A stretch of 37,702 nucleotides of DNA from the IMG/VR virus record IMGVR_UViG_3300044637_000032, positions 1 through 37,702 of that record. One strand, 5' to 3'. A model generated the notes under the pieces. It saw only the letters and a list, made by a program, of their open reading frames with translations, was not told the DNA's origin and ran no database searches. Below, piece by piece: positions 1-37,702 of the stretch. Position 1 is the first letter of the stretch. Every line of letters begins with the position of its first letter. Made by a program: the position numbers and the translations under genes. Source of the DNA: a virus.

Positions 1-181
1 TCTTGGCGTACAGTCTTGGGCAGCATCATTGGCAGCTTGTCTTTGGCGTCCAAGATGCCCATAATTTTTTCAACTCGATATTGTCGATATTGATCTGGGT
101 TTAAATTTTGAACTCGTTGAATTTCTTCCGTAGCCGAACGCATGTCAAAGATGCCTTCTTTGACGCCTTTGGTTAATTCAG
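1..181. repeat. Terminal 181-bp overlap, copy 1
   Basis: See copy 2 at 37522-37702. It indicates that the unique genome length is about 37,521 bp and that the coordinate start is arbitrary. Confidence 0.85.
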
Positions 182-614
182 CAATTGCTGCTTCTGGAGT
201 TGTGGCAGACCCCACAGCGTTCCATGCAAACTTCAACTTTTTGTCTTGCAAGTCAAATTGATTTTTATCAATCTCACCTTGTGTCTTTTTTTGCGCCAAT
301 TGAGCAGCAGTTGTTTCGGCTCTGGTTTTGATGATGGCAGGTATTTGTGATGCGCCGCCACCTTTTGAAAGTGAACCAATCAACTTGTTGTAGTCAATGT
401 TCCCAGTGGGGTCAATAGAAGACGCATATGCTTCTGTCAATGCGTTTTGCACACCCTCGGCACGTTGCGCAGCACCAAGCTGAAACCGAGCCAGTTCTTG
501 TGCTTGCTGACCGCCCTGGATTTGCTGAATCTGAGCGTACTCTGCCAACGCATTCCGAGGCTGGAACTCGGGCATACGAAATGACATTGCGATGTTGGGG
601 TTAACGAGTGCCAT
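1..614 (-). CDS. Internal virion / DNA-ejection protein, N-terminal part (gene continues across the window junction)
   Basis: This is the N-terminal part of the gene whose remainder lies at 36573-37702; closing the circle through the 181-bp terminal overlap gives one 520-residue protein. The ATG at 614 has an AAGGA Shine-Dalgarno about 6 nt upstream and follows the 624-1343 gene. The frame is open to position 1 with no stop. The protein begins MALVNPNIAMSF and then has a Gln/Ala-rich stretch, which is the look of internal proteins of P22-like podoviruses. Its place after a smaller Ala/Gly-rich protein and before a 623-residue one matches the trio of P22 ejection proteins (gp7, gp20, gp16), so I infer a role in the injected complex. 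No enzymatic motif is visible. Confidence 0.75.
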   Translation of the reverse strand, partial: MALVNPNIAMSFRMPEFQPRNALAEYAQIQQIQGGQQAQELARFQLGAAQRAEGVQNALTEAYASSIDPTGNIDYNKLIGSLSKGGGASQIPAIIKTRAETTAAQLAQKKTQGEIDKNQFDLQDKKLKFAWNAVGSATTPEAAIAELTKGVKEGIFDMRSATEEIQRVQNLNPDQYRQYRVEKIMGILDAKDKLPMMLPKTVRQ

Positions 615-623
615 GTTTAATCC

Positions 624-1343
624 TTATGGTGCATATCCAGTTGGACCTTGACCGCTGTAAGTATTGGCCCCAATCCCAGACGATGGTAAGCCACGGTTGC
701 CAATAAGCTGGCCCAACAATGCGTTCTGATTTTGCTGCTGGTTGTAATTCATGTACGAACCCAAGCCTTGAGTCAACGCGCTGGCACCGCCCATGTAGCC
801 AGATGCTCGGGCTTGGGCTGCTGCACCCATTGCTTGGCCTACATTGCCAGCCATTGTTTGCCCCGCTGCACCTAATTGCGCAGAAGTAGTTTGACCAACA
901 CCAGCCAAAGACTGTAATGGGTTTAAACGGGCGTTACGCTCGGTCTGGTAACGGTTGAATGCGTTTTGGTACTCCTGTGAACCAAGGTCTTGACCAAATC
1001 GTTGAATTCCTTTAAGCGTACCACCCGAAAGCAAACCACCCCGGGCAGCAGCGGATCGTTCCAAACCTTTCATGCCTTCGGACATGCGAAACGCATAGCC
1101 AGGGTCAGCTTGGAACTGCTGCATCCCAAAGGGTGTGTACTCGGACGCCAACGGAACCAGTTTGTTTAGCGCAGTGATACCAGCTTCACGAAACGGAGCG
1201 TTCAACTCAACGTTGCGCTCAAACTGCTCACGCTGCAAATCGGCAGCACGGTCGGCAGCACCGGCTTGAGCTTTAGCTGCCTTGTTGGCTGAGTAAGCGC
1301 CCAATAAAGCACTGCCTCCAATTGCGGTTGCTACGTATGTCAT
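624..1343 (-). CDS. Small ejection protein (P22 gp7-like position), DNA transfer protein
   Basis: The 239-residue protein starts with a short hydrophobic Gly/Ala segment (residues about 5-20) followed by an Ala/Gln/Arg-rich helical stretch. The rest is Gly, Ala, Gln and Asn rich (MGGASALTQGLGSYM, YNQQQNQN). This composition and length are typical of the small virion proteins that P22-like phages eject ahead of DNA. Its start overlaps the stop of the upstream cupin-like gene by 4 nt (1340-1343), so the two are translationally coupled. The next gene downstream starts about 10 nt after its stop. The assignment to the ejection set rests on composition and gene order rather than on a recognised domain. 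Confidence 0.65.
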   Translation of the reverse strand: MTYVATAIGGSALLGAYSANKAAKAQAGAADRAADLQREQFERNVELNAPFREAGITALNKLVPLASEYTPFGMQQFQADPGYAFRMSEGMKGLERSAAARGGLLSGGTLKGIQRFGQDLGSQEYQNAFNRYQTERNARLNPLQSLAGVGQTTSAQLGAAGQTMAGNVGQAMGAAAQARASGYMGGASALTQGLGSYMNYNQQQNQNALLGQLIGNRGLPSSGIGANTYSGQGPTGYAP

Positions 1344-1879
1344 GGTGATACCCCTTGTGCCTGTAACTTAGACAATTCTGCCGTGGAAGAAATCAACCCC
1401 ATCTCATCATAAGACGGCGAAATTACCTCTTCCTCAATTTTACTTAAGTCCGACTCGTTCTCAAACTCTGTGAGGTGAACCGTGGTCCATATCGTATCTT
1501 CTTCTGCGTAAACTGCCCGCTTTAAGCCTACTTCAGAAATAAACGTGCAAGGCGCTACAAAGTATTTTTCACCAAACTCAGTAAAGACTTTAACTTTTCC
1601 CTTGGAAATGATGTTCAAGTGTTGATGACGGTGAATTTTGCCAACGACAAATGAACCTTTGGGTAAAAATATCTCACGGGCGTAGGTGCTGCACCCGTAC
1701 TTTTCGCTTTTGGGTGCAAAATAATGTTTGAGAGTGCATTCTTGCGCCAAAGACTCAACAGCGCCGCTGTCAATCATGGACTGCATTTCTGCTTGCGCAG
1801 CCAGAACCGTTTCGCGGAACCACACCTTTGATGGTGCGTTTACTGCGACTTCAAAACCTTTACCGTAAGTTACTCGCAT
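1340..1879 (-). CDS. Cupin-fold conserved phage protein
   Basis: This 179-residue protein is cupin-like. Residues about 74-100 read GSFVVGKIHRHQH followed by hydrophobic strand and KGKVKVF, which resembles cupin motif 1 with metal-ligand candidates H83, H85 and H87; H135 in TTVHLTEFE is a candidate motif 2 histidine. The first 60 residues are helical and carry two cysteines (C48, C63). It sits between a 111-residue structural-type gene (1-nt overlap at 1879) and the small ejection protein (4-nt overlap), inside the tail/ejection block. A virion-associated or assembly role is therefore an inference; an enzymatic role cannot be read from the sequence. Confidence 0.6.
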   Translation of the reverse strand: MRVTYGKGFEVAVNAPSKVWFRETVLAAQAEMQSMIDSGAVESLAQECTLKHYFAPKSEKYGCSTYAREIFLPKGSFVVGKIHRHQHLNIISKGKVKVFTEFGEKYFVAPCTFISEVGLKRAVYAEEDTIWTTVHLTEFENESDLSKIEEEVISPSYDEMGLISSTAELSKLQAQGVSP

Positions 1880-2214
1880 CAGGTCACCTCACGCCCGCTG
1901 ACGCGCATGTTGATGGCGCTGGCGGTTCCAGCGATTGTACTGATGAAGCTGCCAGGATTCAAAACCTGTCCGACCAACTCGGGGAACGTGTAGACCTCAG
2001 ACGGCTGAAGCGTCTTGGTCTTGGTGATCAGGTTGCTGTTGCCAGGAGAGCCAGCAAGCGTAACCAAGTTGACCGAGATCGTGGCAGCACTGGCGCTGTA
2101 ATTGGTCGCGGTGAACTTGTCAATGATCGTGGTTACGCCAGTTGCGGTGTACTGGGTTGTTTGGCTGTTTGCGACATCTTTTGATGGCACAAGGTTTTTG
2201 ACGGTGACTGTCAT
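1879..2214 (-). CDS. Small beta-rich structural-type protein, function unknown
   Basis: The 111-residue protein is Thr/Ser/Val rich and appears to be all-beta (MTVTVKNLVPSKDVANSQ, then alternating strand-like segments), like small head-tail or decoration proteins of podoviruses. An AAGGAG Shine-Dalgarno sits before the ATG at 2214. Its stop shares one base with the start of the cupin-like gene. No catalytic motif is visible. The tail-module context suggests a virion protein, but I do not recognise a defined family. Confidence 0.55.
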   Translation of the reverse strand: MTVTVKNLVPSKDVANSQTTQYTATGVTTIIDKFTATNYSASAATISVNLVTLAGSPGNSNLITKTKTLQPSEVYTFPELVGQVLNPGSFISTIAGTASAINMRVSGREVT

Positions 2215-2226
2215 TAGGGTTTCTCC

Positions 2227-3339
2227 TTATGTTGGCGCGGTAAACGCCGTAATTAAACCATCGGTGAACGTCAACGACCCGTCTGCGCCCAAAACCGTGA
2301 TCTTTGCCAATGTGACAGAACCAGAAACACCCCCTGCACCTGAAAGCGCAGACGATGCAGGCACGTTTTCCCAGCGGGCCTGCACCGAGTCGTACTGGAG
2401 CAAATCACCATTGGCAAGCCCGGTAATCTCGACGTTGGAGTCGGTTGCACCCAAAGCCGAGCCGAATGTGGGTCGCACAAACAAGATGCCGTTGCTGGCC
2501 GCATGGACCACCGATGCCACGATGACTTTGGGGTTGGGGGCCGTAGGGACGTTTTTGGTCAGACCACCTGCAACAGCGGGGTTGTAATACAAAATCTGCC
2601 CGTCAACCCAAGCCTCTGCGCCGCCAGTGGTGTTGACTTTTTTAACCTCACCAAACCATGTGACGTAACCCCATCCATTGTTGGCGATGTTCTGGGTGGC
2701 AACACCCATAATGTATTCGCTCTGCGTTGAGGTCAACCCAGTGGCCGGTGCGCCACGCAGCCCACCAGAGGCACCCACGGTGCCCGTAAACATGACGACT
2801 TGACCCTTGGTGATAGTGGCGCTGGCCTTGACCCGGTAATAAGTTTCTTCACCAACGTGTTGGATGACCTCGCCGCTGTCCTCCATGACGATGTTGAGCG
2901 TCTTGATCGCATCGGCATCGTCCCAGTACACCGTGCCGTTGGCAAGCGGGCCAGTCGGAAACCCGTCAGGCGTGGTGTCAAATTGCAGCCACGGCACGTT
3001 GTCCTGCTGGAGCGCGGCCATCGTACCCAGTTCGTCACGGGGTAGCGTTTGCAACCCGTCAATTTGCTTTTGCAACTCGGCAATCTGGTCAAGCGCACTC
3101 TCCTGAGTCGGCTGCTTTTGAGCCGACTCAATGTCGATGACAACCTCGCCAAAGTCTTCCTGAGTGGGCATCGGTGGACCCAACTGCAAGTCGGTCAGCG
3201 ATGCCGTGTTCTGGCCGCTGCCGGTCAACACAAACAGGTTCAGGAAAAACCTATACCACTCACGCGAGATGAGTCCGGTCTTCGGGTCCAGCAAAGGAAC
3301 CCGAGGAGGCGTGATGTTGGTAAGTTGAGAAGTTGCCAT
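2227..3339 (-). CDS. Tail fibre / needle-position structural protein
   Basis: The 370-residue protein has an N-terminal region with a helical patch (WYRFFLNLFVL, residues about 28-38), a short coiled-coil segment (ALDQIAELQKQIDGLQ, about residues 81-96) and then a beta-rich, Gly/Thr-rich C-terminal half. A short N-terminal anchor, coiled coil and beta region suit a trimeric tail appendage. It directly follows the gp10-like gene (the genes touch at 3339), the position that the gp26 tail needle holds in P22. It is not clearly homologous to gp26, so needle or fibre is an inference from order and layout. Confidence 0.55.
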   Translation of the reverse strand: MATSQLTNITPPRVPLLDPKTGLISREWYRFFLNLFVLTGSGQNTASLTDLQLGPPMPTQEDFGEVVIDIESAQKQPTQESALDQIAELQKQIDGLQTLPRDELGTMAALQQDNVPWLQFDTTPDGFPTGPLANGTVYWDDADAIKTLNIVMEDSGEVIQHVGEETYYRVKASATITKGQVVMFTGTVGASGGLRGAPATGLTSTQSEYIMGVATQNIANNGWGYVTWFGEVKKVNTTGGAEAWVDGQILYYNPAVAGGLTKNVPTAPNPKVIVASVVHAASNGILFVRPTFGSALGATDSNVEITGLANGDLLQYDSVQARWENVPASSALSGAGGVSGSVTLAKITVLGADGSLTFTDGLITAFTAPT

Positions 3340-4868
3340 TACGCTGTGGTCGGGCTAAGGATAAGTTCAGCGCCAGTGATGGCAATCTTCACGGGGTCAG
3401 TACCCGACAACTCGTAAACCCGGTCACGCAGCTTGAGCGTCATGCCCAAACGCCTCCAGAACGTGCGTTGCCCATAAGTGCCGATTCGGCCAATGGGTGC
3501 CCAGTGTTCGTTAGACCATGTGTGCCCACCGTCATCACTCCATCGCAACATGACTTGGGGGGTAATTGCTGCATCCGATGGTTGGAGAGAATTGGTTCCG
3601 GCAACTGCAATACTGGCAATTGCGATGTTAGCAATTGCCGAGTTATTGCGAACAGGATAAGCAATTCCATTCAACCCAACGCCAGCCTCGCAGTTAAGCT
3701 GAAGGCTGTGTTGCGCAGTTCGTTTAAAGTTGTTTTGACCCGTAGGCAGCGCTCGCCATGTGCGCAGCCACTTTTGAATCTGCCCGTTGTCCGAATAGTC
3801 TTCAAGGTCGAATGCGTAGATGTTGCCGTTTTGAAAGTCGCCAACAATGATCTCGTTGTTAAACGCCATCTGGCAGTTGCTGCGGTGCCGTGTAAAGTCA
3901 CCGTTGTTAAACCCGGCTCTCTCGTGCCACGCCTGCGTCGCCACGTCATACACCCATGTGGTGTTGGCCGATGGAAAGATCAGCACATAAAAACTATGGC
4001 CGTCTTGTTGGTACGTGTACCCAAAAGCGTCGGTGATGTCGCTGTATTGTTGGATGTGCCACTCAACAGCGTGCGTTGAGATGCGGGTGCCCGTGTAGCC
4101 GTTGGCCCGGTAGACGATGCCCTTGCCACGGGCGTCAGAACCCAGCCAGAACACGCCGTTATCGAGTTTGGCAAGCGAGTAAGGGGATATGCAGCCAATC
4201 TCGTTAAAAGCGCCTTGGATGCGCTGTAATGGAAAGTCTGGGGTGCCTGCGTTGTACCAAACCTCGACCGAGTTGGTGCCCAGCACCCAGACCTCACGGT
4301 GGTCAACAATCAAACCAGTGACTTCATCGGGAGCACCTTCGGCGCTTGCAAAATCCAGCGGGTCCACGGACAGACCGTCCAGCAGACTGGTAACCCAAAT
4401 TTTTTGACTGTTTGGCTCGTTGAACACGAAGTAGCCATCCAGATAACCCACGCTTACCGCACCAGGAAAGTCTGGGTCAGTGATCTGCTGGAACACGTTT
4501 GTTGTGTTGTTGTAGATGTAGCTTGGCCCGTTGGCTGCGATAAACAACTGAGTGCCGTTATCGGCAATGCTGACAGGGCCAGTGCCTACCACAGTACCCA
4601 GCAGTGTAGCCGTGTAGCTGCGGTTGATCTTGAACAACTGAGTGCCCGACACGACAAAAGCGGTGTTGCTGTCCGGCGCAAAATCCCACAGACCACGAAT
4701 TGGACCAGTGCCGATTGTTGCCAGTCGGCGCAAACCTGGTGCGCGGTTTAAAAACGCAGGCTCTAGTCCACCCTCGGGGATGACTTCGGGGAACAGGTTG
4801 ACCATGCGGGCATCCGCAGCGTTGACGCTGCGGGTGACGTAGGATGAACCGAGGATGGGCGTCTTCAT
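3339..4868 (-). CDS. P22 gp10-like packaged-DNA stabilisation (tail hub) protein
   Basis: I choose the ATG at 4868 because it overlaps the stop of the upstream 53-residue gene in an ATGA; this gives 509 residues beginning MKTPILGSSYVTRSVNAAD. An in-frame upstream start at 4907 lies inside that gene and is less likely. The N-terminus followed by RMVNLFPEVI, and many short beta-strand repeats, match the P22 gp10 family (known size about 470 residues). Those proteins form a hexameric tail ring that seals the portal after packaging. Its order after gp4 is the same as in P22. Confidence 0.85.
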   Translation of the reverse strand: MKTPILGSSYVTRSVNAADARMVNLFPEVIPEGGLEPAFLNRAPGLRRLATIGTGPIRGLWDFAPDSNTAFVVSGTQLFKINRSYTATLLGTVVGTGPVSIADNGTQLFIAANGPSYIYNNTTNVFQQITDPDFPGAVSVGYLDGYFVFNEPNSQKIWVTSLLDGLSVDPLDFASAEGAPDEVTGLIVDHREVWVLGTNSVEVWYNAGTPDFPLQRIQGAFNEIGCISPYSLAKLDNGVFWLGSDARGKGIVYRANGYTGTRISTHAVEWHIQQYSDITDAFGYTYQQDGHSFYVLIFPSANTTWVYDVATQAWHERAGFNNGDFTRHRSNCQMAFNNEIIVGDFQNGNIYAFDLEDYSDNGQIQKWLRTWRALPTGQNNFKRTAQHSLQLNCEAGVGLNGIAYPVRNNSAIANIAIASIAVAGTNSLQPSDAAITPQVMLRWSDDGGHTWSNEHWAPIGRIGTYGQRTFWRRLGMTLKLRDRVYELSGTDPVKIAITGAELILSPTTA

Positions 4869-5026
4869 GCTGTACCTATCCTTCGTAAGCCTTTGCCGGT
4901 AGTCCAAACAGTCTTACCGACACGCACGTTGATTGCAGAACCAAGATATTTTTCCAGCATCACGTTGTACACGCGACCCAAACGAATGCACAATTCGAAT
5001 TTACGGGAACGAAATGTGAATTCCAT
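4865..5026 (-). CDS. Small basic protein (53 aa), unknown function
   Basis: A short frame starts with ATG at 5026, two bases after the gp4-like stop, and ends in a TGA that overlaps the gp10-like ATG. It encodes MEFTFRSRKFELCIRLGR and continues to a basic C-terminus (TTGKGLRRIGTA). The tight fit on both sides argues that it is translated. The protein is Arg/Lys rich with one Cys and no recognisable motif. A tail-assembly accessory role is possible only by location. Confidence 0.55.
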   Translation of the reverse strand: MEFTFRSRKFELCIRLGRVYNVMLEKYLGSAINVRVGKTVWTTGKGLRRIGTA

Positions 5027-5028
5027 GA

Positions 5029-5739
5029 TCAGAAGTTACCGGCGTAGATGTTGAACCGCTGACGATTTGCCACCACAGCGTAGGGCAGACTCATCACATC
5101 ATATGGGTTGTTGATGCGCTTGAGGTTACGCTTGCTTGTCATGGCGATGCGCTGCACCTGTGGGCTTGGCTCCACGCCAAACTCAGGGGCCATCTCCATT
5201 GCCAAGTTGTAGGCAAACGCCCGCATATAACCTGGTGGAAAGAACAACTCGGTCGCCAGTGTGGCAGGCTGCGTCAACTCTTGCACCGAGATGAAGTGCC
5301 ACTCCAGCAACTGCGTTGGCCGAGGGTAGATGTACATCTCCACGTTGGGGAACGTGTTGTTGATGAAGATGACCTGCGGGAAGGTCGATGTCGAGGTCTT
5401 AACAGCGATGCCGTTGTACTGATCTTGGTTGATGATTTTGATGCCATACGACACGCCGCTGGGGGCGCGGAAGTAGGTGCCATCATCAAGTTGGATTGGG
5501 CGGTTGCCCACAAAATCACCAGAGGGGCCAAGGGTCTGCTTGATCTGGCCCACGGGCCAGTTGAACACTTGGTCTTGGGTGCAGAACACAGATAGGCGCT
5601 CGGTGTTCCACGAGTCGATCATCTGGTTCATTGCAGTCAAGCCGTCTTGACTGGTAGCCGCTGACGGGGTTTCACCTTCGGCAAGAACACCAAGCAGCCT
5701 AAGTGCTCGATTGATTTGATCCCCCGCTGTGTAACTCAT
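5029..5739 (-). CDS. P22 gp4-like tail accessory / head-completion protein
   Basis: The 236-residue protein begins MSYTAGDQINRALRLLGV and contains ALTAMNQMIDSWN-type helices, a pattern I recognise from the P22 gp4 (packaged-DNA stabilisation) family. In P22, gp4 binds the portal ring and gp10 then binds gp4; here the gp10-like gene follows after one 53-residue gene. P22 gp4 is 166 residues and this protein is longer, with an extra beta-rich central part. The ATG overlaps the stop of the GIY-YIG gene (5736-5739). Confidence 0.85.
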   Translation of the reverse strand: MSYTAGDQINRALRLLGVLAEGETPSAATSQDGLTAMNQMIDSWNTERLSVFCTQDQVFNWPVGQIKQTLGPSGDFVGNRPIQLDDGTYFRAPSGVSYGIKIINQDQYNGIAVKTSTSTFPQVIFINNTFPNVEMYIYPRPTQLLEWHFISVQELTQPATLATELFFPPGYMRAFAYNLAMEMAPEFGVEPSPQVQRIAMTSKRNLKRINNPYDVMSLPYAVVANRQRFNIYAGNF

Positions 5740-6278
5740 TGGGAATCTCCTTTTGATTGTTTAAAGGCAGCGCGTTTATTTCCAATCAAGGACGCTGAAA
5801 TCTTAGCGCGTTCTTCAACCGAAAACACACGCGCTTTGGCTCGATCACTTAGCAATTTGCGTTGAGCATCGGTGACCGTAGAAACGCCCTTTTTTGCCAA
5901 CGAAATGTTTCGCTTATGTTCTTCAGAAAATCCGCGTTTTTTGGCAGACTCGCTCATCTTAGCCCGAGTCTCTGGGGAGTGTTTTGTACCCAGTGGTGAA
6001 TTTGCTATTGGGCGACCATTGTACGCAGGCCGGAAAAAATCAATCCAAAATTGTTCGCGGTCAATTAGTGAGTCTTTGTTTTCAACAAACTGCACAATTT
6101 CCCAATCAAATGCGTCTGAACCGTATTTTGCATACGCACGCTGCAAACGGGTGCTGTGGTGGCACTTTTTGACCAGCGCATTTCGATGGGCACGCCATCT
6201 GCGACTTACAGCAACGGCTGAACCAACGTACATGTCTCGTGTGACGTTGTTTACTATTGCGTAGATCGCAGAAGCCAT
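5736..6278 (-). CDS. GIY-YIG homing endonuclease with NUMOD3-type repeats
   Basis: The 180-residue protein has a GIY-YIG nuclease domain: AIYAIVN (residues 4-10) and DMYVGS (15-20) are the two strands of the signature, R27 and R29 lie in the following helix, E75 in LIDREQFW is the candidate metal-binding Glu, and AYNGRP near 85-90 is typical. The C-terminal half has three NUMOD3-like DNA-binding units (KHSPETRAKMSES, GFSEEHKRNIS, VFSVEERAKISAS). These are hallmarks of free-standing phage homing endonucleases. It fits the late operon without loose ends: 1 nt after the 78-residue gene and 4-nt overlap with the gp4-like gene. I expect it to be a mobile passenger with no virion role. Confidence 0.92.
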   Translation of the reverse strand: MASAIYAIVNNVTRDMYVGSAVAVSRRWRAHRNALVKKCHHSTRLQRAYAKYGSDAFDWEIVQFVENKDSLIDREQFWIDFFRPAYNGRPIANSPLGTKHSPETRAKMSESAKKRGFSEEHKRNISLAKKGVSTVTDAQRKLLSDRAKARVFSVEERAKISASLIGNKRAAFKQSKGDSQ

Positions 6279-6279
6279 G

Positions 6280-6516
6280 TTACTTCCCTTCGGATTCGTC
6301 GCTTGCCAGCGTGTCGCTGTTGGGCTGTTCGATGGATTGATCGGTCACTTTGCGAGTGTACTTGCGCTTTGGCGCTTCGACTACCGGCTCGGGTGCCACC
6401 TCGACAGGTGTGGCAGGATTGTACCGTGTCCAGCCGTTTTTTTCATCCATCTCAATTTCAGCTTCGTTGGTGGCAACTTTGGCACCAAACTCAGGGTGTA
6501 CAAGGACAATGTTCAT
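6280..6516 (-). CDS. Small acidic/basic tail-ended protein, unknown
   Basis: The 78-residue protein begins MNIVLVHPEFGAKVA, continues with a MDEKNGWTRY segment, and ends in a Pro/Glu stretch, a basic patch (KRKYTRKV) and an acidic Ser-rich tail. A GGAG Shine-Dalgarno precedes the ATG at 6516. Similar small proteins sit after capsid genes in other podoviruses, but I know no function. Its start lies just downstream of the UUCG hairpin at 6532-6555, so its expression is probably lower than that of the capsid genes. Confidence 0.6.
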   Translation of the reverse strand: MNIVLVHPEFGAKVATNEAEIEMDEKNGWTRYNPATPVEVAPEPVVEAPKRKYTRKVTDQSIEQPNSDTLASDESEGK

Positions 6517-6531
6517 TTAAATCTCCATGTG

Positions 6532-6555
6532 AAAACGGGGCCGAAGCCCCGTTTT
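6532..6555 (-). terminator. UUCG-capped hairpin after the decoration gene
   Basis: On the minus strand a 10-bp perfect stem, AAAACGGGGC / GCCCCGTTTT, closes a TTCG loop. The C(UUCG)G cap is known to be unusually stable. The 3' arm ends in four T, so this is a plausible intrinsic terminator or attenuator. It lies between the 131-residue decoration-like gene (stop 6572) and the next gene (start 6516). Confidence 0.75.
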
Positions 6556-6571
6556 ACCAGTTGCCTAAAAA

Positions 6572-6967
6572 TTAAGCAACGCGATACAGCGTCCAAGTAC
6601 CTGCGCCGGTTTTACGGGCGAGGAATCGGGCCGATGTAGCAGCGGCAACAGCGGCTGCGCCAACGATGGTCCAGCCAGTGCCGACCACAACAGTGGCAGC
6701 ATTGGTTGCACCAATGTTGATGATGCCGAACTCAAACGCCGCGTTCACTTTTTGTGCGCTGGTAATGTCGGCTTCCAACAGTGCCACGGTGGGCAAAGTC
6801 AGGTTGACAGCAGCGCCGTCATATGTGAACAGACCATTTGACAGTTGAGCAGCGGTCAAAGTTGCTGCGGCTGTCAGTGCTGTGGGGGCACCTTGAACCG
6901 TCAGGTTAGCTTCGCCAAGGTTGCCGTCACCGAGTTGGTAACCGCCTGCGCCATTAGGGAGAGACAT
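6572..6967 (-). CDS. Decoration-like small capsid protein
   Basis: The 131-residue protein is Ala/Thr/Gly/Val rich and appears all-beta (MSLPNGAGGYQLGDGNLGEA, later ATSARFLARKTGAGTWTLYR). It follows the coat gene, has a strong AAGGAAA Shine-Dalgarno and is followed by a stable hairpin, the arrangement expected for an abundant capsid protein. Size and composition suit a capsid-binding decoration protein. I cannot name a specific family, and a minor head protein is the alternative. Confidence 0.6.
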   Translation of the reverse strand: MSLPNGAGGYQLGDGNLGEANLTVQGAPTALTAAATLTAAQLSNGLFTYDGAAVNLTLPTVALLEADITSAQKVNAAFEFGIINIGATNAATVVVGTGWTIVGAAAVAAATSARFLARKTGAGTWTLYRVA

Positions 6968-6994
6968 GATAATTTCCTTTCAGATTGATTTGAG

Positions 6995-7017
6995 AACGGG
7001 GGCCGAAGCCCCCGGTT
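6995..7017 (-). terminator. UUCG-capped hairpin after the coat gene
   Basis: On the minus strand GGGGGC-TTCG-GCCCCC forms a 6-bp all-GC stem (6998-7013) with the C(UUCG)G cap; flanking GAAC/GTTC can extend it past a one-base bulge. It lies 5 nt after the coat stop at 7022 and ahead of the decoration gene. The U-tract is poor, so I read it as an attenuator or an mRNA 3'-end stabiliser rather than a full terminator. Confidence 0.65.
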
Positions 7018-7021
7018 CGAT

Positions 7022-8221
7022 TTAGCCGAAGATGCGGCAAGCCATTTGTGGACGGATGGTGTTGTAACCATACAACACGTCAACACGGCAAGGCATACGA
7101 TCGTTGTTGATGTCGTACTGACGAACAACACGCAGGCTGATACCGTTGTGAACGGCACGGCTTGCCATGTCAACGCCTTGTGGCAGCAACAGGTCGGCAG
7201 TGGCGAACGCAATGGCGTCACGGTGGTACACCAAGTTCTGGGGGAACGAACCACTAGCGGCACCAACGAAGATGACAGCCTTGGCCGTAGCAGGCAAGGA
7301 CACCACGGTACACAGGGCGTTAGCAGCCGAGTAGATCGGGGCGACAGTCACAGTGGCTGTGGTAGTGCTGGTGGAGGAGGAGATCGCCACGAACTGGAAC
7401 AACGAACCTGTGGACTCACGAGTCTGTGGGTTGGCTGCAAAGCAGTCAGCGATTGTGAACACGTCACCGGGGTTGATGGTTTCGCCAGAGCCGACAGTCA
7501 GAGTCAGAGTGGTTGCGCCTTCAGCAGTCACGGCAGCAGCAGTCACGGTGCCAGTAGCAGCACGGGTGCCGCAGGTGTGGACCTTGATCGACTGAGACAT
7601 GTTGACTTCTTCGTAGCCCAACACTTGCTCACCCATCATGCCGTTCTTGAACTGGCGAGAGATGACATCTGTGGGGTTAAAGAAACCAGACAGACCGTTG
7701 ACCAGAGCAGCGTTAGCGGCAGGGTTCACGGTAGCGTAACGAGGCGACATGGTGGCGGCGTTCTCGTTCAGCTTCTGCTGGGCTTGCAACAGCACCAAGG
7801 CAGTGGCAGGGGCGATGCCGGGAGTACCGACAGAGTTACCCACCAGACGGTAGGCGTTGGCAACGTCAGCGTCCACGGTAGAGGCCAACTGGCTGATACG
7901 TGGCTTCAAGACACGCTCTGCGAAGTCGTCCAACTGCATGGTCAATTCAGCGGATGTGAAGTTGATACCGATGTGCTTCTGGCTGGAAACAGTCAGAGTG
8001 GTGAACTGTTCGTTGTCGTCCTGAACTTGCAGGGCGGCACCGTCAGTAACCAGAGCGCGGTCGGGCAAACGGATACGCAGTGTAGAACCGATTTTTGCGC
8101 CTTCAACAGCGAAGCTGTCGTCGTACTGGCGGTTCACGTTGCGGGTGATGACGAGGTTGTTTTCCAAGATCTCCAGCGATTTGCGGGTGATCATGTCAAT
8201 GGTGAGAAGCGAGTTACTCAT
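7022..8221 (-). CDS. Major coat protein, P22 gp5-like
   Basis: The 399-residue protein begins MSNSLLTIDMITRKSLEILE and continues with NLVITRNVNRQYDDSF, a pattern I associate with the P22 coat family (HK97 fold plus inserted domain; P22 gp5 is 430 residues). A region at about residues 215-275, Thr/Val/Ala rich, may correspond to the inserted domain. The gene follows scaffold, has an AGGAAA Shine-Dalgarno and is followed by a stable hairpin. It forms the icosahedral head shell. A 402-codon open frame exists on the opposite strand, which I treat as a shadow. Confidence 0.88.
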   Translation of the reverse strand: MSNSLLTIDMITRKSLEILENNLVITRNVNRQYDDSFAVEGAKIGSTLRIRLPDRALVTDGAALQVQDDNEQFTTLTVSSQKHIGINFTSAELTMQLDDFAERVLKPRISQLASTVDADVANAYRLVGNSVGTPGIAPATALVLLQAQQKLNENAATMSPRYATVNPAANAALVNGLSGFFNPTDVISRQFKNGMMGEQVLGYEEVNMSQSIKVHTCGTRAATGTVTAAAVTAEGATTLTLTVGSGETINPGDVFTIADCFAANPQTRESTGSLFQFVAISSSTSTTTATVTVAPIYSAANALCTVVSLPATAKAVIFVGAASGSFPQNLVYHRDAIAFATADLLLPQGVDMASRAVHNGISLRVVRQYDINNDRMPCRVDVLYGYNTIRPQMACRIFG

Positions 8222-8236
8222 GATGATTTCCTAAAA

Positions 8237-9037
8237 TTAGCGGTTGCGGAGTGACTTTGCTTTGTCGATTTGTCTTTGGCGGTCGGCAGCAATCCAGTCC
8301 GATGTACTCATGCTTTTGACAGAACGAGGATCGGTGGTGTCAGTGACACCAGTGGTTGTTGCTCGTGCGGTTACCGGACGAATCGGGTCAGGCGCAGTCG
8401 AGGTTTTCTTTTGGAAAGGCTCGGCAGTTAGTTTAGCCTCAACTTTTCCAATTTCACGCGCTTGCAACAGGGGCGACAAGCGGGCTATGCGGTCAGCTTC
8501 CTTGGGGTTACTGCCCAGCCAATAGGCCAGATCAGGTCCAAGGTCAGACGCTTTGATGGTTTCGGCCATCACATCGGTGACTCGAAGATTCGGGTTATAC
8601 GCAACTTGGTCAAAGTCATCGTATTTAGACCGGGCCTCCTCCTCACGTTCTGCGAAAGTTTCTTCAATCTCAGCGCGTTGTTTCTGGATCTCCCGATGTT
8701 GGACCAGCTTTTCAGCTTCGGCACGGATGAAATCACCGTATGCCTGTGGGCTGTCAAATTGATCTGCGGTCGGAATCTCCGTTGGCGCGGCTGGCACGGG
8801 TGCCTGCTTTGCCTGCTGCTCACGTTCCCATTTGCGCTGTTCTCTTGCGAGGCGCTTGCCAATCATCGCGTCGATTTCAGCCTGGGAATACTTCTTTTCT
8901 TCCTGGGTGCTACCGTCTTGATTCTCAGCTACTACCGGCGCATTTTGTGCATTGTCCGTGGTGGCCGTCACCTCGGGTGCTTGCGCGGAGTCTACTTCCG
9001 CTAAGGTTTGGACTTCATCAGTCATTTCATGTTCCAT
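8237..9037 (-). CDS. Scaffolding protein
   Basis: The 266-residue protein is acidic at the N-terminus (MTDEVQTLAEVDSAQAPEV), highly charged and helical in the middle (RLAREQRKWEREQQAKQ; EETFAEREEEARSKYDDF) and basic at the end (KAKSLRNR). That acidic/coiled/basic layout directly before the coat gene is the signature of a P22-type scaffold, whose basic C-terminal helix-loop-helix binds coat. P22 gp8 is 303 residues. The ATG at 9037 or an in-frame one at 9025 could be used; neither has a strong Shine-Dalgarno. Confidence 0.8.
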   Translation of the reverse strand: MEHEMTDEVQTLAEVDSAQAPEVTATTDNAQNAPVVAENQDGSTQEEKKYSQAEIDAMIGKRLAREQRKWEREQQAKQAPVPAAPTEIPTADQFDSPQAYGDFIRAEAEKLVQHREIQKQRAEIEETFAEREEEARSKYDDFDQVAYNPNLRVTDVMAETIKASDLGPDLAYWLGSNPKEADRIARLSPLLQAREIGKVEAKLTAEPFQKKTSTAPDPIRPVTARATTTGVTDTTDPRSVKSMSTSDWIAADRQRQIDKAKSLRNR

Positions 9038-9077
9038 TGGAACCCCGGTGAACCTCGCCGGTACGGTTGGTTAAACA

Positions 9078-9386
9078 TTACCGATAGTAACTGATATTCA
9101 AAATTCCGCTTGCCGATTGTTGGATAAAGCGGATTTTTGTCAAGTCACCGTCATACTGCAACGGAACACCGACAGCAATAGGCATACCAACAGAAGTGGA
9201 GGGTGCTACACCGTCATCGCGCCAGCGCACAGGGGCGCCTTCCGCAACAATCAGCGCAAAGGCGGGGGTGCAATTAAGCCCGTTGGCATCGGTCGTGGGC
9301 AAAGTTAAGCCAGCGGATGCACTTAAGTTGGTGATTTGCTGATAGCCGAGGCACGAGGTAACAATTTTGAGTTGGTTGTTTGCCAT
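9078..9386 (-). CDS. Small beta-rich virion-type protein, unknown
   Basis: The 102-residue protein (MANNQLKIVTSCLGYQQITN) is Ala/Val/Gly rich with predicted beta strands and ends LNISYYR. It has a GGAG Shine-Dalgarno before the ATG at 9386 and lies one base after the beta-rich 386-residue gene. Proteins of this look (a value-like beta sandwich with PVRWRDDG) occur in podovirus structural blocks. I infer a minor head or appendage protein and cannot name a family. Confidence 0.55.
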   Translation of the reverse strand: MANNQLKIVTSCLGYQQITNLSASAGLTLPTTDANGLNCTPAFALIVAEGAPVRWRDDGVAPSTSVGMPIAVGVPLQYDGDLTKIRFIQQSASGILNISYYR

Positions 9387-9387
9387 T

Positions 9388-10548
9388 TTAGAATCTCCGG
9401 GGTTGTGTGAACGATCTTAATGCAATAGGAAACTCAGCCGTTGAATACGGGGGTGACAAGCTAAAGTTCCATCCGTCATTATTACCGGCATCTGTGTTTT
9501 CAAAGTCAGTGTAAGCGTTCCAAGAAGCCCCGCCAACAGCGTTGATGTCACGAATAGTTAAGTCAACTACGTTAACTGTACCTGATGCTTGTGATAGTGT
9601 AGCTTGCGATCCGGGCGTTGTAGACTGTAAAAACTTGACGTTGGCGTTATTAGCCACAAAGCTACCAACTGTGCTGGTCACACCCGCTTTGAGTTGGACA
9701 GTACCATTGGTGATAGTGAACGCTCTTGTTGAGCCTTGAGTGAGCGCGTCTTGAAAAGCAAACGTGCCTCCGACACCATCAAAAGAAAAAGGCGTATCAA
9801 CTGTGATTCCGTTTGTCGTGATTTGTTGGACACCGGATGTCCCAGCCAGTCGAAAATTACCGGTTGAGCTAATGGTCATTCCAGAATCAAAAGTCAAATT
9901 ACCGTAAATAAACCTACCAACAGCAGCCGTAGCCGCGCCTTTGTACCCGGTGTAATTCAGATTAAGGAAGTGCCCGCCAACATCAACAATATCGGTTCCT
10001 GCTGTGATGTTTACTGTTACGGCTGTAGCTGACGAGCCGCCAGCAGTATTGCCAGCACGTATTATTCGAGTTCCTACCGAGCCAGAATAAGTGCAATTGA
10101 ATGTTGGCGTTCCAGAATACACAAACCCAGTTATTGTATTCATACCTAATACGCCAGCAAAACTATTACCGGTTACTGTGATATCACCAGTGCCAAAATT
10201 TATGGTTCGGACGTTTGTGTTACTTGACGCAAATCGACCAACAGTAAGAGTATTGTTGTTAAGTGTTAATGTGCCTGATGTAAGCGTAAAGTTGTTTGAC
10301 TGAACAGCGAGTGTTGCGTTGCCACTTAGGCTTAATGTTATGTCAGACTTGTCAACAGTTGTAGCGCCAGTGGCCGCTGTTGAAGCAACGGTAACTGTAG
10401 CCGCCGTGCCAGAGTTAGCGTCAAAAAACACTACATCTGCGGTTGTGGGCGCAGAAACACCGCCAGCGCCGCCCGATGTAGCCGCCCAGTTGGTAGTGGA
10501 ACTTGCGTCCCAGGTTCCAGAGCCACCCACCCAAAATCTGTTTGCCAT
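9388..10548 (-). CDS. Beta-repeat surface/appendage protein
   Basis: The 386-residue protein begins MANRFWVGGSGTWDASSTTN and contains GGAGGVSAPTTADVVFFDAN, followed by many short Thr/Asn-rich strands (LTLNNNTLTV, TISSTGNFRLAG) that look like a right-handed beta-helix or repeat solenoid. This N-terminal block is common in phage surface proteins. It follows the two tailspike-type genes with an AAGGAA Shine-Dalgarno, so I infer a host-interaction or appendage role. No lyase or hydrolase motif is visible. Confidence 0.6.
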   Translation of the reverse strand: MANRFWVGGSGTWDASSTTNWAATSGGAGGVSAPTTADVVFFDANSGTAATVTVASTAATGATTVDKSDITLSLSGNATLAVQSNNFTLTSGTLTLNNNTLTVGRFASSNTNVRTINFGTGDITVTGNSFAGVLGMNTITGFVYSGTPTFNCTYSGSVGTRIIRAGNTAGGSSATAVTVNITAGTDIVDVGGHFLNLNYTGYKGAATAAVGRFIYGNLTFDSGMTISSTGNFRLAGTSGVQQITTNGITVDTPFSFDGVGGTFAFQDALTQGSTRAFTITNGTVQLKAGVTSTVGSFVANNANVKFLQSTTPGSQATLSQASGTVNVVDLTIRDINAVGGASWNAYTDFENTDAGNNDGWNFSLSPPYSTAEFPIALRSFTQPRRF

Positions 10549-10557
10549 AATTGTTCC

Positions 10558-12114
10558 TTAGAAGTACGCAACTTCTTTCCAGCGGCCATCTCTGGAGCTG
10601 TAAGTTAACCACAATTCATTTGTGTCAGTAACGACCCGTGTTGCCGCATTGAGGTCTAATCCTCTGTTGTTAACACCGCTTGCAGTACCGCTTATGTATG
10701 TGATGGTTTCACCTGCTTTGGCGTAAATACGAACAATTTGACCGGGAGGAAAGTTATTAAGAAAGTTGATACGATCTGCGTCATCAAGCGGTGCGGTATC
10801 CGACTGTGCCTCAATTTGAACTAAATTTGAGATAATCTCAGGCACGGTTCCAGCGTTTACCACCAACACGCTGGGCACGTTATTAGGGATTAACGCAAAA
10901 TCAGCAGTAGTTCCCCCTGTTCCAAGAAACTCAACACCATCAATAAAATAGCGCGATGTTTGGGACTGACAAGATACAAGTCTTGCTGATCCGGGTGTTG
11001 ACGCAGTGGCAAAGTTTCCTTGGAAATCAAGAACGGTCGAAGGGACCGTAAAAGAAACTGCCTGTGGAGCGCCGGACGTGCCAAAAATTCTCGGTGTGTA
11101 CACGCGATGAGATACGGTGTTTCCCGAAAACAAAATACACGTTGTCAACGACGAAAAGAACGGGTGGTCAAAGGTATATCTATTTCCAGCAGCAAAAATG
11201 CCGCCTGTCGGCGTTGCACTAGCTATTCTTGGTGAACCACCAGACGTTACAGAATTTGCATACTGTTGATCTTCAACATCAAGGATGTCAAAAATTGCGC
11301 CATTGACAACAATATATATCTGATGGTTAGTAATTCGCACTGCGCTGTCCCAAGCACAACCAAGTGCTTGAAAGTTCAACGCATACAAGTGTTGAGGTGA
11401 TGTGGTTTGACCCGGCGCACCTGCAACAAGGGCATTGCCGCCGCACTCAAGGGCGCGGACATTAAACAAAGACCAGTGAAATGGCGCGCCGCCTTTATTT
11501 GTTGCTCCACTGGTTGTTCCATCGTCAAAAACAAACCCGTGCCGTTTGGCGTCTTGTACTGTTACTTGATGGTATTCGGAAAGTTCAGTACCGTACCGAG
11601 AGTTCAAACCGTCTGTGGGCTGTTGAAAAATGTAGACATCTTCAAGCCACTGGCGCGAAAGAACTACCGCAGCACCAGCAGGCGTGTCATCCCCGCCCAT
11701 AAGAATCCCGTGACCCGTGGTCGTAGTGGCTGCGTATCTGGTTGGCGTTGACCTAAAAGCAACGCCGATAATTTTTGGGCTACGTTGTTTGATTTGCAAA
11801 ACGGGACCGCTGGTGTGCGATCCCAGAATTACAGTTTTGCTTGTGTGCCCACCATCACCATTTAGAGTTTGGTTTCCTCTGTTAAAGATTAAAGGACTGC
11901 TGGTCAAATAAGTGCCAGAGGGCATGTATACGCTGACCGATGCGTCAATAGCTGCTTGTATTGCTGCCGTGTCATCCGTTACCCCATCACCAACAGCGCC
12001 AAATTCTTTGACGTTTACAAACCCATCTAGCGTGTTGTAAACGGCGTTGTTTACGTCATTGAGCCAATCGGCTTCAATGACTGTGATGTTTGGAATGAAA
12101 TTTGTAGAAGCCAT
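10558..12114 (-). CDS. Tailspike-type protein 2 (pectate-lyase-like beta-helix)
   Basis: The 518-residue protein has a short N-terminus (MASTNFIPNITVIEADWLND) leading into VKEFGAVGDGVTDDTAAI at residues about 35-53, the signature start of the pectate_lyase_3 beta-helix fold used by phage depolymerases. Repeated strands follow, and the C-terminus (LWLTYSSRDGRWKEVAYF) looks like a trimerisation or capping piece. The N-terminus is too short for its own head-binding domain, so it may attach through the neighbouring spike. AAGGAC precedes the ATG. A catalytic polysaccharide-cleaving role is inferred from fold only. Confidence 0.78.
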   Translation of the reverse strand: MASTNFIPNITVIEADWLNDVNNAVYNTLDGFVNVKEFGAVGDGVTDDTAAIQAAIDASVSVYMPSGTYLTSSPLIFNRGNQTLNGDGGHTSKTVILGSHTSGPVLQIKQRSPKIIGVAFRSTPTRYAATTTTGHGILMGGDDTPAGAAVVLSRQWLEDVYIFQQPTDGLNSRYGTELSEYHQVTVQDAKRHGFVFDDGTTSGATNKGGAPFHWSLFNVRALECGGNALVAGAPGQTTSPQHLYALNFQALGCAWDSAVRITNHQIYIVVNGAIFDILDVEDQQYANSVTSGGSPRIASATPTGGIFAAGNRYTFDHPFFSSLTTCILFSGNTVSHRVYTPRIFGTSGAPQAVSFTVPSTVLDFQGNFATASTPGSARLVSCQSQTSRYFIDGVEFLGTGGTTADFALIPNNVPSVLVVNAGTVPEIISNLVQIEAQSDTAPLDDADRINFLNNFPPGQIVRIYAKAGETITYISGTASGVNNRGLDLNAATRVVTDTNELWLTYSSRDGRWKEVAYF

Positions 12115-12123
12115 TTGTTGTCC

Positions 12124-14016
12124 TTAAGGTGCGATCAGGCCAAGATTGACCAACGCCTGATGCACAGCGGCAATTGTTACCGGAACGCCAGTTTGACGGG
12201 CTGTAGCGGCGGCGTTGTAGAACCCCAAAAGGTTTGTGCCTGTGCCAATGTTGACGGTGCCTGTTGATTTGGCAACGACAGCCACACCTGCTGTTGCATC
12301 ACCTTCAGCGGTGTAAGAAACTAGTTGCCCAGTTACGTTGCCTGCGGTAACTGGGTAATTGACGTTTGCTTGCGTAACAACTTGCCGAGTTGGCTCAAAA
12401 ATAACGCCGCCAGGTGTGCCGTTAACGATGGTGGCCGCACCGCCAGCGTATGGGTTGAGCAAAGGAACCGAGCTAAACCGAACGATGTTGGTGGTGGTGA
12501 CATTGATAGCGCCGTTACCTGCGCTGCCTCGGCTGTACGATTCAAAAATGCCGCTGCCAATCCATAGAGTGTTGAAGGTGCCGTCAACGCGCACAGCGTG
12601 GGTTTCCGACAAGACGGAATAGACGTTGCTGACTTGCACCAAGTGGTTGCTGCCGGACGAGATGTCGATGACGGCAGATCCCGGCAAAGCAGTAGCCGGG
12701 GAAGTAGGGGGCCACGCTTGCCCCAAGTGGAACAAGTTGGAGATCTGCAAGTGAGCGTTGCTGCTGGAGTCCACAACAATAGCCCGACCGCAAAAATCGG
12801 AGTAAAAACTGTCGATCATGATCACTTTGGCCGAGCCACCGTAGGTGCTGACAGTGACAAACAGACTAACGGCAACACCAAACGTAAAGATGCGGTCCAT
12901 CCACAAGCCATCGACACGGTACAGCGTAATTTCAACGCAGTTGGCTTGTTGCCACTGAAGCACCGAGTCAGCTTCGCTCCAATAGGTCCAAGCATGAAGG
13001 CCATCAAACTTACCGATGTCGTACACACGGTCAAAGGAAAAACCACGGTAGAAGAACTGACCTGTGAGGTTTTCGTATTGAAGGCGAACTGCGAAATCTG
13101 TCAAAACACCACGATAGACGTTGTGGAAGTGGACACGATTCAAAAACAAAGTGCCTTGGGTGTCTTCAACGCGAATGACCCAATCGCGCACCGCAGGCAC
13201 CCAGCCCGGGCCCGGTGTTGCGTGACCTTCTTGGAAGATCGCAATGTCAAACAAACCAGCGCCTTTGTTTAAATCACCCGTGACTTGAATCAATGGGCCT
13301 GTGGTTGAAGCGTGAATCAACCATGTACCCTTACCCGGCAATGTGATGGGCCGCGCATTGTCCAAATCAAATGCGCCTTGACCAACCAAACGAACCATGC
13401 CGGTAATGCTAAGTGTGCCAACAATGCGGTATCGCTTGGCGTCAAAGTGCAGTTCAATCTGGCCGCTGCTGGCTACTTGAACGTAGTCAATAGCTGCCTG
13501 AATAGCTGCGGTGTCATCGGTTGTACCATCTCCAGCAGCGCCAAAATCTGCCACATGGACAATTTGACGCATCTTGTCTTGCGCTGAAAGTGGGTCAGCA
13601 CCAGTACCAGCCTGCGTAAAACCAATCCAGTCAGCGCCTGTGTTTCCACCAAGATCTTGAACTGTTCCGACTTGACCTTTAAAGCCAGTGAAGCCAACAG
13701 TGCTGGCGTTGCCAAGCGAATTGATGCCCGAAATGTTGTCCCATGTTGCCAACAACACATCTGTGCTGGTCCTGAGCACAAATTTGTAAGCTACACCCGC
13801 AGTTAACCAGATTTCACTGCTGCCCGGCACTCGACCTGCCGCATCAAGAAGAATTGGGTTTGGTTGAGGAGTGACACCTGAAGACGATGTATACGTAACC
13901 GCTGGAGTGGTTGTACCCGCTGCGTAGGTAAACAGTTTTCCGCCCGACAACGGGTCGCCATTGTTGTCAAAAAACTGAGCGCCTGCGCCGCCAACGGGTG
14001 AAAGATTTACCGACAT
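12124..14016 (-). CDS. Tailspike protein 1 with P22-like head-binding domain and beta-helix
   Basis: The 630-residue protein has two parts. Residues 1-100 (GGKLFTYAAGTTTPAVTYT, LLDAAGRVPGSSEIWLTAG, YKFVL) look like the head-binding domain of P22-type tailspikes. From residue 158 the FGAAGDGTTDDTAAI motif starts a pectate_lyase_3 beta-helix that runs to about residue 530, followed by a beta-rich end. Such spikes bind and often cut surface polysaccharide. It has an AAGGAG Shine-Dalgarno. Its place between portal and scaffold differs from P22, where gene 9 lies away from the head genes. Confidence 0.85.
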   Translation of the reverse strand: MSVNLSPVGGAGAQFFDNNGDPLSGGKLFTYAAGTTTPAVTYTSSSGVTPQPNPILLDAAGRVPGSSEIWLTAGVAYKFVLRTSTDVLLATWDNISGINSLGNASTVGFTGFKGQVGTVQDLGGNTGADWIGFTQAGTGADPLSAQDKMRQIVHVADFGAAGDGTTDDTAAIQAAIDYVQVASSGQIELHFDAKRYRIVGTLSITGMVRLVGQGAFDLDNARPITLPGKGTWLIHASTTGPLIQVTGDLNKGAGLFDIAIFQEGHATPGPGWVPAVRDWVIRVEDTQGTLFLNRVHFHNVYRGVLTDFAVRLQYENLTGQFFYRGFSFDRVYDIGKFDGLHAWTYWSEADSVLQWQQANCVEITLYRVDGLWMDRIFTFGVAVSLFVTVSTYGGSAKVIMIDSFYSDFCGRAIVVDSSSNAHLQISNLFHLGQAWPPTSPATALPGSAVIDISSGSNHLVQVSNVYSVLSETHAVRVDGTFNTLWIGSGIFESYSRGSAGNGAINVTTTNIVRFSSVPLLNPYAGGAATIVNGTPGGVIFEPTRQVVTQANVNYPVTAGNVTGQLVSYTAEGDATAGVAVVAKSTGTVNIGTGTNLLGFYNAAATARQTGVPVTIAAVHQALVNLGLIAP

Positions 14017-14025
14017 TTCGGCTCC

Positions 14026-14388
14026 TTATGCGAGGAATTTTAACTTGTACAGGGTGGACAGGTAAAGCCCAACAATTTCATCAATGATGTTTTGAATCGG
14101 GGTGTCGTTCTTGTCGCACACCTCATAGCGCATACCCTCGATGTCTTTGAGGGACTGCTCCAAAAACTCGATGATGTTGCCGTTCTTCTTGGCGCTCATC
14201 AGGCTGATGGGTCCAATTAGACCACGACGACCTTGGTAAGCCTCGGCAAACTTGTCGGCCAACTCAATCACATTTTCGTAAAAGTGCCGCAGCGCCTTGT
14301 GTTTGGAGTAGGACCGGGTGTTCAGGTGAACCGAATGGGCCACGTCACGAGCCAAGAACAACTCGCCTACAAAATCAGCGCATTTCAT
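14026..14388 (-). CDS. Helical conserved phage protein (DUF5856-like)
   Basis: The 120-residue protein begins MKCADFVGELFLARDVAHSV and contains HKALRHFYENVIELADKFAEAYQG. I recognise this helical pattern from a phage family that resembles a ferritin/Dps-like four-helix bundle (DUF5856, from memory). It overlaps the portal stop by 14 nt, so it is coupled to portal. A role in head maturation or in the host cannot be told from the sequence. Confidence 0.65.
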   Translation of the reverse strand: MKCADFVGELFLARDVAHSVHLNTRSYSKHKALRHFYENVIELADKFAEAYQGRRGLIGPISLMSAKKNGNIIEFLEQSLKDIEGMRYEVCDKNDTPIQNIIDEIVGLYLSTLYKLKFLA

Positions 14389-16573
14389 TCATGTCTCCTT
14401 GGAACGGCATCATCTCGGGCTGCATTTCAGGCTGCATCTCGGGCATCTCGCGCTGCTGGTTCATCATAACCATATTGTCGTTGGATTCCATCGCAGCAGC
14501 CACAACGCCCATAGCAATATCTTGGATCTGTTGCTCACTCATGCCAGCTTGAACAGCGGAAATGCGCTGTGTTTCGGCCTGATATGCCTTGATGTCAGCC
14601 TCAAACTGCTTGATCTGCATCTCACGGGCTTCCATGCTCTGGTTGACGTTTTGCAACATCTGGAACATGTTTTCCATCTCAGCAGCCATTGCCTCCATCT
14701 GCTGATTGGCTGCTGCCAAGGCTGGATCGTCATCATCGGCCAGCACTTTGGGGTCGATGGTCTTTTTGAACCGCTTGGCGAGGTCTTGAGCACCAGGCCA
14801 GTCCATGTTCTTGACAAACAGGTCGCCAGCGACTTGCCACAACTGTGGGTTGCCTTGCAGCAACTGGGCCATGCTTTCCAAAGCCTCTTGACGCTTGGTA
14901 GCGTAGCCGGGACCAGTGATCACGCGCACATCGTACTTGCCAACAGCCGGGTTGTAGATCTTCTCGATCAAGTTACCTTCTTGGTCCACGATGCGCTTGA
15001 CTGGTTCTTCCTGCATCGGGTTCATCTTGACGGTATCTGGCTCGCCGTCCTCACCGATGATGCGGGCAATGCGCTCGGTGTCGTAAATCTTGGGGATCAG
15101 GTCCACGAGTTGACGACCAATGTGACGGATCGCACGGGCCAGGTTGTCAACGTAGTGGTAGGTGCCGATGTCGCCCTCACGCTGACGCGCAAGGATGGCT
15201 TTGCCCGAACGCTCGTTGCTGGTCATGCCCAGCGAGGCGTTGTACTGGCCGGTGGCCGACTTGATGTCTTCAGCAGCGCCCGCCTTGGCCTGCAACAGGC
15301 CGCTGGAGGCCATTGGAGGTTGTGCCCGCTGGGGTAGTGGCAACACAGCGCCTTGGCCGTCTGTAACGTCTGGATTGACCTCCAGATAGGGCCAGTTGTT
15401 CGTGTTGGCAGTCTTCCACTGCTGCTCGTAGCCTTCAAACTGACCGCCGTACCCGATAAACGGGGCTTTGGGGGCCAGCGCCAGCATCTCAGCTTCCTGC
15501 GACACCCAGTAGTTGTACATGCGCTGGGCGTCCTTGGCGTTGCGCACCAAGCCCGACACGTACATTTGGCCGTCAACCTCAAACTCGTTGCCGACCACGC
15601 GCACCACGGGGATGTATGTGCCAGCCCACTCGCGTTCTTCGAGGATGTCGTAGCCGTTGATCTTGCACCACTTGACCTTTTTGCGGTCAGCTTCACGGGT
15701 GCGGATTGGCTTGCCGAACATCAAGCGCAGCGTCTTGTCCTCGGGCGAACCGCTAAACGCAGTCTGGTTGCCGGGGTACAGGTTGAGCGTTTGTTTCTCG
15801 TACTCGATGTAGAAATACTCGGCGATGCGGACAGTGTTCTCACCAATCCACTGAGCGATGGACTGATCGCCAACGCCAAGGCTCATCAAGGTGCTGATGG
15901 GCGCTGCATCGGGATACATGCGCTCGTATTCAGCTTTGGTCAGGTCTTCCGTGACAAAGCACCAACGGGCGTCTGCGCCCGTGGGGTCTTGGATCATGGG
16001 GTCCATGTAGACGCTGAAACTGTTGCGGATGCGCCCAATCTTGATGTCCTGATCGAACGTGTCTTCGTCGCAATACTCGGTCAGCAGCCGGATGTAGCCT
16101 TCGCCGTAGGACACTTGGTTCTCGCAGGCGGTGTCGTAGGCCACATCAGCATCGGAGATGTATTCGATATGGCGTATGACACCATTGAACACATCTGCCA
16201 TGTCCACATCGGCCTTGTCGTCAGCCGGGATCACCTTGATGCCGGGACGGTTCATACGCTGCTCGTTCGTCACTTGGTGAACGTGCTGCGGCAGCTTGTT
16301 GATGGTCAGGCAGGGGCGGGCGTTGATCGTTTGACCCTGCACCGCGCCACGAGTCTGGAGCACGTCAGCAGGCCACTGCCACTGGTTGTCTGGGGAGCCT
16401 GCGTAGAACCGCAAATCGTCAAGTTCGTCTTCCCGAGTCTGGGAAAACGCCGCCATTGCCATCTTCATGCGTGAACGGGCAACGGTCAGAATTTCCTCGG
16501 AACCGCCTTTTGACGGGTACGGTCCGTTTTTTGCCACATTTGCTGCGGCTACGATTCCGGTGGTGTCTTTCAT
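14375..16573 (-). CDS. Portal protein, P22 gp1-like
   Basis: The 732-residue protein matches the P22 portal family in size (P22 gp1 is 725 residues) and pattern. It has an N-terminal helical region with LDDLRFYAGSPDNQW, then RPCLTINKLPQHVHQVTNEQ, and a C-terminal coiled stretch very rich in Gln/Met/Glu (residues about 620-730) that corresponds to the barrel/crown helices. Twelve copies form the DNA-entry vertex that terminase docks on. It overlaps the GroES-like stop by 4 nt (16570-16573). Very long open frames on the plus strand inside this gene are shadows. Confidence 0.9.
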   Translation of the reverse strand: MKDTTGIVAAANVAKNGPYPSKGGSEEILTVARSRMKMAMAAFSQTREDELDDLRFYAGSPDNQWQWPADVLQTRGAVQGQTINARPCLTINKLPQHVHQVTNEQRMNRPGIKVIPADDKADVDMADVFNGVIRHIEYISDADVAYDTACENQVSYGEGYIRLLTEYCDEDTFDQDIKIGRIRNSFSVYMDPMIQDPTGADARWCFVTEDLTKAEYERMYPDAAPISTLMSLGVGDQSIAQWIGENTVRIAEYFYIEYEKQTLNLYPGNQTAFSGSPEDKTLRLMFGKPIRTREADRKKVKWCKINGYDILEEREWAGTYIPVVRVVGNEFEVDGQMYVSGLVRNAKDAQRMYNYWVSQEAEMLALAPKAPFIGYGGQFEGYEQQWKTANTNNWPYLEVNPDVTDGQGAVLPLPQRAQPPMASSGLLQAKAGAAEDIKSATGQYNASLGMTSNERSGKAILARQREGDIGTYHYVDNLARAIRHIGRQLVDLIPKIYDTERIARIIGEDGEPDTVKMNPMQEEPVKRIVDQEGNLIEKIYNPAVGKYDVRVITGPGYATKRQEALESMAQLLQGNPQLWQVAGDLFVKNMDWPGAQDLAKRFKKTIDPKVLADDDDPALAAANQQMEAMAAEMENMFQMLQNVNQSMEAREMQIKQFEADIKAYQAETQRISAVQAGMSEQQIQDIAMGVVAAAMESNDNMVMMNQQREMPEMQPEMQPEMMPFQGDMNEMR

Positions 16574-16818
16574 GCGTCAAATACTCCGAGGGTGTGTGAT
16601 TCCCTCATGACCAGAAGGTTGTCACCTTCATATTTCAAATCTTGGCCGATGGAATCACCAAATAGCACCTTGTCACCGACTTTTACGTCTTTGGCGTCAG
16701 GCCCAGCGGAGATTACCACACCCGTGCCAGTTTGTTTGTCACGCAACAGGATGAAAAGCTCATGTTTTTCCATGTCTGGGCGCACGATTAGGCAGTCTTG
16801 CAAGGCTTGGAGGCTCAT
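16570..16818 (-). CDS. GroES-like co-chaperonin
   Basis: The 82-residue protein has the Cpn10 layout: MSLQALQDCLIVRPD as first strand, a charged loop (EKHELFILLRDKQT) at the place of the GroEL-binding mobile loop, GTGVVISAGPDAKDVKVGDKVLF as core, and a hydrophobic end (YEGDNLLVMRES). GroES is about 97 residues and phage versions are similar or shorter. It presumably cooperates with host GroEL to fold capsid or tail proteins, as T4 gp31 does. It lies directly before portal and overlaps its neighbours by 4 nt on both sides. Confidence 0.8.
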   Translation of the reverse strand: MSLQALQDCLIVRPDMEKHELFILLRDKQTGTGVVISAGPDAKDVKVGDKVLFGDSIGQDLKYEGDNLLVMRESHTLGVFDA

Positions 16819-16985
16819 TTTTTGGTCTTCATTGTTGGTTTTTTGGGAGGGTTACCGCTGCCCGCCGCCGCGCGCTTAACAGAGTAGGCAATCGCAACGG
16901 CCTGCTTTACGGGTTTACCCGCAGCTACCTCGGCCTTCACATTCTTGCGAAACGCCTCGGGGGATTTTGTCTTGACGAGTGGCAT
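16815..16985 (-). CDS. Small basic conserved phage protein (56 aa)
   Basis: Reading from the ATG at 16985 gives MPLVKTKSPEAFRKNVKAE, then AAGKPVKQAVAIAYSVKRAA and a Lys/Pro-rich end. This small Lys-rich protein with the PVKQAVAIAYSV core is widespread in environmental podoviruses next to portal or terminase genes, to my recollection. The stop overlaps the GroES-like ATG, and the start overlaps the stop of the preceding gene. Its function is unknown; nucleic-acid binding is possible given the charge. Confidence 0.7.
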   Translation of the reverse strand: MPLVKTKSPEAFRKNVKAEVAAGKPVKQAVAIAYSVKRAAAGSGNPPKKPTMKTKK

Positions 16986-17152
16986 CACTTGGCCTTTTTA
17001 GCAGGTTTGGCAGTCTTGGCCGACTCTTTGAAGTCTTTGGCCGAGGGTGCGCCAGCAGCGCCGGGTTTGCGCATCTTTTCGCCGCTACCTGCGGCAATAC
17101 GGGCGCGTTTGGCGTTGATGTTACTGTAAAGACCGGGTTTTGTAGCCATCAT
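16985..17152 (-). CDS. Small basic conserved phage protein (about 55 aa)
   Basis: Two adjacent ATG codons (17152, 17149) follow in an ATGA overlap with the terminase stop. The product reads MATKPGLYSNINAKRARIAA, then GSGEKMRKPGAAGAPSAKDF and a Lys/Ala-rich tail. This N-terminus is a very recurrent small phage protein beside terminase/portal genes. It is strongly basic, with no cysteines and no known function. Its TGA shares bases with the start of the next small gene. Confidence 0.72.
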   Translation of the reverse strand: MMATKPGLYSNINAKRARIAAGSGEKMRKPGAAGAPSAKDFKESAKTAKPAKKAK

Positions 17153-18675
17153 GACCCCATCCAAGAAGTAAGGGCAGCACCGTTTTGAGCGTTGCGCCTA
17201 GTGAGTGGTTGCTCAGTGTACTCTCTATGAGCCACAGGAAACGCAAAAGTCACACAAATAGCATCTGCCGCATCAGGCGATGCAAGGCCTCTTGCTTTCA
17301 TGTCCTTCTTGCTCTCCAAGAAAATTGTACCCCTAGAATCTGGCTTGATCATAGGCGAAACCAAATCAGTCTTCAAGAACCTGTCTTTGGGAATACTGGC
17401 AGATCTCAGCCAGTCCTTCATCTTGCCCCACATCTCAGCACGCTTATTGCCATACATGATGGGGTTCGCACTCTTGTTGCCAAAGTTGACACCCTTGATC
17501 TTGTAGCGTTGCTCTTTCAGCCGGTCAACAATGCCAGCGCCAAGACCTCCCTCGTCGATGACAACTAGGGCAGGCTTGAACTCCTCGATGGCCTCAATGA
17601 TGTGGCCCACCACCGTCATGGTGTCATCCCCACGGTGGCGGTCAATGCGAACAATATCCCTGCCTTGCCTCACAGCAATCACCGTGGCATCAGCGCCAAA
17701 GCGTGCTGGGTCAACCCCCACAATGATGGGCGCTGTCTGGTCCTTGTACTTGGCCCTGCTCATCGCCTCATCCACAATGTTTGACGGAATAAACTGGTCA
17801 TCGCCAGCATTGGGAAACTGCCCGTAAACCTCAACGTGAGCCTGGCTTGAGTCAGGGCCGTACTCATCAATGATGTTCTGGTACACAGCCTTGTCCGTGC
17901 CTTCCACCGTCCTGGCGTCCACCACCTTGGTGTTCCAGAAGTCTCGCTTTGAGTGAAAAGTCTCGTAGAAGTACCCCGTGTTTCGCCGTGGGTTAGAAAA
18001 CGCCAGCCAAAGTCGGTTGGGAGTGTTCTCGGTAAAGAAACCAGCCGTCACAGCCCAGATGCTGTCCTCGATACCGGACGCCTCATCAAAGATCACCATC
18101 ACACCATCAAAGTTGTGAACTCCAGCATAAGCATCTGGGTTCTCGGCTGACCACAGCCGGCCCTCAACAGCCCAGTAGCGTGTGCCTTTTTTCAGATCCT
18201 TTTCCACCAGATCAGTGAGCCAGTTGGCAGGCGTGATCTTTGTCGCTGCAACCTCAAACCAGTGGCTGTTAATACTCATCGCCAACCACTTGGTGATCTC
18301 GGCCCATGTGACCGCACGAAGCTGAGACTCTGAGTTGGCCGAGATGATGGTGGTCGAGCCAATCCTGGTGGACAGCATCCAGATGGTCAACCAAGACACC
18401 AGTGCAGACTTGCCAATCCCTCGGCCAGAAGACACAGCATGACGCAGTGTCTCAAAGTCTATGCGGCCCTGCTGGCGCTTGATGTGCTCGGTGATCTCAC
18501 GCAGCACCTCGCGTTGCCACTTGCGTGGACCCTTGAAGTTCGCCAGTGGCGTGTTCTCCTGGCCCCAAGGAAAAGCAAACAAGACAAAAGCCTCAGGGTC
18601 GTCGGCAATCGCCGGTGTCCACAGCGTTGCCATCAACTCTTGTTCGTCTTCGGGCTTGTAGATGGTGGTTTGCAT
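17149..18675 (-). CDS. terL: Terminase large subunit
   Basis: The 508-residue protein shows both motor and nuclease parts. Walker A is GRGIGKS (residues 84-90), Walker B VMVIFDEAS (192-200), and a coupling-type SNP motif lies near 228. The RNase H-like nuclease has VGVDPARFGADATVIAVRQG starting at 319 with D322, VVIDEGGLG with D374/E375, and a late Asp in SPDAADAICVTF. It packages DNA into the prohead through the portal. The gene starts directly after the stop of the ADP-ribosyltransferase-like gene and is followed by ATGA-coupled small genes. The similarity of the whole set to P22/Sf6 suggests headful packaging. Confidence 0.95.
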   Translation of the reverse strand: MQTTIYKPEDEQELMATLWTPAIADDPEAFVLFAFPWGQENTPLANFKGPRKWQREVLREITEHIKRQQGRIDFETLRHAVSSGRGIGKSALVSWLTIWMLSTRIGSTTIISANSESQLRAVTWAEITKWLAMSINSHWFEVAATKITPANWLTDLVEKDLKKGTRYWAVEGRLWSAENPDAYAGVHNFDGVMVIFDEASGIEDSIWAVTAGFFTENTPNRLWLAFSNPRRNTGYFYETFHSKRDFWNTKVVDARTVEGTDKAVYQNIIDEYGPDSSQAHVEVYGQFPNAGDDQFIPSNIVDEAMSRAKYKDQTAPIIVGVDPARFGADATVIAVRQGRDIVRIDRHRGDDTMTVVGHIIEAIEEFKPALVVIDEGGLGAGIVDRLKEQRYKIKGVNFGNKSANPIMYGNKRAEMWGKMKDWLRSASIPKDRFLKTDLVSPMIKPDSRGTIFLESKKDMKARGLASPDAADAICVTFAFPVAHREYTEQPLTRRNAQNGAALTSWMGS

Positions 18676-19992
18676 TTATTTGTTCTGGCGACCTTGACGC
18701 ATAAATTTACGCATCTCGTTTTGTGTGTATGCGTCTTGCTGGGCTTGTTCTGCGGCCAAAAGATCCGGCGCGGCAACACCCATTGTTGCGGCAATTGCGG
18801 CAGTTCTGCGGAATGGGTCAAAGGCGGCAAATCGGGAGCGCAACTGGTCAGTGTCTGCCGTTACATCCCACAACCTGCCATTTCCTCTATCCAAAGTGTG
18901 ACCTGTGTATCCAAGAGACTGCACGTTGTCATAACCAGTGGCCCTTAACAAAGTATCGGCATCTTTGCCGCTGGTAATTGGCACCGGCGCATCAAAATTG
19001 GTAAATTCCACAGCAAAAGTGCCATCAGGGTTTGCCAATGCTTCTGGACGCGCTCTGTCATAACCACCGCCAAACTGATTCCAGTTTTCACGCTGGTTAG
19101 CAAAGAAGTCACGGGCATCTTGCACATCTTTAAATTCACGCCTTTCCCGACCAACAGTAAACCTTGCTTTATCAGACGGCAACATTGACTCACCAGCAAA
19201 CTTACTCAGCTTTTGCAAGTCATCAGCATTTGGCGCATCAATTTGTAAATGACCAGATCTGTTAATCCTTAATGGGAAAACAGCGCCACCAGCACCATAA
19301 GCACTGGCATCACCAGCAGCATCTGTTGTCGTATATACGCCAGTACCATAAGCGTCACCAGTCCGAATTGATCCAGATTCACCGCCAGCGACCAGTTTCT
19401 TAATGTTTTCAGGTGTTTTGCTTCCATGAAACACCTCATCAGGAAACATAATTGCCGCCCTTTGCTCTGCCGTATTGTTTGCAGGCAAACCCAGACCGCC
19501 TTGAGATGGTGGGAGCGCGGCACGCTGCTGCGCCAGCCGCAAGGCTTCCTCTTGCGGTGCTGCCACGCCAGGTCGCAAGAAATTCATCCCACCAACAGCT
19601 TGCGTAGACATACCAACTGGCAAACCCCTAGTCGCAAAAGCTGCTTGCCTTGCCGCCCTCGCTGCCTGCAAGGTCGCCATCGTGGCAGGTTGCGCCAGTG
19701 GTGCTACGGCCATTGCCGCCTCAATAGCCTCTGGCCTAATCTGGGTGGTCATCCCTCTACCAGTTGTCAGTGGCTCGCCATAGGACAAGCGATCCAATGT
19801 CTGACTCACCGCTGGCAGTGACAAGAACTGCGCCATGCCCTGCATCTGCTGCGTGCGCTGCGGTGCGTAAGACGCAGCCGCCAAATCAGCCAAGTACCCA
19901 AGCACCTGGTTGCGTGGGGTCGCACTCAACGTGTCTTGGTACGCCAGCATGTTTGCTGGACGCTGGGCGAGGGCGTTTTGGTAAATCGGCAT
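18676..19992 (-). CDS. ADP-ribosyltransferase-like (ART-PolyVal type) putative virion protein
   Basis: The 438-residue protein has an Ala/Gln-rich N-terminal half (MPIYQNALAQRPANMLAY). A C-terminal domain from about residue 185 looks like an ADP-ribosyltransferase fold: VFHGSK (188-192) for the first-strand His, GDAYGTGVYTTTDAAGDAS (212-230) with AYG after it for the Tyr-containing motif, and GYDNVQSLGY (353-362) plus a final FAAFDP strand. The third catalytic acidic residue is not obvious. Such domains occur in phage polyvalent or injected proteins that modify host targets. No Shine-Dalgarno precedes the ATG at 19992, and the gene sits between terS and terL, which is unusual. Confidence 0.6.
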   Translation of the reverse strand: MPIYQNALAQRPANMLAYQDTLSATPRNQVLGYLADLAAASYAPQRTQQMQGMAQFLSLPAVSQTLDRLSYGEPLTTGRGMTTQIRPEAIEAAMAVAPLAQPATMATLQAARAARQAAFATRGLPVGMSTQAVGGMNFLRPGVAAPQEEALRLAQQRAALPPSQGGLGLPANNTAEQRAAIMFPDEVFHGSKTPENIKKLVAGGESGSIRTGDAYGTGVYTTTDAAGDASAYGAGGAVFPLRINRSGHLQIDAPNADDLQKLSKFAGESMLPSDKARFTVGRERREFKDVQDARDFFANQRENWNQFGGGYDRARPEALANPDGTFAVEFTNFDAPVPITSGKDADTLLRATGYDNVQSLGYTGHTLDRGNGRLWDVTADTDQLRSRFAAFDPFRRTAAIAATMGVAAPDLLAAEQAQQDAYTQNEMRKFMRQGRQNK

Positions 19993-20000
19993 GGGGCGAT

Positions 20001-20210
20001 GTTAATTGATTTTTTAAAAAACAAAAAATTAAAAATTGTGTGAGGGGCTACCGTCACCGTGACCTTCCGCCGCCGGCCCTACCCCCCCGCCCTCGCCGGC
20101 GGGACGGCCAGCCACGGGTTGTGCACAGGGTTTTGTCCACAGTTATCCACAGCGGCTTGTGAATAACTAGGAATGTAGGCAGTCGGTGCTAGTTTTTCTG
20201 TGGATAATTT
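20001..20210. other. Candidate DnaA-type replication origin in the terS-ART gap
   Basis: The 400-bp gap between the terS stop (20393) and the ART-like start (19992) holds three perfect DnaA boxes (TTATNCACA): 20143-20151 on plus, 20158-20166 and 20199-20207 on minus. One-mismatch boxes are TTGTCCACA at 20133-20141 and TTGTGCACA at 20119-20127. Next to them is an almost pure A/T stretch (about 20003-20038, with TTTTTTAAAAAA at 20010-20021) that could unwind. A GC-rich hairpin lies at 20086-20103. Boxes plus AT-rich DNA is the plan of bacterial and plasmid origins. A 105-codon open frame across it is probably not a gene. Confidence 0.6.
20086..20103. repeat. GC-rich inverted repeat in the origin candidate
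   Basis: CCCGCC and GGCGGG form a 6-bp all-GC stem with a 6-nt loop. It separates the AT-rich stretch from the DnaA boxes. It could be a structural part of the origin or a weak terminator for leftward transcription from terS; no T-tract is next to it. Confidence 0.45.
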
Positions 20211-20247
20211 GGCATCGACTTTACATAATGAACGTTGTAGGAAGTGA

Positions 20248-20283
20248 CTACGCTTTTGCGTCAGGGTTAACCCTAATGCGTAG
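20248..20283. repeat. Nested palindrome downstream of terS
   Basis: CTACGC (20248-20253) and GCGTAG (20278-20283) are inverted arms that enclose a perfect 12-bp palindrome AGGGTTAACCCT (20263-20274). This is a plausible dimeric-protein binding site, for example a pac-type or initiator site, next to terS and the DnaA boxes. Its function is not known. Confidence 0.4.
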
Positions 20284-20392
20284 CCGGTTGGGCGCGTGCG
20301 CGTAACGATACAAAATCTATGCGGAAAGCGCATAACCCTCCCATCAACAACATTTAATCCAGCCAAACCAGCAGCGATTACCTCACCAAATG

Positions 20393-20908
20393 TCACGAAT
20401 CAACAGCTTTGCTCTCGACATCCACTACGTTGCTTTCATCTTTAAGCACACGCTGCTTTGCTTCTTTGAGCGCATCCATGACGCTAATGCGGGTGTCGGT
20501 CACGGCAACGTCGATGCGATCGCCGTATCGTTTGGCGTACAGCTTTGACGCTACCCACTTGCGTGCGTCCACTTGCATACGCTTTTGCTGAACCCAAGCA
20601 GACGCCATTGGTCCTTCCAAGTGTGCTGGCATCTCTGCATCGGACAACTCGATGATCTCTTCAGCCAGTCGATCGGCACGGCTTTCGGTTGCTCGTTCGT
20701 ACATGGCGCGGAACTCTGCATTGTTCCGAATCATGAGCATGGCGCATTGGTAGCTGGGCATACCAGGCTGCTTGAGGGTGCTGGTGATGCTTTTGCCAGT
20801 TGAGATCTGTTTGCATATCTCAGCCCAGATTGGGTGCTCAATCGGATACAGCGTTGGCCTGCCTGGACGATTCTTCACTGTCATTTCTGACGCCAAGTTT
20901 TCAGTCAC
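20393..20908 (-). CDS. terS: Terminase small subunit (Sf6-like)
   Basis: The GTG at 20908 has an AGGAG Shine-Dalgarno at good spacing and overlaps the stop of a 29-residue frame, giving 171 residues; an ATG at 20884 is the alternative. The core NRPGRPTLYPIEHPIWAEIC plus ISTGKSITSTLKQPGMPSYQ is the DNA-binding helix-turn-helix region of Sf6-type small terminases. RADRLAEEIIELSD and the WVASKLYAKRYGD region form the oligomerisation helices. It recognises the packaging site and feeds DNA to TerL. Unusually, TerL lies 1.7 kb further on, behind the origin candidate and the ART-like gene. Confidence 0.85.
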   Translation of the reverse strand: MTENLASEMTVKNRPGRPTLYPIEHPIWAEICKQISTGKSITSTLKQPGMPSYQCAMLMIRNNAEFRAMYERATESRADRLAEEIIELSDAEMPAHLEGPMASAWVQQKRMQVDARKWVASKLYAKRYGDRIDVAVTDTRISVMDALKEAKQRVLKDESNVVDVESKAVDS

Positions 20909-20994
20909 TTGTGGACTCCTAAAAAATAAGGGTACTCACACCAATGCGGTGCTTTCCCCGAAAGTGCGGCAACTGCATTTGCACACGCCATCAT
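20905..20994 (-). CDS. Possible 29-aa coupled microprotein
   Basis: A short frame begins with tandem ATG codons at 20994, overlapping the RusA-like stop in an ATGA, and ends in a TGA overlapping the terS GTG. It reads MMACANAVAALSGKAPHW and on to a VHK end. Exact overlap on both sides suggests that it is translated or at least couples translation of RusA to TerS. It has two cysteines and no known motif. Confidence 0.45.
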   Translation of the reverse strand: MMACANAVAALSGKAPHWCEYPYFLGVHK

Positions 20995-21329
20995 GCTATC
21001 ACCTCGATCTCAACCTTGTAAGTCTTGACAGTGCCGGGGCGCTGCCTGTACTGCCATTCCACCAACTGGCTTCCATCATCAATGCCAAGCCAATCAGCCA
21101 CCCCATCACGCACAGCCTTGAATCCAGACTGAAGATTATCCCCATCCAAGGCCCTAGGAGCCACTCTGGTGAGCACAATCGTGCAAGGTGGGGCCGGAGG
21201 TGCGGCAACACTCGCCAGCGCGTTAAACGCCTTCTGGCGCTGACTCTTCACCAACCTCGCTTTCACCGCCCAGTGCATCCTCATGTTCGCCATGCTGACC
21301 ACCTTCATGTCCATTTCCACTTCAATCAT
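20991..21329 (-). CDS. RusA-like Holliday junction resolvase
   Basis: The 112-residue protein matches the RusA family: an N-terminal basic helix region, the core LTRVAPRALDGDNLQSGFKAVRD with the acidic pair of the DxDN-type active site, GVADWLGIDDGSQL with further acids, and a closing strand (YKVEIEVI). RusA-type enzymes cut branched DNA made during replication and recombination, clearing it before packaging. RusA is about 120 residues. It follows the repeat array and precedes terS. The last codons overlap the 29-residue frame. Confidence 0.85.
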   Translation of the reverse strand: MIEVEMDMKVVSMANMRMHWAVKARLVKSQRQKAFNALASVAAPPAPPCTIVLTRVAPRALDGDNLQSGFKAVRDGVADWLGIDDGSQLVEWQYRQRPGTVKTYKVEIEVIA

Positions 21330-21358
21330 TCCAACTCCTTAAAAACCCCGAACCCCAT

Positions 21359-21668
21359 GTACCGATACTTTGACCCGACTTTGTGTACCGAACCGAAGGG
21401 GGTATATATACCCCTTCGGTACGTTTCGGTACAACGGGCAAGTCGGGCATCGGTACGTTTCGGTACGTTTCGGTACATCGGTACATGGTTTCGGTACACT
21501 TGGACTGTACCGAACGAACCGAAATCGGTACAGATCGGTACGGTTCGGTACATTTCACCCTCAAAATAATTGCCGTTTCGGTACATCGGTACATCAATTC
21601 TGGCTGTTTCTGGCATGGTCATTGCTTAAATTGCCTCAGAATTTGGTGCCTTCGGTACGGTTCGGTAC
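21359..21668. repeat. Array of 17 WTCGGTAC repeats
   Basis: The octamer (T/A)TCGGTAC occurs 17 times in 310 bp: 14 in plus orientation (CGGTAC at 21417, 21427, 21451, 21461, 21471, 21479, 21492, 21526, 21536, 21546, 21579, 21587, 21653, 21663) and three in minus (GTACCG at 21359, 21385, 21507). Spacing is irregular, often 10 or about 8 bp, so several copies face the same side of the helix. Most copies lie between the primase-helicase stop and the RusA-like start; two lie inside the last codons of the primase. It is the only block of its kind in the window. Iterons of an origin or a cluster of protein-binding sites are the likeliest readings. Confidence 0.85.
21392..21420. repeat. Inverted repeat within the WTCGGTAC array
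   Basis: ACCGAAGGGG and CCCCTTCGGT are perfect 10-bp arms around a GTATATATA centre (GGTATATATACC is itself palindromic). The centre is AT only and could melt or extrude. No T-tract follows on either strand, so a terminator is unlikely. Confidence 0.6.
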
Positions 21669-23671
21669 ACGTCATTGCGCACGTTAACCATGTCCTTTTT
21701 GGTCAAACCCTCAACCGATTCCTTAAATCTTCTGGAGTTCAGCCCGTGGCTCTTGGCCGATTCCCGCCACTCATCGTAGTTCGCTGACACGGCCATACCG
21801 TCCAAGCCATCAGCCTGCTTCTTGACCTCGATAGCAACAAGGCAGTTCAATGCGATCAACTGGTTGCCCGGCAAGATCGTCCGCTTTTGCACGCTGCTGA
21901 CCAGCCCTGAGATGTCCACACTGGTGAGATATGCACCCTTGACCGCATTGCCGTGCTTGTCGAGGATGGGCAGATCCACTTGGGTGATCTGGAAGTTCTT
22001 GGCCGCTGGCATTTCTGCGTCCTTCATCTTCTTAGACTCGAACTGGATGGTTTTGGTTCCCGAGTCCAACTGGCACTTGTACTCTGCATCCAATGCGCCC
22101 TTCAGTGCTGTGCTACCCCGTGACCGGTCCTTGTCCATTGCGCCACTGTGGTGTACAACCAACACACAGCACTTGTAATCTTGGCGCAAGTAAGTGTCCA
22201 AGTGCTGGATGAAGCTGTTCATGTCCTGAGTGCTGTTCTCATCCCCGCCCATGTTCCGAGCCAAGGTGTCGATGACGATCATGGATGGCACATGGCCGCA
22301 CTCGGCCGACAAGGTTTTGATGGAGTCAGCCACCAGAGCAGCCTCTGTTGCGTCATACAGTTGCGCTGCCCTGTGGCTTTTAAACAACGGTGCGCCGTCA
22401 AGTGTGGTGCCATTGCCCAATTCCCAGCCCTTAAAGCGCCGAGCCAAACCATTGTGTCCCTCGCCAGCGATGTAGAACACTGCACCTTGCTGAACTTGGT
22501 GACCGTGCCAATCACGCCCGGTTGCCACGCAGCAGGCCAAGTCAATTGAGACAAAGGACTTTCCCCCGCCTGGGTCACCGAACACCTGCGCCAAGCTGTC
22601 AGCCTCGATGTAGTCATCGACCACCCACTTAATCTCGCTCAGTTGCAAGGAATCTGCTCTGGTGAACTCAAACGCCAGCTTGTCACGCACAGGCCCAGCC
22701 ACGCGCTCAATTTGTTCTTTCACGGCATCCAGTCCTTGCAGGCAGTGCAGGTCATTCCAGTCTGTTGGCTTGTTGTCCACCATGTCAGCATCCCCGAATG
22801 ATGGATACACAATCTCGCCAAACACCATCGCTGCCGCTGCTCGGCCCTTGGTCACTCCAGGGTTGCCCTCGGTGAACTGGTCATTGTCAGCGCCGATCAC
22901 AATCTTGGAGCCGGGGAACATCTCCTTGGCTGCTTTGGCTACCTTGGACAAGTTGCCACAATCAAACGCCACCATGACGGTGTACCCCGTAGCCTCATGA
23001 ATACTGGCGCAAGTGGCAAAACCCTCACCCACGAACACTATCTTGCGGTTACCCCGCAACTCAAAAAAACCACCCTCGATCTTGCCACCCTTCAAGAACC
23101 GCTTGTTGCCTTCTGCGTCAATGGTCTGGTAGGACAATATCTCCCCAGACTGATTGATCACTGGCACCACCAGACGGCCAGCCCTGTCAATCTTGATGCC
23201 ATGTGCCTGAATGTGTTTCCTCACCAGGTAGGGGTGGTCGTCACTTGCATCAGCATATGTGCCGACCTCATCCTCTGCACGCTCTGCTGCCACCGCTTGG
23301 CTGGCAAGTCTCTCAGCCTCTTTCTTGGCCTTCAGATCAGCCACCCACTTGTCATGTTCAAACCTCTCGGTAAAACTCATGGTTCTGCCAATGTCAGCCA
23401 CCCACTTAGCCTCAAAGGTTGGCTCTTTCCAGCAGCCGGCAATGCCCACTGGCACCTTGCCACTGGTGTGCAAGATGTACCACCCGTCAAGCGATCCCTT
23501 CTTGCTCGACACATGAGGCACCCGGTGGATCTCGCCGTCAGCGATGAGGTCTTTGATCAGCAGGCCACTAGCCTCACAGTGAGCGCGAAAAGCACCCTCA
23601 GGGTTGATCAGGTCTTGGCTCTCTGTTGCTGCTGCAAAGCCATTGGGGAAGATGGTTGATAAGTTAGTCAT
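21626..23671 (-). CDS. TOPRIM primase - RepA-like replicative helicase
   Basis: The ATG at 23671 shares its A with the methyltransferase TAA (TAATG), which I take as the start, giving 681 residues; upstream in-frame starts lie inside the methyltransferase. The N-terminal 150 residues are primase-like and a charged linker follows. A TOPRIM domain has IVFVGEGFATCASI (catalytic Glu about residue 216) and IVIGADNDQ (DxD about 262-264). A RecA/RepA-like ATPase has GDPGGGKSF (about 365-373) and MIVIDTLARN. It is thus a bifunctional primase-helicase for phage replication. The C-terminus carries VYRTVP encoded by two copies of the WTCGGTAC repeat. Confidence 0.88.
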   Translation of the reverse strand: MTNLSTIFPNGFAAATESQDLINPEGAFRAHCEASGLLIKDLIADGEIHRVPHVSSKKGSLDGWYILHTSGKVPVGIAGCWKEPTFEAKWVADIGRTMSFTERFEHDKWVADLKAKKEAERLASQAVAAERAEDEVGTYADASDDHPYLVRKHIQAHGIKIDRAGRLVVPVINQSGEILSYQTIDAEGNKRFLKGGKIEGGFFELRGNRKIVFVGEGFATCASIHEATGYTVMVAFDCGNLSKVAKAAKEMFPGSKIVIGADNDQFTEGNPGVTKGRAAAAMVFGEIVYPSFGDADMVDNKPTDWNDLHCLQGLDAVKEQIERVAGPVRDKLAFEFTRADSLQLSEIKWVVDDYIEADSLAQVFGDPGGGKSFVSIDLACCVATGRDWHGHQVQQGAVFYIAGEGHNGLARRFKGWELGNGTTLDGAPLFKSHRAAQLYDATEAALVADSIKTLSAECGHVPSMIVIDTLARNMGGDENSTQDMNSFIQHLDTYLRQDYKCCVLVVHHSGAMDKDRSRGSTALKGALDAEYKCQLDSGTKTIQFESKKMKDAEMPAAKNFQITQVDLPILDKHGNAVKGAYLTSVDISGLVSSVQKRTILPGNQLIALNCLVAIEVKKQADGLDGMAVSANYDEWRESAKSHGLNSRRFKESVEGLTKKDMVNVRNDVYRTVPKAPNSEAI

Positions 23672-24389
23672 TAAATTCTTTCGCTGAGTAATTTCCATGC
23701 TGTTGCTGCGCACAGTGGGACTTGTCCGTTCCCAATGGCCTTAAGTCTGTCCACCCTAGCGGCCACCCCATCATTGCCTCGTATGTAGTAGGGTTGGGGT
23801 AGATCGTTCCAGTCACCAGTCCACCAGTCAAATTCTGAAATTGTCTTTTTCTTGATTGGAAATTTGCTGTCCCCGTGGTCCCCTTGTAATCGCATCTTGT
23901 TGGAGTGGCCCACAATCCAAATTCTGTCTCTTCTGTGATTGGCTCCAACATCGGCTGCTCCCACAACAGTCCATTTACAGTCATACCCCATTTGGGCAAG
24001 GTCGCCAACGACTCTTGTTCCTCCTCGAGAAGTGAGCATTGGGGAGTTTTCCACAAAGACAAATTGTGGTTGTACTTCGCCAACCACCCTTGCCATGTGG
24101 GACCACATTCCTGATCGCTCTCCGTCCAAGCCATCTCCCTTGCCTTGTGCGCTGATATCTTGGCATGGAAACCCGCCCGAAACGACGTCAACAATTCCTC
24201 GCCACGGCTTTCCGTCAAAGGTTTGTACGTCATCCCAAATCGGGAAAGGCGGGAGAAGTCCGTCATTTTGTCGGGCGCACAGTACGCTTGCTGGATAGGG
24301 TTCCCATTCAACGGCGCAGACTGTTCGCCATCCGAGAAGTTTCCCGCCAAGTATTCCTCCACCAGCGCCTGCGAAAAGAGCCAACTCAT
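23664..24389 (-). CDS. Second frame fully overlapping the methyltransferase (MSWLFS-type protein)
   Basis: A 241-residue frame, +1 to the methyltransferase on the same strand, covers it almost end to end. It starts with ATG at 24389, 8 nt after a GGAGG, whereas the methyltransferase uses a GTG only 4 nt after the same GGAGG. The product begins MSWLFSQALVEEYLAGNFSD and ends near MGWPLGWTDLRPLGTDKS. I remember database phage proteins with the same beginning, a W-x-TPT-x-x-D-x-KG middle and the same GWP-x-GWTDL ending, so it resembles a catalogued family. It may be a true overprinted gene or a long-propagated misannotation of methyltransferase loci. Confidence 0.4.
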   Translation of the reverse strand: MSWLFSQALVEEYLAGNFSDGEQSAPLNGNPIQQAYCAPDKMTDFSRLSRFGMTYKPLTESRGEELLTSFRAGFHAKISAHKAREMAWTESDQECGPTWQGWLAKYNHNLSLWKTPQCSLLEEEQESLATLPKWGMTVNGLLWEQPMLEPITEETEFGLWATPTRCDYKGTTGTANFQSRKRQFQNLTGGLVTGTIYPNPTTYEAMMGWPLGWTDLRPLGTDKSHCAQQQHGNYSAKEFND

Positions 24390-24393
24390 TCAC
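23671..24393 (-). CDS. C5 cytosine DNA methyltransferase
   Basis: The 240-residue protein has the C5-methyltransferase motifs in order: I, LALFAGAGGGILG (residues 4-16); IV, VVSGGFPCQDIS with the catalytic Cys; VI, FVFVENSPML; VIII, NHRRDRIWIVG; and X, AIGNGQVPLCAATAW. The target-recognition region is short (about 40 residues), so the enzyme is compact. It starts with GTG, overlapping the regulator stop (GTGA), and ends in TAATG with the primase. No restriction partner is present, so it most likely protects phage DNA from host restriction or marks it. The +1 frame is also fully open. Confidence 0.88.
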   Translation of the reverse strand: MNELALFAGAGGGILGGKLLGWRTVCAVEWEPYPASVLCARQNDGLLPPFPIWDDVQTFDGKPWRGIVDVVSGGFPCQDISAQGKGDGLDGERSGMWSHMARVVGEVQPQFVFVENSPMLTSRGGTRVVGDLAQMGYDCKWTVVGAADVGANHRRDRIWIVGHSNKMRLQGDHGDSKFPIKKKTISEFDWWTGDWNDLPQPYYIRGNDGVAARVDRLKAIGNGQVPLCAATAWKLLSERI

Positions 24394-24605
24394 GTTGCCT
24401 CCACCAGTTCAGGCCAGATGGACTGCCAACTGCCTTGGCACACCATCTTGCGCCCTAACCGGCCACCGGTCTCTTGCTCTACTCTCACAGCCTCAGAGGC
24501 TGACATCTCTCTGCGCCCAGTCAGGCACTGGTAGAGATACTGTTCATTGATGCCAACTTTTTCTGCCAGTTGTCGGCGCTCGTCTGGTGTGATTTGTGTG
24601 TTCAT
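24390..24605 (-). CDS. Cro/YdaS-like HTH regulator
   Basis: The 71-residue protein is a compact helix-turn-helix regulator: LTPDERRQLAEKV-like first helices, GINEQYLYQCLTGRREMSAS as the turn and recognition helix, EAVRVEQETGGRL, and a W-x-SIWPELVE end. This is the YdaS/Cro-like pattern of small phage repressors. It is the first gene of the leftward block and faces the rightward promoter, so it likely controls both. No Shine-Dalgarno precedes the ATG and the nearest promoter-like element is only about 10 nt upstream, so the message may be leaderless. Confidence 0.82.
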   Translation of the reverse strand: MNTQITPDERRQLAEKVGINEQYLYQCLTGRREMSASEAVRVEQETGGRLGRKMVCQGSWQSIWPELVEAT

Positions 24606-24614
24606 AGGCTGGTG

Positions 24615-24627
24615 AGTCTAGCAGACT
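24615..24627 (-). promoter_or_regulatory. Operator and extended -10 for the leftward block
   Basis: AGTCT-AGC-AGACT is a 5-3-5 inverted repeat. Read on the minus strand it contains TGC-TAGACT, an extended -10 element, with the regulator ATG 10 nt downstream. The TCTAGC core is shared with the sites at 24693 and 30160. A second minus-strand extended -10 look-alike (TGCTAGAAA) lies at 24669-24677. No good -35 was found for either. Confidence 0.45.
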
Positions 24628-24683
24628 GCTTGAACAACAACGCATTAGGGAAAACACCTATGAAATATTTTCTAGCAGGGGGC

Positions 24684-24711
24684 TTGACAAGATCTAGCAT
24701 TACGCTAGAAT
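24684..24711 (+). promoter_or_regulatory. Sigma-70-type rightward early promoter
   Basis: A perfect -35 TTGACA (24684-24689) and a -10 TAGAAT (24706-24711) are separated by 16 bp. Transcription would start near 24718 and read the 24777 gene, which has an AGGAGG ribosome site. The -10 and spacer lie inside the operator at 24693-24711. Confidence 0.75.
24693..24711 (+). promoter_or_regulatory. Operator overlapping the early promoter (copy 1 of a 19-bp motif)
   Basis: The 19-mer TCTAGCATTACGCTAGAAT contains the inverted repeat CTAGC-N5-GCTAG and covers the spacer and -10. It matches the site at 30160-30178 at 17 of 19 positions. Binding here would block RNA polymerase, as expected for a Cro-like repressor. 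Confidence 0.65.
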
Positions 24712-24776
24712 TCATCACATGGCAGGGAAATAGTTCACTGACCATCACGCCGAAAGGCCATAACTTAGGAGGTCAC

Positions 24777-24965
24777 ATGACCGATTTCACTTTCTCTCCC
24801 GCAGACTTCAACGCTACTGAAATCACAGTAGTCGCTAACACGCCAGACGGCAAACAATACCTGGCAGAGCGGTATGGCTTTGCTTGCGTTTCCATAAACA
24901 TTCGTAAGTCTGCTGCGCCAGATCTTGCTGATAGTTTTGAATTCCAGGGTTTGTCTTACAACTAA
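24777..24965 (+). CDS. Early small protein (62 aa), unknown
   Basis: The first gene after the rightward promoter starts with ATG at 24777 behind a perfect AGGAGG (24767-24772). The product begins MTDFTFSPADFNATEITVVA and contains LAERYGFACVSINIRKSA. It is acidic to neutral with a predicted alpha/beta layout and no motif that I recognise. The strong ribosome site and first position suggest high early expression. A host-takeover or regulatory role is a guess. Confidence 0.7.
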   Translation: MTDFTFSPADFNATEITVVANTPDGKQYLAERYGFACVSINIRKSAAPDLADSFEFQGLSYN

Positions 24966-25005
24966 ATCAAATGGGGCCACGGCACCCTGCCATTGAAAGC
25001 AAACC

Positions 25006-25149
25006 ATGAAACACCACAAATACCACCAGCATTACCAGGTTAAAGCAGCCAAGCTGCATGGCCGTGCAGACGCTGCATATGGCATTGCATTGGCCTGCAT
25101 CATCGGCATTGGCTTGGCAGCTTGCCTGTTCTATGGGTTGTCAGCATGA
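25006..25149 (+). CDS. Single-pass membrane protein (47 aa)
   Basis: The product begins with a His/Lys-rich stretch (MKHHKYHQHYQVKAAKLHGR) and ends with one hydrophobic helix (GIALACIIGIGLAACLFYGL). Its TGA overlaps the next ATG in an ATGA. An early-expressed, basic, single-pass membrane microprotein could act on the host envelope or in superinfection exclusion, but this is inference from topology. Confidence 0.6.
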   Translation: MKHHKYHQHYQVKAAKLHGRADAAYGIALACIIGIGLAACLFYGLSA

Positions 25150-25520
25150 TGGACGACACCACCATCATCAGGCTTGCCCAGCAAGCCGCCAAAGACGAGT
25201 TGGCTGTTGCCGTGTTTACCGTTAACGAACTGGTACGCTTTGCTGACCTGTGCTTTGACGAGCAAACCAAAGCACCTCCAGCCCCTCGTGGCGTCATGGT
25301 TTTTGACTACGCCGCCAATGGCATTCAGTTGACTTGCCATCTTGATTACGAGGCAGCTTTTGCAGGCTCACCTGATGAGCCTGGTTACCCCGAGAGTGTG
25401 ACCCTCGAAAGCGCCTACCACTTGGGTGAAAGCATTGCCCACCTACTCTGCGATAGCGTGGTCGAGGAAATTGAAGACGCCGCACTGGCACACATAAAGG
25501 AAGACCAAAATGATTTCTGA
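25146..25520 (+). CDS. Acidic early protein, unknown
   Basis: I start at the ATG at 25146, which overlaps the preceding stop and is followed directly by a second ATG (MMDDTTIIRL), giving 124 residues. The protein is acidic, with an N-terminal helical part (AQQAAKDELAVAVFTVNELVR), a middle beta part and an acidic C-terminal helix (VVEEIEDAALAHIKE). It resembles nothing that I can name. It overlaps the next gene by 11 nt and is part of the early operon leading to the recombination genes. Confidence 0.65.
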   Translation: MMDDTTIIRLAQQAAKDELAVAVFTVNELVRFADLCFDEQTKAPPAPRGVMVFDYAANGIQLTCHLDYEAAFAGSPDEPGYPESVTLESAYHLGESIAHLLCDSVVEEIEDAALAHIKEDQNDF

Positions 25521-25878
25521 ATTGATTGCGCAACTGCGCCAAGCCAAGCTGGCCGAAGCTACCGCTAAGGCCGACCGCCTGCGTTTAGAAGAGTTAATTG
25601 AAAAGCAGTTCACAAAGCCTGATGGCGGTGAAGGTAGCCACACCGACGAGGAGGTCAAGATCACATGGAAGATCAACCGCACGGTTGACACGGCCAAGGT
25701 CCAAGCCGGCTGGGACTCGCTGGGTAAGAACGCCCAAAGTGCTTTCCGCTGGAAGGCCGAAATAGACCTGACGCACCTGCGTGCCTTAAAAGATCTGGAT
25801 TCAGCAGCCTACGCACAGGCCGCTGAGTACATCACGAGCAAACCTGCAAAACCCTCCATTGAACTTTTGAAAGACTGA
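25510..25878 (+). CDS. Early protein before the Sak4-like ATPase, unknown
   Basis: The 122-residue protein has an AAGGA Shine-Dalgarno and begins MISELIAQLRQAKLAEATAK with a long charged helix (ADRLRLEELIEKQF). A central part follows (EVKITWKINRTVDTAKVQAG) and a Lys-rich end. This class of protein commonly precedes a phage recombination ATPase, which suggests a partner role in replication or recombination. No catalytic residues are evident. The Sak4-like gene follows 1 nt after its stop. Confidence 0.65.
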   Translation: MISELIAQLRQAKLAEATAKADRLRLEELIEKQFTKPDGGEGSHTDEEVKITWKINRTVDTAKVQAGWDSLGKNAQSAFRWKAEIDLTHLRALKDLDSAAYAQAAEYITSKPAKPSIELLKD

Positions 25879-25879
25879 C

Positions 25880-26623
25880 ATGTTTGATTTGAAATCCATC
25901 TCCAAGACGCGCCGAGTGCGCAGCCCAAAAATTGTGATCGTTGGTCAAGGAAAGATCGGCAAGACCACGTTTGCTGCTATGGCCCCCAACGCCATTGGCA
26001 TCTTGACTGAGGACGGTGCTGACGCTGTGGACGCTAACGCATTCCCACTGGCGACTAGCTTGGCCGAGGTCTACACGGCCATTGACACGCTGATCAACCA
26101 AGAGCACGAGTTCCAGACGCTGTTCATTGACTCGCTCGATTGGCTTGAGCCACTGGTGCAAGACCATGTGTGCAAGGCCAACAACTGGAAGAACATTGAG
26201 CAGCCAGGATTTGGCAAGGGCTACATTGCCGCAGCCGAAGAGTGGCGCAACTTGTTGTCTGGTCTTGAGGTGCTGCGCTCCAGCAAGGGCATGGGCATCA
26301 TCTTGATTGCGCACGACAAGATTAAGAGAGTTGAAGACCCGTTGACAGAGGGCTATGACAGTCATGTGCTGAAGCTGCACGACCGCGCTGCTGGCTTGGT
26401 CCAAGAATGGGCTGACGTTGTTGGCTACGCAGGGTATCGCATCTTCACCAGCAAGACAGACGCTGGCTTTGGCAACAAAGAAACCAAGGCCACCACCACT
26501 GGTGAGCGCATCTTGCACGTTGAACCTCACCCGGCCCATTGTGGTGGTAACCGCTTTGGCCTGACAAATATGCCGCTTGACTGGGCGGCATTCCAAGACG
26601 CACTGACCACAGCGCAGTCTTGA
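25880..26623 (+). CDS. Sak4-like RecA-fold ATPase (phage recombinase)
   Basis: The 247-residue protein has a RecA-type core: KIVIVGQGKIGKTTFA (Walker A about residues 23-31), a TLFIDSLDWLEP Walker B near 95, and IILIAHDKIKRV. This is the AAA_24/Sak4 family of phage single-strand annealing or recombination mediator proteins. In such phages it works with the ssDNA-binding protein and an exonuclease. Here the next two genes are exactly these, followed by a helicase, so I read the set as a replication-recombination module. Confidence 0.85.
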   Translation: MFDLKSISKTRRVRSPKIVIVGQGKIGKTTFAAMAPNAIGILTEDGADAVDANAFPLATSLAEVYTAIDTLINQEHEFQTLFIDSLDWLEPLVQDHVCKANNWKNIEQPGFGKGYIAAAEEWRNLLSGLEVLRSSKGMGIILIAHDKIKRVEDPLTEGYDSHVLKLHDRAAGLVQEWADVVGYAGYRIFTSKTDAGFGNKETKATTTGERILHVEPHPAHCGGNRFGLTNMPLDWAAFQDALTTAQS

Positions 26624-26659
26624 TCACTCAGTTCGTAACCTTAACTTTGAAAGAAAACA

Positions 26660-27142
26660 ATGGCACATTTTAATTTTGACGCCTCGCAAGTGGCACCCCA
26701 GGCATCTAACGGCCCAATCCCTGCTGGCACTTATCTGGCACACATCACAGAGTCTGACGTTGCGCCCCTGCGCTCGGGCAACGGCACTGGCTTGAAGCTG
26801 ACGTTTGAGATCATTGACGGCCAGTACAAGGGCCGCAAGGTGTGGGACAACTTGAACATCCAGCACAGCAACGAAGACACGCAGCGCATTGCCCAGTCGC
26901 AACTGTCTGCGCTGTGCCACGCTGTGAACGTGATCAAGCTGCAAGACACTGCTGCCCTGCACATGAAGCCGGTTAGCATCAAGGTGGTGGTGCGTGAGGC
27001 CAAGGGTGAGTACCAGGCCAGCAACAACATCAAGGGCTACGAAGCTGCTGGTGGTATCCGTCCGGCTGCACCAGCCTTTGTGGCGCAGGCCGAGGAAGCA
27101 CCAGTTGCCAAGCCAAGCGCACCAGCTTGGGCCAAGAAGTAA
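26660..27142 (+). CDS. DUF669-type ssDNA-binding protein
   Basis: The 160-residue protein begins MAHFNFDASQVAPQASNGPI with the PAGTYLAHITESD block, GLKLTFEIIDGQYKGRKVWD, and NIQHSNEDTQRIAQSQL, which is the DUF669 pattern. The C-terminal 30 residues are Pro/Ala/Glu rich and end in basic residues, as in SSB tails. DUF669 proteins are thought to be phage ssDNA-binding proteins and often sit beside Sak4-type ATPases, as here. The nuclease gene starts 3 nt after its stop. Confidence 0.87.
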   Translation: MAHFNFDASQVAPQASNGPIPAGTYLAHITESDVAPLRSGNGTGLKLTFEIIDGQYKGRKVWDNLNIQHSNEDTQRIAQSQLSALCHAVNVIKLQDTAALHMKPVSIKVVVREAKGEYQASNNIKGYEAAGGIRPAAPAFVAQAEEAPVAKPSAPAWAKK

Positions 27143-27145
27143 ATC

Positions 27146-28228
27146 ATGGCCGCACTTCCACAATCTGTTGTGGACCCTGTGGCCGATGCCATCTTTGCCA
27201 GTTACAAGGCAAAGTATGGTGTTGAGTCACAGCGCCCCTATCTTGGTGCTAGTGCGATTGGCAAGCCCTGCTTGCGTCAGCACTGGTACAGTTTTCGGTG
27301 GTCAAAGCCTGCCGAGTTCTCTGGCCGCTTGTATCGAGTGTTCCAGACGGGTCACCTGCAAGAGCCGCGCATCTACGCTGACCTGGCTGCGATTGGCTGC
27401 ACCGTGTATGACATGGACCCAGCGACCGGCAAGCAGTGGTCGTTCACAGAGCCAACTAGTGGCAACCATTTCAAAGGCAACGCTGATGGCATTGTGACTG
27501 GTTTGCCGCAAGCGCCGAAGTCTCCGCATGTGCTGGAGATCAAGACGGCATCAGACAAGATGTTTAAGGACATGCAAAAGTCTGGAGTCAAGAAGGCCAA
27601 GCCCGAACACTACGCGCAGATGCAGATGTACATGAAATGGAGCATTGACTTGTACGGTGAGGATGGCTGCACCCGCGCCATCTACATTGTGGTCAACAAG
27701 AACGATGATGACATCTATACCGAGCGCCTGGAGTACGACAAGAACGAAACGCAAGCCATCATTGACAAAGCCTTGGCGGTGATTACGGCCACCGAGCCGC
27801 CGGTGGGGATCAGCCAAGACCCGTCTTGGTACGAGTGCAAGTTCTGCGATTACCACAGCATCTGCCACGGTACTGATGTGCCTGCGCCCACCTGCCGGTC
27901 ATGCGCCCACGCTACGCCCGAGATGGATGGCGATGCACGCTGGTCTTGTGCCGAGCACAGAGCCGATTTGCCTGTTGACATTCAGCGCACTGGCTGTGAC
28001 TTGCATCGGTACATCCCGATCTTGCTGTCTAAGAGCGCCACGCCAGTGGACATGGTGGACGGTGGTGTGGTGTATGAGATGGATGGTAAAAGGTTTGTCA
28101 ACGGCACGCCAGCCAACCATCCAACGCACATCAGCAGCGCCGAGATTCACGCTTGCAATGACAAGACAGCGTTAATTGATGAGTTTGCACTGGATCTAAG
28201 ACTTCAACATGGAGGTCAATTTGTATGA
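27146..28228 (+). CDS. Cas4-like PD-(D/E)XK nuclease with Cys-rich C-terminus
   Basis: The 360-residue protein has the PD-(D/E)XK core: QTGHLQEPRIYADL (H70, E73), GNADGIV (D114), LEIKTA (E131, K133) and QMQMY (Q158, Y162). One Cys before the core (C42) and CKFCDYHSIC after it suggest a Cas4/AddB-type iron-sulphur staple. A further CRSC...C...C domain follows (residues about 253-295). It is probably the 5'-3' exonuclease that feeds the Sak4/SSB recombination module. It overlaps the next small gene in an ATGA. Confidence 0.82.
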   Translation: MAALPQSVVDPVADAIFASYKAKYGVESQRPYLGASAIGKPCLRQHWYSFRWSKPAEFSGRLYRVFQTGHLQEPRIYADLAAIGCTVYDMDPATGKQWSFTEPTSGNHFKGNADGIVTGLPQAPKSPHVLEIKTASDKMFKDMQKSGVKKAKPEHYAQMQMYMKWSIDLYGEDGCTRAIYIVVNKNDDDIYTERLEYDKNETQAIIDKALAVITATEPPVGISQDPSWYECKFCDYHSICHGTDVPAPTCRSCAHATPEMDGDARWSCAEHRADLPVDIQRTGCDLHRYIPILLSKSATPVDMVDGGVVYEMDGKRFVNGTPANHPTHISSAEIHACNDKTALIDEFALDLRLQHGGQFV

Positions 28229-28383
28229 ACCCCCCACCTATTCAAGACATCACTTTGCGTGATTATTTGGCCGCTGCTGCGTTGACTGGGTTGCTTGCCA
28301 ATGGTGATCGTAAAACGGCTGTGGGACAAGCCTACAAGTTGGCCGATGAAATGCTCAAGGAGCGCCAAAATGCAGCTTCGTGA
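28225..28383 (+). CDS. Small helical protein between nuclease and helicase (52 aa)
   Basis: The ATG at 28225 overlaps the nuclease stop and has GGAGGT upstream. The product begins MNPPPIQDITLRDYLAAAAL and ends in a charged helix (KLADEMLKERQNAAS). Its last 14 bases overlap the helicase start. It is helical throughout and has no known motif. It may be a helicase or nuclease partner by position. Confidence 0.65.
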   Translation: MNPPPIQDITLRDYLAAAALTGLLANGDRKTAVGQAYKLADEMLKERQNAAS

Positions 28384-30022
28384 ATATCAAAGCCGCACGA
28401 TTAGCGACCTGTTTGATTGGTGGACCAACCACCAAAGCCATGACGAGATCCCTTTGCTGGTGCTGCCTACTGGCTCGGGCAAGTCGGTGATCTGCGCTGA
28501 GATCGTGCGCCAGATGTGGGACCAGTGGCCTGAGTACCGGCCACGCACGGTGGTGCTGGTGCCCAGCAAGGAACTGGCCGAGCAGAACGCAGCCAAGTTG
28601 CAGGCGCTGCTGCCGGACAACATCCATGTGGGCTTTGTCAGCGCCAGCCTGGGCAAGAAGCAGCACCATGCTGATGTGATTGTTGCGACCATTGGCAGCA
28701 TCCACAAGTCAGCGCACCTGCTGGGTGACATCAAGGTGGTGATCATTGACGAGGCGCACCTTGTCAGCACCAAGGCGTCTGACGCTGGCATGTACCGCAC
28801 GTTCTTGTCCAAGTTGGGTGAGATCTGCCAGTTCCGCACGGTGGGCATGACGGCCACACCGTTCAGGGGCAACCAGGTATGGCTGACCGATGGCGATGAT
28901 CCCCTGTTCACCGGCATTGCGTCCAACGTCAACATGCGTGAGTTGCTGGACCAGAAGTTTCTGTCGCCACTTGTGCCACCGAAGGTGCAGATGGTCACCA
29001 AGATTGATGCCAGTCAAGTGGGCATCTCCAATGGTGACTACAAGATTGGAGAACTGTCCGAGGTGGTGGACTCTTACTTGCTGCAAGTGGCCCAAGAAGC
29101 CGTTGTAATGGCCCAGCATCGCCGCAAATGGATTGCCTTTACACCAAGTGTCGCCAACGCCGAAAGCCTGTCAGACAAGCTAAACGAGCGAGGCATTGTC
29201 AGCGCCGTGGTTTGTGGCGAAACACCAGCACAAGAGCGTGCCGACTTGATTCGCCAGTTCAAGGCGCACCAGATCCATTGCTTGGTGACGGTGCTGGCGC
29301 TGTCCACTGGCTTTGATGTGCCTGACGTTGACTGCATCATCTGGTGCCGGCCAACCAAATCGCCAGTGCTGTATGTGCAGGGCATGGGCCGAGGCACACG
29401 CATTGCTGATGGCAAGGAAGATTGCTTGGTGCTGGACTTCACCGACACCGTTGAGCGCCTTGGGCCAGTGGACATCATCAAAGGCAAAAGCCGTGGCAAA
29501 AGAACTGGCGACCAGTCTGCCCCGTTTTGCATCTGCCCAGAGTGCGGTGAGCGCAACGCACCGGCAGCACTGGTGTGCGCCGCCTGTGGTGGCACGATCA
29601 AAGAACTTGAGTTGCCAAAGTTGATAGATGTCAAGTTGTCTTACGCTGCTTTGTTATCAGCGCAACAGCAAGCCATCAACACTTGGCACGATGTCACCAG
29701 GGTGGACTACAAGCTGCACCGCAAGCCTGGCAAGCCCGACAGCGTAAAAGTGGATTACTACGATGGCCTGCTATGTGTTGCCAGTGAATGGGTGTGCTTG
29801 GATCATGGTGGCTTTGCAAGAAGCAAGGCGTTGAACTGGTGCGATCAGCGCAATGGATGCCAAACCACCACAGAAGAACTGCTTGACACTGGATACACAT
29901 TGATGACCCCCACCCGCATCGCCACCCGTAAGAATGGAAAATTTACAGAGGTCAAAGAATATGAATTTAGTCGAACTGAACGCCATCAAAACGCACCTGA
30001 AGAAGCAACTCAAGGACATTGA
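28370..30022 (+). CDS. SF2 DEAH-box helicase with zinc ribbon
   Basis: The ATG at 28370 has AAGGAG 7 nt upstream (28357-28362) and gives 550 residues. Motifs: LREYQ (Q-like, 3-7), LPTGSGKS (Walker A, 32-39), VVIIDEAHLV (DEAH 127-130), MTATPFRG (motif III), and QGMGRGTRIADG (motif VI). Near residue 385 a zinc ribbon follows (CICPECGERN ... CAACGG). The C-terminal 130 residues are unlike the core. Such single-gene SF2 helicases stand in for a loader/branch-migration enzyme in phage replication. It is the last large gene of the early block. Confidence 0.9.
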   Translation: MQLREYQSRTISDLFDWWTNHQSHDEIPLLVLPTGSGKSVICAEIVRQMWDQWPEYRPRTVVLVPSKELAEQNAAKLQALLPDNIHVGFVSASLGKKQHHADVIVATIGSIHKSAHLLGDIKVVIIDEAHLVSTKASDAGMYRTFLSKLGEICQFRTVGMTATPFRGNQVWLTDGDDPLFTGIASNVNMRELLDQKFLSPLVPPKVQMVTKIDASQVGISNGDYKIGELSEVVDSYLLQVAQEAVVMAQHRRKWIAFTPSVANAESLSDKLNERGIVSAVVCGETPAQERADLIRQFKAHQIHCLVTVLALSTGFDVPDVDCIIWCRPTKSPVLYVQGMGRGTRIADGKEDCLVLDFTDTVERLGPVDIIKGKSRGKRTGDQSAPFCICPECGERNAPAALVCAACGGTIKELELPKLIDVKLSYAALLSAQQQAINTWHDVTRVDYKLHRKPGKPDSVKVDYYDGLLCVASEWVCLDHGGFARSKALNWCDQRNGCQTTTEELLDTGYTLMTPTRIATRKNGKFTEVKEYEFSRTERHQNAPEEATQGH

Positions 30023-30164
30023 ATCCATCCAGGTGACTTGCCTGCGTTGTGAGCATTTGCAATCTGGCAACGTGTGCCAGAAGTTTGATGCCAGGCCACC
30101 TGCTGAGTGGCTGCACGGCACCGTGGATTGTGAACATTGGGCATGGGATAACATCCCGTTCTAG
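29961..30164 (+). CDS. Small Cys-rich protein overlapping the helicase end (67 aa)
   Basis: I start at ATG 29961, which has GAGG 9-10 nt upstream; an earlier in-frame ATG at 29934 lies deeper in the helicase gene. The product has a charged helix (MNLVELNAIKTHLKKQLKDI) followed by a four-Cys cluster (TCLRCEHLQSGNVCQKF, then VDCEHW), a likely zinc-binding fold. The gene ends just before the operator/promoter at 30160, so the leading part of the early block stops here. Confidence 0.7.
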   Translation: MNLVELNAIKTHLKKQLKDIESIQVTCLRCEHLQSGNVCQKFDARPPAEWLHGTVDCEHWAWDNIPF

Positions 30165-30178
30165 CAATATGCTAGAAT
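30160..30178 (+). promoter_or_regulatory. Second operator/promoter, copy 2 of the 19-bp motif
   Basis: TCTAGCAATATGCTAGAAT contains a perfect CTAGCA-ATA-TGCTAG inverted repeat. TGC-TAGAAT inside it is an extended -10 element with no clear -35. It is 17/19 identical to 24693-24711. It lies 25 nt before the ATG of the first gene in the small-gene train, which has an AAGGA ribosome site. Confidence 0.65.
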
Positions 30179-30202
30179 ACTCTAACTAAGGAATAAATCG
30201 GC

Positions 30203-30388
30203 ATGACCAGATTTGAGGTATGGGAATCGCGCAACCTAGCGAAGTTTGCCCAAGACGCCACCAAGCGGCTGTCTGAGCAAGAAGAGCTGATCGAGAGTCT
30301 GCAAGCAGACTTGAAGACGGCCATCCGTGCCTACCGGCACTTAGTAATCGAAAGAGCAAAAAATGAAGTCCCATCACGACAAGATTAG
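30203..30388 (+). CDS. Small coiled-coil protein (61 aa), first of the small-gene train
   Basis: The product MTRFEVWESRNLAKFAQDAT continues as one charged amphipathic helix (KRLSEQEELIESLQADLKTA) and is likely to form a coiled coil. It follows the operator/promoter at 30160 and overlaps the next gene by 26 nt. There is no known function. Confidence 0.65.
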   Translation: MTRFEVWESRNLAKFAQDATKRLSEQEELIESLQADLKTAIRAYRHLVIERAKNEVPSRQD

Positions 30389-30590
30389 GCAGTGCTTGCG
30401 CGATCATCCAGATGGCCGCACTGCGGCTGAGATCGCCGAGTGTGCAAGCGTAAAAATTGACAGCTTGTGGAAATCGTTGGATACCTGTTTTGGTATCTAC
30501 GTTGACCGCTGGCAAGGCCCGTTCAGGGGCCAGTGGGCCGCTGTGTATTGCCTGGTTGACGTGCCAGAGAACTGCCCGAGGCCATCATGA
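30363..30590 (+). CDS. Small winged-helix-like protein (75 aa)
   Basis: The product MKSHHDKIRQCLRDHPDGRT with AAEIAECASVKIDSLWKSLD looks like a helix-turn-helix (DHPDGRTAAEIAE as in transcription-factor winged helices). A beta wing follows (FGIYVDRWQGPF). It could bind DNA, for example as a regulator of the operator at 30160. Its stop overlaps the next ATG in an ATGA. Confidence 0.6.
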   Translation: MKSHHDKIRQCLRDHPDGRTAAEIAECASVKIDSLWKSLDTCFGIYVDRWQGPFRGQWAAVYCLVDVPENCPRPS

Positions 30591-30763
30591 GTTTCGTTAC
30601 CAAACAGCTTGTTCTTAATTCGCAGCCGCCGCCTTCGCACCAGTTTAAATTGTGCGCCAAGTGCCAGCTTGAAAAGCCGCCAGAGGGCGGCATCAACATG
30701 AACCCTACACGCTGGATCTGCGCCGCGTGCTGGACACGTCAAGCAACTAGGAGAAAGTCATGA
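30587..30763 (+). CDS. Small zinc-ribbon protein (58 aa)
   Basis: The product begins MSFVTKQLVLNSQPPPSHQF and has two CxxC knuckles (LCAKCQ and ICAACW) about 28 residues apart, with a basic tail (RQATRRKS). This is a likely zinc ribbon. Both ends overlap neighbours by 4 nt. Protein- or nucleic-acid-binding is possible, but the function is unknown. Confidence 0.6.
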   Translation: MSFVTKQLVLNSQPPPSHQFKLCAKCQLEKPPEGGINMNPTRWICAACWTRQATRRKS

Positions 30764-30960
30764 TTCAAGATCTGAAAAAACTGTGGACCACGCCAAGCCC
30801 TGAGTCAATTGCGTTGCGTGAGCTTGAGGACTCGCGCCGCGAGTTGCTTAACGCGCACACACAACAGGAATACTCGGCCAAGATGGTCGAATTCCACAAA
30901 GGCAAGATCAAGCGACTGACACTATTTTTGAAAGAAAACATGAACGAGGAGCAGACATGA
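30760..30960 (+). CDS. Small charged coiled-coil protein (66 aa)
   Basis: The product MIQDLKKLWTTPSPESIALR continues as a charged helix (ELEDSRRELLNAHTQQEYSA) and a basic stretch (KGKIKRLTLFLKENM). No motif is recognised. It is coupled by ATGA overlaps at both ends. The pattern resembles the short helical proteins common before Cys-containing proteins in phage accessory trains. Confidence 0.6.
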   Translation: MIQDLKKLWTTPSPESIALRELEDSRRELLNAHTQQEYSAKMVEFHKGKIKRLTLFLKENMNEEQT

Positions 30961-31112
30961 CACACGCACAAAAAGTATTTGAAGCCTTGATGCGCTCTAA
31001 GGGGCACACGGACTTCTACATGAGCAAACAAGGCAAATACGTTAACCCAAGCCTTCAAACGCGCTGGAGCTATTTTCAACTCGGATGGGAAATGAAAGGG
31101 GTGACAGCATGA
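30957..31112 (+). CDS. Small protein (51 aa), unknown
   Basis: The product MTHAQKVFEALMRSKGHTDF continues with a Tyr/Trp-rich second half (YFQLGWEMKGV). It is helical and aromatic, with no motif that I recognise. Start and stop overlap the neighbouring genes by 4 nt, which supports translation. Confidence 0.55.
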   Translation: MTHAQKVFEALMRSKGHTDFYMSKQGKYVNPSLQTRWSYFQLGWEMKGVTA

Positions 31113-31342
31113 TCTGCGACCAATGCGAAACAGTAGCGCACTGCACAAAATACGGTTGCATCCCTGAAAGGATAGGCAAGCCAAAACCCGCAGCACAGCG
31201 GCAATGGGTTGGGCTCGCGGATGAGGAAGTTTACCCACTCGCCAATGAACACCTGCACCACCAAATAGAAAGCTACGAGGTGAGCGGGATTTACAACCTT
31301 GCCCGATCCATCGAAGCCCGATTAAAGGAGCTAAACACATGA
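31109..31342 (+). CDS. Small Cys-containing protein (77 aa)
   Basis: I start at ATG 31109, overlapping the previous stop; an in-frame ATG at 31085 lies inside the previous gene. The N-terminus MICDQCETVAHCTKYGC carries four cysteines (CxxC...C...C) that could bind zinc. The segment RQWVGLADEEVYPLA recurs in phages as a modular linker in larger accessory proteins. The function is unknown. Confidence 0.6.
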   Translation: MICDQCETVAHCTKYGCIPERIGKPKPAAQRQWVGLADEEVYPLANEHLHHQIESYEVSGIYNLARSIEARLKELNT

Positions 31343-31512
31343 CTTGGATTCTTTCAGTGTGTTTTGGGATGTCTTTTGCTATTTGCCACATGCAGCGCGA
31401 ATACGAATACAAGACCCAAGAAGATTGCTACAAGGCGAGAGAAAGCATCTTGCCTCAAATTGGAAAAGGGCATGCAGTTTGTGCGCCGCGAAAGGAGAAG
31501 AACAATGGATAA
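31339..31512 (+). CDS. Small exported two-Cys protein (57 aa)
   Basis: The product starts with a short hydrophobic segment (MTWILSVCFGMSFAICHM) that resembles a signal or anchor, then a charged part with paired cysteines (QEDCYKARESI and HAVCAPRKEK). It could be exported to the periplasm or held in the inner membrane. It overlaps the next gene by 8 nt. An envelope or superinfection role is inference only. Confidence 0.5.
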   Translation: MTWILSVCFGMSFAICHMQREYEYKTQEDCYKARESILPQIGKGHAVCAPRKEKNNG

Positions 31513-32152
31513 AGACGAAGTATTGAAACTGGCGCTGGAAGCGCTGGAAGCACACGCAGACATCGGCATCAAATCCGACAAAGCCATCACCGCCATCAAG
31601 CAAGCCCTTGCAGCACCTACTGTGCAGGAGAACACAATGATCTACAAAACCTTTGAGCAGTGGAAGAATGGCAACGTGCTGGAGCATGGCGTTCCCCGCA
31701 CCGAGCATTACAGCGAAGACCAACTCGATCTGGTGGAGATGGGCTGGAACTATGGCTACGATGCTGGCCGCGCAGTGGAGCAAGCCCTCGACAAGAAGGC
31801 AGAGAACGCCAGAGAGTTGGGGCTGGACTATGAGCCTGTGGCGTATATCCGAGTGAGCAAGACAGGCCATGTTATGGCTTGCGCTCAAACGGGCGACTTC
31901 TATGCGCTTGCACACGGCACAAAGCTCTACACCACCCCACCCGCACAGCCAGCACCTGCGCCAGAGGGCCGAGACTGGTCTTTGCTTGAAGCCACGCAGG
32001 AATCGCTGCGGGAGCATATGTCTGAGATCAAGCGACTGAAAGCAGCACCGCCAGCCGTGCCTGATGCCATTGGCCCAAATGAAGACGAACTACCTGCATA
32101 TGTGGCAGGGTGGAACGATTGCCGCCAAGCAATGCTGGAGATGATGAAATGA
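31505..32152 (+). CDS. Modular accessory phage protein (215 aa)
   Basis: I start at ATG 31505; the longer upstream frame overlaps the previous gene. Three pieces are visible: an N-terminal helix (KDEVLKLALEALEAHADIGI and AITAIKQALA), a middle (TFEQWKNGNV ... EMGWNYGYDAGRA), and a C-terminal PVAYI ... KLYTTPPAQPAPAPEGRDW module followed by a helix (SLLEATQESLREHM) and AYVAGWNDCR. These modules recur in shuffled order in betaproteobacterial phage and prophage genes. I know no function. A short Zn-type gene overlaps its stop. Confidence 0.6.
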   Translation: MDKDEVLKLALEALEAHADIGIKSDKAITAIKQALAAPTVQENTMIYKTFEQWKNGNVLEHGVPRTEHYSEDQLDLVEMGWNYGYDAGRAVEQALDKKAENARELGLDYEPVAYIRVSKTGHVMACAQTGDFYALAHGTKLYTTPPAQPAPAPEGRDWSLLEATQESLREHMSEIKRLKAAPPAVPDAIGPNEDELPAYVAGWNDCRQAMLEMMK

Positions 32153-32241
32153 CTGAATGCCAGCACCGATGGGAAGAAGTGCCTGACAAACTGATTTACA
32201 AATGCGCCCGGTGCGGCGCTTTTATGAGGATCATCAAATGA
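32149..32241 (+). CDS. Zinc-ribbon microprotein (30 aa)
   Basis: The frame encodes MTECQHRWEEVPDKLIYKCA, then RCGAFMRIIK. C4, H6, C19 and C22 suggest a single zinc knuckle. It is enclosed between ATGA overlaps with both neighbours, the main evidence that it is a real gene. Confidence 0.5.
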   Translation: MTECQHRWEEVPDKLIYKCARCGAFMRIIK

Positions 32242-32627
32242 CCACAACCAACACAGGCGCTCACGTCATCAAGGCATTTGAGGCGTTTGAGGCTTTCGGC
32301 AAGCTGACAGCGCAGAAGTTCGCAGACTACGCCGACATCGGACGCTACGATGCACACGCTGTGCTGAATCGCATGAACAAACGCACCAAGGCGGGGGAGA
32401 AGCGCATCTACGTTGCAGACTGGACCCACGACCACGATGATGCACGGCGTTACCCCCGCGCCGTGTTTATGCTGGGTGACAAACTCGACAAGCCAAGACC
32501 CAAGCCCAACGTGCGAGAGAACCGCCGCAGGAGTGAGCACAAGACCATCAACACCATTCGCATGAGCAGCGTGTTCAATATGGGATTGACCCGTGACAAG
32601 GTGCGGGAACTCAGGAAATCATTATGA
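32238..32627 (+). CDS. HTH-like basic protein (129 aa)
   Basis: I start at ATG 32238 by overlap with the previous stop. The protein has a helical N-terminal part (IKAFEAFEAFGKLTAQKFAD) and ADIGRYDAHAVLNRMNKRTK, which looks like a helix-turn-helix. A middle part follows (RIYVADWTHDHDDARRY), then a strongly basic end (NRRRSEHKTINTIRMSS). DNA binding and late-gene regulation are plausible, but no family is recognised. Its stop overlaps the next ATG. Confidence 0.6.
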   Translation: MTTTNTGAHVIKAFEAFEAFGKLTAQKFADYADIGRYDAHAVLNRMNKRTKAGEKRIYVADWTHDHDDARRYPRAVFMLGDKLDKPRPKPNVRENRRRSEHKTINTIRMSSVFNMGLTRDKVRELRKSL

Positions 32628-32833
32628 GCATGACTTACCCTCACTGTGGTGCGTGGACATCGGTGAAGGAAACCCGAACACGCAAGACAGACGGCGTGGT
32701 GACGCGCCGTTATGAGCGCGCCAACTTGCACCGCTTTTCAACCGAAGAGCGTGTGAGGGTTAAGACAGAAACAGTGCAATCTCTGCCTTGCGGCGGCGCA
32801 CCAGCCCCGGTAGAACTTTTCCGCCAGCCTTAG
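32624..32833 (+). CDS. NrdR-N-like zinc-ribbon protein with two Cys lost
   Basis: The 69-residue protein begins MSMTYPHCGAWTSVKETRTR and continues RRYERANLHRFSTEERV. This matches the widespread small phage family related to the NrdR N-terminal ribbon, which normally reads CPxCGAW...YECxNxHRF. Here the first Cys is Tyr and the third is Arg, so the classical zinc site is broken. It is the last gene of the rightward block, and its final 74 bases run antisense into the endolysin gene. It may be degenerate. Confidence 0.6.
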   Translation: MSMTYPHCGAWTSVKETRTRKTDGVVTRRYERANLHRFSTEERVRVKTETVQSLPCGGAPAPVELFRQP

Positions 32834-33263
32834 ACCAAGCCAAGAACGCCTCGGCTGCGCCGTCCCAGTCTTCCCGCAAAATTTTCTGGCGGATGGTGCT
32901 GCGCTGAAAGTTGCCCGAGCCTACATTGAAGGCCAAAGCGACACAAGCGTCAAACTTGCGCTGATGCCCAGCCAGATTGGGAGCAAGTCGAAGAACACTG
33001 CGTTCAAAAGAAACGAGGTCATCCTTGAAAATCGCAACCAGTTCTTCCTTCGACCAGACCCGGTTGTCTTCTGGCTTGAGTTGGTAGTCATCACGGATCA
33101 TTCCTGTGTATGCGCCAGTACGCACGTTGGGCAAGCGCAACTGATCGCCGTACATGGCGTGGCCCCACCCAACAGTCCAAATTTTTGCGCTGCATTTGTA
33201 CGGCTTGTTTCTGTAGCCCTCAAACTCGTGCATCAAGTGGATGCCTTTGTCAGAAGTTTTCAC
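32760..33263 (-). CDS. Endolysin, GH24 (T4-type) lysozyme
   Basis: I prefer the GTG at 33263, which overlaps the holin stop (GTGA) and has GGAG 6 nt upstream, giving 167 residues (MKTSDKGIHLMHEFEGYR); a GTG at 33275 is the alternative. E15, C24 and T30 fit the E-8-(D/C)-5-T catalytic triad of T4-type lysozymes, with Cys in place of the usual Asp, then VGWGH. It hydrolyses peptidoglycan. There is no signal or SAR segment, so it needs the neighbouring holin to reach the wall. Confidence 0.9.
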   Translation of the reverse strand: MKTSDKGIHLMHEFEGYRNKPYKCSAKIWTVGWGHAMYGDQLRLPNVRTGAYTGMIRDDYQLKPEDNRVWSKEELVAIFKDDLVSFERSVLRLAPNLAGHQRKFDACVALAFNVGSGNFQRSTIRQKILREDWDGAAEAFLAWSKAGGKVLPGLVRRRKAEIALFLS

Positions 33264-33784
33264 TTCTTGCTCCACTGGCGGCTACCAAACCAAAATCCCA
33301 CGATTCCACCCAGCATAGCCATCTCGTCGCCGGAGAAGATTAAGTCGGAGTAGCGGATCACGTCGTCAATGCTGGTGATCAAGCCGGGATGCTGCCATAG
33401 GTAGAAGCAAAGGAAAGCGTTGATTGCCACCAGCTCAAATATAAAGATGTACGTCACCGTGGGGCGTACAGTGCCCACGTAGTTGGCAACCCATGTGGAA
33501 GCTTTGGCAAGCACCGCCTTGTCGTGCTCCTGAGCGCCTTGCACCATGCCAGCCTCGGCCTCGGTCATACGGGCCTCGGTCTCCATTGCCACCTGCTCGG
33601 TGCGGATTTCTTCGATCTTGGCTTGCGCAGCAAAGCCAGCAGCGGCCAGTGCAAGCTCACGCTCCGTCTGAACAGCAGCCAGTGCCAATTCATGCTTTTG
33701 ATCAGCCTTGTTCTGAAAATACTCCAGCAGCTTTGGCAGACCAGAGATCAGCAGACCCCCGAGAGTTGAAATAAGTGAAAGCAT
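33260..33784 (-). CDS. Holin, 3-TM type (GTA-holin-like)
   Basis: The 174-residue protein has an N-terminal hydrophobic helix (LISTLGGLLISGLPKLLEYF), a long charged/Ala-rich helical stretch (about 25-95), then two membrane segments (TVTYIFIFELVAINAFLCFY and MAMLGGIVGFWFG) and an SRQWSKK end. This matches the 3-TM holins found in gene-transfer agents and many podoviruses. It directly precedes the endolysin with a 4-nt overlap and likely times lysis. Confidence 0.78.
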   Translation of the reverse strand: MLSLISTLGGLLISGLPKLLEYFQNKADQKHELALAAVQTERELALAAAGFAAQAKIEEIRTEQVAMETEARMTEAEAGMVQGAQEHDKAVLAKASTWVANYVGTVRPTVTYIFIFELVAINAFLCFYLWQHPGLITSIDDVIRYSDLIFSGDEMAMLGGIVGFWFGSRQWSKK

Positions 33785-34401
33785 CAGTTACCCCTTTTAA
33801 TAAGCATGTTTGCTGCAATATCCAGCATGGAGTGTATGTTCTCCATGTTCTCGGGCTGCGCTACCCATCCAACCGTTATTTGCCCAATAAACCTGCTTCG
33901 GTCGGGTGGCACGCTGATTCGGCAGGTGTAAGAAACACCCTGTGCAATATACCAAATACCCAACTGTGACTGCGCTCGTAAATACGGACTGCAAGGTATC
34001 TCTCCCGCCATCAGCTTTACAACATCATTGTTGTTTGACACGTTTGTCGTAAAAAGTCCGACATCCAAACCTTCCATGTCTTTGCTGCGCCCATCCTTGG
34101 TGTACAGGCGGTACAGGACGCGAGTCCCAAAAATTGGGTTAACTTTGAAGATGGCAACAAACTTGGCATCCGTTTGTTTAAACAGCAGGCTTGCCGCATC
34201 ATCCACGCGCTCCTCATGGATTGTTGGCATCTTCTTGTTCTCCTGATACGCGCCGATCAATACCGTTTGATTTTGCCAAACAAAATACCCGGTAAACGTA
34301 ACCAGACCCATGATAAGGATGGCAAAAAGTTTAAACGGGGAGTCTACATACCCGAGCACTTTGTCGAGCATCGTGCTGGAACCCAGCTTCTCATCCGCCA
34401 T
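33784..34401 (-). CDS. Membrane-anchored protein of the lysis region (205 aa)
   Basis: I start at ATG 34401, which overlaps the end of the 32-residue gene; a TTG at 34464 would add a hydrophobic N-terminus but lies inside that gene. The protein (MADEKLGSSTMLDKVLGYVD) has one strong membrane helix (FKLFAILIMGLVTFTGYFVW, about residues 22-41). A 160-residue soluble domain follows with CSPYLRAQSQLGI, CRISVPPD and FIGQITVGW, which resembles a GAF-like sensor fold. It could be a lysis regulator or antiholin, or act in host sensing. Its end overlaps the holin start. Confidence 0.6.
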   Translation of the reverse strand: MADEKLGSSTMLDKVLGYVDSPFKLFAILIMGLVTFTGYFVWQNQTVLIGAYQENKKMPTIHEERVDDAASLLFKQTDAKFVAIFKVNPIFGTRVLYRLYTKDGRSKDMEGLDVGLFTTNVSNNNDVVKLMAGEIPCSPYLRAQSQLGIWYIAQGVSYTCRISVPPDRSRFIGQITVGWVAQPENMENIHSMLDIAANMLIKRGN

Positions 34402-34489
34402 ACAAAACCTCAACAAGAACCTTAACGCACCAGACAACAAGCCCGACAAGAAGGACCGCAGCAATGAAACTGACGGCCCAGTCTTTCAT
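34391..34489 (-). CDS. 32-aa single-pass membrane microprotein
   Basis: From ATG 34489 the frame encodes MKDWAVSFIAAVLLVGLVVW and on to a VEVLYGG end. Almost the whole protein is one membrane helix. It lies 2 nt after the stop of the preceding membrane gene and overlaps the next start by 11 nt. In a lysis cassette it could be a holin, a pinholin-type component or an antiholin; there is no homology that I know of. Confidence 0.6.
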   Translation of the reverse strand: MKDWAVSFIAAVLLVGLVVWCVKVLVEVLYGG

Positions 34490-34491
34490 GG

Positions 34492-34698
34492 TTAGAGTCC
34501 GAAGATCTTTTTAACCATCTCAGCCGCAACGCCAGGGCCAAGCAAGACCGCAGCGATTACTGCGTAGAGCAGATACTCGATTTTAGCCATGCGCTTGGAG
34601 CCTGACTCAAAACTTTTTTGAATGCCTTCGTAACGATGCGCGCACACTTGCTCGTGCGTGGTCAATCGTGCGTCCGTCGCGCTAATTTGCTCACTCAT
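34492..34698 (-). CDS. XhlA-like small membrane protein, putative holin component
   Basis: The 68-residue protein has a helical charged N-terminus (TDARLTTHEQVCAHRYEGIQ) followed by a C-terminal membrane helix (EYLLYAVIAAVLLGPGVAA) and a short cationic end. N-terminal coiled coil plus one C-terminal helix is the XhlA (hemolysin-like) layout, which pairs with lysis genes. It follows the 623-residue ejection protein without a gap. Confidence 0.65.
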   Translation of the reverse strand: MSEQISATDARLTTHEQVCAHRYEGIQKSFESGSKRMAKIEYLLYAVIAAVLLGPGVAAEMVKKIFGL

Positions 34699-36570
34699 TT
34701 ACTTCACCAATGCGTTTTTGTTGGAACTCTTAGGAGCCAACTGGTTTGGCTGTTGCAGTGATTTCTCAAACTGCTTCTTCACTTGGCGTGTACGCGCAAC
34801 TTCAGCGGCTGTTTGCACGCCAGGTAGGCGCACGGGCAATTTCTGCAAAGCCTCAAGGCCACGCAAGACAGCGCCAGAAGTGTTGCTGTAATTGACAGCG
34901 CCAGGCTCTTTGACCACCACATCTTTGATGGCATCTCTCAGATCCATGATTTGATCACGGCCAGATTTGCCATACATGTAAACCAACTTGTCTTCGTTGT
35001 CCAGTTGGTTGATGAACGTGTTGAGGTTTCTGAAAGACATCTGATCACCTTTGGTGAGCATCTCTTTCATCTGTTGAATGGTTTGGCCTTGCAATTCTTT
35101 GTAGGCTTGTTGGCCGGCTGGTCCACCTTTTTTCAGCAAGGTGGTGACCGTGCGCATTTCTTCCAAAGAGCCGTCCAACACAATATGCTTGAACACATCG
35201 TCAAGCGCCACCCTGCGGTCAGCATAACCAGACTTGGTGCTCAACAACTTGTCCACTCTGGACACGTCTTCAAACTGCTTTGCCAATTGCTCTCTGGCTT
35301 TGCGTGCCGCTTGATACAACTCACCGCCAGCACCCTCACCCATCTGGGTAATGATGTTTTTCATAGGCTTGGCGTTTGCCGAATCTTTGACTGTGCCAAT
35401 TTGCTGGTAGATGTCTTCAAGAGCACGCACAGAAATTGCGCCAGTATTTTGTGGGTCATTCATTCTCAATGACTCAGCCACAGAATCCAAGATTGGGTCT
35501 AGCTTTTGGCGCTGTGTTGGCGTCTTGGTGTTAATGTAATCCAGCAAACTTTGATACGGCACTTGCTGCAATGTCTCGCCAGCGTTGTCGGCTCGGGCAT
35601 ATAACTGCTTGTACGCATCAAATTTCTTGGTGTACTCGTCGTTCAACGCCTTGTCTACGATTCGGCCCACAGCCCTCATTTGCGTTGGGTCGGCAACTTC
35701 TGCGCCGACTTCGTTAGTCATGCGCTCAAAGTTGCGAATAATGTCTTGCTTTTTACCAGCTTCAAATGCTCTGGCCTTTTCAGATAATTCAATTTTTACG
35801 TCTTCAGGAATGCCGGCAATGACGCCACGTTCAACTTCAGATTCAAACTGTTGTTTTTGCAAATTCTTTTCACGCTCACCGGCTTTAGCACGAATATTAA
35901 AGCGTTGCAAACGCTCTTGGCGCATCAGATCTTCTGCGGTAGTCGCAGCACCCATGCCTTGCATTTGCGGTTGCTGTGGCGTTGGCAATACTCGCGCCAA
36001 AGCGTTCTGCACGGGTGGCACAACTTGAGCAACCATTGGCCGAGCAGCCGCAGTGGTTTGCTGAAAAGCAGGGACAGCCAAAGCATTGAGGGTGGTGCCA
36101 ACACTGCCAAGTGTCGGAGGCAATGCCGCCGTCAGAGGCTGCAAAAACTCACCAAATGCACCCAAAGCCTGTTGTGCAGTCTGTGTGCGGGGCTGATACT
36201 GAACAGCCTTCATGCCAGCTTCCATAGCCTTGCGGCCTTCTGGCGTGTTGATGCCTTTGCCGCTGGCAGCAAGTGAGATGCCACCCGCAATTGGAGAAAT
36301 CAAACCGCCGGCCAAGGTGGCACCCAGTGCTAGCGGTGTTTCAATGATGCCGGCAACACGATCACGCATTGACACTTCTGGTGGCTTAACACCAGTCACC
36401 ACATTTTCAGCGCCAGGAATTGCCGCAGCCGCGCCTAGCCCAATGGTCTTGTAAAAGTCCATCTTGGGAATCTGGCTGTAAAACTTCTGGTGCAGCGAGT
36501 CGGCCAGTTTTACATCTGGCACGGCATCGTACTGCGGATACGCTGCGCGAAATTCGGCGAGTGTTGCCAT
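34699..36570 (-). CDS. Large ejection / internal virion protein (623 aa, gp16-position)
   Basis: The N-terminus (MATLAEFRAAYPQYDAVPDV, SLHQKFYSQIPKMDF) is a recurring N-terminal module of podovirus internal proteins. Hydrophobic Gly/Ala segments follow (IPGAENVVTG, LALGATLAGGLISPIAGGIS, residues about 50-110) that could insert in the host membrane, then a long charged helical region (about 210-600). P22 gp16 has 609 residues and also has a membrane-active part, so I assign it to the DNA-ejection set. No lytic-transglycosylase motif was seen. The ATG at 36570 has AGGA upstream. Confidence 0.65.
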   Translation of the reverse strand: MATLAEFRAAYPQYDAVPDVKLADSLHQKFYSQIPKMDFYKTIGLGAAAAIPGAENVVTGVKPPEVSMRDRVAGIIETPLALGATLAGGLISPIAGGISLAASGKGINTPEGRKAMEAGMKAVQYQPRTQTAQQALGAFGEFLQPLTAALPPTLGSVGTTLNALAVPAFQQTTAAARPMVAQVVPPVQNALARVLPTPQQPQMQGMGAATTAEDLMRQERLQRFNIRAKAGEREKNLQKQQFESEVERGVIAGIPEDVKIELSEKARAFEAGKKQDIIRNFERMTNEVGAEVADPTQMRAVGRIVDKALNDEYTKKFDAYKQLYARADNAGETLQQVPYQSLLDYINTKTPTQRQKLDPILDSVAESLRMNDPQNTGAISVRALEDIYQQIGTVKDSANAKPMKNIITQMGEGAGGELYQAARKAREQLAKQFEDVSRVDKLLSTKSGYADRRVALDDVFKHIVLDGSLEEMRTVTTLLKKGGPAGQQAYKELQGQTIQQMKEMLTKGDQMSFRNLNTFINQLDNEDKLVYMYGKSGRDQIMDLRDAIKDVVVKEPGAVNYSNTSGAVLRGLEALQKLPVRLPGVQTAAEVARTRQVKKQFEKSLQQPNQLAPKSSNKNALVK

Positions 36571-36572
36571 AA

Positions 36573-37702
36573 TTAAAGTCCTGGTAAGCCCAACGGATTG
36601 TTTGCACTTGCACCGGGTATGCCACTTGTACCGACAGCACCGCCCATTTGCCTTGCACCCGGTCCAGCTTGAATTTCCATTGCCTTGATGGCAGTTCTAC
36701 GCGCTTGTTGCTTTTGCGCAATCGTGGCAGCGTCATCACCAGGCTTAGGAAAGTAATTTTTCTCGGCAGTTGCAAATTCATTTGCACCAATTGCAGCGCC
36801 AGATTCTTTTCGCAAAATGGCCGTAATAAAGTTGATCCTTGCTTGAGCCACTTGTTGTTGCTCTGGGCTAAGACCACCCAAAATCCGAGGCAATGCGTTA
36901 AAGACGGAACCAGACGCATCTTCAAGTTTTTCACCAAGAAGTGGTGTAAGCCCAACAACCCCGCCAACAACATTCTTGATCAAGCCGGTATTTGTTTTTC
37001 CGGCGTTTTCCAATGGCTCCAAAATTGCATTGGCCTCTCTCATTCTCAGGCCGTAAGCCGTAGCGTTGCCTTGAGATTCTGTCAGCGCAGTGCCTTTGCC
37101 ACGCAATGGTGTACCAGCCGCAGAAGCAACAGCCGCTGGCTGATCCAACACACTGGTCATGCCGGGGATGGCTTGTGTTGCTGGCGATGGCATACGTGGC
37201 CCAGGCATACCCGCACCAGGGGCCGCTGGAGCAGCCGCAGGCGTAGCGCCACCAATTGAAACAGGGAAAGCCTGCAAGGTGCGCTTGTTGACGCCAACAA
37301 TTGAACCGTCTTCAGCTTCTTTCAATTCAAAGCCAGGATTGGCCTTCTCAAACGCAAATTTTTGCTGCGCCAAATTAAGTTGACCTTGCGACACACCCAA
37401 CTGCTTTTGCGCGGTGAGTTCACCAATAGTCGGTGTCTTAGTAATGGCCGCACCAGCAATAGGCTGACCGTAACCCGGCATCATTGGGTTGTCTTGAATA
37501 CTCAAAATCTGACCGCCTGCTTCTTGGCGTACAGTCTTGGGCAGCATCATTGGCAGCTTGTCTTTGGCGTCCAAGATGCCCATAATTTTTTCAACTCGAT
37601 ATTGTCGATATTGATCTGGGTTTAAATTTTGAACTCGTTGAATTTCTTTCGTAGCCGAACGCATGTCAAAGATGCCTTCTTTGACGCCTTTGGTTAATTC
37701 AG
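36573..37702 (-). CDS. Internal virion / DNA-ejection protein, C-terminal part (continues at 1-614)
   Basis: The frame is open through the window edge and joins 1-614 through the 181-bp overlap to make a 520-residue protein. A Met codon at 37664 is internal, not the start. The C-terminal part is Ala/Pro/Gly rich (PAAAPAAPGAGMPGP, about 370 residues shown), with a helical stretch (LSPEQQQVAQARINFITAIL) and an end of the ejection-protein type. Position before the 623-residue protein fits P22 gp20. At codon 'GAA/AAA' (base 128 versus 37649) the two window copies differ, giving Glu or Lys. Confidence 0.75.
   Translation of the reverse strand, partial: ELTKGVKEGIFDMRSATKEIQRVQNLNPDQYRQYRVEKIMGILDAKDKLPMMLPKTVRQEAGGQILSIQDNPMMPGYGQPIAGAAITKTPTIGELTAQKQLGVSQGQLNLAQQKFAFEKANPGFELKEAEDGSIVGVNKRTLQAFPVSIGGATPAAAPAAPGAGMPGPRMPSPATQAIPGMTSVLDQPAAVASAAGTPLRGKGTALTESQGNATAYGLRMREANAILEPLENAGKTNTGLIKNVVGGVVGLTPLLGEKLEDASGSVFNALPRILGGLSPEQQQVAQARINFITAILRKESGAAIGANEFATAEKNYFPKPGDDAATIAQKQQARRTAIKAMEIQAGPGARQMGGAVGTSGIPGASANNPLGLPGL
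37522..37702. repeat. Terminal 181-bp overlap, copy 2 (copy 1 is 1-181)
   Basis: This stretch equals positions 1-181 except for T at 37649 where copy 1 has C at 128. It lies inside one open reading frame, and closing the ends restores a continuous 520-codon frame. It is therefore best read as an assembly overlap of a circular or circularly permuted molecule, not as a genuine terminal repeat with its own signals. Confidence 0.85.

Follow-up and report, generated by a model that had tools for sequence, protein, structure and literature searches.

A conserved XerC/XerD-type recombination site with a DnaA-box array at fixed distance in uncultured freshwater tailed phages

Sites for the recombinases XerC and XerD are already known from chromosomes, plasmids and filamentous phages. 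In ColE1 cer and pSC101 psi, the plasmid sites that most resemble the one described here, two 11-bp arms for XerC and XerD enclose a short centre and are accompanied by an adjacent array for host proteins, ArgR or ArcA together with PepA; in both, the XerC side carries this array (PMC11724359). Acinetobacter plasmids are known carriers of pdif (PMC6449649), 28-bp Xer sites on mobile DNA that flank gene cassettes. The filamentous phages CTX-phi, VGJ-phi and TLC-phi (IMEX) recruit host XerCD through a dif-like site and integrate at dif. Phage P1 encodes its own recombinase, Cre, for its site loxP. DnaA boxes, in turn, form clusters near an A/T stretch in oriC and in DnaA-dependent plasmid origins.

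Here we analyse, through sequence comparison, a locus in the podovirus-like genome of a freshwater virus record (37.7 kb, referred to as the window, meaning the whole stretch of DNA under study), where a 28-bp XerC/XerD-type site abuts a cluster of DnaA boxes. The boxes had been pointed out in an earlier note, in which the Xer-type site did not figure. The genome carries a leftward P22/Sf6-type packaging block, with the terminase small subunit (TerS) at 20393-20908, the large subunit (TerL) at 17149-18675 and the portal protein at 14375-16573, and the module of Xer-type site and DnaA boxes sits where the replication genes of the phage meet its packaging genes. A primase-helicase is indeed encoded by the phage, at 21626-23713, as had been noted before, and no DNA polymerase was seen in the window among the families searched. 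A 71-aa helix-turn-helix protein (24390-24605) lies at divergent promoters, and no CI-type repressor was recognised in the window. The interval between terS and terL also holds a gene for a 438-aa protein (18676-19992), which matches neither PHROG nor Pfam families and is absent from many relatives, where terL comes directly after the module. The frame of a cytosine-C5 methyltransferase, containing FPCQDIS, is 23671-24393, and it overlaps another open frame at 23664-24389. Bases 1-181 match bases 37522-37702, though not perfectly (one or more differences), a pattern seen when a genome is circular or has terminal redundancy. The Xer-type site and its neighbour are as follows.

20393-20908, minus strand: gene for the terminase small subunit (PF20901, 1.7e-28; phrog_1482), directly upstream of the module
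20218-20245, minus strand: XerC/XerD-type recombination site of 28 bp, ACTTCCTACAA-CGTTCA-TTATGTAAAGT; top match to the dif matrix, conserved
20235-20245, minus strand: XerC arm, 11 bp, consensus ACTTnnTACAA; conserved, though outside the pattern of the first module search
20229-20234, minus strand: centre, CGTTCA (YRNYCA in the family consensus); of constant length (6 bp) and variable sequence, with CA as the last two bases
20218-20228, minus strand: XerD arm, 11 bp, consensus TTATGTWAAGT; varies hardly at all among terS-linked relatives

The evidence for the site comes from a matrix made of the 26 chromosomal dif sites of Carnoy and Roten (PMC2731167), which uses the arms only, omits the centre and contains no phage data. 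This matrix ranks 20218-20245 on the minus strand first in the window with 26.3 bits; the next independent site scores 7.8 bits, and the maxima of 12 shuffles do not exceed 14 bits. The same site is the top match in all eight near-complete relatives (20-32 bits), and psi, which we take to be the string printed in PMC8340030, scores 19.3 bits. We also retrieved 80 loci through TerS alone (68-99% identity; 79 testable), and in 79 of the 80 the best dif match of the whole locus was found no more than 450 bp after terS. The layout of 11-bp arm, 6-bp centre and 11-bp arm has a fixed spacing in relatives. When aligned, the consensus ACTTnnTACAA-YRNYCA-TTATGTWAAGT adjoins the box cluster and is conserved to a similar degree. 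Since the first module search was run with the XerD arm and box 1 fixed, its column statistics are partly biased and the conservation of those columns is partly built in; the sets collected through TerS or with the Xer core only are free of this bias, and in the unbiased terS-linked alignment the XerD arm is still conserved more than the XerC arm, with a variable centre. The 28-bp element is a XerC/XerD-type site, and as such would be expected to bind XerCD.

The window also contains a cluster of five DnaA boxes at 20119-20207, three of them perfect copies of TTATNCACA and two with one mismatch. Together with the A/T stretch and the surrounding gap of 400 bp (19993-20392), they had been correctly described in the earlier note.

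20199-20207, minus strand: DnaA box 1, TTATCCACA, perfect; at +39 of the Xer-type site
20158-20166, minus strand: DnaA box 2, TTATTCACA, perfect; at +80, the same place in 23 of the 36 dissimilar modules listed
20143-20151, plus strand: DnaA box 3, TTATCCACA, perfect, inverted; at +95, and at +94 or +95 in 27 of the 36 modules listed
20133-20141, plus strand: DnaA box 4, TTGTCCACA, one mismatch; at +105, the same place in 6 of the 36 modules listed
20119-20127, plus strand: DnaA box 5, TTGTGCACA, one mismatch; at +119, and at +117 to +119 in 28 of the 36 modules listed
20043-20117, no strand: GC-rich block with a G/C run, between the boxes and the A/T stretch; kept in relatives
20003-20038, no strand: A/T-rich stretch immediately before the next gene, which may act as promoter region or as unwinding element; occurring in relatives

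This cluster is beyond chance: the only three perfect TTATNCACA boxes of the whole window all fall inside it, and among 200 Markov shuffles a maximum of two perfect boxes per 100 bp was reached once and three were never seen. The view that the gap holds no convincing gene stands as well. A mechanical ORF of 105 codons (20079-20396, minus strand) spans the boxes and has no PHROG match, and the box region aligns with so many indels among relatives that it reads as non-coding. Other candidates for the region were rejected: it has no Rfam match that would indicate a structured RNA, a Sigma-70 promoter or terminator did not rise above chance, and the fold of the GC-rich block in the window was not significant (z -0.4), ruling against a stable hairpin. 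Two further elements lie on the terS side, namely a conserved inverted repeat, TTATGCGCTTTCCGCATAG (20317-20335), directly after terS in most relatives, and a palindrome, AGGGTTAACCCT (20263-20274), between terS and the Xer-type site, which is kept in close relatives.

A comparison with relatives, as the earlier note had proposed, showed the boxes to be conserved. The cluster is kept in 78 of the 79 testable terS-linked loci, at the same place after terS, and is also found in phages whose terminase is only about 30% identical. Given canonical boxes that are conserved in number, place and spacing, use of host DnaA, also part of that note, appears likely. Moreover, box 1 starts at exactly +39 of the Xer-type site in 78 of 79 terS-linked loci and, among the matches listed, in 35 of 36 dissimilar modules (at least 36, a lower bound like all module counts, differing by more than 20%). 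The spacer of about 9-10 bp between the Xer-type site and box 1 is itself variable in sequence, with columns of low information content. An adjacent array at a set distance is what characterises cer and psi. When the Xer core was the sole query and boxes played no part in the selection, a box stood at +39 in 99 of 108 distinct sites among the matches listed; it was missing there in nine, and some of these had no box nearby at all. Of the two parts it is thus the Xer core that varies less, with the array accompanying it, and since the core persists in a few lineages that have no DnaA box, the boxes are not always needed. In two records a second group of perfect DnaA boxes was observed about 1.2 kb from the module (locus L236 of record G012, 10286-10425; record G011, 27578-27729). 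In three loci (L109, L115 and L144), long G-run and C-run arms upstream of the Xer-type site might fold into a hairpin, and some of the changes between lineages compensate each other.

The arrangement of boxes and A/T stretch had been read as an oriC-type origin. If such an origin is combined with the Xer-type site, DnaA would open the A/T stretch, the phage primase-helicase would be loaded there, and the Xer-type site would resolve dimers formed nearby. The relatives provide a direct comparison of the distances involved. In 14 of 79 terS-linked loci the unit of Xer-type site and boxes is reversed in place; its internal spacing is kept (10, then 41, then 38 bp), but the A/T stretch keeps its place next to the following gene, now about 190 bp past the Xer-type site. 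The box nearest to the A/T stretch is then about 205 bp away, with the Xer-type site in between, as against about 85-95 bp in the arrangement of the window. Among phages whose TerL is 28-33% identical, the unit lies amid different neighbours and in different orientations. Taken together, the inversion and the varied neighbours are hard to reconcile with a fixed, oriC-like layout in which the A/T stretch serves as unwinding element for these boxes, whereas boxes in the service of the Xer-type site would readily account for them. An origin in the form stated earlier is thus not supported: in oriC the unwinding element would be expected in conserved geometry to the boxes, whereas here this geometry differs between orientations, and it is the Xer-type site to which the boxes are rigidly spaced. 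Furthermore, some lineages lack the boxes, and the cumulative GC skew of the window, which had been suggested as a check and which in phages is confounded by gene orientation, reaches its extremes near 12.8 and 37.6 kb rather than at 20.1 kb. Of the signs that the earlier note had set against an origin, a skew extreme in another place was seen, and loss of the boxes in relatives was not. Nevertheless, canonical boxes cluster nowhere else, the window has a primase-helicase with no polymerase seen in the families searched, and in most lineages the module has an A/T stretch and a GC-rich block close by. Because of this last point and the apparent lack of a polymerase of its own, we leave a DnaA-dependent origin beside the Xer-type site roughly a quarter of the weight, and regard it as unlikely. 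In part of the clade with inverted units (L024, L026, L071 and L077), the unit after terS has iteron-like, near-palindromic repeats (such as TAAGTAAGYRCTYACTAAC) to either side.

The position of the cluster, immediately ahead of the packaging and structural genes that are read leftward, would also suit boxes that titrate host DnaA or let DnaA regulate these late genes, with the Xer-type site as a separate element. This appears very improbable, since the spacing to the Xer-type site is fixed, promoters in the region are not above chance, and the unit inverts relative to the genes and has different neighbours in other lineages. In several lineages the element adjoins terS, so that it might instead belong to the start of packaging (pac or cos). 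However, contig ends fall near the module without a clear pile-up at one position, and a Xer-type core and DnaA boxes would be foreign to such sites: we know of no pac or cos site that has either. We therefore consider a role in packaging highly doubtful.

As for the life style of these phages, no tyrosine integrase, serine resolvase or ParA-type ATPase (AAA_31) was found in 17 near-complete records, in line with the previous remark that an integrase is missing. P1 brings its own recombinase; here none was found, and host XerCD would serve. The plasmid-like state suggested on the same grounds fared less evenly: the Xer-type site is of plasmid type, but there is neither a ParA-type protein in the 17 records nor a plasmid or genome record with the element that would speak for an episome, and it is by these two marks that the phages differ from phage-plasmids. 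The element was likewise absent from PLSDB plasmids and INPHARED phages, and cultured phages with the same replication block or a related terminase (DSL-LC05, MW202483, MW202898, PB15, CGphi29 and 1N2-2) do not carry the module. When the phage consensus site plus 5 bp was compared by BLAST with 72,556 plasmids, 125 records were matched, 113 of them from Acinetobacter; as the individual matches are weak (E-values of 0.07 and above), it is this concentration in Acinetobacter that counts. The pdif sites that form these top matches differ from the phage site in flanking gene cassettes, and they have not been reported there with DnaA boxes.

For phages known from metagenomes alone, the arms serve as a clue to the host. 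Rhodoferax ferrireducens dif, ACTTGATACGA-TGTATA-TTATGTTAAGT, has the same XerD arm as the phage consensus and a XerC arm, ACTTGATACGA, that resembles the one of the phages (PMC2731167), and the XerD arm of the window itself equals the Bordetella dif arm. The identity of the XerD arms with those of Rhodoferax and Bordetella points to a host in the Burkholderiales, most like Comamonadaceae. The Rhodoferax site differs from that of the phages, which lies in a phage and carries DnaA boxes, in having another centre: the phage centre ends in YCA, as against TGTATA in Rhodoferax dif (which may not be the dif of the host). Like the centre of psi, it is 6 bp long, and many phage sites end in TCCA as psi does. 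The centre discriminates between replicons (Carnoy and Roten, PMC2731167), and a centre mostly unlike that of Rhodoferax dif would disfavour exchange with the chromosome and fits recombination between phage sites. This bears on the idea that the element is an attachment site for lysogeny, through which host XerCD would integrate the phage at host dif, as in the IMEX CTX-phi and VGJ-phi. Such a role is suggested by a dif-like site in phages without an integrase, and in some of the phages the centre has, on its XerC side, the TGT of Rhodoferax dif. Against it stand the mostly dissimilar central hexamer and the lack of any integrated copy: the element was not found in 84,980 species genomes, searched with an exact pattern from which exchange of the centre could hide one junction, nor was a relative of the primase found in genome_contigs, in a search that reaches close relatives. 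Integration at dif thus appears improbable.

With slightly better than even confidence, we favour a plasmid-type Xer site at which DnaA would act as an architectural accessory factor, for multimer resolution or circularisation. In such a mechanism, suggested by the layout of the conserved sequences, each arm would be bound by its host recombinase, XerC or XerD, and host DnaA on the array would fold or hold the DNA in such a way that recombination occurs only between two phage sites and in the right topology, a role parallel to that of ArgR/PepA or ArcA/PepA at cer and psi. Monomeric circles would result, either from resolving dimers that arise in replication or from circularising injected, terminally redundant DNA. 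In phage P1, loxP does the circularising job, and the would-be use of the site, in both circularisation and dimer resolution, would resemble that of loxP/Cre. There is, however, a real difference from cer and psi that counts against this explanation: the known arrays lie on the XerC side, whereas here a tailed phage has DnaA boxes on the XerD side, in place of an array for ArgR or ArcA with PepA. No report of DnaA as a Xer accessory factor was found in the literature searched, which makes this step a new one.

It is tentatively, and with somewhat less than even confidence, that we extend this role to uncultured freshwater tailed phages forming a widespread group, in which DnaA as architectural accessory factor of the Xer complex may couple resolution or circularisation to the replication-initiation state of the host. 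Many tailed phages have a conserved Xer site and no integrase, which suggests that the machinery with which the host deals with chromosome dimers is borrowed by them. With its DnaA array kept at constant spacing from the XerD arm, the site would, in addition, join the replication initiator to site-specific recombination, a link that we did not find in the literature searched.
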